Origin: Owenia fusiformis | Lineage: Eukaryota > Annelida > Polychaeta > Sabellida > Oweniidae | Assembly (NCBI GenBank): GCA_903813345.2 | Contig: CAIIXF020000003.1 | Location: 13,280,931-13,344,930 of the forward strand | DNA: 64,000 nt | Direction of reading: 5' to 3' | Shown: piece after piece, positions 1-64,000 of the stretch | Layout: the number at the start of each line of letters is the position of its first letter | Numbering within the stretch: position 1 is the stretch's first letter | Notes under the pieces: generated by a model | Database searches by the model: none | Told to the model about the DNA's origin: nothing | What the model saw: only the letters and a program-made list of their open reading frames with translations | Translations under genes and position numbers: made by a program

Positions 1-366
1 ATACCCACCTACCCACGTACGTGTAAGAACCCTTGATAGCAAGTTGCTACTACATCCCAGCTGGGTTTGATTCCCACTCGGGGCATCGAATTTAGCACAC
101 TTTCTTTCAATTTATTTTTCTGGCTTGTTAAAGCTATGCTCGCGGTCGTATAGTAATTTATTCCCCCGGGGCGCCCTCGGGTCATTACACATTAAAATGC
201 ATCCATATGCCTTCATTTATGGATCTGTCATCTGTCTAGTCATAAAATAAAGCCGAAATTGTAGAAATGTTAATAATTTGAGCTATTTTGAAATTTAATA
301 ATCTTTAAATTGAGCCCTTCAATGACTATATATCATGTTGCACGTAGGTGGGTAGGCGGGTATGAG
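1..366. repeat. Interspersed repeat with inverted ends, tRNA-like B-box
   Basis: The first 30 bases (CCCACCTACCCACGTACG near the edge) recur in inverted orientation at about 335-366, so this is probably an inserted repeat whose left end is at or beyond the window edge. GGTTTGATTCC at 64-74 is one base from the RNA polymerase III B-box consensus, which hints at a tRNA-derived SINE component. I cannot place an A-box with confidence. It lies in intron 5 of P450 copy A, downstream of exon 5; the sister copies have exon 6 a little further on. Confidence 0.35.
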
Positions 367-575
367 GTAGGAGGTTTTTTATACAAAGCCGACATTCAAA
401 TACTGAGAAAATGTTGTTAATGATACATGTTTTGTTGACTTAATTGCTGACCTGGTTCTTGATAAGGTTATCTTACCTGTGTGCCGTATGAAGGTATGAC
501 GTTTACTACTTTATAAATTATACACGTTTCTTGAGCTGGTTGATGACCTACATATAGCAATTGAGTTTGTCTTAC

Positions 576-3500
576 TTGTGTGTCTTTAGGTATGAAGTAT
601 CCTCTTAACGTGACATCCTTCAACGTTTTATGTGGCACAGATATTGGAACCTCTGACATGTAACGCAATCCTTCCAATATGAACGCCTCCATATATGGCA
701 TTACGCGTCTGTCCTCATATGTCGGTAATCTAAAGTTTTTTATGACATAAATGGTAACACAAAGTTATGGTGTTAAAACTGTATCAAAATTGGACATCTT
801 ATATTTATGTGATATCTCTAGCACATAGAATAGCGTTCAGCAGAATACATACACAATCCGTGTGATTTCATACACGGTTTGTTCGAGTTTGCACACTTTA
901 TGTTTGTAAAGTCACACTTGTACATGCGTATTTGTGTATGTATTGTTTAAAAATGACATGGAACAGGGTACACAAGTCGAACAAATGCTTATGCGGCTCG
1001 CACAAACGTTTTTCCCTTCACAAACCATGATGTGCCGATCACACACCTTGATGTACCGATCACACACCTTGATGGAACATAAATTGCTTTCTAGAGATGT
1101 TCGAGATTTTGTTCTAAATTTCGTTTTACTTTTGCACTGAACGAAATAACACATCGGCGCGGCAAAAAGATAAAAAGATATAAAGATAATTTGTATACTT
1201 TTTATAAACGATTACTACGAGCAAGGTGCCCAAATTAAGCTAAATTATATATTTTTAATCTAAACTTTACATTTTATAACATTTCAACGGAGGGCGCCAT
1301 ATTGTAGAAACCAGGATGTAAATATCACGTGACTTCAAATCTCGCACCCTATGTGAAGTGCAACTTGTTTGTGACAGCCTATGCGAGCGGGAACCATCCT
1401 ATGCGAGTTTGAACTCAATGCGTGTGTAAAATTGACACGTTCGTTCGAAATTTACGTTGATCCATGTGTAATTGTTTCAGCATTCTATGCAACTTACAAC
1501 ACAATCCGTGTGACATTTCAACATTGCTTTTTAGTGACCTCATCAAAGTCAAAAAGGTATTTTTATCTTGTTTTAACTAGGTGATGACATTTTGTTATGT
1601 TAATGCCTTGTTTTACTTAGTGAATGTCTTTGAAATGACATAAGCCTAATACAGTAGGACCTGTGTTAGTGAACACCTTTCTCTAGTGAACACCTGTGTA
1701 AAATGAACACCCTATTTTCAGCACATACCTTGATTCCAATACAAATTGTCTCTCTGTATTGAAATCTACCAATAGTGAACACATTTTTTGTGGCTCTATA
1801 GATGTTCACTGTACACAGGTTTTACTTTATACAAAACACCTTTATATTTAACTTTAATAAATATACTGATTATCTAATTGCAATTATATTATTGGCCAGT
1901 TAGTCATGTTATCAGAGTAGCATAGTATCTGTCTAAAACGAATATTGGAATATCCCCTGAGTCCAATACGCTGGCCTCTTGGAACATCTGATGGGCTCTT
2001 GGTTAAAACAGAAAAGTCAAAATTATTACATGAGCTGGAAAAAACATATAATATAACATGGACCCAAACCAGAAAAAAACAATTATAGTCTATGATGGCA
2101 ATGCATTGTTCCATATACTTCATGAGCGACCCAAAACATTTGGATTATTGGCAGAGAGGATCCTTCAGAATCTGATGCTTCCTATAAGAAAGATTCAATT
2201 AAAGAACCAGAAAGAATACGGTGTGTCTCCAAAAAGCTAATAATAAAAGGACCTAATACCAGGATTCCTAACAATTGGAAGGAATGCCTTTTAAATGATG
2301 AGAATGAAATGCAGCTGAGTCAGTTGATCCTTTGCAAAGAATGGAAAAAGATAAAAATGCTCCTAAACTCAAAGAAAGACAGATTCGTGTGGTGAGATCT
2401 GTACAGTGGTAACCAGTAATAGAACATAGAGTTGAACCTAGCCTGAAATCTCCCCACAAAGAGGCAGATACAAAAATTATACTCCATGCAATTAACATGA
2501 AATGGACCAGATGTTTTTGTACTTCTTGTGCATTTTCCAATCTTATTCAAACTCCATAAATTTTGGACAGTGGTAGTGCAGACCACATATGACTTATTAA
2601 AGGTGCAACAATTAGTACAGGGGGGGGGGGTAATTTAACGATCATCGACCAGTGTTAAAATATATTTAAGTTTGGATATTTCATCAAGACTAACATATAT
2701 TTTTATTATCTACAAAGAAACCCCCTGGATGAACATTATTTCAGCTGATATTCTTCTTGAAACGTGGTGAATCTTAAAAATCTATTAGTGGGACTCCCTT
2801 TATAGAAGCTTTGAACTGAATTTACACTTCTAAATTGAGAGTTTATCCATACATTTTAAGAAAATAGGTATGTCAAAGAAGATGTTGGCCAAATATTGAC
2901 CCGATAGCTCAGAAAAAAAGAAAAAAATTCGAATTTTCTCTACAGTCCTTGTTGCCCCTTTAATGTAAAGGAAGTAGGAAATGCGCTCAGTTCAGACTTC
3001 AGACATTTGTGAATTTGTAATGCTTTATCAGCCTTCCATTCATTCACTGGATGTGATTCCTTCAGTGCCTTTGTGAGAAGGGGAAAGTGCCCCCTCTAAA
3101 ATTACTTATGAGATCTGTTTCGGCACCATTGGAGAGGTCATTAGTGATCAAACTGCTAAATGTGCTGAGAAGTTTACCTGCCAGATGTATGGAAACAAGA
3201 AGTGTTCAAATATAAATTAGCTGAGATATATCTTATTCAAGAACAAATTCCAACCAAAATCTGCTCCAAGTGTGATAACAAGCTATGAAGGCACTACCAT
3301 GAGCCTATTACCCCCATGTAAAGATTCATTACAGCAGCATTTGACAAGGGAAAGTTATCAAGCAAACATATGGAAACTTGCCAACATTCCCTCTCCATCA
3401 ATTCCCTCCCTTGTATCACATGGCTGGAGGATGAAAGATGGCCATTTGGATTTCAGTGGGTGTCAAATCCAGATAAAATTTTCCCCAGGACGCGGTAGAT

Positions 3501-6500
3501 GTTATTGTATTAGATGATACTTTAGAATATCAAATTGAAGAGGAAGTTCATGAAATACAAAGCTTTGTGGATCAAATATATTCTGGTGAATAAAAACTAC
3601 ATTTGTGATGACAGAAATTCATACAATGAGTAAAATTAATATTATGACTGAGTCGTGAACTGTGTATTAAATAATATTTAACTTCAGATTTTTAATTTTC
3701 TTATATCTCGAGCCTACATAGAATAAATATTGTATTGTAAATAATTAACAGGTATTAGTACTATATGTATACACCTAAGTGAAAATATTTGATGGGAATA
3801 TATTTGATAAAATACATGATATGTACATGTATTCATTTAATGTGACATCATATTACTGTTTAAAATCCACATGTATTAATGGCCACATTGACCCTAACAG
3901 AACACATCAGAGTTTGAGTTTTTCTTTATGGGTAATATGCTGGGGACATGTTGCTATTTTTAGGAAAGTTTCATTAATATTAAACAAAGATTGATTGAGA
4001 AATTAAAATATCAATTCCGACCAGTGTCTCTCGACCCCCCTAAATTCGATGATTTTAGGGTGACAAAATGTTGTTGTTTTTAAATTAAGTTAAAATTCTT
4101 CAATTTTTTTACATATGCATTTTAAATATAACCAGAACAACGGCAACGCCAAAGCGTAGCGAATCCCATCGAACAGAAATGGCTGCCATTTTTACATACA
4201 AAATATACATTTTTCAAAATGGCCACCTACTACCAAAAATGTCATTAGACATTGTGCCATGCTTAAAGTGTTCACATACCAAATATGAACATATGGCTCG
4301 ACTACTTTTTGACTTACAGTAAAAAATGTTAAATAACACACGTAAAATTGGCGGCCATTTTTCAAAATGGCTGCCTACTACCCAAAATGTCATTAGACAT
4401 TGTGCCATGCTTAAAGTGTTCACATACCAAATATGAACAAAATCGCTCCACTACTTTTTGACTTACAGTAAAAAATGTTAAATAACACACGTAAAAATGG
4501 CGGCCATTTTGAAAAATGGCTGCCTTCTACCAAAAATGTCATTAGACAGTGTGCCGTGCTTAAAGTATTCACATACCAACTATGAACAAAATCGCTCCAC
4601 TACTTTTCAAGTAACAGTAAATTAAGTTAAAATGGCGGCCATTTTGAAAAATGGCCGCCTTCTACCAAAAGTGTCATTAGACAGTGTGCAATGCTTATAG
4701 TTTTCACATACCAAATATGAACAAAATCGCTCCACTACTTTTCGAGTTACAGCAAAAATCGTTAAATAACGAGTAAAGGCCGCAATTTTTCAAGATGGCT
4801 GCCATGTGCTTCTTTAATATCTACATTTCTAGCTTTATTAATCTCCTATACGAGGGGTGATCCAAAAGTCTTGGACGCCCCGCTCTAACTTTGCTATTTT
4901 TTAATATAATTACATGAAACTTTCAGATAATAAAGATCAACATCTTAACAACTTTATGTTTAAGTTTCAACAGAAAATAATATATTTTAGCTACTTTTCT
5001 AAATATCTTTGTATACCGGGTCCCTGCCACCCGGAACGGTATTTAAATATAGCAAATCACGTCACAACTGTTATAATATGGCAAATACTTTAGGGGCAGG
5101 TGCACAACCTAACACCAGCCATGATATGAGAGAATTTTCGATTTTCCATCTGAGTGTCATCTGCCATCATCATCTTCACATATTAAGACCTACTTTTCAA
5201 TATATTTTCCACGAATTTGAACACATTTTTCATACCATTTTACCAATGAATGGAAGACATTTATGAAACCGCCATTGCTTATGTGATACAAATGCTGCTG
5301 GAGTGCTACTCTAAATCTCATTCAATGAGTAAAAAACATTTTCTTTCAACCCTCCTTTTCAACTTGGAGAAAAGGAAGAAAATTACATGGAGCCATAGAT
5401 AGACTGTATTGTGCATATGGTAGCTGCTCAAGGTCAATAATAGTGAAAACATCTTGTAGTATTCTTTGTTCCACTTTGATTTCTCTCGTGTTCTGCATTT
5501 CAGCAGCCATCTTGCAGCAAAAATGATGCCAAATTGAGGGTTGCTTGTCTGATGGCATTTTCTTAGAACTTGACATGTACGGCCATTGTAATATGTGACA
5601 TTATAATTAAAATACAATTAATTGGTTGCCTTGTAACAAAGAAAGTAAACTAACGTGGTTTAACATTCAAAATTCAAAGAAATATAGTGGTCAAGACTTG
5701 CGAAACAAGTGAAATGGCCGTAACATTTAAGGACAGGGTGCATGTTGGGAAATTTTCTGCGTTCCTCAATTGAGTCACATGTTATTTTTCAAACATGAAT
5801 AACTCCTTCCCCACATTGTCTACATCTTCCAAGTTTGCACAAAGAATGCACTTCTGTGCCTAGAAAAGGCTTGTGAGAAGGTTTGTTTTGTAAAATGTAT
5901 AAAAAATGAGAAAATTCAGTGAAAAAAAATTCTGAAAATTTTCTGATTTTTTTCACTGAATTTTCTTGTTTTTATACACTTTATGAAAACATACTTCTCA
6001 CAAGGCTTTTCTAGGCACAGAAGTGCATTCTTTGTGCAAACTTGGAAGATGTAGACAATGTGGGGAAGGAGTGATTTTTGTTTGAAAAATAACATGTGAC
6101 TCAATTGAGGAATGCAGAAAATTTCCCATCATGCACCCTGACCTTAAGGCTGAAAGATGCCATGTGCGAATACCGTTCCGGGTGGCAAGGTCCCTGTATT
6201 AAAAACTATCTAGAAAACTATATAAAATATATCATTTCTCAATGAAATTAGTACACAAAGTAGTTAGGTTGTTGGTCTTTAATATTGGAAAGTTTAAAGT
6301 AATTTTATCAAAAACCAACAAAAATAGAGCAGGGCGTCCAAGACTTTTGGATCACCCCTCGTATAACTTTTTTACATTTAAAACATATTGCTATTACAGT
6401 TTTACATATTGCACCTTAATTACTATAAAATCGGCACTAAAATGGCCGCCATTTTTAAATGAGCAGCCATTTTGAAAATCGGCTTTCGAGCAGAACTTCT

Positions 6501-9500
6501 ACTCCCATAGGGTATATGTGTGCAAAATATGAACAAAATCGGGCCAGCTATATTAATTATAATATGTTATATTTTCACTACATCAGTTGTTATACATTTT
6601 GAGATATAGACGACCGTACTCAGGGGTCAATTGCCAATAAAGGGTGACTCCTTGCTCTTCCTTGACTTAACCGTCTGCATATGGTTGAATATGAATTGAT
6701 TGCTTATAAAATTCGACATTCGATAGCATTTTTTGAGAAATGTCGGCATGTAAACAATTTTTTAGTAGATATTACACTGTTTTTATAAATAAAAAAAATA
6801 AAAATTCTGAAATAACAATGTAGTACGCACTTAAATGGAAATGGGAAATATCTGCCAATGGCTTTGTGCTGCCACCTGTTAATATGAGATATCTTTCTCA
6901 ATTGTATCACTAAGTTATTATGAGAAAATATCTCTTGATCTTTTTAGTATGCATCTTTTTCTTAAAGGATTTGGATCTCTAGAGGCATGTAAGAACGATA
7001 ACACTGATTTCTTTGCTTCAACTACAAAGTATTTAATCTTACCTAAAACGCTTGGTAATTGAAGAAATATAAGCATGCTGCTTGAATTTTAAAATTTTCT
7101 CATTTTGCATACCAAGGCCACTTCCGGGTTAATCTGTTAGTCTAGATGTAAAACTATATCAAAACGAAATCAAAAGTATTTGTTACATGAAGACTCAGAT
7201 GGAAGAAACGCAGTATTATTAAGAAGGGAAGTAACGTGGAAAAGTTATTGTTTCAGAAATGAATAAAGTGAGTAGTATGAAAGAACAGCCTTTGAATCTC
7301 TGTGTAATAAATAATTATGATTCCGCTTCGATCCATGTTTACATTTAGACTACCGGAAACAACATGACGGGCGATAATGAAAATATACTTCAACTGATTA
7401 TATTTCGTCAATTATCACACTGTGGCTAGTCGATCTATGTGGATGCAGTCATTTATATGCAATGTATCGTGGGTGCTCGCGTACATTATAGGGAATGGGA
7501 TCATTGCAAAAATATGACAGCAGATCGAGGCAAGTGATCTCAGAGTTTCTACTTAACATTGTGACTTGAAATCTTGCATACATATTCAATATACATATTA
7601 TGACAATGTGTGAAAGTTTCAGCTACCATATTCCTGTTATAGGGGAGATATTTGAAAAACATTTCGTAAACGTCAACATATATGTATCAAATGGATGCCA
7701 CTATGTATCATTTGGATTCAGAATGGTAACAGATGGATGCTATAATAAAATTATAATTTTATCATGATGATTTATTTACTGATGGACAACTGGCCAGATT
7801 TTCTTTGTATCCATTGTTTGGATAAACATTCCTCATTCAGTAAAGTAATTAGCCACACCATTACAAGACACCCTCATGAAGAATTGAAAATACTATATAT
7901 AAACCCATCAACTGGAAAATGCCATTACAGATGGAAAAACTATGGTTTTATCCCTAATACTGTTAATTTGAAAAACGGGTCAATATCTTGTAATGATGAC
8001 AATGAAAATGTTGAAATTAGGTACGCCAATGAAGTGAATTCAGAGCCAAAACCCATCAACCCACTAGAATACCCACAAATCAAGTTCCATAGCCTTGCCC
8101 AAGTCGGTCTCTTTTACTTATCTTGATTTCTATTATTACCGCCCTGTACCCAAGAGAAAGCCACGTACCGGACTAGGTCTTCGTGCATTTCCATCGCGAA
8201 TTCAGTTTTGATTTTGAATCAACATTGAATTGCATGATTTCATTTATATGAGTATTAATGACTGCTTACATTCCAATGTCCATTTAATAACATAATATAT
8301 TGTAACTCTCAAGAAACACTCGATCAGATCAGATAACGTTTTGATTGGTAAATCAGCCTGAAGTCACAGGTCGTGTCCATGCGATCTTGTCAATCAATAA
8401 GGTTTCGCGATACCTTAAGGTAGGGTAGGTATTATGGGAATCTCGGAACCGCTGGATAACTTAGCATAATATCAGCGATGATGCATTGGATTGTACAAGG
8501 TGGTAATAATTCAAGGTCAGATAAGTAAATAAATACCGACTTGGGCAAAGCTACAAGTTTCAGAGCCATTAACATTCCTTAAAAGTGACAATGAGCAGCC
8601 AACAGATGGACCATCCGTAAATCTTGATGATTTTGTCAGCTACCCATATTCAAGAATAATATTATCTATTTACAATTTTTTGGAAATCGTGGTAAGTGAA
8701 ATCTTTCCAATTACCAATATAGCATTATTATTGTTTTTGGACACTGTGGATTAAAATATTAAAAATACACACATTCAAAATGATTCAATTACAACCTAGC
8801 CAGTCTGTTCATTGAATCCATTAAGAACGTCTATTAATCCACATGATACATCATAATTAAATTGCTTTTTTAAAGCAGATATTTCATACCATAACGCCAA
8901 AATATTATAAAACGTATTTTATTTGTATTTTACTCCACACAGACATATTTGTGTAGGTGAAATAATTATATTACTTGAATTTTTTATTCCCCATCATAAG
9001 GTAAACCTATGGCAAATTATACATACCTTCTCACAGCTATGAGCGAGATGATAAAACTGGTCGAGTGAACTCGTTTGAGTTATATATTCTCCACAAAAAT
9101 ATCAGAGAATGTGTGTTTATAGCGTAGCTTTGGTTTTGTAAATTAATGAAGTATGATATACACGGATGAGTAAATATAGATTATCTAAACAGAAGTGCAA
9201 AATTCTTCCATTGAAAAGTACAGAGGCGGGCACTCACGAAACATTACATGTGCCTGACTGCATCCACATAGATCGACTAATCACAGTGTATCAAGCGTTT
9301 TACATGTCTAAGGTAAGATTTAACACTTTGATGTTGGAGCAAAATAAAAAAATCGATAATTTGTGTGACTTTTGTTGGTATGGATACTCAGACAGGCCAG
9401 GAAAGCGTTTCCCGCAGTTTGTTCCATATTATATCTACGACCGTACATGCCAAGAAAATGATAAAAAATAAATATCCAATTAAGAACTAGGAACACCAAA

Positions 9501-12500
9501 GAACAGCATACAACGGTCGGATTTATATGACTATACGAAGCATGACTCCTAACAATGCTTTCTGATTTGACAACATGAACCCTAAGAGACATCTCATTCC
9601 GTAATATAACTGGGAATTTTAGGAGGTGGTTCATAATAAGTGTATGTACGAGGGTTGTTCCAGAAGTAATGCACTATATGCTCTAACTTTCTTCCTTCCA
9701 AATATTCCTCAATTCAGCTGAAAATTTGTGTATACAACAATTGAAGTTTTATCTATTATATTATGAAGTTTCAGCATCAAACATCAATATTAAGTCTTAA
9801 TTTGGTTGCTTTAGCAACGTGGGGGTAGGGATGGGCGGGGCAGGTACCAATTTTTCTAATTATGAAAAGATCCAAAGTGTTATTTTATTAATATTTCTTT
9901 CTTTTAAATGATCAAAATATTTGGGAAATTATAAAATTTATTCACTGTGGTGGCATAATACCACAGTTCAGCAATCACAAATTCAAATACAGTCACAGTC
10001 AAGAAATTGCAAAAATTGCTACAATTCTCACCTGATAACAGAAGGCCTTGCATTTGGTGGCCTAATTTCATACTTCACTTCGACTCACAGCCACGCAAAA
10101 CTTATGCTACCATGAAGAAAGTATAAAGGGAGTATATACCAGATAGAACTACAATTATGAGGTGGCAGAAGAGATAAAAATAGATGACTGGACCCTGGAT
10201 GACAACTCCAAAAAAGGGAGGCAAAAACTCCAAGTCAGAGTGGAAGAAATTGCCAAGAGTGTTTGACCTGACAGGCATCAAAAACATTTACTTTTCATGG
10301 AAAAATATCAACTATTGATAAAGTTAGAGCATATAGTGCATTACTTCTGGGACAACCCTCGTATCACTTAGAGACTAACTTTTCAAAGACGACTTTTTCA
10401 TTTTAAGAGATGAGGCGTTGTTGAACATTTTTTCAATCCTTGTTGGGATGGGACTATCTATACTATGAAATCAATCCGATATTTAAATATAATAATTTTT
10501 GTATAACCCAACACTCTTACATGCACGACAGATCGTTTCATTACTGACGAAACGCTCCGGAGTAAGAAAAATAGCGGGCGAAAATCAGCCGTCGAACGAT
10601 TTCGATAATGGGAATATTAGGTATGTGTTACTTAATTCGTGTAAACAATTCTTGGGTGTGATAATCGTGTTGTACTTGGCTGGCTGTTGACGTTTGAATC
10701 AATTCGAAAGAGCTGTTTGATTGTAATTTATCAGTTAAAACCCCTTTGTCGAGACACATGATCAGTTGAGCCAAGATAAGAGCATCAAAGTATATTTTGG
10801 TTAAATTTCAAGTGTCAACGCACCATACACTTTTATGCTTTTTGTTCTTCTTTGCCAGTTTCATGCTTTAGCACACATGTAGGCATAACATCATCTAATG
10901 TAGACTTAAGTCGGCTCATTGCACGTGAAGCACCACCAGATGAATAAGATCTTTGCTCAGGGTATTGTTCATCGAATGGTACATGATATGTCACCATAAC
11001 GTTTGATATATAAGGGAAACGAGTGCAACAATACTTACGGCCATCGAGGGATCTTCATTAGCCGCCACTTTTCCACGTGAATATGAATGAAACGCTCTGT
11101 AGTGCATGCAGGCGCGTTTGGGATTTACACCATGAAATATAGACAGTCAATGAAATAAAAATAAATAAGAACCTTTAATTTCGTATAATTCACAATGTCG
11201 CCCTGCTGCATGAAATCGTCTCGAATGGTGTCACTCATCCATTACGATTCTTGCTCTTATTAATGATAGTATGGCTCTCACTTATAAATGAACATTTAGA
11301 ATTGAATGACTACCATAGGTGTAGCCAGGAGGGTTGCAATGGTGCGATCGCACCCCCCCCCATAACCAATGAAAATATAACCAGTAGATAGAGGAAGAAA
11401 GGAGCTTTAAAATGCTTTTTATGTGAAGCCTCTAGCTCAATTGTGATTTTTTGTAAAATTCAAAACAAATCGTCATCTATTTGGTTGCTTATGCCACGAT
11501 CACACCACCCGGACTGAAAACGATAAAATTGTTGGTGATTGCACCCCCCCCCCCCCTGACTGAAAGCTGGCTACGCCTCTGACTACTCGTCAAGTTATGA
11601 TCAAACAAAAATCCTGTCTTTGCAAGGGCCAGTTCGAAAACCTATGAGTTTCTTGAATTTCACAAATATTGCTCTACTGCATGAAATCGTCCTGAATACC
11701 ATCCATCACGAACGTTAGTTTCTGGTTCTTAATCAATCAATGTAGCGTTCTCACTCATGAAATCGATAATTAAAGCTGAAATATGCATAGCATTGCATAT
11801 TTACAAAATTGCATGGTGATTGTATTGTCGCAGGCACAGTATTTTGACACTATAACAGTTGCGAGGCATTTGACTGTGCCTGTTTTATTCCTCGATCTAG
11901 GTCATTTAGTTTAAAAATGTAGATATTTCAATACCAAAATTAAATTATTTCAATGACATATCCTTCTTATTTGTATTTGATTTGATTTATATATCATAAT
12001 AATAATCCGTTGCCTGACCCTTGGAAACGGAAGAAAAATTGTCCCAAATGATGAACATGGCATGGATCACAAAAACATATATACTGATTTTGTTACAATT
12101 TATCAAAGAACAAAATTTAAAAAAACTCATACATTTGGATAGGGGAGATTGACAAAATACCAATATATACGGTAAATACAAGGGATATACCTTTGTCCCA
12201 AGACATTGTCTATTTCATCGTGCAATTTTTGTTGAATCTCTGGGTAGTCCACTGTTAGTGCAACCAATGATCTGAGCTGAGTAGAGGTGGTTATTGTCGC
12301 TGCGAGAGTAATGTCGTTTATCAAGCCTTTAATGAAGGCATCATTCAGTTCTCCCCGATTTGCATTGATGGCATCAATCACGCCGGATATTGTGGACTTT
12401 TCCACGTTGTTCTGTAAAAAGGGTATTAAACGGATCGGTATATCGTTGTCCCGACGGTTGCATGAAAAATAAATACTCGGAATGTATTCAAATCAGATTT

Positions 12501-14461
12501 GTTCCTGGAAACTGCTTACAAATCAGTATTTGAATTTAGTATTTAGACTGTCATTAAAGGCTCAAAAATACACATAACATTATCCCCAAAATATTATTTA
12601 TCCATGTTTTGTTATTTATTCTAGAAGAAGAAAAGGAGGTACGACTTCTGGAGGTCTTTGTTCGGAGGATGGGCCATGCATGATATATCACATTCCAGCA
12701 AATCAGAACACACTATTTCAAATACTATGCTAATTCTAGATCCTAGTGATTTAAATTCTATTTTCAGATTTCAAGGATTTCATAATTTCAAGTTTGCTCG
12801 TGAGGCAATTTTACGCGTGGCACTTTTTTATCGGTGTACTCTCCAATTCATTGTGCATTGTATATACCATATGGTAATGATATGATATGATATATGCACT
12901 GTACAAACCTTTGATCGCTGGTATATTTCCGCCTCCATTTGTCTAACCGCATCCATTGCCTCCTTAAAAGTTTTACTAGCCTTAATTGGTAGATGGTTCA
13001 ACCAAGGAATGACATCAATGTACGACGTAGCAACTCCGAACGCAGCAGGGAATAATTCATCTGCTCGTTTAATTTTCTGGTATAACGGATTATCAGGGCT
13101 GAGTCTCTCACCCAATGACTACAATATCACAATAGCGTGGCATTATATATATATTTTTTTTTTTATTTAAATATTTATTTCATAATTTGATATTCATTGT
13201 AATCGATCGCTTTTATAAGAATTCCCAACCGCCCGAGGACATTAAAGGATCAATGAATATTTCCTGATACAGAACCTGAATAATTGTCATTCACATGTAA
13301 ACTAATGTGAAATGGTTGGTTCGGGGCAAGTCAGATTTCTGGATATCTATCCAGTAAATGCTTCAGCAAAAATATTCTTAAAGTAAATTTAATTGTCTAA
13401 CTTTTTGCATGCTGTTAAGTGTTAATAGTTTACTTTGTGAACAATAAAGTTAAAGAGCTTCAAAGTCATTTTGAAGTCATTTTTCGCCTCCTTTGTTATT
13501 TCGAGAGAGGTTTCATGAAAAATAATTCTGACTTTGAAGACAGCTATAACTGTGTTGAACGTGAAGAAACATATCATTTTCTGTTAAACAAAGATTACAA
13601 ATTCAATTCTTTACCTAACTTGTAAAAATAGAAAAAATAGAAAATTTCGGAGGTATTGGAAATGATGTCTATTTATATTTCAAGTCCTAAAAGTAGTATT
13701 TTCTTTACATATAATGCAAATAAAAATTCAAACATAATTAATGAAAGGAAGTGTATATCCCCAAGAATTGTTGATATTCTTAACTCACAATTACTATGAC
13801 AATGCCGATCACCATAGCGTAGATAGGATCATAAGGGTCGAACGCTTCTGTCTTGTTGAATTTGTCAAGGCATTCAAGGATCTCTTCCATGCTGATTCGC
13901 TCAATATGGGCCACGCCGTCTCCGTACTGTTTTAGTCCTTTCTGGGCAATTTTACGCATCGCCTTCCATTCTTTATCAGGTTGCCTATCATTATAAATAA
14001 TCTTGGCTGGAAGATTTTCTTAATAGCATTATTATATACGAGTACACAATCCTAACAGTTAACGTACAAATATATTACCTATATCCCATATTTTGAAAGC
14101 CGTTGGAGTACATTCCTTCTCTATGTCCCTGCATTCGGCCGCCATAATCATCACCGTTGGTAACTAGGACATCGTAAATGGCGTCTCCGTTTACAACTAC
14201 AACATCCTCGGTAACTAGATTTAATTTGTATACATCTCCTAGGTCCTTTTGCCAATCGCACAGCTTTTGGTAAACTCGCTCGTCGGCAATTTGAACGATG
14301 TTTCCGAGAATAGGGAACCCACCGGGTGGAGGTCCAGGTACTGTGCATTTCGGACGTCTTGATCTACCCCAGGCGTATTTGAGCAACAACAAGGACACAA
14401 GTAACACAGCAATTTCGAATAACATTGTTCCCGATGCTATGACTAGGTAACTAAATGACAT
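576..14461 (-). CDS. Cytochrome P450 copy A (CYP2-clan-like), 3' end outside window
   Basis: This is the leftmost member of the P450 array and is partial. Exons on the minus strand are 14079-14461, 13789-13984, 12909-13118, 12191-12411 and 576-729. Exons 6 and 7 (PERF and heme loop in the sisters) should lie left of base 1. Junctions follow GT/AG, with phases 2, 0, 0, 2 and 0, as in the other copies. The start is ATG at 14461, followed by a hydrophobic anchor (about residues 12-30) and a proline-rich hinge (VPGPPPGG). WxxxR is W134-R138 and ExxR (EGLR) is 356-359. The I-helix reads AATITT at about 300-305, with Ile where P450s usually have Asp or Glu. Differences from B, C and D include VTED for VTEE, HREG for HRQG and FGVAT for FGADT. 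Intron 4 is 11.5 kb and full of transposons. By family it is expected to be an ER-anchored heme-thiolate enzyme; the substrate is unknown. Confidence 0.9.
1652..1827. mobile_element. pogo/Tigger-like MITE, 176 bp
   Basis: It has imperfect TIRs: CAGTAGGACCTGTGTTAGTG at the left end, and at the right end a complement reading AAGTAAAACCTGTGTACAGTG. It is flanked by TA on both sides (1650-1651 and 1828-1829). The interior repeats AGTGAACACC and its complement, as in non-autonomous pogo/Tigger elements. There is no ORF. The left and right ends match at only about 75%, so it is old. Confidence 0.5.
1955..3595 (+). pseudogene. Decayed member of a multicopy invertebrate ORF family (FTGCD motif)
   Basis: Fragments appear in the right order but in shifting frames with stops. 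Near 1990-2040 is a segment with PLGTSDGLLVKTEKSKLLHEL. A short ORF at 2058-2240 contains VYDGNALFHIL, ERPKTFG and LAERIL. About 3025-3070 reads FHSFTGCDSFSAF. At 3272-3517 the text includes LPPCKDSLQQH, SYQANIW and HGW. I recognise this order (GMALxxxL, TFG, FHAFTGCDxxSAFxGxGK, LPPxxDxLxxH, NYQAxIW, HGW) from an uncharacterised multicopy protein family common in cnidarian, mollusc and fish genomes; this is from memory, not a search. The copy is broken by many stops and by a 359-bp MITE at 2601-2959. It sits antisense inside intron 4 of P450 copy A and is absent from copies B-D. Confidence 0.6.
2601..2959. mobile_element. TTAA-flanked MITE inside the FTGCD pseudogene
   Basis: TTAA occurs at 2597-2600 and 2960-2963. 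The element ends are AGGTGCAACAA on the left and, in complement, AGGGGCAACAA on the right. A G-run starts near 2620. It has no coding capacity. TTAA targets are used by piggyBac and Kolobok superfamilies; the ends here are too short to choose between them. Confidence 0.45.
4170..4800. repeat. Tandem repeat, about 148-bp period, four units
   Basis: The marker GTCATTAGAC recurs at 4241, 4389, 4538 and 4673. Each unit contains an inverted pair around ATGGCGGCCATTTT and a conserved stretch with CACATACCAAATATGAAC and CTCCACTACTTTT. A divergent remainder (ATGGCCGCCATTTT, AAATATGAACAAAATCG) continues at 6425-6540 beyond the mariner that inserted here. There is no coding sequence. It lies in intron 4 of copy A only. 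Confidence 0.8.
5200..5580 (-). pseudogene. Decayed mariner transposase C-terminal half (M1)
   Basis: The minus-strand text contains a degraded PYSPDLAPCDFFLF motif (seen as YSLSMAPCNF, with FFLFSKLKRR in the neighbouring frame). Further on it resembles the mariner C-terminus (WYEKCVQIRGKYIE, residues near 5215-5270). The Asp of the SPD triad is replaced by Ser and frames shift, so it cannot encode an active enzyme. The N-terminal half is not recognisable. Confidence 0.6.
5731..6143. mobile_element. 413-bp near-perfect palindromic (foldback) MITE
   Basis: Almost the whole element is one inverted repeat. The left arm runs from GGACAGGGTGCATG through TGTCTACATCTTCCAAG and GCACTTCTGTGCCTAG. The right arm is its reverse complement, and the arms meet near 5935 at TCTGAAAATTTTCAGA-like sequence. 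It is flanked by TTAA at 5727-5730 and 6144-6147. Arms are about 200 bases each with few mismatches, so its RNA would form a long hairpin. It is nested inside mariner M1. Confidence 0.85.
6362..7010. other. Intron 4 of copy A, sequence shared with B and C introns
   Basis: There is no gene. About 6600-6900 is homologous to intron 4 of copies B (22935-23220) and C (40740-41030), recognisable by the shared TCAGGGGTCAATTGCC. About 6890-7010 matches C 41510-41640 but is missing from B. Copy A diverges at about 7011, where an A-specific insertion of about 2.5 kb begins. Confidence 0.7.
7764..8695 (+). pseudogene. C2H2 zinc-finger ORF, interrupted by a MITE
   Basis: An open frame of 120 codons (7764-8126) starts MMIYLLMDNW. 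It contains one classical C2H2 finger, C-X2-C-X12-H-X4-H, in CIHCLDKHSSFSKVISHTI and the following TRH. The frame runs into a MITE at about 8092-8556. Beyond it, in-frame coding-like text resumes (KLQVSEPLTFLKSD, DDFVSYPYSR) up to a good splice donor, GTAAGT, at about 8692. It therefore looks like an exon of a zinc-finger gene split by a transposon. The layout (one N-terminal finger, then a basic aromatic stretch) recalls multicopy invertebrate proteins, but I cannot name the family. It lies within the Transib-like element and may be its cargo. It could be a fortuitous ORF. Confidence 0.45.
8092..8556. mobile_element. MITE of about 460 bp with 14-bp or longer TIRs
   Basis: TTGCCCAAGTCGGT near 8096-8109 is repeated in reverse complement near 8534-8550. 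Weaker similarity continues through TTTACTTATCT. The interior has no ORF. No clear TSD can be fixed, because the flanking bases are themselves partly inverted. It interrupts the C2H2 ORF. Confidence 0.5.
9649..10361. mobile_element. Short mariner-like element M2, 713 bp
   Basis: The ends are CGAGGGTTGTTCCAGAAGTA and its complement at 10361, with about 40 bases of near-identical TIR (through GCACTATATGCTCTAACTTT). It is flanked by TA (9647-9648 and 10362-10363). Copy B keeps the empty site at 23683-23684. No transposase motif is readable, so it is probably an internally deleted, non-autonomous mariner. Confidence 0.8.
10364..12190. other. Distal intron 4 of copy A, homologous to B 23700-26740
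   Basis: There is no gene. It shares long blocks with intron 4 of B and C, including the two converging ATGGCGG-type modules. In A both start codons are lost: ATA at about 10570 on the plus strand and GTG near 11085 on the minus strand. A hAT-type MITE sits at 11315-11579. The block 11745-11960 contains an inverted pair around CAGGCACAG and CTGTGCCTG. Confidence 0.6.
11315..11579. mobile_element. hAT-type MITE, 265 bp, G/C-run ends
   Basis: The ends contain GGTGTAGCCAG (left) and CTGGCTACGCC (right), with C-runs just inside. It is flanked by an 8-bp duplication, TGACTACC at 11307-11314 and TGACTACT at 11580-11587. An 8-bp TSD is typical of hAT. Degenerate orthologous copies are present in B (about 24685-24918) and C (about 44243-44473), so this insertion predates the gene duplication. 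A related copy lies at 32696-32983. Confidence 0.75.
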
Positions 14462-16605
14462 TGAATGACATTTATCTATTACAAGTGTGTATGTAAAACA
14501 AACACCTCATACACAGTTGCTCGTATATTCGGAGTGCTCTCATATGGGTCATGTTAAACTTATTATATTATCCACAAAGATATTTTCTTGAAACTGAATT
14601 GCAACATGCTAAGATGAACAGGTTCATCTTTTTCTGCGGGATACGATGCCATTCCTGCAGTGAACAGCAAATTAAATCAACCAAGGCTAGAGATAAAGAC
14701 ACTCTCCCTGAAAAATGGTGCAAATCAAATCATCCCACGTGTTCTTAATTCAACTCAAGTCGGTCAAGAAAACTGATCATTCAACACCCTGTTCATATTT
14801 TACCCCGAGTCGACTTCTGTGTGTATGGGCTTTACTTGCTTGAACTTAATTAATGTCTCAAACTCGATAATTGCAGATTTAGGCGCCAGGGGAAATGTAA
14901 CCTCCTACATATACACTCCTACACGGTCATTGAAGGTGACATCCTAAATACAAAATTAAATTTGATCTTCTGAAAACTTATAGATGATTTGGGAAAAATT
15001 GAAGTCAGTCTAAACAGCAATGTTAAGTTATCGGAAATGTTAAGAGTTTTTTACAGACGCCAATCGCCGCCCGCCACCCGCCGATCGCCAACCACCAACC
15101 GCCGCCACAAAAAAAGACGGAGACCATATGTCACCACTTCTTGGTGGTGATATAATAATGAACAAATTGCAAGTTCCCTAATGAACCTTCATTTACAAGA
15201 CTCCAACATACATGTACTGGGTCTCAATGTATGCAGACTTTTGAAAAGAGTGTAGCCTTCACACAGGCACCGGTTGATCAAGTCACTCAATATATTACTG
15301 TTTGTCACTATATCTCACCTGTCTAATCCCAATTCAAATCCCGATTTTTAATTACTCATCCTGATCTTTTTTCAAAACCCCGATTTTTTGTTCCCGATTT
15401 TAAGAAAATTGTCCTGATTTTTTCCTAAAATACCCCGAATAAAATATCCCATATTGTATCCCGAATTTTATTTTTAGGTATGCTATATGATTATATGGTT
15501 TGATTGTCATTTTTCTTTCCTTGGCTATTAATGCTATTAGTTCATTTGTCACTCCTATGCATCCTATAGTGAACCTATGAATTGTCTTTTGGTTAATTTA
15601 TGACGATATGGGTTTCCTGAAGAGATTTAGCTGGGTTGGACAAAAAGTTAGTTTGGGGAAAAAATAATAGAGGCTAATTAGCGAGGCCATAATTGAAATA
15701 TTGATTGTTTTCTATATCTTGAAATGTAAATATGAAAGCAGCATAATTAGTTTGTCAAAACTTGTGTTTTCAGGGTTAATGAATAAGATATTGTTAAAAT
15801 ATACAAGAATAACTTATGAAATAACTTATAATATTGATGGAAACGTAACTTGACTTTATTTCCAATACCTTCAATTTTTCTCAATTTTTTCCCTCAATTA
15901 CTTATAGGTTGAAAAGTCAGATATATGGTAATGTTAAAAGATACAATGATAACTTTTTAGATATTGTGCATATATGCAAAATAGCATATTTATTATTGTT
16001 ATTTCGCATTTATTCAAAGTATTTAGTTTATCAAGCTTGCAGTACAAAGGAATGACTAATTGGTGGTTTCCTTAAATTCTTAGTAATTTAATTGGGTTGC
16101 CAATTATTGGATTTCTAACATATCTTAGAAAGGAAAAATGATAACCTGGAGACCCATGTGTTCAGCGTCAATGAATAAGATAATGTTAAAATATACAAAA
16201 ATAACTTATCAGATAGTGTACATTAGAAATAATATAACATGAAACAGATTATTGTTTAAAAGAATATAATTATTTCTAACCGGGATTACGATCAGTTTAT
16301 CTTTGAGTTGAGTCGTGAAAGTCTTATATTATTATTTATTTAGAAAATATCCAGGTCACACACTATAATAACAGGTAAATCAAAGAAACTAATCCGTCAA
16401 TTAGAAGCTTTAAAAATGGCTAATTTAGCAATAAATGAATCGGATCGAATTGAAAGCGTATATTCAAACTCAGTTGAAAGACCACTGTAGAGAACTTCAT
16501 ATAGTTATACTAGGTTAAATCAATGTATATTATATCTTTTAATGTTCAAAAGCAAAATCATATCGTAATCCAGCGGTAGCATATATGTAAGGAAATCCTC
16601 TGCAG
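14462..16605. other. Intergenic spacer between copies B and A
   Basis: No gene is supported. It is the same spacer as 36048-38170 and 50446-52572, differing by small changes. Landmarks are a C-rich stretch at 15058-15115 (CGCCGCCCGCCACCCGCCG) and a run of degenerate CCCGATTTTT repeats at about 15340-15475. The right part should hold the 3' flank of B and the left part the promoter of A. I see no convincing TATA box. A 65-codon plus-strand ORF (14551-14748) is preserved in all spacers but looks fortuitous. Confidence 0.7.
16538..16543 (-). terminator. Poly(A) signal ATTAAA, copy B
   Basis: ATTAAA on the minus strand lies 62-67 bases beyond the stop codon of copy B exon 7. The same signal is conserved downstream of C and D. 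Confidence 0.5.
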
Positions 16606-19600
16606 TTAAGTTAGTACATTGAAACGTGATCTCTCGACAGTTTTTATCTTGTAAGCATGCATCCTCATGGTCACACCATTTATTGACAAACGAGGGTCGT
16701 AGTTTGGAGGGCATCCGTCAGTTTCAGGGTACAGCGTGTAGCGCTGGAGCAAGGTGGTCATGAACAGGAACATTCGGATCTTAGCCAACTGTTCTCCGAC
16801 ACACACCCTCTTACCACCTCCGAATGGCAACAAACTACAATAAACCACAAATTTACTCTACATCAATAGTGTATTAGAGGTAACCCAAATCCCCAAAAAT
16901 CCACATAATTTCTGCTCATAAATTGAACAAAATACGTATAGCTCACGTACTGTTTTCTCTCATGTACCGGAATTAATTCACCTTCAGAGTCAAGGAATCG
17001 TTCAGGTTTAAACGTGTAAGGATCCGGGAAGAATCGCTCATCGTGATGTAGTCCGTACAGATTCGGCCAAATCTAAATATAGAAATCACTTTTTGATGTT
17101 AAACCCAGTATATTTCGTTTTAACACAGTTATGCAAATACTGAAAAATGTTGTAAATGATACATGTTTGTTGAATTGATTGTTGACCTGGTTGTTGATAA
17201 GTTTATCTTACCTAATGTTACATGTTTGTTGAGCTTATTGATGACCTAGTAATTGATAAGTTTGTCTTACTTGTGTGTCCTTAGGTATGAAGTATCCTCT
17301 TAACGTGACATCCTTCAATGTTTTATGTGGCACAGATATTGGAACCTCTGACATGTAACGCAATCCTTCTAATATGAACGCCTCCATATATGGCATTACG
17401 CGTCTGTCCTCATATGTCGGTAATCTAAAGTTTTTTATGACATATACAGTAAATGGTAACACAAAGGCAATGGTGCAGTCAGTTAGCAGTATAATTGCAC
17501 TTGCTATATAAGGCACCCTTTTTGACCAAAGTATCATTAATACATATATTTTTGATATTTACCGAAGTGATGTTAAAAAGTGGTCCCAGTAAATGATAAC
17601 AGGCCTCGAAAATTTGAACGTTTCCATTGAGTCCCATGTTAATCTATTAATCTTCAAAATATCCCCTGCAGAACAGTTCAAGAGCAATAAAGTCAAACTT
17701 CATAGTATGTTAACATACAGGGTGTTCCAAAAGTAACAGGACTGGTGCTGGCATCTTGTTAAATATGCACCAATCGTCTTCAAAATTGTACATAATGTAC
17801 TTTCATGTATCGTTACTAAAACTGCAAAGTTTCGACAAAAAATATGTAACTCGGGTAGAGTTATGGTTGCTATGGTAACATGACATCACAATACCCGGGG
17901 CAACATTCCACGCAGAAAGTTACATTAAGACAGAAAGAGACATTAAGCATTTTGTACATCCCATATCAAAGTTAAAATGCAACAACTGGTGGGAATTACA
18001 TTTGTTTTACATAATTTGATATTCCTATGTATCCTATGTACTGAAAAATAGACTCCTCTTTGGTCAGTAGAAGAGTAGCACTCTGTATCCATGACTCAAA
18101 CACATGATTGAACCCATTTGAGGACATGTCACGCATGGTCCTTGGAGAAGGTCATTCTCATTTTTAAAGATCTTACAGCACTGATTAGCATTCCATTCTC
18201 CATATAAGTAAAATTGGATGTTGCATGATCAGAAGAGTATGGTGCATGGTTTTAGAACTCAAGACCTAGCTCCTCTATAGCTGCATGGTCTTGCTGGTAT
18301 AGCTGCATGGTGACCTGTTGGCAGGCGTGTTATCAAGGTGGATGACTGGCTTCAAATTGGGTCTTTTCAAAAACTCAACCGTGAATTGTTCAGACTGTAA
18401 TTCATAGTGATATTCTAGGAAATTGAATAAATATAATTATAATGAAATTATACTTGAATCTGAGTCTTATAGCAACTACTTAACAACAAAGCAACTAATA
18501 AAATAAACAAGAAATGTTGAATTATAATAGGCGAATTAGATACTTTCTTCAGTAATACAAAAATGTTAGATATCACATTTTCAGAAAAAGTTGCCCCGGG
18601 TATTGTGATGTCATGTTACTATAGTAACCACAACTCTACCCGCATTTCATCATTTTTCTGAAACTATACAATTTTAGTTGCAATACTTCAAAGTACATTT
18701 TGTGAAAAGGGGACATGCCATTAAGAGGCCATTCTCGGACTTAGTCATTTTTTCAAAAGTGTGAAAATAAAAAACCTCATGAAAAGTTCTTAAAATATCC
18801 TGAATAACAAGTTGAATATATATATTTAATGATGGCACAAGCAAAAGTCTGAAAATTAACATGCAATGAGGGGTTTTGACAGATGTAAAAAATGGTAGAT
18901 TTGTGATGAAGAAATAGAAGTTTTTGCAGTAACAACACAATTACCTCGAAGTTATCAGTTAAGAGAGGCTGAGGACTAAACTTGACATAATACTCAATCT
19001 CAGATTATCAGTAGTATCTAACTTAAGCCGGACAGCCACTCAAAATGTATATGGAGCCCATAAGATTCATTTTTCTCAATAACGCAGATGCGAGTAGGTA
19101 GTTACCAGATTCACCACCAGGTGGCTCGTTCGGGTCAGATAGCATGGCGGGTATAGGAGAAAGTCCCCTTAAACTTAAATCACATCTGTTTTAATGATTC
19201 AATTTTCATATAACCCTTATGTATCTAATAGTTATGCAAACTGAAATATGTCCAGTAAAAGAAAATGTTATCTATCCAATACAAGAAAAGATATTTCACT
19301 TTTTGTGATTTTGTATCATGGGGTCTATGGGGAATCAACCCGAACAAGAAGTCACATTTTCAAGAAAAATTAGATTTTCAAAGTTGATAAACAATTTTCG
19401 AAACCATATTTTTAGATGTACTTTTACATGCAGATTTCAAATATGACATCACTTTGACTGAATTTTGAATTTTTAATGACGTAAATCAAGATTATTTCTA
19501 CTCGCATCTGGGTTATTGAAGTCACTATTTCTGTTTTTAGCTTCAGAAGATAGGAAGTACATGAACATGCTAAGTTTACCTAGATCACAAGCCTTACCAC

Positions 19601-22600
19601 AAATATAAAGTATATAGGAATAGAGTTGTTATGTGTGAGAACCTTAAACTTCCCATTTTATTGGGGATGGAACGTGTGGACCATGTGTATTTCTAACTTC
19701 TTCACATGTGCATGGATCTAAAATTGTGGCAGCCATCTTGGATTTGTCATATATGTGGACATGGTTTTGGTTGTGCTGAATTTGTTTCAAAATAACATTT
19801 CTTGTATACATTCGATAAGTGAGATAGGCATTTGAAATTAAATACAGATGATATACTTGACATTTAATGCAGTAAACAGTAATACAATTCATTCTTACGT
19901 AATAAGTGAGTCCAGACAAAAAGTTGTTATTGTGTTAGTTTAACTGGGCATAAATTACACGCATTGAGCTTGGTTTTCTTAATTGGCTTGGATAAAATGT
20001 TGTTCTATTTATTCAGAAAAGGAGTATAGTTCAATATACAAGTTCACATTCATTCCATCCTCTTGTAGAAATGAATCTCATATTATTTCATCTCGAATAT
20101 GGAACACAAAAATATAATAAAAAACAAGTTTCTATTTATTGCAAAAGTTAGCTTCCATGTCATGACTGAGTTTGGGTTCTGCTTCTAGAGAAAAAAGATA
20201 TTCCCTCTGGAAATATCGTATTGACCATTGCTATACACTCCATATTTAATCCTCCCTGTAAATAACATTGATATACAGCATATATATGACACCGAGGATC
20301 TGGAGTTTGGGTAATGTGAGACATGAGTTGCTACTTTCTGAATCTCATATCCAATATTCTTTCTTTAAAACCTCATATTTAATATTTTTGGAGTGTTAAT
20401 TCAATTATTTACCTATTTGTTATTTTTTATCCCATAGTTGGGCTCTGTTCCGCTCTGTTAGGTAACATGAAAACTTATTTATGATATTTTGCAAATGCGT
20501 GGAAAAATTGATATCTGTGGAATACGGCAAATATTTCATAGATATCACCTTTTGCTAAGGATTTGAAAACTAACACCAATATGATGTGTTTTGTTACATA
20601 GTGATTTCATGACATCATGGGGATGAATGAATAAATGGATGTTGTTTTGATATGTTTTGTTTAGTTTTATAGGTGAACTATGGGATAAATAGAACATCCT
20701 ATGAATGTTCGTGATATCGTGTTAATCCACTCATTGATATCAATATCTGCGCTAATTGGCTATACTAACTTGGCAGGATATTCATATCAACTCGGAGATA
20801 AAGATAAAATCATTTAAAATCATATGATATCCTATACATATCCTTTACTGTGCCACAACTTTCTCATATGTTATATTTTGGCACAGGCCATCATTAATTT
20901 TCCTTGAATGCATGCTTTTGTTCTTCGTTTTAGAAATGAGAGGAAATCTTTGATTTTCCTTGTATTTGAGTTGCTTAAATGTTGCCCTGTTATGTGATAA
21001 AAGTCAATAGTCTCCACTACAGTCACAGTTGAAATGTACCCATTGCAAGCCCAGAATCTACCAAAATAGCATTTGCATTTTGCCAATATTGCCCTATGTG
21101 CTTTTTCATGAAAATAGTTTTAATTGTATCTTTTCTTCGGTATTTCATATATTACATTTTAATATATTTAAATTGGTTTATATTTATATATTATTTACTT
21201 AGACAGCAATAAATAAAGATTTTTTTGTAAAAACACCAAAAATGGTATATGATCTTTAAATGACTGTTGTGTGAACATCAAAGCTCAAAATTCGCTGAAA
21301 TTGTAATTTTATAAAGCACAAATGATTTTTCTTCAATATGATATGCATAATTATCAGATATCTTTGGGGGCTAAAAAGGGCCCTTATTGACACCTGTCCT
21401 TTGAAGACAATTGGTGCAAAATTGGCAATATAGCAGTACCAGTCCTGTTACTTTTGGAACACCCTGTAGCTTGAATGTTTTCAAACATAAAAGGGTTACA
21501 AGCTGGATTTTCAAAGATAGTTCCAAAGATATTCACGTTTGATTTTTGGGAAATCCCCATTGACCGCCATTAAAAACTACTATCAATATGGCTTTACTAA
21601 AGTGTCATTTTCTCCAAAAGTCCACTAATTTCTGATATTGCAGATTTCTATAGCTAATATATTGACTTTTAAAACACCAAACAAACACATTTCTATAAAA
21701 TGTTCTTATTTTTAGTATGTTTAGCAATTTAGTTGACAAAAAACTATGTTGCCATGCCATTATGTTGCTGACGAAAACTCGTTTGAGTCCCATGCTAATT
21801 TATCAATCTTCAAAATAAGATCCCCTGTAGAACAGTTCAAGAGCAATAAAGCCAATTTTCCTGCTATGTAAGCATAACTTAAATGTCTTCAAAATATGAA
21901 GGGTCACAAGCTGGATTTTGTCTAGCTCCAAAGATATTGACGGTTGAATTTTCGGAAATCCCCATTGACCGCAATTATAAACAACTATCAGTATGGCTTT
22001 ACTAGATAAAGTGTCATTTTCTTAAAAAGTTCACTATGGAATTTTCTGATATTGCAGATTTCTATAGCCAATATATTGACTTTTAATAAAGCAAACAGGC
22101 ACATTTCTAAAAAATATTATTTTTAATATATTTAGCCCTCAAGTTGACCGAAAATCCCCATCGGTTACCATTATAAACTGCTATAAACATGGCTTTATGA
22201 ATAAAGTGTACTTTTCTTCAAAAGTCCACAATGAAATGTTCTGATATTGCATATTTCTATAGTTGATAGCACTATGTTGTCTTTTAAATAGCCAAACAGG
22301 CACCTTTCTAAAAAATATCTTATTTTTAATATATTTAGCAATTAAACTGACAAAAAAAGTTGAAAATCCCCATTGGATGCCTGCCGTTATAAACCACTAA
22401 TGAAATGTCCTCTTCCCCAAACGTCCTCTATGCATTTTCCTGATATTGCAGATTTCTATAGTTAGTAGCTATAGTCCATGGTATGATTTTTAGGACGTCT
22501 GATTAAGGAGTTGGTGACATTATATATGCGCAGCGATATTTGACCTTATATTTAGATACCTACATATGACCCGCGTCTTGTTTTGTATAGCCGTTATAAA

Positions 22601-25600
22601 TACGACGGGCTTTTAGGTCGAATTATGCCTGTCACTATCAAGGGTCGAAAAACGTATAAAAACTTTTTCGTAATTTTTTCACAATTTAAAGTACAAACAT
22701 TAAAAGAAAATCATATGAAAATATTTCAATATAAACATCAAGTTCCTTGGCTATAGTTTTGCGGAATTTGTTCTTTAAAATACCTTATATATACAAAATC
22801 AATGTTTCAACATTTATGTCGTTTTTGGAGATATTGGCAAAGCAATCAATATATTGGCACCTTTATAAACTGTGAATAACATATATTTGTAACATGTTAG
22901 CTTTTCACTACATTAGTTGTTCATATACATTTTGAGATAGAGACGATCGTATTCAGGGGTCAATTGCCAATAAAGGGAGACTCCTTGCTCTTCCTTGACT
23001 TAACCGTCTGCATATGGTTGAATATGAATAGGTTGCTTATAAAAATACTACCAACATTCGATAGTATTTTTGAGAAATGTCGGCATGTAAACAACGAATC
23101 GATCGAATGCATTGCAGAGACAAATGTTTTTACTAGATATTACACTGTTTTTACAAATAAAAAGTCGGAATTCTGAAATTACAATGTACGCACTTAAATG
23201 GAAATGGGAAATATCTGTCAATCGCTTAGTTCTGCCATCTGTTAAAGGGACAAAGTGCAAAAATGAAGTCTGACTTTTGATCTTCATAGTATTTCCAATG
23301 GATTTGACACCAAAAACAGCTAAAACAGACAACATCAGAGTTGACACTAGATCATGAAAAAATATTCTTGATCTATGAATTTATATAGATGTCAACTTTT
23401 TAGCAATGCCATAGAAAGATGGCATTGTTGTTTGCATTAATTGTCCATTCATTTTTGATATGATTAGATGATAGCATATTCGATCATTTTGTTTTATGTA
23501 TGTCAGCATGTCATTGTCATCATTTTCTTTTATCTGGACATAGAAAGCGTGACCCCTAACAATGCTTTCTGATATGACATCATGAACCCTAACTTTTGTG
23601 TCTTTGATTTTTCTAATTTTGTTGTAAAATATACCCGTAATATAACTGGGAATTTTCGGAGATGGTTCAAAATAAGTGTATGTATCATTTGAATACTAAC
23701 TTTTCAAAGACGACTTTTTCATTTTAAGAGACGAGGCATAGTTGAACATTTCGTCAATCCTTGTTGGGATGGGACTATATATATTATGAAATCAATCCGA
23801 TATTTATATTATATTTTTTGTATAACCCAAACACTCTTACATGTACGACAGATCGTTCCATTACTGACGAAACGCTTCGGAGTAAGAAAAATGGCGGGCG
23901 AAAATTATCAGCCGTCGAATGATTTCGATAATGGGAATATGAGGTGTGTTACTTAATTCGTGTAAACAATTCGTTGGATGTCATATTCATGTTGTACTTG
24001 GCTGGCTGTTGACGTTTGAATCAACTCGAAAGAGCTGTTTGACATATGATTAGTTGAGCCAAGATAAGAGCATCAAAGTATATTTGGGTCAAATGTCAAG
24101 TGTCAACGCACCATACACTATCTCAATCGTGAGTTGATGACCGAAACCCGTCTTAAAAATGATGACATTCTCATATTCAAGAAACGCTGCGATCAAGTTT
24201 ACACAGTAAAACGGAAACACTGCGATAGTGTAGATCTGTTAAGTATATATAGCTTGACTTTCCTTTTCAGGGAAAGAGAAAAAAATTTCTGTCACTTGGC
24301 ATGAAAAGAAGAAAGATTAATTTATCTATACGCTTTTTTGTCAGTTTTATGCTTTAGCACACATGTAAGCATAACATATCGAATGTAGGCTTAAGTCGGC
24401 TTGTTGCACGTGAAACACCACCAGATAAAAAAGATCTTTGCTCGGGGCATTGTTCATCGAATGGTACATAATATGTCACCATAACGTTTGGTATGTAAGA
24501 GAAACGAGTAAAATAATACCTACGGCCAGAGGGATCTTCATTAGCCGCCATTTTCTGCGTGAATGAAACGCTCTGGCGTGCATGTATGAGCGTTTGGGAT
24601 TTACGCCATGAAATATAGACAGTCAATGAGATACAAAATAAATGAGAACCTTTAGTTTCGTATCATTCACAATCTCGCTCTTATTAATGGAGGTCCGATC
24701 GCACCCCCATAACCAATTGCAATGAAAATATAACCAGTCGAAAGGAGCTTTAAAATGCTTTTCATTTGAAGCTTCTAGCTCAAAAATGATTTTTTGTAAA
24801 ATTCAAAACAAATCTTCATCTTTTTTGGTTGCCACGATAACACCACCTTGACTGAAAACCCAAAAATTGTTGGTGATCGCACCCCACCCCCTGACTGAAA
24901 TCTGGCTCTGTCCCTGACTACTCGTCAAGTTATGATCAAAACAAAACTAAAATCCTGTCTTCATAACGTACAGTTCGAAAACTTATGAGTGTCTTGAATT
25001 TCACAAAAATTGCTCTACTGCATGAAATCGTCATGAATGTTGTCACTCATCCATCACGAACGTTGGTTTCTGGTTCTTAATCAATCAGTGTAGTGTTCTC
25101 ACTTATAAATCGATAATTAAAACAGCAATGCATTGAATTTGAATGTTTACAAAATTACATGGTGATTTTATTGTCACAGGCACAGCATTTTGACACTTAA
25201 ACATTTGCGAAGCGTTTGACTGCGCCTGCCTTATTCCTGATCTAAGTCATTTAGTTTAAAAATGTAAATATTCCAATACCAAAATCAAATTATTTCAATG
25301 ACATATTCTTCTTATTTGTATTTGATTACGTTTTATATATCATACTAATAATCCGTTGTCTGACCCTTGGAAATATCGATGAATATAATGTTTATGTATG
25401 TACAAAACTAATGTTACTAATTATGATTTTTTTGAATATTTCGCATAATTTTGTCACATCTGCTCTATCTTATTTTTTTAAATAGTAAAACGTTAAAAAG
25501 TACCCCTGTGTGATGCACTAATTGAAAAATGACATTTACGTTAAAATAATAATACATTGTTATGTAATGACAATCCTTCACATTGTATATAAATTTTGAT

Positions 25601-28600
25601 TTACAAGTTGAGTCTCACAAATTGCACTAAAATGCGAATGAAAAGTTTTTTGACCTCTTGTGATGACAGGCATAATTCGACCCGAAAGCCTTAAGTTTTT
25701 GCAAACGGCATTTTAAAAGCATAAAGACATATGCCCCTCCTTAAATATCGGTTCAAATGTCGCTGTGCATATATTATGCCACGGATTCGTAATTTCCATG
25801 AGCCATACCAGGAACTATTGTTAATTTATTGACTTTTTAAAAACAAAATAGGCATAAGCTGCATTAAAAATCCTCATTGACTGCAATTATAAGCCGTTAT
25901 CAATATGGTGTTACTAAAGTGTCCTTTCCTTAGGAAGTCCACAATGAATTTTTTTAATATTCCTATTGATTTTTATTGATAATATATTGACTTTTAATAA
26001 AACAAACAGGCAGATTTCTACAATTCTCTAGTTTTTAACATATTGGCAGGCCATTAAATTGCATACAAAAATTAAAAAAAACTATTGACAGTAGGGTGGT
26101 CCAAAACAACACTTCCTTGAAAAGATATGCTCCAGTGGTAAAACATTGTTCCTTCGGGGGTAGAGGCATATGAATAACATCGAAAATATGTAAATATGAG
26201 AGCAGCACAGTTTTGCTGTGCAATTTTTTATTTGAACCTAGAAAAATAACGTTTTATGCCATTTTACGCCAAATTGTTAAACTTTGGGGCCCATGGGAAT
26301 GGTAAAATTAGGTTTAAATTTTTGTACCAGTTTGAAATTTTTAAACCTACTTTTAACATTCCCACTGGCCCTAAAGTTTAACAATTTCCTTAAGGTATCC
26401 CCGTACAACTACGTACTACGTGATATTTGATCTAAAATACCTCATTAGTTTTTACAAATGCACACCGGTATATGTTTAGTAAAGGGAACATAGGATTAAA
26501 AAGAATACAAGAATACTACACGTAGAAATAATAAAATCGAGAAAAAATAATCAGTTATAAAGGAAACAAACCCACAATATTCCAAATGATGAACATGGCA
26601 TGCATCACAAAACATACTGATTTTGTTAAAAATTATCAAAGGACAACATTTTAAAAAATGCATGCTGTTTTTCAAACCCATACATTTGGATAGGGGAGAT
26701 TGACAAAATACCAATATATACGGTAAATACAAGGGATATACCTTTGTCCCAAGACATTGTCTATTTCATCGTGCAATTTCTGTTGAATCTCTGGGTAGTC
26801 CACTGTTAGTGCAACCAATGATCTGATCTGAGTAGAGGTGGTTACTGTCGCTGCGAGAGTAATGTCGTTTATCATGCCTTTTATAAGAGCATCATTCAGT
26901 TCTCCCCGATTTGCATTGATGGCATCAATCACGCCGGATATTGTGGACTTTTCCACGTTGTTCTGTAAAATAGGGTATTAAACGGATCGGTATGTTTTTA
27001 TATCATTGTACCGACGGTTGCATGTATAAGAAATGGTCGGAATGTATTCAAATCAGATTTGTTCCTGGAAACTGCTTACAAATCAGTATTTAAATTTAGT
27101 ATTAAGACTGTCATTAAAGGTTCAAAAATACACGTATCATTATCCCCAAAATATTATTTATCCATGTTTTGTTATTTATTCAAGAAGAAGAAAAGGAGGT
27201 ACGACTTCCGGAGGTCTGTGTTCGGAGGATTCCCATGCATGATATATCGAATTCCAGCAAATCAGAACACACAATTTCAAATACTATGCATTCTTAAAAT
27301 GTACAAGGCTAATTCTAGATACTAGTGATTTGAATTCTATTTCCAGAATTCAAGGCTTTTTTATGCGTGGTACTATTTTATCCAATTCATTGTGCACTGT
27401 ATATACCATATGGTAATGATATGATATGATATGATATGATATATGCACTGTACAAACCTTTGATCGCTGGTATATTTCCGCCTCCATTTGTCTAACTGCA
27501 TCCATTGCCTCCTTAAAAGTTTTACTAGCCTTAATTGGTAGATGGTTCAACCAAGGAATGACATCAATGTACGACGTATCAGCTCCGAACGCAGCAGGGA
27601 ATAATTCATCTGCTCGTTTAATTTTCTGGTATAACGGATTATCGGGGCTGAGTCTCTCACCCAATGACTACAATATCACAATAACGTGGAATTGTATTTT
27701 TATTGTTCATAATTTGATATTCATTGTATGCGATCTCTTTCACATGTAAACTAATGAGAAATGGTTGGTTCGGGGCAAGTCAGATTTCTGGATATCTATC
27801 CAGTAAATGCTTCACCAAAAATATTCGTATTGAAAATTAAATTGTTTAACTTTTTGCATGCTAAGTGTTAAGTTTACTTTGTGAACATTAAAGTTACAGA
27901 GCTTCTAAAGTCAGTTTTGAAAATCATTTTTCGCCTCCTTTTTATTTCAATGGGAGAGGTTTCATGAAAAATAATTCTGACTTTGAAGACCAGCTATAAC
28001 TTTTTTGAACGTGAAGAAACATATCATTTTCATTAATTTTTTTAATTTTTTTATTTGCCAACACTTTAATAACAGTGGCACATGGATTATTATCCAGTGC
28101 GGCTACATACAACTATACAATCTGAATAGAATACAAAGTCATGTATAATTTCTTTAAAACAATGTTGCATATACTAAAATAATCAAAGACATACACTCCC
28201 CTCCATAAGTTTGGCAACCTTTTTCCCCCCATTGAACTACGTGTTAAAGTCTCTTTACCTTTGCATTTTTATTTACTTAACCTGCGATGAAAATACTTAT
28301 AATGTTGATGGAAACGTAATTTGACACTAATTCCAATACCTCCAAATTTTCTCAATTTTTTTTACTCAATTACAAAAAGTAGAAAATTGATGATAAATTT
28401 GATGAATTTTTGAAAATCGAGATTCCCATGTTAACCAATGGGAAATGGTAGGTTTGCAGCAAGTCATATGACAGAATATCCATCCATCCGAGTCCTTGCA
28501 AAAAATACGAGTTAGGCAGGCAATTGAATTTGCTAACTTTATTTAACAAAAAATTGATATGTTTCTTCACGTTCAACAAAGTTATGGGGCTTTAAAGTCA

Positions 28601-30798
28601 AAATTGTTTATCGAAAAACCTCTCCCATTGAAATAACACAGGAGGCGGAAAATTATTTTCAAAAATGACTTTGAAGCGCTGTAACTTTAATACTCTTCAA
28701 ATAAACTAAACACTTAGTGTTCAAAAAAGTTAGACAATTCAATTTTCTATATAAAAATATTTTTTGCTGAATCTTTTACTGAAAAGATATCCTGATTTCT
28801 GATTTGCCCCGAACCCTCCATTTCCCATTGGATTACATGGGAATGACGATTTTCAAAAATTCATCAAAGGACGATTCTCGGTTTGGAGAACAATCTCCTA
28901 GGCTAATAATTTTTTCATGAAAAATATAGAAATATTACCCAAATTAAACTATGAATATTCGACAGAGGACATTTAAATCTACAAGATGTAAAAATAACAA
29001 ATTGGTCTGAAGCAGAGATAACGCTCAATTTGACCGATTCAATAAAATACAAGTCTCGATTTGGGGAAAGAAGTTCATCAGTGTACTGCGCTCATATTTT
29101 TTTGCGAAAAATCTAGAAATATTACCCAAATTTAATTATGACTATTCAAAAGAAGACATTCAAATCTATATTATGTAAAAAAAATCAAATTTGTCCGAAG
29201 CAGGGATAATGCTCATTTAGATTGATGAACTTCGTTCTCCAAACCGAGAATCGTCCTTTATCATCAATTTTCGACCTATTGTAATTGAGGAAAAAAATTG
29301 AGAAAATTTGGAGGTACTGGAAATAAAGACAAGTTACATTTACATTAATATTAAAAGTTATTTCATCGCCGGTTAAGTAAATAAAAATGCAAAGGTAAAG
29401 AGGCTTTAACACGTAGTTCAATGGGGGAAAAAGGTTGCCAAACTAATGGAGGGGAGTGTAGATGTAAGTATTTTTATCGCAGGTTAAGTAAATAAAAATT
29501 CAAACGTAAAGAGGCTTTAACACGTAGTTCAATGGGGACAAAATGTTGCCAAACTAATGGAGGAGAGTGTAAATCTCTGGGCTTGTACAATTGGGTTAAA
29601 AAGCGTTTTACAATGCTATCAAATAATCTAGAATGGTCTTGCCCCCATTTTGAAAAAGTCTCATCACCAAGCATAAAGGTCAATTTTTCAGTCAGATTAC
29701 CCTTAATGAAATCAGAAAATAATAGGTATCAATTCAATTTTTTACCTAACTTGTATTTTTTGCGAGAACTTGGAGATATGGATATTCTGTCATATGACTT
29801 GCGACAAACTTATCACTTCCCATTGGTTTAACATGGGAATGTCGATTTTTAAAACTTCATCAGAATTGTCATCAATATCCGACCTATTGTTATTGTTGAA
29901 AAAAATTAGAAAATGTCGGAGGTACTAGAAATTATGTCAATTTATATTTCAAGCCCTAAAAGTATAGTCTTTTCTTTACAGACTATGCGAATAAAACTCA
30001 AACATAAAAATACTTTTTAGTACTTAATCCAATGGGGAGTTAGGGTTGCCTTTATGGAAGGGAGTGTATATCCCCAAGTATTGAACATAAACATTTTTAT
30101 TATAATGTTAATATTCTTAACTCACAATTACTATGACGATGCCGATCACCATAGCGTAGATAGGATCATAAGGGTCGAACGCTTCTGTCTTGTTGAATTT
30201 GTCAAGGCATTCAAGGATCTCTTCCATGCTGATTCGCTCAATATGGACCACGCCTTCTCCGTACTGTTTTAGTCCTTTCTGGGCAATTTTACGCATCGCC
30301 TTCCATTCTTTATCAGGTTGCCTATCATTATAAATAATCTTGGCTGGAAGATTTTCTTAATAGCATTATTATATACGAGTACACGGTCCTAACAGTTAAC
30401 GAACAAATATATTACCTATATCCCATATTTTGAAAGCCGTTGGAGTACATTCCTTGTCTATGTCCCTGCATTCGGCCGCCATAATCATCACCGTTGGTAA
30501 CTAGGACATCATAAATGGCGTCTCCGTTTACAACTACAACCTCTTCGGTAACTAGATTTAATTTGTATACATCTCCTAGGTCTTTTTGCCAATCGCACAG
30601 CTTTTGGTAAACTCGCTCGTCGGCAATTTGAACGATGTTTCCGAGAACAGGGAGCCCACCGGGTGGAGGTCCAGGTACTGTGCATTTCGGACGTCTTGAT
30701 CTACCCCAGGCGTATTTGAGCAACAACAGGGACACAAGTAACACAGCAATTTCGAATAACATTGTTCCCGATGCGATGACTAGGTAACTAAATGACAT
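16606..30798 (-). CDS. Cytochrome P450 copy B (CYP2-clan-like), complete, 504 aa
   Basis: Seven exons are 30416-30798, 30126-30321, 27458-27667, 26742-26962, 17271-17424, 16951-17072 and 16606-16834. All junctions are GT/AG and total 1515 nt. The protein starts with an anchor (MLFEIAVLLVSLLLL, residues 12-26) and the hinge VPGPPPGGLPVLGN. WxxxR is W134-R138, ExxR is E356-R359 (EGLR) and PERF is 411-414. The heme loop FGGGKRVCVG covers 433-442, with Cys440 as the axial thiolate. Length is normal for a microsomal P450. The I-helix reads AATVTT (300-305): Val303 replaces the usual acid, so standard proton delivery to bound oxygen is not assured. ER membrane location and a CYP2-clan assignment are family inference; the substrate is unknown. 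Intron 4 (9.3 kb) holds mariner M3 and a 3.3-kb TIR element. A CACTA-like element sits 118 bp upstream of the ATG. Confidence 0.95.
18050..18420 (-). pseudogene. Decayed mariner transposase remnant (M3)
   Basis: The minus strand encodes KPVIHLDNTPANRS (the HxDNAxPH region with the second catalytic Asp). After a stop it reads LGLEF and NHAPYSSDHATSNF, matching the YSPDLAPxDF region with the third Asp retained. A further segment (FESWIQ) resembles the C-terminus. Several stop codons (TAG, TAA) and indels make it non-functional. The DN to YSSD spacing is close to that of a mariner D,D34D core. Confidence 0.65.
18713..21400. mobile_element. Unidentified 2.7-kb insertion in M3
   Basis: Its boundaries are inferred from the broken mariner right arm. 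The ends show weak inverted similarity (GGGGACATGCCATTAAGAGG versus GGACAGGTGTCAATAAGGGC). No ORF with recognisable protein similarity is seen; the longest frames are under 95 codons. It contains a clear smaller TIR element at 19076-19519. The rest is AT-rich and unassigned. Confidence 0.45.
19076..19519. mobile_element. MITE, 444 bp, 22-bp TIR
   Basis: TCAATAACGCAGATGCGAGT at 19076 (extending to TAG) matches the reverse complement at 19498-19519 with one mismatch. The TSD is unclear and there is no ORF. It is nested in the 2.7-kb insert of M3, so this is a third level of nesting. Confidence 0.6.
22472..25817. mobile_element. 3.3-kb TIR element (TAGTCCATGGTATGA family), copy B
   Basis: The left end TAGTCCATGGTATGA and the right end complement TAGTTCCTGGTATGG begin TIRs of about 200 bases. 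The shared inner landmarks include GCGCAGCGATATTTGACC, GGTCGAATTATGCCTGTCA and their right-arm equivalents. It interrupts the intron 4 tandem repeat, which resumes at about 25820. No transposase is found. The interior carries a second inverted pair of ATGGCGG modules (23820-23945 plus strand, 24500-24615 minus strand) and a remnant hAT MITE at 24685-24918. Copy C has the same element (40280-45375) and D has two separated pieces of it. Confidence 0.65.
26000..26741. other. Intron 4 sequence next to exon 4, copy B
   Basis: There is no gene. About 26260-26400 contains an inverted pair: AAATTGTTAAACTTTGGGGC and, about 120 bases on, CCTAAAGTTTAACAATTT. It is a small palindromic MITE-like unit and is present also in C (45790-45915). 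The remainder is unique AT-rich intron. Confidence 0.5.
27740..30070. repeat. Intron 2 foldback repeat cluster, copy B
   Basis: A repeat unit at about 27740-28040 (GGTTCGGGGCAAGTCAG, CGCCTCCTTTTTATTTCAAT, GAACGTGAAGAAACATATCA) reappears inverted at about 28545-28850. A second unit at 28186-28560 (ACTCCCCTCCATAAG, ATTGAACTACGTGTTAAAG) is inverted at 29180-29460 and partly repeated directly at 29480-29850. Copies A (13290-13740) and D (61150-61990) carry only the single forward unit, so B and C gained an inverted duplication of about 1.5 kb. There is no ORF of note. Confidence 0.7.
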
Positions 30799-32695
30799 TG
30801 AATGACATTTATCTATTACAAGTGTGTATGTAAAACAAACACCTCATACTCAGTTGCTCGTATATTCGGAGTGCTCTCATATGGGTCATGTTAAACTTAT
30901 TATATTATCGACAAACACTGCGTCAAATGTGAAATTCCAAGCAATTTCTAGACGTGCAAAGATAGTCTAGGAACTCCGCGTATCTAGAGATTCCAAGACG
31001 TGTCAAGAGGTGCAAAGACCTCGCGTGTAAAGAGCGTGTCAAGAGTTTTGATATCTCTTTGCACAGCCTTATCAAAACAAACAGTATAATTAGACTGGCC
31101 ACATGTTGTTATGCCCTATAGTCGCGCTTAATTATACTTTACTAGGATTGGAATATAACAATCATTTTAATTTCGTGTTAATAATAATTTGTGTTTTTTA
31201 AATCATTATCAAAATAAAATTAATTTAAAAGTATGCGTGTGCGTGTAAGTATAGGCAATAGCTTAGTCGGAATTAGTAGATGTGTGCAGATGGAGATCGC
31301 CTATGTATTTTGCTAAATCTGACATTTTTACAGGATCATGTTAAAGATCAAATGAAAACACGAAATGTGTTTTTCTTAGGCTTATCTACCCCCCCCCCCT
31401 TCCGTGACCAAAATTGCATTTTTTACCTCATACTGAGCACCTTTTAAATTATTTTGCTCATTTTTGAACTCACATTGCCAAAAGTAAACTCCCCCTGGAA
31501 TTTCTTAAAAAAGTAACCCACCCCTTGGCAAATCCTGGCTATGGGTCTGAAACGCCTAAAACATGCTCTGATATAATGAGGCATATTCTGTGATCTGAGC
31601 ATATCAGATGGGAAGAGTTATGAATGTCAATAAGTGTGATTGTTATCATGTAATCATCTACCTTAATGTCAATACATTACATAATGTAGTAAGGCATTGT
31701 ACATGTATTTAACAACAGGCACATCCTTCTTCAAAGGACTTCATTTATACTTGTAAAATACCCTTCCAGCGAGGATGCAACAGGCACAGTTACACAAGTT
31801 TTATGACCCCAATTAGATGAAATATGAGCTGGGATGAAAGATCTCAAAAATCGAGGGCTGGGAAGATTTGAGATGTCATGGTTTACTATCATGACGCTGA
31901 AACATGTGTCGCTTATTGTCACCTGTATTGATCATGATGGGGCGACGGCAGTGCCCCGAGTCTTTTTGATCTGTTTAATCTTATTAGCTACTATTTAAAA
32001 TTGAATAATTTAGGACCCCGGAAGCAAAACAACTCTTTGTTATGAAAGGAATACACCACCCACATGGACAGAACCCCTCATGTAAACCATCTATAAATAC
32101 CTTTGAAATCAATTTGATTTTCGATCTACATCTGAATCTCAGATGGAGAGTACTCTTTGACAAGATCAACATTTAAAAGTGTAGGAAAGTTTTGATAAAG
32201 ATGTTTAATAGCTAATTATTCAGACATATTGTTCTTTCATGTTGACGATCATCGAACATAATTGCAATCAACTTCCATGATATTTGCAATTTTGAATTTT
32301 GAATTATTTTGAATGTAAATGTACTCAAGTACTATATCCTGAGTTCTGCCCGGATCCCCGAAAACGTTTAAAATCAAACTCGATTATTTAGCTAGACTTC
32401 AAAATAAGGCATTCAATAGAAACATGAAATCCATATCACTGTATAAATTGTTGAATTTCTAGTAATTTTTAGACGTGCTTAGCCGGTCTAGAAACTCTGC
32501 GTATCTAGAGATATTGACCAGGGCCTACACCAATATTCTTAACACCACTTATTAAAGGATGCATGCATCAAGGGGTAGACATCGTTCAAAAGACATAAAC
32601 ATGACCGGGTCGGTCAGGGGAAGGTTTGCATACGATGCAATTTGTACATGCAAGCTCATTTTTCACATATAAATTAATAAAGTCGATTCCTTGGG

Positions 32696-32985
32696 AATAC
32701 GTTATTGGGTTTATAAGCGTAACGAGGAGAAGCGATGGGTTCGCACCCCCTCCTACAAGCAATAAAAGGTACCATAAGGTAGAGGAAGAAAAGAGCATTA
32801 AATTGATTTTTTGTTTGAAGCTTCTAGCTCAGGTTTGAAAGAAGTTGCATAATTTTCGTAAAAATTCAAAACAACTATTTTTTGCCTCATTTATGTCACG
32901 ATCGCACCCCCCGACTGAAAACCTAAAATATTTTGGTGATTGCATCACCCCTCCCCCCGACTGAAAGCTGGCTACGGCCCTGGGG
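32696..32985. mobile_element. hAT-like MITE copy inside the CACTA-like element
   Basis: It is related to the 11315-11579 MITE: C-runs at both sides, GATCGCACCCCCCGACTGAAA inside, and CTGAAAGCTGGCTACGGCCC at the right end. The left terminus is not clear and no TSD can be assigned. Confidence 0.5.
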
Positions 32986-33819
32986 TTTTATCGAAAACTA
33001 TATCATCAACATTTTATCATTATGCGGAAAGTCCAATATGAAATCTTGAATGGTAAATATGTTGCATTTATGGAGGGAATTCCACTGTAAACTATAATGT
33101 GAATGTTTGATATGAATACTTCCATCAATAACAATCAACAACCATCAATATCCATTCTTTTGAAATAAGATGTTACAACAAAGGGAATATTGAAAACTAC
33201 AGTGGTAAGAGCATCTTTCTGACTGCTAATTATGTGTATCAACATTTTGATTGCACCTCAGCTGGAGATTAAATCTTATAATAATTTGATCAAAGGGATT
33301 GTAATTTTCCCCAATTCGCTTATCTATGTTACAATCTGTATACTTGTTATATTGTGAGCGGTATGTGTTGATAAACCAAAAATATATGTTTTTTGGATAT
33401 CAACATTTATAGAAAAGTGTAAGATACCATTCTATATATTTTCTTAGTGTTTAGCATAGGTAAGAATGGGGGATGGGCTGGCGGGGGTCCGTCTTTGAAT
33501 AATTCCAAGGGGTTCATATATTATCACAATTTTGCTACAAAATCACTTGGAAAGTGCATGATTTGAAAGATTAATTGGCCAAGGCGTCCGCTATTAACAT
33601 GAGTATGAATTTTATAAAAAAATTACTTGAATCAAAATCGAAGAATTCCTTGCCCCGTGTGTTCACCATTCACGCCGGGGGTTCACACTCGGCTCAGGTG
33701 GGGTACCTTTTTTACATTTGGTATGTCAAGCCAATGGACCCACATTTTAAGACAGATTTTTCCATTTTCTGGTATAAGAGTCGGTGTGGAAAATATGTTA
33801 CCCCTCAATTGTGGTACGG

Positions 33820-34045
33820 CATTGGTCCCGGGGCATTGGTCTAGTTGTTACACATATCCTTCATTTGAGGTTGTTTATGATCATTTTACTCAAAGATCTG
33901 CCTTCTTCTCGGCGCATTCGATATTTCGAATGGCCTTGGTCTTATATTCTGGATATTTGGTACCCGGGGGTATGGCATTGGTTCTATATTTGGATGTTTG
34001 ACATGGCATTGGTCTTGTTTTTGGACATTTGATATGGCTTTTTGG
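33820..34045. repeat. Degenerate minisatellite (GGCATTGGTCT units)
   Basis: Units built on GGCATTGGTC followed by TTATATTTTGGATATTTG-like text recur several times with a spacing of about 30-40 bases. The overlapping frames here (up to 124 codons) reflect this repetition rather than a gene. Confidence 0.5.
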
Positions 34046-36047
34046 GGTTTATTTTAGTTTGTATGAGAACACATTTAATGCCACCCCCCAAATTACAAAT
34101 CTACATCTATTCTCTCTATCCCAAAGGTGGATCGGAAGCATGAAAAACAGATGCAGACTCGGGACAGTTGCGAGGGGGGCTATAATGGAGAAATTCGTTT
34201 TGATTTTGAGTCTAACTGAAATATTTTGTCACAAATATTAATTAAATACGCAAATAGCCTGTTTTATTAAATGAGACTAGGGCAAAAAATCTATTCATTA
34301 AATCTAAAGCCTAGACGATATCTTCTGTAATCAAGGTGGTTTTGGTACACTTCCGCAATTATAAAAACAAAAACATAGACTAAGTTATTAATCTTTTGTT
34401 ATCATATCAGATTAAGTCAGTTTTGTCTCCGATTGTTATGCAGGTGTGTGTATCGACTCCACTGAACAACATTAAGTGAATCAATCCTTGAAATTCCCAA
34501 ATTCATTCCAAATTCTGGCCGTTAACCCCCCCCCCTCCCCCATGTCTCTTAATTACATTTATTTTGCAAATGATATATAAATTATAGATTAAAATATTTC
34601 ATTTTCGAATTGCACAAAGGGCAACATGTGAAGATAAAACCGCGATCCTAAAGCTACTTGCGAAACAAAGTGGTTTATGGTCCCCAATATCATTATTATA
34701 TTAATACCAATACAATGTACCTCTATGAATATCATAAATTCACTCCTTTTTAATATCAATAGTCAAACAAATTAAGTAGTATGCTACAGTTGGTTATCAA
34801 TCGGAGTTCACGACCTATTGATTACTCTTTAATACAAAATTTAACCATTTTAGAATGGGTAACTCACACCCCCCCCCCCGTCCATGTCCATGAAGTGCGT
34901 AGACTGACATAATCGTGCCATTTATTAATTAAACATCACTGATTTATGTTGAGACATTCAGTGCGATTATTTCATTTCTTTGTTCAAAAAGTTAAAGCAC
35001 CAATTAAATACATATTTTTATCACACAAAAGGGGCAGAATACTTGACCTTGTATCAATTCATATCCCGATTATTCTTTACAAGGGAATGTTTCTTATTAA
35101 AACATAAGCAGCGCCTAGGCGTCGATTGGGGGGGGGGGGGTCAATCCGGTGTTCTCAGGCTATGTACAGCCAAGTATCCTGTTTATGTAAAAACCCTACG
35201 TTCCCGAATCACAATCAGACAATTAATTAGTATATTTGCTGTGTAGCAATTGATCATAGAATTAGATGTTGCGAAAACTATGGGAACTTGTACCTGTCTG
35301 TTTATGGATAGGCTGGGAAAGAACAGCAGAGAGAATGGTACATTCGATTGAATATGCTTGTTTTGCCCAATTGTGTATTAAAATGCCCCTCATTTATCAT
35401 ATGTATGGTCACAAGTTAAGTCGGCGATAATTTGTATTGACTTAACTTGAAACAAATTACTCCGAAATCCAAATACTCATCGAAAAGTAAGTTTATCTTT
35501 ATATTAAGCTAATACAAAATAAATATATAAATAGGCCTGATGTATCAGTGTTTTCAAAGTTTATTGCACGTTTTATCCTTGAAACGCCTTTCTTTTTCTT
35601 ATCATGATATGTATTTCCTTCACTTAGGATCAATGCGTCGATTAGCATTGCCTGTAACTGATTTATATTTTCAAAAGGCGGCATGAAATTGCCAAAATGT
35701 TTAAATAAGTCAATGTGTCAGCGTACATACAAAATAGTCTGTTTAATATTTGCTACATGTACTTGTTCCAAACAGTCTGCGAAAGAATGATTAAAAAATA
35801 TATCAATTAAAAGTATCAGAGAAAATACTTGCAATCGTTAAAATACTGTATGTATTGCTATTGGTAATTAGGTTAGTTGTTTACACATAATTATGTTGTT
35901 CAGTGTGCCAAGAGCGTGTCAAGAGGTGTAAAGAGTTGAATTCATCGCGTGTCAAGAGGTGTAAATAATTGGCACGTCTAGAAACCCGGCGTGTAAAGAC
36001 CAGTTTCTAGACGTGTCAAGAGTTGGAATCCCATATTTCACGCAGTG

Positions 36048-38170
36048 AAAGATATTTTCTTGAAACTGAATTGCAACATGCTAAGATGAACGGTTTCATC
36101 TTTTTCTGCGGGATACGATGCCATTCCTGCAGTGAACAGCAAATTAAATCAACCAAGGCTAGAGATAAAGACACTCTCCCTGAAAAATGGTGCAAATCAA
36201 ATCATCCCACGTGTTCTTAATTCAACTCAAGTCGGTCAAGAAAACTGATCATTCAACACCCTGTTCATATTTTACCCCGAGTCGACTTCTGTGTGTATGG
36301 GCTTTACTTGCTTGAACTTAATTAATGTCTCAAACTCGATAATTGCAGATTTAGGCGCAAGGGAAAATGTAACCTCCTACATATACACTCCTACACGGTC
36401 ATTGAAGGTGACATCCTAAATACAAAATTAAATTTGATCTTCTGAAAACTTATAGATGATTTGGGAAAAATTGAAGTCAGTCTAAACAGCAATGTTAAGT
36501 TATCGGAAATGTTAAGAGTTTTTTACAGACGCCAATCGCCGCCCGCCACCCGCCGATCGCCAACCACCAACCGCCGCCACAAAAAAAAGACGGAGACCAT
36601 ATGTCACCACTTCTTGGTGGTGATATAATAATGAACAAATTGCAAGTTCCCTAATGAACCATCATTTACAAGACTCCAACATACATGTACTGGGTCTCAA
36701 TGTATGCAGACTTTTGAAAAGAGTGTAGCCTTCACACAGGCACCAGTTGATCAAGTCACTCAATATATTACTGTTTGTCACTATATCTCACCTGTCTAAT
36801 CCCAATTCAAATCCCGATTTTTAATTACTCATCCTGATCTTTTTTCAAAACCCCGATTTTTTGTTCCCGATTTTAAGAAAATTGTCCTGATTTTTTCCTA
36901 AAATACCCCGAATAAAATATCCCATATTGTATCCCGAATTTTATTTTTACTTGACAGGTATGCTATATGATTATATGGTTTGATTGTCATTTTTCTTTCC
37001 TTGGCTATTAATGCTATTAGTTCATTTGTCACTCCTATGCATCCTATAGTGAACCTATGAATTGTCTTTTGGTTAATTTATGACGATATGGGTTTCCTGA
37101 AGAGATTTAGCTGGGTTGGACAAAAAGTTAGTTTGGGGAAAAAATAATAGACTGAGGCTAATTAGCGAGGCCATAATTGAAATATTGATTGTTTTCTATA
37201 TCTTGAAATGTAAATATGAACGCAGCATAATTAGTTTGTCAAAACTTGTGTTTTCAGGGTTAATGAATAAGATATTGTTAAAATATACAAGAATAACTTA
37301 TGAATTAGAGTGCATAATTGCAACCCTCCAACCTTAGCTCCCCCATTGAACTACGTTTGAATTTTTATTTACTTACCCGGCGATGAAATAACTTATAATA
37401 TTGATGGAAACGTAACTTGACTTTATTTCCAATACCTTCAATTTTTCTCAATTTTTTCCCTCAATTACTTATAGGTTGAAAAGTCAGATATATGGTAATG
37501 TTAAAAGATACAATGATAACTTTTTAGATATTGTGCATATATGCAAAATAGCATATTTATTATTGTTATTTCGCATTTATTCAAAGTATTTAGTTTATCA
37601 AGCTTGCAGTACAAAGGAATGACTAATTGGTGGTTTCCTTAAATTCTTAGTAATTTAATTGGGTTGCCAATTATTGGATTTCTAACATATCTTAGAAAGG
37701 AAAAATGATAACCTGGAGACCCATGTGTTCAGCGTCAATGAATAAGATAATGTTAAAATATATAAAAATAACTTATCAGATAGTGTACATTAGAAATAAT
37801 AACATGAAACAGATTATTGTTTAAAAGAATATAATTATTTCTAACCGGGATTACGATCAGTTTATCTTTGAGTTGAGTCGTGAAAGTCTTATATTATTAT
37901 TTATTTAGAAAATATCCAGGTCACACACTATAATAACAGGTAAATCAAAGAAACTAATCCGTCAATTAGAAGCTTTAAAAATGGCTAATTTAGCAATAAA
38001 TGAATCGGATCGAATTGAAAGCGTATATTCAAACTCAGTTGAAAGACCACTGTAGAGAACTTCATATAGTTATACTAGGTTAAATCAATGTATATTATAT
38101 CTTTTAATGTTCAAAAACAAAATCATATCGTAATCCAGCGGTAGCATATATGTAAGGAAATCCTCTGCAG
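36048..38170. other. Intergenic spacer downstream of copy C
   Basis: This is the duplicated spacer matching 14579-16605 and 50446-52572. It includes the C-rich stretch at 36530-36590, the CCCGATTTTT repeats at about 36815-36950 and the poly(A) signal at 38103-38108. No gene is seen. Confidence 0.7.
38103..38108 (-). terminator. Poly(A) signal ATTAAA, copy C
   Basis: This minus-strand ATTAAA lies at the same offset from the stop codon as in copies B and D. Confidence 0.5.
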
Positions 38171-41100
38171 TTAAGTTAGTACATTGAAACGTGATCTCTC
38201 GACAGTTTTTATCTTGTAAGCATGCATCCTCATGGTCACACCATTTATTGACAAACGAGGGTCGTAGTTTGGAGGGCATCCGTCAGTTTCAGGGTACAGC
38301 GTGTAGCGCTGGAGCAAGGTGGTCATGAACAGGAACATTCGGATCTTAGCCAACTGTTCTCCGACACACACCCTCTTACCACCTCCGAATGGCAACAAAC
38401 TACAATAAACCACAAATTTACTCTACATCAATAGTGTATTAGAGGTAACCCAAATCCCCAAAAATCCACATAATTTCTGCTCATAAATTGAACAAAATAC
38501 GTATAGCTCACGTACTGTTTTCTCTCATGTACCGGAATTAAATCACCTTCAGAGTCAAGGAATCGTTCAGGTTTAAACGTGTAAGGATCCGGGAAGAATC
38601 GCTCATCGTGATGTAGTCCGTACAGATTCGGCCAAATCTAAATATAGAAATCACTTTTTGATGTTAAACCCAGTATATTTCGTTTTAACACAGTTATGCA
38701 AATACTGAAAAATGTTGTAAATGATACATGTTTGTTGAATTGATTGTTGACCTGGTTGTTGATAAGTTTATCTTACCTAATGTTACATGTTTGTTGAGCT
38801 TATTGATGACCTAGTAATTGATAAGTTTGTCTTACTTGTGTGTCCTTAGGTATGAAGTATCCTCTTAACGTGACATCCTTCAATGTTTTATGTGGCACAG
38901 ATATTGGAACCTCTGACATGTAACGCAATCCTTCTAATATGAACGCCTCCATATATGGCATTACGCGTCTGTCCTCATATGTCGGTAATCTAAAGTTTTT
39001 TATGACATATACAGTAAATGGTAACACAAAGGCAATGGTGCAGTCAGTTAGCAGTATAATTGCACTTGCTATATAAGGCACCCTTTTTGACCAAAGTATC
39101 ATTAATACATATATTTTTGATATCTATAGAAGTGATGTTAAAAAGTGGTCCCAGTGGATGATAACCGGCCTCGAAAATTTTAAACGTTTCCATTGAGTCC
39201 CATGTTAATCTATTAATCTTCAAAATACCCCCTGCAGAACAGTTCAAGAGCAATAAAGTCAAACTTCATAGTATGTTAACATAGCTTGAATGTTTTCAAA
39301 CATAAAAGGGTTACAAGCTGGATTTTGTCTAGTTCCAAAGATATTGACGTTTGATTTTTGGGAAATTCCATTGACCGCCATTAAAAACTACTATCAATAT
39401 GGCTTTACTAAAGTTTCATTTTCTCCAAAAGTCCACTATGGAATTTTCTGATATTGCAGATTTCTATAGCTAATATATTGACTTTTAAAACACCAAACAA
39501 ACACATTTCTAAAATGTTCTTATTTTTAGTATGTTTAGCAATTTAGTTGACAAAAAAACTATGTTGCCATGCCATTATGTTGCTGACGAAAACTCCTTTG
39601 AGTCCCATGTTAATTTATCAATCTTCAAAATAAGATCCCATGTAGAACAGTTCAAGAGAAATAAAGCCAATCTTCCTGCTAAAACATAACTTAAATGTCT
39701 TCAAAATATGAAGGGTCACAATCTGGATTTTGTCTAGCCCCAAAGATATTGACGATTGAATTTTGGGAAATCCCCATTGACCGCCATTATAAACAACTAT
39801 CAGTATGGCTTTACTAGATAAAGTGTCATTTTCTTCAAAAGTTCAATATGGAATTTTCTGATATTGCAGATTTCTATAGCCAATATATTGAATTTTAATA
39901 AAGCAAACAGGCACAATTTTAAAAAAATATTATTTTTAATATATTTAGCCCTCAAGTTGACCGAAAATCCCCATCGGTTACCATTATAAACTGCTATAAA
40001 CATGGCTTTACGAATAAAGTGTACTTTTCTTCAAAAGTCCACCATGAAATTTTCTGATATTGCATATTTCTATAGTTGATAGCGTCTATGTTGTCTTTTA
40101 AAAAACCAAACAGGCACCTTTCTAAAAAATATCTTATTTTTAATATATTTAGCAATTAAGCTGACAAAAAAAGTTGAAAATCCCCATTGGATGCCTGTCG
40201 TTATAAACCACTAATGAAAAGTCCTCTTCCCCAAACGTCCTCTATGCATTTTTCTGTTATTGCAGATTTCTATAGTTAGTAGTCCATGGTATGATTTCTA
40301 GGACGTCTGATTAAGGAGTTGGTGACATAATATATGCGCAGCGATATTTGACCTTATATTTAGATACCTACATATGACACGCGTCTTGTTTTGTATGGCC
40401 GTTATAAATACGACGGGCTTTTAGGTCGAATTATGCCTGTCACTATCAAGGGTCGAAAAACGTATAAAAACTATTTCGTATTTTTTTCACAATTTAAAGT
40501 ACAAACATTAAAAGAAAATCATATGAAAATATTTCAATATATACATCAAGTTCCTTGGCTATAGTTTTGCGGAATTTTTTCTTTAAAATACCTTATATAA
40601 ACAAAATCAATGTTTCAACATTTATATCGTTTTTGGAGATATTGGTGAAGCAATCAATATATTGGCACCTTTATAAACTGTGAATAACATATATTTGTAA
40701 TATGTTAGCTTTTCACTACATTAGTTGTTCATATACATTTTGAGATATAGACGACCGTATTCAGGGGTCAATTGCCAATAAAGGGGGACTCCTTGCTCTT
40801 CCTTTACTTAACCGTCTGCATATGGTTGAATATGAATAGGTTGCTTATAAAAATACTACCAACATTCGATAGTATTTTTGAGAAATGTCGGCATGTAAAC
40901 AACGAATCGATCGAATGCATTGCAGAGACAAATGTTTTTACTAGATATTACACTGTTTTTACAAATAAAAAGTCGGAATTCTGAAATTACAATGTACGCA
41001 CTTAAATGGAAATGGGAAATATCTGTCAATCGCTTAGTTCTGCCATCTGTTAAAGGGACAAAGTGCAAAAATGAAGTCTGACTTTTGATCTTCATAGTAT

Positions 41101-44100
41101 TTCCAATGGATTTGACACCAAAAACAGCTAAAACAGACAACATCAGAGTTGACACTAGATCATGAAAAAATATTCTTGATCTATGAATTTATATAGATGT
41201 CAACTTTTTAGCAATGCCATAGAAAGATGGCATTGTTGTTTGCATTAATTGTCCATTCATTTTTGATATGATTTTCAACCATACGCCATCTTTTAGTCCA
41301 AGAGTTATTCAAAGACATACACTTTGTGAAAAGTAGTATTAATTCACTTTTGATCTCTGAACTTCAAATGCTGTTTTCTATGCGAGTATTTTTTCACTTC
41401 AGTATAGACCCAAATTAAAGTTTTTATCATATTTGATTGACTGTGTGAGTGACATGTCTCAAATAATAGTTTGTCCCCTTTTCCTTCTAAAATAAGCGCA
41501 TTGCCTGTTTAATATAAGATATCTTTCTCAACTGTATCACAAAGTTATGAGAAAATATCTCTTGATCTTTTTAGTATGTAATAATCTTTTTCTTAGAGAG
41601 ATCTCTTTCGAGGCATGTAAAAAAGATAGCACTGATTATGATAGCATATTCGATCATTTTGTTTTATGTATGTCAGCATGTCATTGTCATCATTTTCTTT
41701 TATCTGGACATAGAAAGCGTGACCCCTAACAATGCTTTCTGATATGACAACATGAACCCTAACTTTTGTGTCTTTGATTTTTCTAATTTTGTTGTAAAAT
41801 ATACCCGTAATATAACTGGGAATTTTCGGAGATGGTTCAAAATAAGTGTATGTATCATTTGAATACTAACTTTTCAAAGACGACTTTTTCATTTTAAGAG
41901 ACGAGGCATAGTTGAACATTTCGTCAATCCTTGTTGGGATGGGACTATCTATATTATGAAATCAATCCGATATTTATATTATATTTTTTGTATAACCCAA
42001 ACACTCTTACATGTACGACAGATCGTTCCATTACTGACGAAACGCTTCGGAGTAAGAAAAATGGCGGGCGAAAATTATCAGCCGTCAAATGATTTCGATA
42101 ATGGGAATATGAGGTGTGTTACTTAATTCGTGTAAACAATTCGTTGGATGTCATATTCATGTTGTACTTGGCTGGCTGTTGACGTTTGAATCAACTCGAA
42201 AGAGCTGTTTGACATATGATTAGTTGAGCCAAGATAAGAGCATCAAAGTATATTTGGGTCAAATGTCAAGTGTCAACGCACCATACACTATCTCAATCGT
42301 GAGTTGATGACCGAAACCCGTCTTAAAAATGATGACATTCTCATATTCAAGAAACGCTGCGATCAAGTTTACACAGTAAAACGGAAACACTGCGATAGTG
42401 TAGATCTGTTAAGTATATATAGCTTGACTTTCCTTTTCAGGGAAAGAGAAAATTTTTTCTGTCACTTGGCATGAAAAGAAGAAAGATTAATTTATCTATA
42501 TAGTCCATGGTATGACTTCCGAATATGAAGGATCCGTAGCACACTATAGCGCAGCAACATTTGAAGCAATATTTATGGAGGTGCATATGTCTTGATTCTT
42601 TTAAAATACCATTTGCTGAAAAAACTTCCGGCTTTCGGGTCGAAAAATGGCTTTCATCACAAGGGGTTCAAAAACGTAAATATTTTGATTCGAACTTTTA
42701 TACATTTTATAAGACTCTGACCATTATTCTAAGCATACGAACAAAAAAAATAGATTATCGTAATGTAAAAATATACTTTAATTTTACCGTGGATGTAGGT
42801 GTTTAACTAGTGTAATTACGCAATTGTGTTTTTCAGATTTTGTCTGATTTTTCAAATTTGAGCCAAGCAGATTCAACAAAATTGTGTGGAATATTTAGGT
42901 AATTTATGATTGGGAACATATTAGTTTTCTTACCATTTAAAACATTTTATTACCAGATGTTTTCCAAATAATCGCAAGGGGTCAAACAACAAATTATTGT
43001 TCATGTTCTATAGAACATAATACAATAATAAATAGGTAAGATTTATATCAAATTAAATGTTACAGAGGTATTGGAATGTTCATATATTCCAAGGGCATGT
43101 CTAATAATCAATTAGAGTTATATGCAATCGAACGCCTTACAATTCTTCCTCGACGTAACTGCTGGCTATCATCAAGTTTTTTGATGGTTGCTTCTTCTTT
43201 GACCTTACCGCTGGATATAAGCAGATTTTAGGAAGATAATGATAACCATTTTTCTCAATTATTCAGAATTTCGACCAAGTCTTGGTGTTCTTTTATAAGC
43301 AACTGAGCTATATCTAACTACGATAAATATAATTTCCAGCTGTAGTCCCACTTAGTCAAGGAAGAGCAATAGGCTCTCCTTTATTTTTAATGTTCACCGC
43401 TGAATAAAAGTCAATATCTCAAAACGTATTGAGACCCATTTTGTGAAAATCTAACATAATTTAACCATTTGTCATTCTAATATAAAAGTGATTAATTTCT
43501 AGCATTAATCTTATTAATACCTGAGAAACAATACAAAACGTCGATGCACTGATTACATAATGTTTTGGTATTGATAAGAAAAATAACCTCAAACGTATAG
43601 CTTAGAAACCTAGATCATATATTTAAAGTATTTTTTGTATTATTTGCTGTTGCATTGTGTTCTTCAAACTGTGAAAAATTGGGATTTTATTTTTTGGTAA
43701 TTTTTTGACCTCTGTTAATGGCAGGCATAATTCACCCTAAAAGCCGGAAGTATATTAAATGGTTATAATAAAAAGTATTAGGGAACATATGTAGGTATGT
43801 TAATGTTAGGTCAAATATCGCTGCGCTATAGTGTGCTACCATCTCCTTTATTAGACGTCCTAGATATTTCATACCATGGACTAATACGCTTTTTTGTCAG
43901 TTTTATGCTTTAGCACATATGTAAGCATAACATATCGAATGTAGGCTTAAGTCGGCTTGTTGCACGTGAAGCACCACCAGATAAAAAAGATCTTTGCTCG
44001 GGGCATTGTTCATCGAATGGTACATAATATGTCACCATAACGTTTGGTATGTAAGAGAAACGAGTAAAATAATACCTACGGCCAGAGGGATCTTCATTAG

Positions 44101-47100
44101 CCGCCATTTTCTGCGTGAATGAAACGCTCTGGCGTGCATGTATGAGCGTTTGGGATTTACGCCATGAAATATAGACAGTCAATGAGATACAAAATAAATG
44201 AGAACCTTTAGTTTCGTATCATTCACAATCTCGCTCTTATTAATGGAGGTCCGATCGCACCCCCATAACCAATTGCAATGAAAATATAACCAGTCGAAAG
44301 GAGCTTTAAAATGCTTTTTATTTGAAGCTTCTAGCTCAAAAATGATTTTTTGTAAAATTCAAAACAAATCTTCATCTTTTTTGGTTGCCACGATAACACC
44401 ACCTTGACTGAAAACCCAAAAATTGTTGGTGATCGCACCCCACCCCCTGACTGAAATCTGGCTCTGTCCCTGACTACTCGTCAAGTTATGATCAAAACAA
44501 AACTAAAATCCTGTCTTCATAACGTACAGTTCGAAAACTTATGAGTGTCTTGAATTTCACAAAAATTGCTCTACTGCATGAAATCGTCATGAATGTTGTC
44601 ACTCATCCATCACGAACGTTGGTTTCTGGTTCTTAATCAATCAGTGTAGTGTTCTCACTTATAAATCGATAATTAAAACAGCAATGCATTGAATTTGAAT
44701 GTTTACAAAACTACATGGTGATTTTATTGTCACAGGCACAGCATTTTGACACTTAAACATTTGCGGGGCGTTTGACTGCGCCTGCCTTATTTCTCGATCT
44801 AAGTCATTTAGTTTAAAAATGTAAATATTCCAATACCAAAATCAAATTATTTCAATGACATATTCTTCTTATTTGTATTTGATTACGTTTTATATATCAT
44901 ACTAATAATCCGTTGTCTGACCCTTGGAAATATCGATGAATATAATGTTTATGTATGTACAAAACTAATGTTACTAATTATAATTTTTTTGAATATTTCG
45001 CATAATTTTGTCACATCTGCTCTATCTTATTTTTTTTAAATAGTAAAACGTTAAAAAGTACCCCTGTGTGATGCACTAATTGAAAAATGACATTTACGTT
45101 AAAATAATAATACATTGTTATGTAATGACAATCCTTCACATTGTATATAAATTTTGATTTACAAGTTGAGTCTCACAAATTGCACTAAAATGCGAATGAA
45201 AAGTTTTTTGACCTCTTGTGATGACAGGCATAATTCGACCCGAAAGCCTTAAGTTTTTGCAAACGGCATTTTAAAAGCATAAAGACATATGCCCCTCCTT
45301 AAATATCGGTTCAAATGTCGCTGTGCATATATTATGCCACGGATTCGTAATTTCCATGAGCCATACCAGGAACTATTGTTAATTTATTGACTTTTTAAAA
45401 ACAAAATAGGCATAAGCTGCATTAAAAATCCTCATTGACTGCAATTATAAGCCGTTATCAATATGGCGTTACTAAAGTGTCCTTTCCTTAGGAAGTCCAC
45501 AATGAATTTTTTTAATATTCCTATTGATTTTTATTGATAATATATTGACTTTTAATAAAACAAACAGGCAGATTTCTACAATTCTCTAGTTTTTAACATA
45601 TTGGCAGGCCATTAAATTGCATACAAAAATAAAAAAACTATTGACAGTAGGGTGGTCCAAAACAACACTTCCTTGAAAAGATATGCTCCAGTGGTAAAAC
45701 ATTGTTCCTTCGGGGGTAGAGGCATATGAATAACATCGAAAATATGTAAATATGAGAGCAGCACAGTTTTGCTGTGCAACGTTTTATGCCATTTTACGCC
45801 AAATTGTTAAACTTTGGGGCCCATGGGAATGGTAGAATTAGGTTTAAATTTTTGTACCAGTTTGAAATTTTTAAACCTACTTTTAACATTCCCACTGGCC
45901 CTAAAGTTTAACAATTTCCTTAAAGTATCCCCGTACAACTACGTACTACGTGATATTTGATCTAAAATACCTCATTAGTTTTTACAAATGCACACCGGTA
46001 TATGTTTAGTAAAGGGAACATAGGATTAAAAAGAATACAAGAATACTACACGTAGAAATAATAAAATCGAGAAAAAATAATCAGTTATAAAGGAAACAAA
46101 CCCACAATATTCCAAATGATGAACATGGCATGCATCACAAAACATACTGATTTTGTTAAAAATTATCAAAGGACAACATTTTAAAAAATGCATGCTGTTT
46201 TTCAAACCCATACATTTGGATAGGGGAGATTGACAAAATACCAATATATACGGTAAATACAAGGGATATACCTTTGTCCCAAGACATTGTCTATTTCATC
46301 GTGCAATTTCTGTTGAATCTCTGGGTAGTCCACTGTTAGTGCAACCAATGATCTGATCTGAGTAGAGGTGGTTACTGTCGCTGCGAGAGTAATGTCGTTT
46401 ATCATGCCTTTGATAAGAGCATCATTCAGTTCTCCCCGATTTGCATTGATGGCATCAATCACGCCGGATATTGTGGACTTTTCCACGTTGTTCTGTAAAA
46501 TAGGGTATTAAACGGATCGGTATGTTTTTATATCATTGTACCGACGGTTGCATGTATAAGAAATGGTCGGAATGTATTCAAATCAGATTTGTTCCTGGAA
46601 ACTGCTTACAAATCAGTATTTAAATTTAGTATTAAGACTGTCATTAAAGGTTCAAAAATACACGTATCATTATCCCCAAAATATTATTTATCCATGTTTT
46701 GTTATTTATTCAAGAAGAAGAAAAGGAGGTACGACTTCCGGAGGTCTGTGTTCGGAGGATTCCCATGCATGATATATCGAATTCCAGCAAATCAGAACAC
46801 ACAATTTCAAATACTATGCATTCTTAAAATGTACAAGGCTAATTCTAGATCCTAGTGATTTGAATTCTATTTCCAGAATTCAAGGCTTTTTTATGCGTGG
46901 TACTATTTTATCCAATTCATTGTGCACTGTATATACCATATGGTAATGATATGATATGATATGATATGATATATGCACTGTACAAACCTTTGATCGCTGG
47001 TATATTTCCGCCTCCATTTGTCTAACTGCATCCATTGCCTCCTTAAAAGTTTTACTAGCCTTAATTGGTAGATGGTTCAACCAAGGAATGACATCAATGT

Positions 47101-50100
47101 ACGACGTATCAGCTCCGAACGCAGCAGGGAATAATTCATCTGCTCGTTTAATTTTCTGGTATAACGGATTATCGGGGCTGAGTCTCTCACCCAATGACTA
47201 CAATATCACAATAACGTGGAATTGTATTTTTATTGTTCATAATTTGATATTCATTGTATGCGATCTCTTTCACATGTAAACTAATGAGAAATGGTTGGTT
47301 CGGGGCAAGTCAGATTTCTGGATATCTATCCAGTAAATGCTTCACCAAAAATATTCGTATTGAAAATTAAATTGTTTAACTTTTTGCATGCTAAGTGTTA
47401 AGTTTACTTTGTGAACATTAAAGTTACAGAGCTTCTAAAGTCAGTTTTGAAAATCATTTTTCGCCTCCTTTTTATTTCAATGGGAGAGGTTTCATGAAAA
47501 ATAATTCTGACTTTGAAGACCAGCTATAACTTTTTTGAACGTGAAGAAACATATCATTTTCATTAATTTTTTTTATTTTTTTATTTGCCAACACTTTAAT
47601 AACAGTGGCACATGGATTATTATCCAGTGCGGCTACATACAACTATACAATCTGAATAGAATACAAAGTCATGTATAATTTCTTTAAAACAATGTTGCAT
47701 ATACTAAAATAATCAAAGACATACACTCCCCTCCATAAGTTTGGCAACCTTTTTTCCCCCATTGAACTACGTGTTAAAGTCTCTTTACCTTTGCATTTTT
47801 ATTTACTTAACCTGCGATGAAAATACTTATAATGTTGATGGAAACGTAATTTGACACTAATTCCAATACCTCCAAATTTTCTCAATTTTTTTTCCTCAAT
47901 TACAAAAAGTAGAAAATTGATGATAAATTTGATGAATTTTTGAAAATCGAGATTCCCATGTTAACTAATGGGAAATGGTAGGTTTGCAGCAAGTCATATG
48001 ACAGAATATCCATCCATCCGAGTCCTTGCAAAAAATACGAGTTAGGCAGGCAATTGAATTTGCTAACTTTATTTAACAAAAAATTGATATGTTTCTTCAC
48101 GTTCAACAAAGTTATAGGGCTTTACAGTCAAAATTGTTTTTCGAAAAACCTCTCCCATTGAAATAACACAGGAGGCGGAAAATTATTTTCAAAAATGACT
48201 TTGAAGCGCTGTAACTTTAATACTCTTCAAATAAACTAAACACTTAGTGTTCAAAAAAGTTAGACAATTCAATTTTCTATATAAAAATATTTTTTGCTGA
48301 ATCTTTTACTGAAAAGATATCCTGATTTCTGATTTGCCCCGAACCCTCCACTTCCCATTGGATTACATGGGAATGACGATTTTCAAAAATTCATCAAAGG
48401 ACGATTCTCGGTTTGGAGAACAATCTCCTAGGCTAATAATTTTTTCATGAAAAATATAGAAATATTACCCAAATTAAACTATGAATATTCGACAGAGGAC
48501 ATTTAAATCTACAAGATGTAAAAATAACAAATTGGTCTGAAGCAGAGATAACGCTCAATTTGACCGATTCAATAAAATACAAGTCTCGATTTGGGGAAAG
48601 AAGTTCATCAGTGTACTGCGCTCATATTTTTTTGCGAAAAATCTAGAAATATTACCCAAATTTAATTATGACTATTCAAAAGAAGACATTCAAATCTATA
48701 TTATGTAAAAAAAATCAAATTTATCCGAAGCAGGGATAATGCTCATTTAGATTGATGAACTTCGTTCTCCAAACCGAGAATCGTCCTTTATCATCAATTT
48801 TCGACCTATTGTAATTGAGGAAAAAAATTGAGAAAATTTGGAGGTACTGGAAATAAAGACAAGTTACATTTACATTAATATTAAAAGTTATTTCATCGCC
48901 GGTTAAGTAAATAAAAATGCAAAGGTAAAGAGGCTTTAACACGTAGTTCAATGGGGGAAAAAGGTTGCCAAACTAATGGAGGGGAGTGTAGATGTAAGTA
49001 TTTTTATCGCAGGTTAAGTAAATAAAAATTCAAACGTAAAGAGGCTTTAACACGTAGTTCAATGGGGAAAAAATGTTGCCAAACTAATGGAGGAGAGTGT
49101 AAATCTCTGGGCTTGTACAATTGGGTTAAAAAGCGTTTTACAATGCTATCAAATAATCTAGAATGGTCTTGCCCCCATTTTGAAAAAGTCTCATCACCAA
49201 GCATAAAGGTCAATTTTTCAGTCAGATTACCCTTAATGAAATCAGAAAATAATAGGTATCAATTCAATTTTTTACCTAACTTGTATTTTTTGCGAGAACT
49301 TGGAGATATGGATATTCTGTCATATGACTTGCGACAAACTTATCACTTCCCATTGGTTTAACATGGGAATGTCGATTTTCAAAACTTCATCAGAATTGTC
49401 ATCAATATCCGACCTATTGTTATTGTTGAAAAAAATTAGAAAATGTCGGAGGTACTAGAAATTATGTCAATTTATATTTCAAGCCCTAAAAGTATAGTCT
49501 TTTCTTTACAGACTATGCGAATAAAACTCAAACATAAAAATACTTTTTAGTACTTAATCCAATGGGGAGTTAGGGTTGCCTTTATGGAAGGGAGTGTATA
49601 TCCCCAAGTATTGAACATAAACATTTTTATTATAATGTTAATATTCTTAACTCACAATTACTATGACGATGCCGATCACCATAGCGTAGATAGGATCATA
49701 AGGGTCGAACGCTTCTGTCTTGTTGAATTTGTCAAGGCATTCAAGGATCTCTTCCATGCTGATTCGCTCAATATGGGCCACGCCATCTCCGTACTGTTTT
49801 AGTCCTTTCTGGGCAAGTTTACGCATCGCCTTCCATTCTTTATCAGGTTGCCTATCATTATAAATAATCTTGGCTGGAAGATTTTCTTAATAGCATTATT
49901 ATATACGAGTACACAGTCCTAACATTTAACGAACACATATATTACCTATATCCCATATTTTGAAAGCCGTTGGAGTACATTCCTTGTCTATGTCCCTGCA
50001 TTCGGCCGCCATAATCATCACCGTCGGTAACTAGGACATCGTAAATGGCGTCTCCGTTTACAACTACAACCTCTTCGGTAACTAGATTTAATTTGTATAC

Positions 50101-50328
50101 ATCTCCTAGGTCCTTTTGCCAATCGCACAGCTTTTGGTAAACTCGCTCGTCGGCAATTTGAACGATGTTTCCGAGAATAGGGAACCCACCGGGTGGAGGT
50201 CCAGGTACTGTGCATTTCGGACGTCTTGATCTACCCCAGGCGTATTTGAGCAACAACAAGGACACAAGTAACACAGCAATTTCGAATAACATTGTTCCCG
50301 ATGCGATGACTAGGTAACTAAATGACAT
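38171..50328 (-). CDS. Cytochrome P450 copy C (CYP2-clan-like), complete, 504 aa
   Basis: Seven exons are 49946-50328, 49656-49851, 46988-47197, 46272-46492, 38836-38989, 38516-38637 and 38171-38399, total 1515 nt. All P450 landmarks are intact: W134-R138, E356-R359, PERF 411-414 and the heme loop with Cys440. The I-helix is AATVTT, with Val303 in the acid position. It is closest to copy B along most of its length, including introns. Exon 1, however, has the hinge GGFPILGN shared with copy A instead of GGLPVLGN shared by B and D, which suggests gene conversion. It carries VTDGDD where the others have VTNGDD, and GEGDL where B has GEGEL in exon 6. Intron 4 (7.3 kb) holds the 5.1-kb TIR element. 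Function is as for copy B; the substrate is unknown. Confidence 0.95.
39190..40279. repeat. Intron 4 degenerate tandem repeat, copy C
   Basis: These are the same units as in copy B, without the M3 insertion. GAGTCCCATGTTAAT occurs at about 39197 and 39598, about 402 bases apart. Shorter sub-units follow until the TIR element begins. Confidence 0.75.
40280..45375. mobile_element. TIR element (TAGTCCATGGTATGA family), copy C, with nested MITE
   Basis: It is orthologous to the copy B element 22472-25817, with the same TAGTCCATGGTATGA left end and the TAGTTCCTGGTATGG right-end complement. It is longer because it keeps about 370 bases (41274-41637) lost in B and has gained the 1383-bp relative at 42501-43883. 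The converging ATGGCGG modules are at 42061 (plus strand) and about 44107 (minus strand). No transposase is present. Confidence 0.65.
42501..43883. mobile_element. Nested 1383-bp MITE with about 200-bp TIRs
   Basis: The ends TAGTCCATGGTATGA and its complement are perfect for 15 bases. Similarity continues for about 200 bases (TAGCACACTATAGCGCAGC in both arms). A 3-bp duplication, ATA, flanks it (42498-42500 and 43884-43886). Copy B has the empty site ATA at 24328-24330. It is a younger relative of the element that contains it. There is no coding capacity. Confidence 0.8.
47270..49600. repeat. Intron 2 foldback repeat cluster, copy C
   Basis: It is near-identical to the cluster at 27740-30070 in copy B, with forward arms at about 47270-47570 and inverted arms at about 48075-48380. 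Differences are single bases. It supports B and C sharing a recent common ancestor over this part. Confidence 0.7.
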
Positions 50329-52572
50329 TGAATGACATTTATCTATTACAAGTGTGTATGTAAAACAAACACCTCATACACAGTTGCTCGTATATTCGGA
50401 GTGCTCTCATATGGGTCATGTTAAACTTATTATATTATCCACAAAGATATTTTCTTGAAACTGAATTGCAACATGCTAAGATGAACAGTTTCATCTTTTT
50501 CTGCGGGATACGATGCCATTCCTGCAGTGAACAGCAAATTAAATCAACCAAGGCTAGAGATAAAGACACTCTCCCTGAAAAATGGTGCAAATCAAATCAT
50601 CCCACGTGTTCTTAATTCAACTCAAGTCGGTCAAGAAAACTGATCATTCAACACCCTGTTCATATTTTACCCCGAGTCGACTTCTGTGTGTATGGGCTTT
50701 ACTTGCTTGAACTTAATTAATGTCTCAAACTCGATAATTGCAGATTTAGGCGCCAGGGAAAATGTAACCTCCTACATATACACTCCTACACGGTCATTGA
50801 AGGTGACATCCTAAATACAAAATTAAATTTGATCTTCTGAAAACTTATAGATGATTTGGGAAAAATTGAAGTCAGTCTAAACAGCAATGTTAAGTTATCG
50901 GAAATGTTAAGAGTTTTTTACAGACGCCAATCGTCGCCCGCCATCCGCCGATCGCCAACCACCAACCGCAGCCACAAAAAAAAAGACGGAGACCATATGT
51001 CACCACTTCTTGGTGGTGATATAATAATGAACAAATTGCAAGTTCCCTAATGAACCATCATTTACATTTACAAGACTCCAACATACATGTACTGGGTCTC
51101 AATGTATGCAGACTTTTGAAAAGAGTGTAGCCTTCACACAGGCACCAGTTGATCAAGTCACTCAATATATTACTGTTTGTCACTATATCTCACCTGTCTA
51201 ATCCCAATTCAAATCCCGATTTTTAATTACTCATCCTGATCTTTTTTCAAAACCCCGATTTTTTGTTCCCGATTTTAAGAAAATTGTCCTGATTTTTTCC
51301 TAAAATACCCCGAATAAAATATCCCATATTGTATCCCGAATTTTATTTTTACTTGACAGGTATGCTATATGATTATATGGTTTGATTGTCATTTTTCTTT
51401 CCTTGGCTATTAATGCTATTAGTTCATTTGTCACTCCTATGCATCCTATAGTGAACCTATGAATTGTCTTTTGGTTAATTTATGACGATATGGGTTTCCT
51501 GAAGAGATTTAGCTGGGTTGGACAAAAAGTTAGTTTGGGGAAAAAATAATAGACTGAGGCTAATTAGCGAGGCCATAATTGAAATATTGATTGTTTTCTA
51601 TATCTTGAAATGTAAATATGAACGCAGCATAATTAGTTTGTCAAAACTTGTGTTTTCAGGGTTAATGAATAAGATATTGTTAAAATATACAAGAATAACT
51701 TATGAATTAGAGTGCATAATTGCAACCCTCCAACCTTAGCTCCCCCATTGAACTACGTTTGAATTTTTATTTACTTACCCGGCGATGAAATAACTTATAA
51801 TATTGATGGAAACGTAACTTGACTTTATTTCCAATACCTTCAATTTTTCTCAATTTTTTCCCTCAATTACTTATAGGTTGAAAAGTCAGATATATGGTAA
51901 TGTTAAAAGATACAATGATAACTTTTTAGATATTGTGCATATATGCAAAATAGCATATTTATTATTGTTATTTCGCATTTATTCAAAGTATTTAGTTTAT
52001 CAAGCTTGCAGTACAAAGGAATGACTAATTGGTGGTTTCCTTAAATTCTTAGTAATTTAATTGGGTTGCCAATTATTGGATTTCTAACATATCTTAGAAA
52101 GGAAAAATGATAACCTGGAGACCCATGTGTTCAGCGTCAATGAATAAGATAATGTTAAAATATACAAAAATAACTTATCAGATAGTGTACATTAGAAATA
52201 ATAACATGAAACAGATTATTGTTTAAAAGAATATAATTATTTCTAACCGGGATTACGATCAGTTTATCTTTGAGTTGAGTCGTGAAAGTCTTATATTATT
52301 ATTTATTTAGAAAATATCCAGGTCACACACTATAATAACAGGTAAATCAAAGAAACTAATCCGTCAATTAGAAGCTTTAAAAATGGCTAATTTAGCAATA
52401 AATGAATCGGATCGAATTGAAAGCGTATATTCAAACTCAGTTGAAAGACCACTGTAGAGAACTTCATATAGTTATACTAGGTTAAATCAATGTATATTAT
52501 ATCTTTTAATGTTCAAAAGCAAAATCATATCGTAATCCAGCGGTAGCATATATGTAAGGAAATCCTCTGCAG
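50329..52572. other. Intergenic spacer between copies D and C
   Basis: No gene is supported. It keeps the uninterrupted arrangement, including the empty CACTA site at 50443-50445, the C-rich stretch at 50925-50975 and the CCCGATTTTT repeats at about 51215-51345. The poly(A) signal of D is at 52505-52510. Confidence 0.7.
52505..52510 (-). terminator. Poly(A) signal ATTAAA, copy D
   Basis: This minus-strand ATTAAA is just beyond the copy D stop codon, at the offset conserved in B and C. Confidence 0.5.
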
Positions 52573-55500
52573 TTAAGTTAGTACATTGAAACGTGATCTC
52601 TCGACAGTTTTTATCTTGTAAGCATGCATCCTCATGGTCACACCATTTATTGACAAACGAGGGTCGTAGTTTGGAGGGCATCCGTCAGTTTCAGGGTACA
52701 GCGTGTAGCGCTGGAGCAAGGTGGTCATGAACAGGAACATTCGGATCTTAGCCAACTGTTCTCCGACACACACCCTCTTACCACCTCCGAATGGCAACAA
52801 ACTACAATAAACCACAAATTTACTCTACATCAATAGTGTATTAGAGGTAACCCAAATCCCCAAAAATCCACATAATTTCTGCTCATAAATTGAACAAAAT
52901 ACGTATAGCTCACGTACTGTTTTCTCTCATGTACCGGAATTAAATCACCTTCAGAGTCAAGGAATCGTTCAGGTTTAAACGTGTAAGGATCCGGGAAGAA
53001 TCGCTCATCGTGATGTAGTCCGTACAGATTCGGCCAAATCTAAATATAGAAATCACTTTTTGATGTTAAACCCAGTATATTTCGTTTTAAAGTGTGCGCC
53101 AAAGTTTAAAACTGCGCAGGCGCACCGCTCTCGCTAAACTATATAAAGAGATTACCAGGTACACGATTCAGAGGTAAGCCAGGAAGGCGAACGATCTTCG
53201 TCTCGTGATGATTTCCCATATAATCGTAACCAGGGAAGTTTCACTATTGAAATTGAAAATTACTATTAGATATACTTTGTAGATGTTATTTATGAAGCTA
53301 TTTAGTGTTTGCATCAATCAAATGGCTCATTTTGAACATATAAAAAGTATTTGTGTTTTGTTTCCCAGGGAATTGTATTGTATGTAGTACACACATAAAT
53401 AGTGTACATTATACAGTACTTGAATAGCCTGGTTTACATAATATTGAAGGGCATGCTGATTACATGCACACGAGTAAATGAATGAAGGTCTAATATTGAT
53501 ATACGTAGCTTGCATACCTAAATAAAAAATAAACTCTTCTAATCCCCTAATGTAAACACGGCGGTATACGTAGCCCGATTTATCGGGGACTTTAACACAG
53601 TTATGCAAATACTGAAAAATGTTGTAAATGATACATGTTTGTTGAATTGATTGTTGACCTGGTTGTTGATAAGTTTATCTTACCTAATGTTACATGTTTG
53701 TTGAGCTTATTGATGACCTAGTAATTGATAAGTTTGTCTTACTTGTGTGTCCTTAGGTATGAAGTATCCTCTTAACGTGACATCCTTCAATGTTTTATGT
53801 GGCACAGATATTGGAACCTCTGACATGTAACGCAATCCTTCTAATATGAACGCCTCCATATATGGCATTACGCGTCTGTCCTCATATGTCGGTAAGCTAA
53901 AGTTTTTTATGACATATACAGTAAATGGTAACACAAAGGCAATGGTGCAGTCAGTTAGCAGTATAATTGCACTTGCTATATAAGGCACCCTTTTTGACCA
54001 AAGTATCATTAATACATATATTTTTGATATCTATAGAAGTGATGTTAAAAAGTGGTCCCAGTGGATGATAACCGGCCTCGAAAATTTTAAACGTTTCCAT
54101 TGAGTCCCATGTTAATCTATTAATCTTCAAAATACCCCCTGCAGAACAGTTCAAGAGCAATAAAGTCAAACTTCATAGTATGTTAACATAGCTTGAATGT
54201 TTTCAAACATAAAAGGGTTACAAGCTGGATTTTGTCTAGTTCAGAAGATATTGACGTTTGATTTTTGGGAAATCCCCATTGACCGCCATTAAAAACTACT
54301 ATCAATATGGCTTTACTAAAGTTTCATTTTCTCCAAAAGTCCACTATGGAATTTTCTGATATTGCAGATTTCTATAGCTAATATATTGACTTTTAAAACA
54401 CCAAACAAACACATTTCTAAAATGTTCTTATTTTTAGTATGTTTAGCAATTTAGTTGACAAAAAAACTATGTTGCCATGCCATTATGTTGCTGACGAAAA
54501 CTCCTTTGAGTCCCATGTTAATTTATCAATCTTCAAAATAAGATCCCATGTAGAACAGTTCAAGAGAAATAAAGCCAATCTTCCTGCTAAAACATAACTT
54601 AAATGTCTTCAAAATATGAAGGGTCACAATCTGGATTTTGTCTAGCCCCAAAGATATTGACGATTGAATTTTGGGAAATCCCCATTGACCGCTATTATAA
54701 ACAACTATCAGTATGGCTTTATTAGATAAAGTGTCATTTTCTTAAAAAGTTCACTATGGAATTTTCTGATATTGCAGATTTCTATAGCCAATATATTGAC
54801 TTTTAATAAAGCAAACAGGCACATTTCTAAAAAAATATTATTTTTAATATATTTAGCCCTCAAGTTGACCGAAAATCCCCATCAGTTACCATTATAAACT
54901 GCTATAAACATGGCTTTATGAATAAAGTGTACTTTTCTTCAAAAGTCCACCATGAAATGTTCTGATATTGCATATTTCTATAGTTGATAGCACTATGTTG
55001 TCTTTTAAATAGCCAAACAGGCACCTTTCTAAAAAATATCTTATTTTTTATATATTTAGCAATTAAACTGACAAAAAAAGTTGAAAATCCCCATTGGATG
55101 CCTGCCGTTATAAACCACTAATATATACATAAATTTATTCCTTTAGTAAACAATATAAGACATGCAATTGATTGCCAAAGTTTTATAAAAAAAACATTAG
55201 CGGCAATTTTAGACAATATGAATAGGAATACATTAAAATAAAAAATTTATCAAAGTAATGTTTTCACACATATAAGAAACTATAATCCCATGGGCCAGGG
55301 ATGTGTTAACACATGCATGCAAAAATTAGCCAAACCGATCAATTTGGCTCAGACTTTGGTTAACAAAATGACTCATAAGTTCTATTAATTTTTCATTTAA
55401 TGAATTATCTAAATCTTCATCACCATACAAAAGAAACTGAATTTTGTCAACTGTGTTCAAATTCTGAACCAAAAGATGAAGATCTGAAGTTCGCAGTCCT

Positions 55501-58500
55501 GCAAATAAAGTGTCACGCTCGTTTACAAGCAGAGGACATTTTAAGATAAAATGAGAAGGTGTTTGTGGTAATCCACATTTACAAAAAGGATCACTAACAC
55601 TGGTGAAATTATGAGCATATAGCTGTGATTTTAAAAGGAGACCCACTCTGAGTTTGTTAAAAGCAGATTCAACATATCTAGGCATTTCGTTTACCATTTT
55701 GGTAGTGGGTAGCATGGAGACAGGGCTCTTGTAATCTCTTACTAATCTTTTGAAGCGATATATTGGTTGACCTCTTCTCGTGTCAAGGTGTAAATTGTCC
55801 CATATTCTTATTCCATTCAAAATAGTTGACCTCCGGAATGAGTTGCTAGCTTGTAGGAATTAAGTAATGTCTTGTATCTCTCAGTTGCCTAGCCTGAGTA
55901 TTTTCATAGGTTTGAAGTAATTCACAAATGAAAGGTGGATAAGAATTGTACCTACATTTAAACATAAACATTTTATAATGCTCATCTCTTCTAGTTGATA
56001 GGGATTTCCAGTTTAAGGAACTTAGAACAGAAGCAGTGTTTGACCCATGTATAACACCAGAAACCAGACATGCTGCTCTGTAGTGCAATCTATCTAAACA
56101 CTGACGTTTAAAATTTGAAGCTTTACCGTAAATTATATCACAGTAATCAAAATGTGGCATAATGAAAGCATTGTAAATTGTTTCCAAGTGTTTACTCTTA
56201 AGAAGTTTGCTAAGTTTCTTTAAAGGTCTCATTAGAGAAATTACTCTAGTGATAAGTTGATCAATATGGTCATTAAAGTTCAAATGTTGATCCAGAATTA
56301 GCCCCAAGTGCTTATGACTGTTGCATCTTGGTATCAGTTCATCTCCTAGATGTAAAGAGGGAGGTTCAATAAGTAAGTTTCTAGTTCCCGTGAAAATCAA
56401 ATCGGCGCTTTTTTGTGCTTTAAAATTCATCTTCCAGGTATAAGCCCATAAAGCAAGATTATCTAAGTCATTTTGAATGGGTTGGTGTACATGTATGTTA
56501 ATAAAATTCTCACTTTTTTCATAGGAGTTATAGACTGAAGTGTCATCTGCAAAAATAAAGGTTTTTGAGTGCAAATTATCAGGAAGATCATTCACATATA
56601 ATAGAAAAAGCAGGGGTCCTAATACTGATCCTTGAGGAACTCCAGCATTTATGACAAAATTGTTATGCAAATTATTCGGGTTGTTTGTATTGTCGTTAGG
56701 ATTTTCATTGGACCAATTCGAATAGCTATTATTCACTTTATTTTTTTCTCTTCTGTTGGATAAATATGAAGTCATCAGTTTAATAAAGTTTTCCTGACAA
56801 CCGTAACCTTTAAGTTTAAGTAACAAAAGTTGGTGCGGAACTAGGTCAAAAGCTGACGTCAGGTCAAGGAAAACAGAGCGGACATTTTGACTATTGTCAA
56901 TTTCAGCATGAATGTCATGGACAATGTTGATTAATTGGTTAACAGTACTATGTTTCGGTAAAAAGCCACTCTGAAGTTTATAAATCAAGTTATTTTCTAA
57001 AAGAAATGATAAAAAGTGTTTATGTATAATTGTTTCAATTGCTTTTGAGAGGCTGCTTAAGAGGGTTACAGGTCTATAATTTGTAATCAAACCTTTGTCA
57101 CCCTTTTTATAAAGGGGGGTTATGAATCCTTCTTTCCATATATCAGGAAAAATATTTTCTTTAAAAATTTTATTAAAGAGCTCAGCAGTTGGGATTGCTA
57201 GAGATTTAGCACAGACTTTTAACATTTTGTTAGATATATTGTCAGGCCCATGTGCTTTAGAAATGTCAAAATCTTTTAAAATGTTAAATACTTCGTCAGG
57301 AGTAGTTTTGATTTCCTGAAGAATATGATGAGTTCTGGGTCTAAATATTGGAGTGTAATTCTCTGGAATAGTGACAATGTTCTTGCTTACAAAGTATTTC
57401 ATTAAAACATTTGCTTTATCAGAGCTGGTGGCTGCTGATAAGTTGGAATTAGGATCAAATAAAACCGGAATTGATGTAACTTGATTTTTTCCAAGTAAGT
57501 CGCGAATCAAAGACCAGTAGTCAACAGAATTTTTGGAGGTGTTCTCAATTTTTTCCCGAATTTTAAATTCATATTCAGATTTTGCTTCCGAAATCAATTT
57601 GTTCACTATCTTACTTTGAATTTTAAATTGCGTATGATAGGTCAAAATGTTAGTAGATTTGTATTTATGGTGAAGTTTGTTTCTTTTATAAATCTCCTTT
57701 TTGATGTTATTGGAAAACCAAGGATGATCATCATACCTGGTTGAAATAGTCTTATGAGATACATTTGTTTTAATTATATCTAGAAAAGTTCAAACAAAGA
57801 GCTCTGTGGCATTATTAACATTGTTGGTCAAAATAAAATCCCAGTTTGTTTCTGAAATTTTTTGATTCAGTAAGTCAGAGTCTTCTGTTTTAAAATGCCA
57901 TAAGGTTTTCTTAATTGAGGGTTCTCTTGGAATTTTTACCCTAACTTTGCTGACAATTGTACAGTGATCTGAGTTTCCAATTGGCGGGTCAACAGTAACA
58001 GATAAAAGATGATCAGAGTCAGTTATTAAAAGGTCAATGCATGATTTAGAAACATTTGTAATCCGTGTAGGTTCATTTACCAACTGTTGTAGTCCTAGGT
58101 CAAAGAGAATATTATTTAATTCCAAGCCAGCTAAATTATCAATATCGTTGTCATACCAAATTTTATTTCTGGCATTAAAGTCTCCATTTAATATTACACC
58201 ATCTGTTGGTAGCAAAAGCACTTGAGAAATATTTAACTTTAAAGAATCGAAGTAAAGTCTAGTTGCATCTGCTGACATTGATGGTGAGCGGTAGAAAAAA
58301 CCATACATAAAAAACTTTATGTTGAGCCTTAACCTCTACCCAACAATTTGCTAAATCGTGGGACATAAATGTATCACATACTTTAGCCTCAATACTATCA
58401 TGTGACCATAACAAGAGACCTCTTCCCTCATTTGAAGCATACTTAGGTTTACCATATCCTCTTATGAAAAAATCTTTTGAGATCAAATCTTCATCAGTGA

Positions 58501-61500
58501 CATTGCCTGATTCACAAAGTGCTATCAGATGAAAGTCACCATTTAATGCAAAATCTTTTAAAAATGCTAACCTTGTCAGAGAATCTGCCTTCGCACTATT
58601 TATATTTGTAAACAATATTTTCAAATCATCAACTGGGCCTGGGTTTGTTTCTATGTCCCCACATAGCAAAAGTAACAAACTACCAATATGGCCTGGATTG
58701 TGAAAAATTAATGACATACCAGGAATGCAAGTTAGGGTCATTAAAAATACAAAAATTTTCACAAATATCAGTGTGACATTGCGATGCAACTTTACTAGTT
58801 TTTTTATAATACTGAGTAGCAACCATGTTGACATGCAAATATATGTGATTTCGCATAAGAGTGCAATGGCAAATGCTAAAGACTTCAAAAGTATAGGAAT
58901 GTTAGTGAAAGGTAAAACCACTAATGAAATGTCCTCTTCCCCAAACGTCCTCTATGCATTTTTCTGATATTGCAGATTTCTATAGTTAGTAGCTATAGTC
59001 CATGGTATGATTTCTAGGACGTCTGATTAAGGAGTTGGTGACATAATATATGCGCAGCGATATTCGACCTTATATTTAGATACCTACATATGACCCGCGT
59101 CTTGTTTTGTATAGCCGTTATAAATACGACGGGCTTTTAGGTCGAATTATGCCTGTCACTATCAAGGGTCGAAAAACGTATAAAAACTTTTTCGTAATTT
59201 TTTCACAATTTAAAGTACAAACATTAAAAGAAAATCATATGAAAATATTTCAATATAAACATCAAGTTCCTTGGCTATAGTTTTGCGGAATTTGTTCTTT
59301 AAAATACCTTATATATACAAAATCAATGTTTCAACATTTATGTCGTTTTTGGAGATATTGGCAAAGCAATCAATATATTGGCACCTTTATAAACTGTGAA
59401 TAACATATATTTGTAACATGTTAGCTTTTCACTACATTTGTTGTTCATATACATTTTGAGATATAGACGACCGTATTCAGGGGTCAATTGCCAATAAAGG
59501 GAGACTCCATAAACGTAGCTCCGCACCCAATATTTAGAGGGGGCTCATATCTGAAGAACATTTCCGAATTTTTATAAAATCACACAGATACTGCCTGGCT
59601 TCCAAGATGCAAAAATAATTTGCATGGGTAGTGTATCTTGAACACCATTTTTTATGAATGCTGGGGACGCAGTATTAAAAGGATAGTCTCAAAATATATA
59701 GGTCTGGGAAATGTTTAAGGCATACTGCGTCGCTATTAAATGAATTGCACTACTATTTTCACAATTTTATTAATATTTGGTGTCAAATACATATATCTTG
59801 GTATATTTGAAGTCCCAAAACGGCTTAGTTTCAGAAATATCGCAATTTTAAATTCAAAAATGATCGTAAGCTCCGCACCCTCCGCTCATTTGCGCCGCAC
59901 CCAATATTTCCCACAGGCTCTGTCTGCATAGGGTGTACACGTAGAAATAATAAAATCAGGAAAAAAATCAGTTATAAAGGAAACAAACCCACAATATCTC
60001 AAATGATGAACATGGCATAGATCACAAAAACATACTGATTTTGTTACAATTTATCAAAGAACAAAATTATATGCGGTTTTTCAAACCCATACATTTGGAT
60101 ACGGGAGATTGACAAAATACCAATATATACGTTTAATATAAACTAAAGGGATACCTTTGTCCCAAGACATTGTCTATTTCATCGTGCAATTTCTGTTGAA
60201 TCTCTGGGTAGTCCACTGTTAGTGCAACCAATGATCTGAGCTGAGTAGAGGTGGTTACTGTCGCTGCGAGAGTAATGTCGTTTATCATGCCTTTGATAAG
60301 AGCATCATTCAGTTCTCCCCGATTTACATTGATGGCATCAATCACGCCGGATATTGTGGACTTTTCCACGTTGTTCTGTAAAAAGGGTATTAAAGGGATC
60401 GGTATGTTTTTATATCGTTGTCCCGACGGTTGCAAGTAAAAGAAATGCTCGGAATGTATTCAAATCAGATTTTTCCTGGAAACTGCTTACAAATCAGTAT
60501 TTGAATTTAGACTGTAATTAAAGGTTCAAAAATACACGTAACATTATCCCTAAAATATTATTTATCCATATTTTGTTATTTATTCAAGAAGAAGAAAAGG
60601 AGGAACTAGTTCCGGAGGTCTGTGTTCGGAGGATGAGCGATGCATGATATATCAAATTCCAGCAAATCAGAACACACTATTTCAAATACTATGCTAATTC
60701 TAGATCCTAGTGATTTTGAATTCTATTTCCAGAATTCAAGGCTTTCATAATTTCAAGTTTGCTCGTGAGATAATTTTATGCGTGGTACTATTTTATCCAA
60801 TTCATTGTGCACTGTATATACCATATGGTAATGATATGATATGATATATGCACTGTACAAACCTTTGATCGCTGGTATATTTCCGCCTCCATTTGTCTAA
60901 CTGCATCCATTGCCTCCTTAAAAGTTTTACTAGCCTTAATTGGTAGATGGTTCAACCAAGGAATGACATCAATGTACGACGTATCAGCTCCGAACGCAGC
61001 AGGGAATAATTCATCTGCTCGTTTAATTTTCTGGTATAACTGATTATCAGGGCTGAGTCTCTCACCCAATGACTACAATATCACAATAGCGTGGCATTAT
61101 ATTTGCCCGAGGACATTAAAGGATCAATGGATATTTCCTGATACAGAACATAAATTAATTGTCATTCACATGTAAACTAATGGGAAATGGTCGGTTCGGG
61201 GCAAGTCAATTTCTGAATATCTATCAAGGAAATGCTTCACCAAAAATATTCTTATAGAAAATTGAATTGTCTAACTTTTTGCATGCTAAGTGTTAAGTTA
61301 CTTTGTGAACATTCAAGTTACAGAGCTTCAAAGTCATTTTTTAAATCATTTTTCGCCTCCTTTGTTATTTCAATGGGAGAGGTTTTATGAAAAACAATTC
61401 TGACTTTGAAGACCAGCTATAACTTTGTTGAACGTCAAGAAACATATAATGTTCTGTTAAGCAAGTTTACAAATTCAATTTTTTTTACCTAACTTGTATT

Positions 61501-63379
61501 TTTTGCGAGAACTCGGAGATATGGATATTCTATCACAGGCCCGTGGCCAGAGGGGGAGCTGGGGCACCCCCCCCCCCCCCCCAGCCAGAAATTCTTTCAA
61601 AATCATGCAGTTTTTCACCATTCTGAGAATTTTTCACATTATTTTTAGCCAAAATTGTGAAAAAGCCCCCCCCCCCCCCTGGAAAGAAGCTCCCCTCCTG
61701 GTAAAAGCTGGCTACGGGCAAGTATCATATGACTTGCAACAAACCTAGTATCACTTCCCATTGGTTTAACATGGGAATGTCGATTTTCAAAACTTCATCA
61801 GAATTGTCATCAATATCCGACCTATTGCTATTGTTGAAAAATGATGTCAATTTATATTTCAAGCCCTAAAAGTAGTATTTTCTTTACAGACTATGCAAAT
61901 AAAAATTCAAACACAAAAAGGCTTTTTAGTAACTTATCCAATGGGGGAGTTAGGGTTGCCAAATTTATGGAAGGGAGTGTATATCCCCTAGTATTAAACA
62001 TTTTTATTATAATGTTGATATTCTTAACTCACAATTACTATGACGATGCCGATCACCATAGCGTAGATATGATCATAAGGGTCGAACGCTTCTGTCTTGT
62101 TAAATTTGTCAAGGCATTCAAGGATCTCTTCCATGCTGATTCGCTCAATATGGGCCACGCCTTCTCCATACTGTTTTAGTCCTTTCTGGGCAAGTTTACG
62201 CATCGCCCTCCATTCTTTATCAGGTTGCCTATCATTATAAATAATCTTGGCTGGAAGATTTTCTTAATAGCATTATTATAGTAGCGTTCTCACTTATAAA
62301 TCGATAATTAAAACAGCAATGCATTGAATTTGAATGTTTACAAAATTACATGCATGGTGATTTTATTGTCACAGGCACAGCATTTTGACACTTAAACATT
62401 TGCGAGGCGTTTGACTGCGCCTGTTATATCCCTCGATCTAAGTCATTTATTTTGGTATTTTCCAATACCAAAATATTTCAATGACATATTCTTCTTATTT
62501 GTATTTGATTACGTTTTATATATCATACTAATAATCCGTTGCCTGGCCCTTGGAAACGGAAGAAAAAATATAAATGAATATAATGTTTATGAAGGTACAA
62601 AACTAATGTTACTAATTATACATTTTCTGAACATTTCGCATAATTTTGTCACATCTGCTCTATCTTATTTTTTTAAATAGTAAAACGTTAAAAAGTACCC
62701 CTGTGTGATGCACTAATTGAAAAATGACATTTACGTTAAAATAATAATACATTTTTATGTAATGACAATCCTTCACATTGTATATAAATTTTGATTTACA
62801 ATTTGAGTCTCACAAATTGTACTAAAATGCAAATGAAAAGTTTTACTTTTTTTACCTCTTGTGATGACAGGCATAATTAGACCCGAAAGCCTTAAGTTTT
62901 TGCATACGGCATTTTAAAAGCATAAAGACATATGCCCCTCCTTAAATATCGGTTCAAATGTCGCTGTGCATATATTATGCCACGGATTCGTGACAGTACA
63001 CAGTCCTAGCAGTTAACGAACAAATATATTACCTATATCCCATATTTTGAAAGCCGTTGGAGTACATTCCTTGTCTATGTCCCTGCATTCGGCCGCCATA
63101 ATCATCACCGTTGGTAACTAGGACATCGTAAATGGCGTCTCCGTTTACAACTACAACCTCCTCGGTAACTAGATTTAATTTGTATACATCTCCTAGGTCT
63201 TTTTGCCAATCGCACAGCTTTTGGTAAACTCGCTCGTCGGCAATTTGAACGATGTTTCCGAGAACAGGGAGCCCACCGGGTGGAGGTCCAGGTACTGTGC
63301 ATTTCGGACGTCTTGATCTACCCCAGGCGTATTTGAGCAACAACAGGGACACAAGTAACACAGCAATTTCGAATAACAT
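52573..63379 (-). CDS. Cytochrome P450 copy D (CYP2-clan-like), 492 aa, shortened N-terminus
   Basis: Seven exons are 63033-63379, 62033-62228, 60863-61072, 60155-60375, 53743-53896, 52918-53039 and 52573-52801, total 1479 nt. A small deletion and base changes upstream remove the start used in A-C. The first in-frame ATG is the internal MLFE methionine, so translation would begin right at the membrane anchor, 12 residues shorter. All other landmarks (WxxxR, ExxR, PERF, heme Cys) are intact. The I-helix is AATVTT, with Val291 in the acid position. The exon 4/5 junction codon reads Ser where the others read Arg. Intron 1 contains a 0.7-kb block that belongs to intron 4 in the sister copies. Intron 4 holds a LINE and intron 5 a 501-bp TTAA-flanked insert. 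It is likely functional, but less certain than B and C. Confidence 0.9.
53091..53591. mobile_element. TTAA-flanked 501-bp insertion in intron 5 of copy D
   Basis: It is absent from B (empty TTAA at 17120-17123) and C (38685-38688). TTAA lies on both sides (53087-53090 and 53592-53595). The ends are AGTGTGCGCC and, in complement, AGTCCCCGAT. The left part has a hairpin (GTGCGCC with GGCGCAC), then a TATA-box-like CTATATAAAG and, about 45 bases on, a splice-donor-like AGAGGTAAG. The right end has the palindrome CCCGATTTATCGGG. There is no transposase. Either a TTAA-type MITE or a Helitron-like element with a 3' hairpin is possible. Confidence 0.6.
54105..55122. repeat. Intron 4 degenerate tandem repeat, copy D
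   Basis: These are the same units as C 39190-40280. The array is split by the LINE and resumes at 58915. The 11-bp LINE target AAACCACTAAT is at 55112-55122. Confidence 0.75.
55326..55848 (-). pseudogene. LINE ORF, C-terminal segment with CCHC-like motif
   Basis: It continues the reverse transcriptase ORF after a 1-base frameshift near 55850; the shifted frame restores the sequence SNSFRRSTILNGIRIWDNL. It includes CKCGLPQTPSHFILKC, a C-X1-C-X8-H-X3-C arrangement like the C-terminal knuckle of many CR1/Jockey-group LINEs. It probably contributes to nucleic-acid binding. The stop codon is at 55326-55328, with about 200 bases of 3' UTR. Confidence 0.75.
55846..57789 (-). pseudogene. LINE reverse transcriptase segment
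   Basis: The open frame follows directly, in the same frame, after the TGA at 57790-57792. Conserved RT blocks read in order: HGPDNISNKMLK, GDKGLITNYRPVTLLSSLSK, QSGFLPKHSTVNQL, then LDLTSAFDLVPH (first catalytic Asp). [20 protein letters not shown] follows, and then IFADDTSV, with the catalytic pair at 56542-56553. An Asn-rich stretch (NWSNENPNDNTNNPNNLHNN, about 56650-56735) expands the loop before the GVPQGS block. The frame is intact for about 600 codons and ends with a stop caused by the next frameshift. Confidence 0.9.
57790..58308 (-). pseudogene. LINE endonuclease, C-terminal part
   Basis: It carries YRSP, then NGDFNARN (GDFN catalytic block), CIDLLITDS and GNSDHCTI (SDH block), all hallmarks of APE-type LINE endonucleases. 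It is joined to the upstream part by a 1-base frameshift in a T-run near 58310. It ends at a TGA (57790-57792) that lies in the same frame as the downstream RT, so a single base change interrupts an otherwise continuous protein. Confidence 0.85.
58259..58914 (-). pseudogene. LINE N-terminal segment: hydrophobic leader, 2A-like motif, endonuclease start
   Basis: From the truncated 5' end the frame encodes about 80 residues rich in hydrophobic stretches (LLKSLAFAIALLCEITYIC, VTLIFVKIFVFLMTLTCIPG). LLLLLCGDIETNPGP follows. DIETNPGP (58634-58657) fits the 2A consensus DxExNPGP; ribosomes would skip between the last Gly and Pro. The endonuclease begins right after: ILFTNINSAKAD, HLIALCES and GRGLLLWSHDS. 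The first in-frame ATG in the element is about codon 30. The frame is lost near 58310. Confidence 0.85.
58996..59509. mobile_element. Left fragment of the TAGTCCATGG TIR element, copy D
   Basis: It matches B 22472-22985 closely (TAGTCCATGGTATGA through CAGGGGTCAATTGCC). It stops abruptly at about 59509. The central and right parts seen in B and C are missing here. Confidence 0.7.
59510..59934. other. Copy-D-specific intron 4 sequence of unknown origin
   Basis: There is no gene. CTCCGCACCCAATATTT occurs near 59519 and again in a related form near 59893, which suggests a small repeat. It replaces about 3.5 kb present in B and C. Homology with B resumes at about 59935 (B 26517). Confidence 0.5.
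61538..61728. mobile_element. C/G-rich hAT-like MITE in intron 2 of copy D
   Basis: The ends are GGCCCGTGGCCAG and, at the right, CTGGCTACGGGC, with long C-runs inside (61570-61582 and 61666-61679). Copy B has uninterrupted sequence here (about 29793). A short direct repeat, TATCA, flanks it imperfectly, so a full 8-bp TSD cannot be confirmed. Confidence 0.6.
62281..62992. repeat. Intron 4-type block displaced into intron 1 of copy D
   Basis: This block matches B 25090-25795 and C 44645-45350 (right half of the TIR element, ending at GCCACGGATTCGT). In B and C it lies in intron 4, but here it lies between exons 1 and 2. The other copies have only a few bases at this position (ATTATTATATACGAGTACAC). 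Confidence 0.75.
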
Positions 63380-64000
63380 TGTTCCCCATGCGATGACTAC
63401 TAGGTAATTGAATGGGATTTATCTATTACAAGTGTGTATGTAAAACATACACCTCATACACGGTTACACGTATATCTTGAGTGCTCTCGTGGGTCCTACT
63501 ATGCTATGCAAGAGGAGGGAAAACCCCAGAGTTTAAAGATGATAGACATAATTACGTCTCTTGCTTACCACCTTCGTTCGTTCGAATTTTCATCGGCTAG
63601 TTATCAAATACTACACTTCGATGGGATGTTTTAATTGATATATGCATATTCCGTACACCTTTCTTTATCTTGATGTGAAATGAGAAGCTATGATACCGGT
63701 TAACACGCCAGATATGAACATAATATCATTCGAAGCGTATTTCGAAAATTTTGAAACCGCCATTGATGACGTCATTTATTTGTCGACCTTTGACCAATCA
63801 GAGGTGTATGTCATCTCAATACAGGTTTACATTATAAGCGTATGTCATCTTTGAACTCTGGTGTTATTCCCCCTCTGATGCTATGCTATGCGTTTAAGTT
63901 AACCTTATTGGAGAGGTTAAGCAAATACGGTTTTTCAAAACGTATACTTAAACGCAAAGTACATTGAATCAACATAGGATTGTATCGCTTTAGTCTACTT
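63380..64000. promoter_or_regulatory. Upstream region of copy D, putative promoter
   Basis: Similarity to the upstream regions of A-C ends at about 63500, marking the edge of the duplicated array. Beyond it lie a full CRE-like palindrome ATGACGTCAT (63766-63775), a CCAAT box (63794-63798, in ACCAATCA), and nested inverted repeats near 63890-63955 (GCGTTTAAG with CTTAAACGC, TTAACC with GGTTAA). No gene is seen. The regulatory role is inference. Confidence 0.4.

Follow-up and report, generated by a model that had tools for sequence, protein, structure and literature searches.

A group of LINE retrotransposons in the assembly of the annelid Owenia fusiformis carries a 2A-like motif at the front of ORF2, between a conserved hydrophobic leader and the endonuclease. 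We estimate with a probability of roughly 0.75 that this motif is a StopGo (2A) site at which a separate small membrane protein would end. The device for recoding is a known one. The conserved membrane protein that goes with it was not expected, and the site is relaxed to an unusual degree.

The motif lies on the minus strand of the window, which is the whole stretch of 64,000 nucleotides that was analysed (Table 1). The sequence GSLLLLLCGDIETNPGPVDDLKILFTNINS is part of the minus-strand translation of positions 58259-58951, and the octapeptide DIETNPGP, here numbered D12 to P19, is preceded by GSLLLLLCG and followed by VDDLKILFTNINS. The first-pass annotation had placed a fit to the 2A core at this site, which is confirmed by the translation and by the pattern counts: the octapeptide conforms to the StopGo core (D/G/C/N)(V/I)ExNPGP, and a single match to the DNA pattern for D(V/I)ExNPGP was found in the window, compared to none in 100 shuffles. 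The leucine run described in front of the motif is also present, but it belongs to the StopGo context itself, as LLLLCG before D12 matches a StopGo class in which an L-rich run ends with (A/S/C)G (Li et al. 2026, PMC12846837, here and below as far as its text was available).

The window copy is a dead, 5'-truncated LINE insertion. Its alignment to three other copies (L003, L004 and L005) ends at about position 58924, within the first hydrophobic segment, and the native start is therefore missing. Across the first aligned block, it is 98.5% identical to L003. The open pieces downstream of the motif contain the Pfam domains Exo_endo_phos_2 (E 5.6e-12) and RVT_1 (E 5.3e-27), and the endonuclease is broken by a frameshift near 58.3 kb and then by an in-frame stop near 57.8 kb. 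Two other features were observed in the vicinity. The segment at 59500-59936, of which two inverted copies sit in L003 within its LINE copy, is probably an unrelated mobile element, and cytochrome P450-like exon pieces, recognised by eye, are located at 60133-63418 on the minus strand, with the LINE downstream on the same strand.

Table 1. Features of the LINE copy in the window (positions are those of the window).
Feature	Position	Strand	Basis or remark
StopGo/2A core octapeptide DIETNPGP, predicted break between G18 and P19	58634..58657	-	Translation, pattern counts
L-rich hexapeptide LLLLCG (positions 6-11), StopGo exit-tunnel context	58658..58675	-	Translation, cluster representatives, PMC12846837 (available text)
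Leader-protein remnant with hydrophobic segments 2 and 3	58676..58924	-	Lost by 5' truncation: the WRxAVGLFN N-terminus and most of segment 1
Start of APE endonuclease, in the 2A reading frame	58259..58633	-	Frame lost at about 58.3 kb; homologous to the open endonuclease of L001
Remainder of endonuclease, in another frame (Exo_endo_phos_2)	57790..58335	-	
Reverse transcriptase with the C-terminal part; RVT_1 spans residues 229-462	55846..57789	-	

A scan of the assembly (498 Mb, 525 contigs) with the canonical DNA pattern for D(V/I)ExNPGP gave 95 matches, compared to 0 for the reversed pattern. We took 89 of these sites with 1 kb of sequence; five more are in L001-L005 and one is that of the window. 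Many of the matches lie at one and the same place in frames that stay open for over 1,200 codons. In L001 and L002, ORF2 is open across the motif for 1,251 and 1,257 codons, respectively, and the order is a methionine, the sequence WRxAVGLFN, hydrophobic segments, the motif, the endonuclease and the reverse transcriptase (RT). The motif is thus in frame between two coding regions in these two copies, while this arrangement is broken in the window copy. Both domains, Exo_endo_phos_2 and RVT_1, are present in L001, L002 and the window pieces, which identifies the elements as APE-type non-LTR retrotransposons; the narrower, putative CR1/L2 label is that of the first-pass annotation. Another 18 long loci are open across the motif up to the end of the stretch that was taken. 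In viral contigs, there were 17 pattern matches, none of which was confirmed. Identical 2A DNA was observed 12-33 kb apart at C1:58530076, 58541917 and 58554231 and at C2:2480030, 2500182 and 2533541, which looks like local segmental duplication.

The assembly was also searched with the endonuclease of L001 alone, a query that cannot favour the motif. The best 150 of 697 candidates were scored, as were the best 150 of 292 in another protein search, and copy counts are lower bounds for this reason. The start of the domain was reached by 139 of the 150 endonuclease matches listed, and the other 11 begin well inside it. Among these 139, the exact canonical DNA motif is present in 55 and absent from 84, of which we inspected 60, leaving out 24 by hand as likely near-duplicates. 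A recognisable motif was found at the equivalent position in 53 of the 60, with the form D(V/I)xx(N/H)PG(P/Q) in 52 and a histidine at position 12 in one. His14 is combined with Asn16 in 31 of these variant sites (five of them with Gln19) and with His16 in three, nine have Glu14 and His16, eight have Lys14, one has Gln14, and the site with histidine at position 12 has Glu14 and Asn16. Seven of the 60 loci contain no readable motif, and five of the seven have no homology to the leader at E 0.01. The leader is present in L096, where the frame is lost between leader and endonuclease, and L146 has a partial leader that is split from the endonuclease by intervening DNA. In none of the seven does an open leader run on into the endonuclease in the same frame. 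Hence, the expectation that related full-length copies should retain the motif holds for the site, since a motif of the 2A kind is kept in 108 of the 115 endonuclease-anchored relatives inspected from the listed matches. It does not hold for the exact canonical sequence: DxExNPGP is not universal because position 14 is mostly His or Lys in the variants.

The leader was studied in 155 entries, namely the window and L001-L154, 96 of which are open for 120 codons or more ahead of the motif. The signature (W/Y)Rxx(V/I)(G/C)x(F/H/Y/M) is present in 90 of these 96 loci; this is the unselected figure, while the frequencies in the signature columns come from loci selected by the pattern itself (W/Y, R, V/I, G/C, F/H/Y/M). 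The 90 signature-bearing loci form 38 clusters at 80% identity. The encoded leader is about 140 amino acids long, with WRxx(I/V)GxFN near its start and the StopGo site at its end. In an alignment of 30 of the 38 representatives, which excludes six without a methionine near the signature and two with a methionine directly before it, R9, D145, P150, G151 and P152 are invariant (as is M1, the representatives lacking it having been excluded) and W8, G13, F15, L140 and N149 are nearly so. A hydropathy scan, which is not a trained predictor, identified three hydrophobic segments in 31 of the 38 representatives, two in five and four in two, and the count of 31 with three segments compares to a mean of 13.8 of 38 in shuffled sequences. 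The segments start roughly 100, 72 and 36 residues before D12. Many relatives have a 2A-like site immediately in front of the APE endonuclease and downstream of a hydrophobic region, and selection maintains this arrangement, but the upstream product is not the small membrane or signal-type peptide that had been suggested; it is a conserved protein of about 140 amino acids that usually has three hydrophobic segments and the WRxx(I/V)GxFN signature. A simple signal peptide is ruled out by this length, by the three segments that most leaders contain and by the N-terminal signature. N-myristoylation of the MG-type start was also rejected, as position 6 is not consistently Ser or Thr when inspected by eye.

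The leader evolves under purifying selection, which is weaker than at the start of the endonuclease. The dN/dS ratio is 0.16-0.51 in the eight of 11 chosen between-family pairs that have a finite dS, and the Fisher P-values range from 3.4e-3 to 2.2e-14 across all 11 pairs. These pairs were chosen by hand and the last eight codons of the leader were left out of the calculation; a wider pairwise set comprises every pair, 129 in total, that reaches 45% identity and 100 codons. For the first 75 codons of the endonuclease, the finite ratios, obtained for five pairs, range from 0.08 to 0.17.

No methionine is present within 12 residues before the signature in six of the 38 cluster representatives. 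For two of these six clusters it was found in other members, while none was found in the clusters of L112, L129, L130 and L154, which counts against the proposed reading. The leader of L002 has no match in Pfam at E 1, and a Pfam scan of the 30 leaders taken singly returned six families with one member each, the best with an E-value of 0.003. The best profile matches in PDB (E 3.4e-4 and 0.0076) are to membrane channel chains that end in GDVEENPG. It is the 2A part of the profile that aligns to these ends, in GABA-A and NMDA receptor chains, and the tag is placed at chain ends or starts in the PDB matches, which also include one weak match to a designed channel. In our reading, the GDVEENPG ends of the receptor chains are engineered 2A remnants.

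Segments flanked by residues rich in lysine and arginine have these flanks in the cytosol according to the positive-inside rule. The 31 leaders with three segments contain on average 5.2 K+R and 2.1 D+E at the N-terminus, 0.7 and 0.5 in loop 1, 2.4 and 0.3 in loop 2, and 0.6 and 2.1 in the tail. The charges suggest that the N-terminus and loop 2 are cytosolic and the tail lumenal, with loop 1 being neutral.

In the mechanism that we propose, the ribosome would translate the leader first and segment 1 would recruit SRP. Judging from the spacing, the first two segments would be out of the tunnel once G18 is in the P site. The leader would insert in the ER with its C-terminus, as predicted, in the lumen, the exit tunnel would hold the L-rich tail and the octapeptide, and the Gly-Pro bond would be skipped. 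This would free the leader with the 2A tail on its C-terminus, and the same ribosome would continue with a separate cytosolic endonuclease-RT beginning with a proline. The enzyme would then be placed outside the membrane on the cytosolic side, where it could bind its own RNA. Because the C-terminus of the leader is predicted to be lumenal, the endonuclease-RT would face the ER lumen if skipping did not take place. The leader may have a function of its own, perhaps as an anchor that ties translation or the RNP to the ER or the nuclear envelope. A point against this mechanism is that 2A cleavage can be inhibited, in some constructs, by an upstream protein targeted to the ER (PMC2978324, available text).

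The sea urchin NLR proteins provide a different model, in which skipping would be deliberately partial, so that one part of the endonuclease-RT would remain attached to the leader and reach the ER or nuclear membrane, and the other part would be released. Their 2A-like signals also join an N-terminal part, predicted or shown to direct proteins to the exocytic pathway, to a 2A motif, and such signals partition the products (PMC4981915, available text); in the LINEs, altered residues at positions 14, 16 or 19 could likewise tune the efficiency. However, we consider such dual targeting unlikely, as a fused endonuclease would, by the predicted topology, end up in the lumen, where it would be of no use for cutting the target, and as His14 and His16 are nearly fully active in their natural contexts (PMC12846837). 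Furthermore, the leader is much longer than a signal peptide. According to the available text of PMC4981915, the sea urchin system consists of an N-terminal oligopeptide signal in host genes with partial recoding, whereas a three-segment leader of about 140 amino acids in a transposon is found here, and this leader is not an N-terminal oligopeptide signal that itself ends in 2A.

The StopGo site itself varies between the LINE families. D12, P17 and G18 are invariant in all 38 cluster representatives, position 19 is Pro in 37, and position 16 is Asn in 35 and His in three, while position 14 is Glu in 23, His in 12, Lys in two and Gln in one. Upstream, position 7 is Leu in 34, position 10 is Ser, Cys or Ala in 36, and position 11 is Gly in 26 and Asn in nine. 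In total, 21 of the 38 are canonical at all positions and 17 are not. With position 14 left open, the assembly contains 213 matches, compared to nine for the reversed control, and among the 100 of these that were listed, Glu and His occur 45 times each, Lys seven times, and Asn, Gln and Ser once each, where the count for His includes 13 copies of one DNA string from LINEs with a PHD-like part. The same 100 matches represent 25 distinct DNA strings for Glu, 16 for His, four for Lys and one for each of the others. With position 16 left open, there are 128 matches compared to seven for the control, and 27 of the 100 listed have a residue other than Asn, of which 19 have His. At least three changes are required for His14, and at least three for His16, in a tree built from 20 endonuclease-RT sequences, where Lys14 forms a single group with a support of 100/100.

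The variation may be compared to that in viruses, where L7, D12, E14 and N16 are placed against the exit tunnel, L7 being wedged between tunnel bases and its alanine mutant falling to 34% activity (PMC12846837). The viral sites of the L-rich class share with the LINE sites an LLLLSG-like hexapeptide, D12, G18-P19 and the tolerance for His at positions 14 and 16. Histidine is the sole rare variant flagged at either position in the available text of PMC12846837, and most of the LINE variants are the same two. However, His is rare in viruses, in contrast to its frequency in these LINEs, and the flagged variants do not include Lys14 (two clusters), Gln14 (one) or Gln19 (one). These differences count against our reading, as does the fact that many families do not keep Glu14 and that the activity of such variants is context-dependent, N16H being only modestly active in a foreign 2A context and E14Q giving 56% or 26% (PMC12846837). 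The relaxed site in these LINEs may be previously undescribed.

It could be argued that the site in the His14, Lys14 and His16 families is a relic that no longer skips, which would leave a membrane-anchored fusion of leader and endonuclease-RT. Viruses have, almost without exception, Glu at position 14 and Asn at position 16, two residues that contact 28S rRNA, and N16H has only modest activity in a foreign 2A context (PMC12846837); neither Lys14 nor Gln19 has a flagged viral counterpart. Yet the rare viral variants with His at position 14 or 16 are each more than 95% active in their natural contexts (PMC12846837), and in the LINEs D12, P17 and G18 remain invariant although position 14 varies. 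Simple decay does not explain His14, because a change from Glu to His requires two base changes and His is common among the listed matches, where it equals Glu in number. The repeated changes in the tree also speak against a relic, which we regard as improbable.

It is less likely still that the leader is mere upstream context for 2A and that its hydrophobicity is incidental. The full activity of the FMDV 2A needs more than 30 amino acids of native upstream sequence, and an L-rich run is a recognised part of one StopGo class (PMC12846837), but the signature is placed about 130-145 residues upstream of the motif, most clusters have three segments, and the dN/dS ratio of the leader is below 1 even when its last eight codons are left out. 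A chance match in a decayed repeat, for which the truncation and frameshift of the window copy might speak, has a negligible probability in view of the shuffles, the reversed control and the conservation at one position in open copies.

The elements of this group are not all alike upstream of ORF2. Single-ORF elements without ORF1 correlate with 2A in LINEs, and this was considered as a rule here. It is not general in this assembly, because a shared ORF1-like protein is located upstream in nine of the 20 long loci, in one of which (L165) it is a fragment. Two pieces of this protein have no match in Pfam at 0.001. Where it was found, ORF1 ends about 0.8-1.7 kb upstream of a string, GGN(ATH/GTN)GGNTA(A/G), that encodes Gly-Ile/Val-Gly-stop in another frame and lies 26-35 nt upstream of the WR codon. 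The string precedes the signature in 16 of the 38 representatives (for example L001, L002, L022, L104 and L154) and is absent from the remaining 30,528 nt of the same loci. Apart from a few residues, the short ORF that it ends shows no apparent conservation. In four of the 16 (L001, L005, L022 and L024), the stop of the string overlaps the ATG of the leader as TAATG, which resembles the UAAUG stop-start of SART1 (PMC5972666, available text). AG-like acceptors, seen by eye before the string, prompted the idea that a spliced ORF1 tail may be joined to it, but ORF1 homology extends close to the stop codon of ORF1 itself.

Other LINEs in the assembly also contain 2A motifs. At L174:4703-5581 on the minus strand, the ORF1-like protein of a different LINE is headed by a leader beginning MGISVEQWRACIGV, which contains the signature WRACIG and a single hydrophobic stretch and is followed by DVEMNPGP; separate endonuclease-like and RT-like frames are visible by eye downstream. 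A search with the L174 protein gave 125 matches, of which three are near-full, one covers only the leader, 119 begin at residue 70 or later, past the leader and 2A, and two weak ones begin in between. The pattern looks as if a WR-2A module had moved in front of the ORF1 of L174. The loci L173 and L175-L177 encode a hydrophobic or signal-like leader followed by 2A (DIELNPGP or DIHPNPGP), and in L173, L175 and L176 a Cys-rich PHD-like part and an endonuclease come after the 2A, as judged by eye. DNA of the DIHPNPGP type has 19 exact matches in the assembly. By eye, the signal-like leaders of L175-L177 look closer to the sea urchin NLR type (PMC4981915, available text).

The presence of 2A in APE-type LINEs is already known. 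In 2013, Odon et al. reportedly described 2A-like sequences in APE-type LINEs of multicellular organisms, in the CR1, L2, Crack, Rex1 and Ingi groups, several of them active, and Heras et al. are said to have described the 2A of L1Tc in T. cruzi in 2006. The elements of Odon et al. are reported to likewise have an in-frame 2A-like motif, and L1Tc is another of the closest known systems. StopGo occurs in LINEs of trypanosomes and sea urchins according to the available text of PMC5972666. None of the titles and abstract openings listed on this topic, a scope that does not extend to the full text of Odon 2013 and Rao 2025, mentions such a leader membrane protein, and the terms 'transmembrane' and 'hydrophobic' are absent from the available text of PMC4120745 on ORF1 of the Jockey superfamily. 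The membrane protein and the relaxed signal may thus be previously undescribed, although we make no claim that this protein is unpublished.

More specifically, and tentatively enough that we would place it slightly on the doubtful side, this large LINE group may encode a possibly undescribed three-pass membrane protein as an additional product that has a WRxx(I/V)GxFN head and is released by StopGo, with a lumenal C-terminus that would make skipping obligatory. In this fuller account, His14, His16 and Lys14 sites that still work would have arisen repeatedly, and a short WR-2A version would have moved before the ORF1 of a different LINE. StopGo in LINEs would then serve more generally to equip retrotransposons with membrane or secretory proteins.

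LINEs are usually viewed as encoding an RNA-binding protein and an enzyme. If one ribosome made a conserved membrane protein and, directly afterwards, the enzyme, the LINE life cycle would gain a step at a membrane, for which the site of translation, anchoring of the RNP, nuclear entry and evasion of the host are candidates. The LINE families also represent a natural mutational scan of StopGo, and since His14 is as frequent as Glu14 among the listed matches, the tolerance for a rare viral variant can be directly tested in a non-viral setting.
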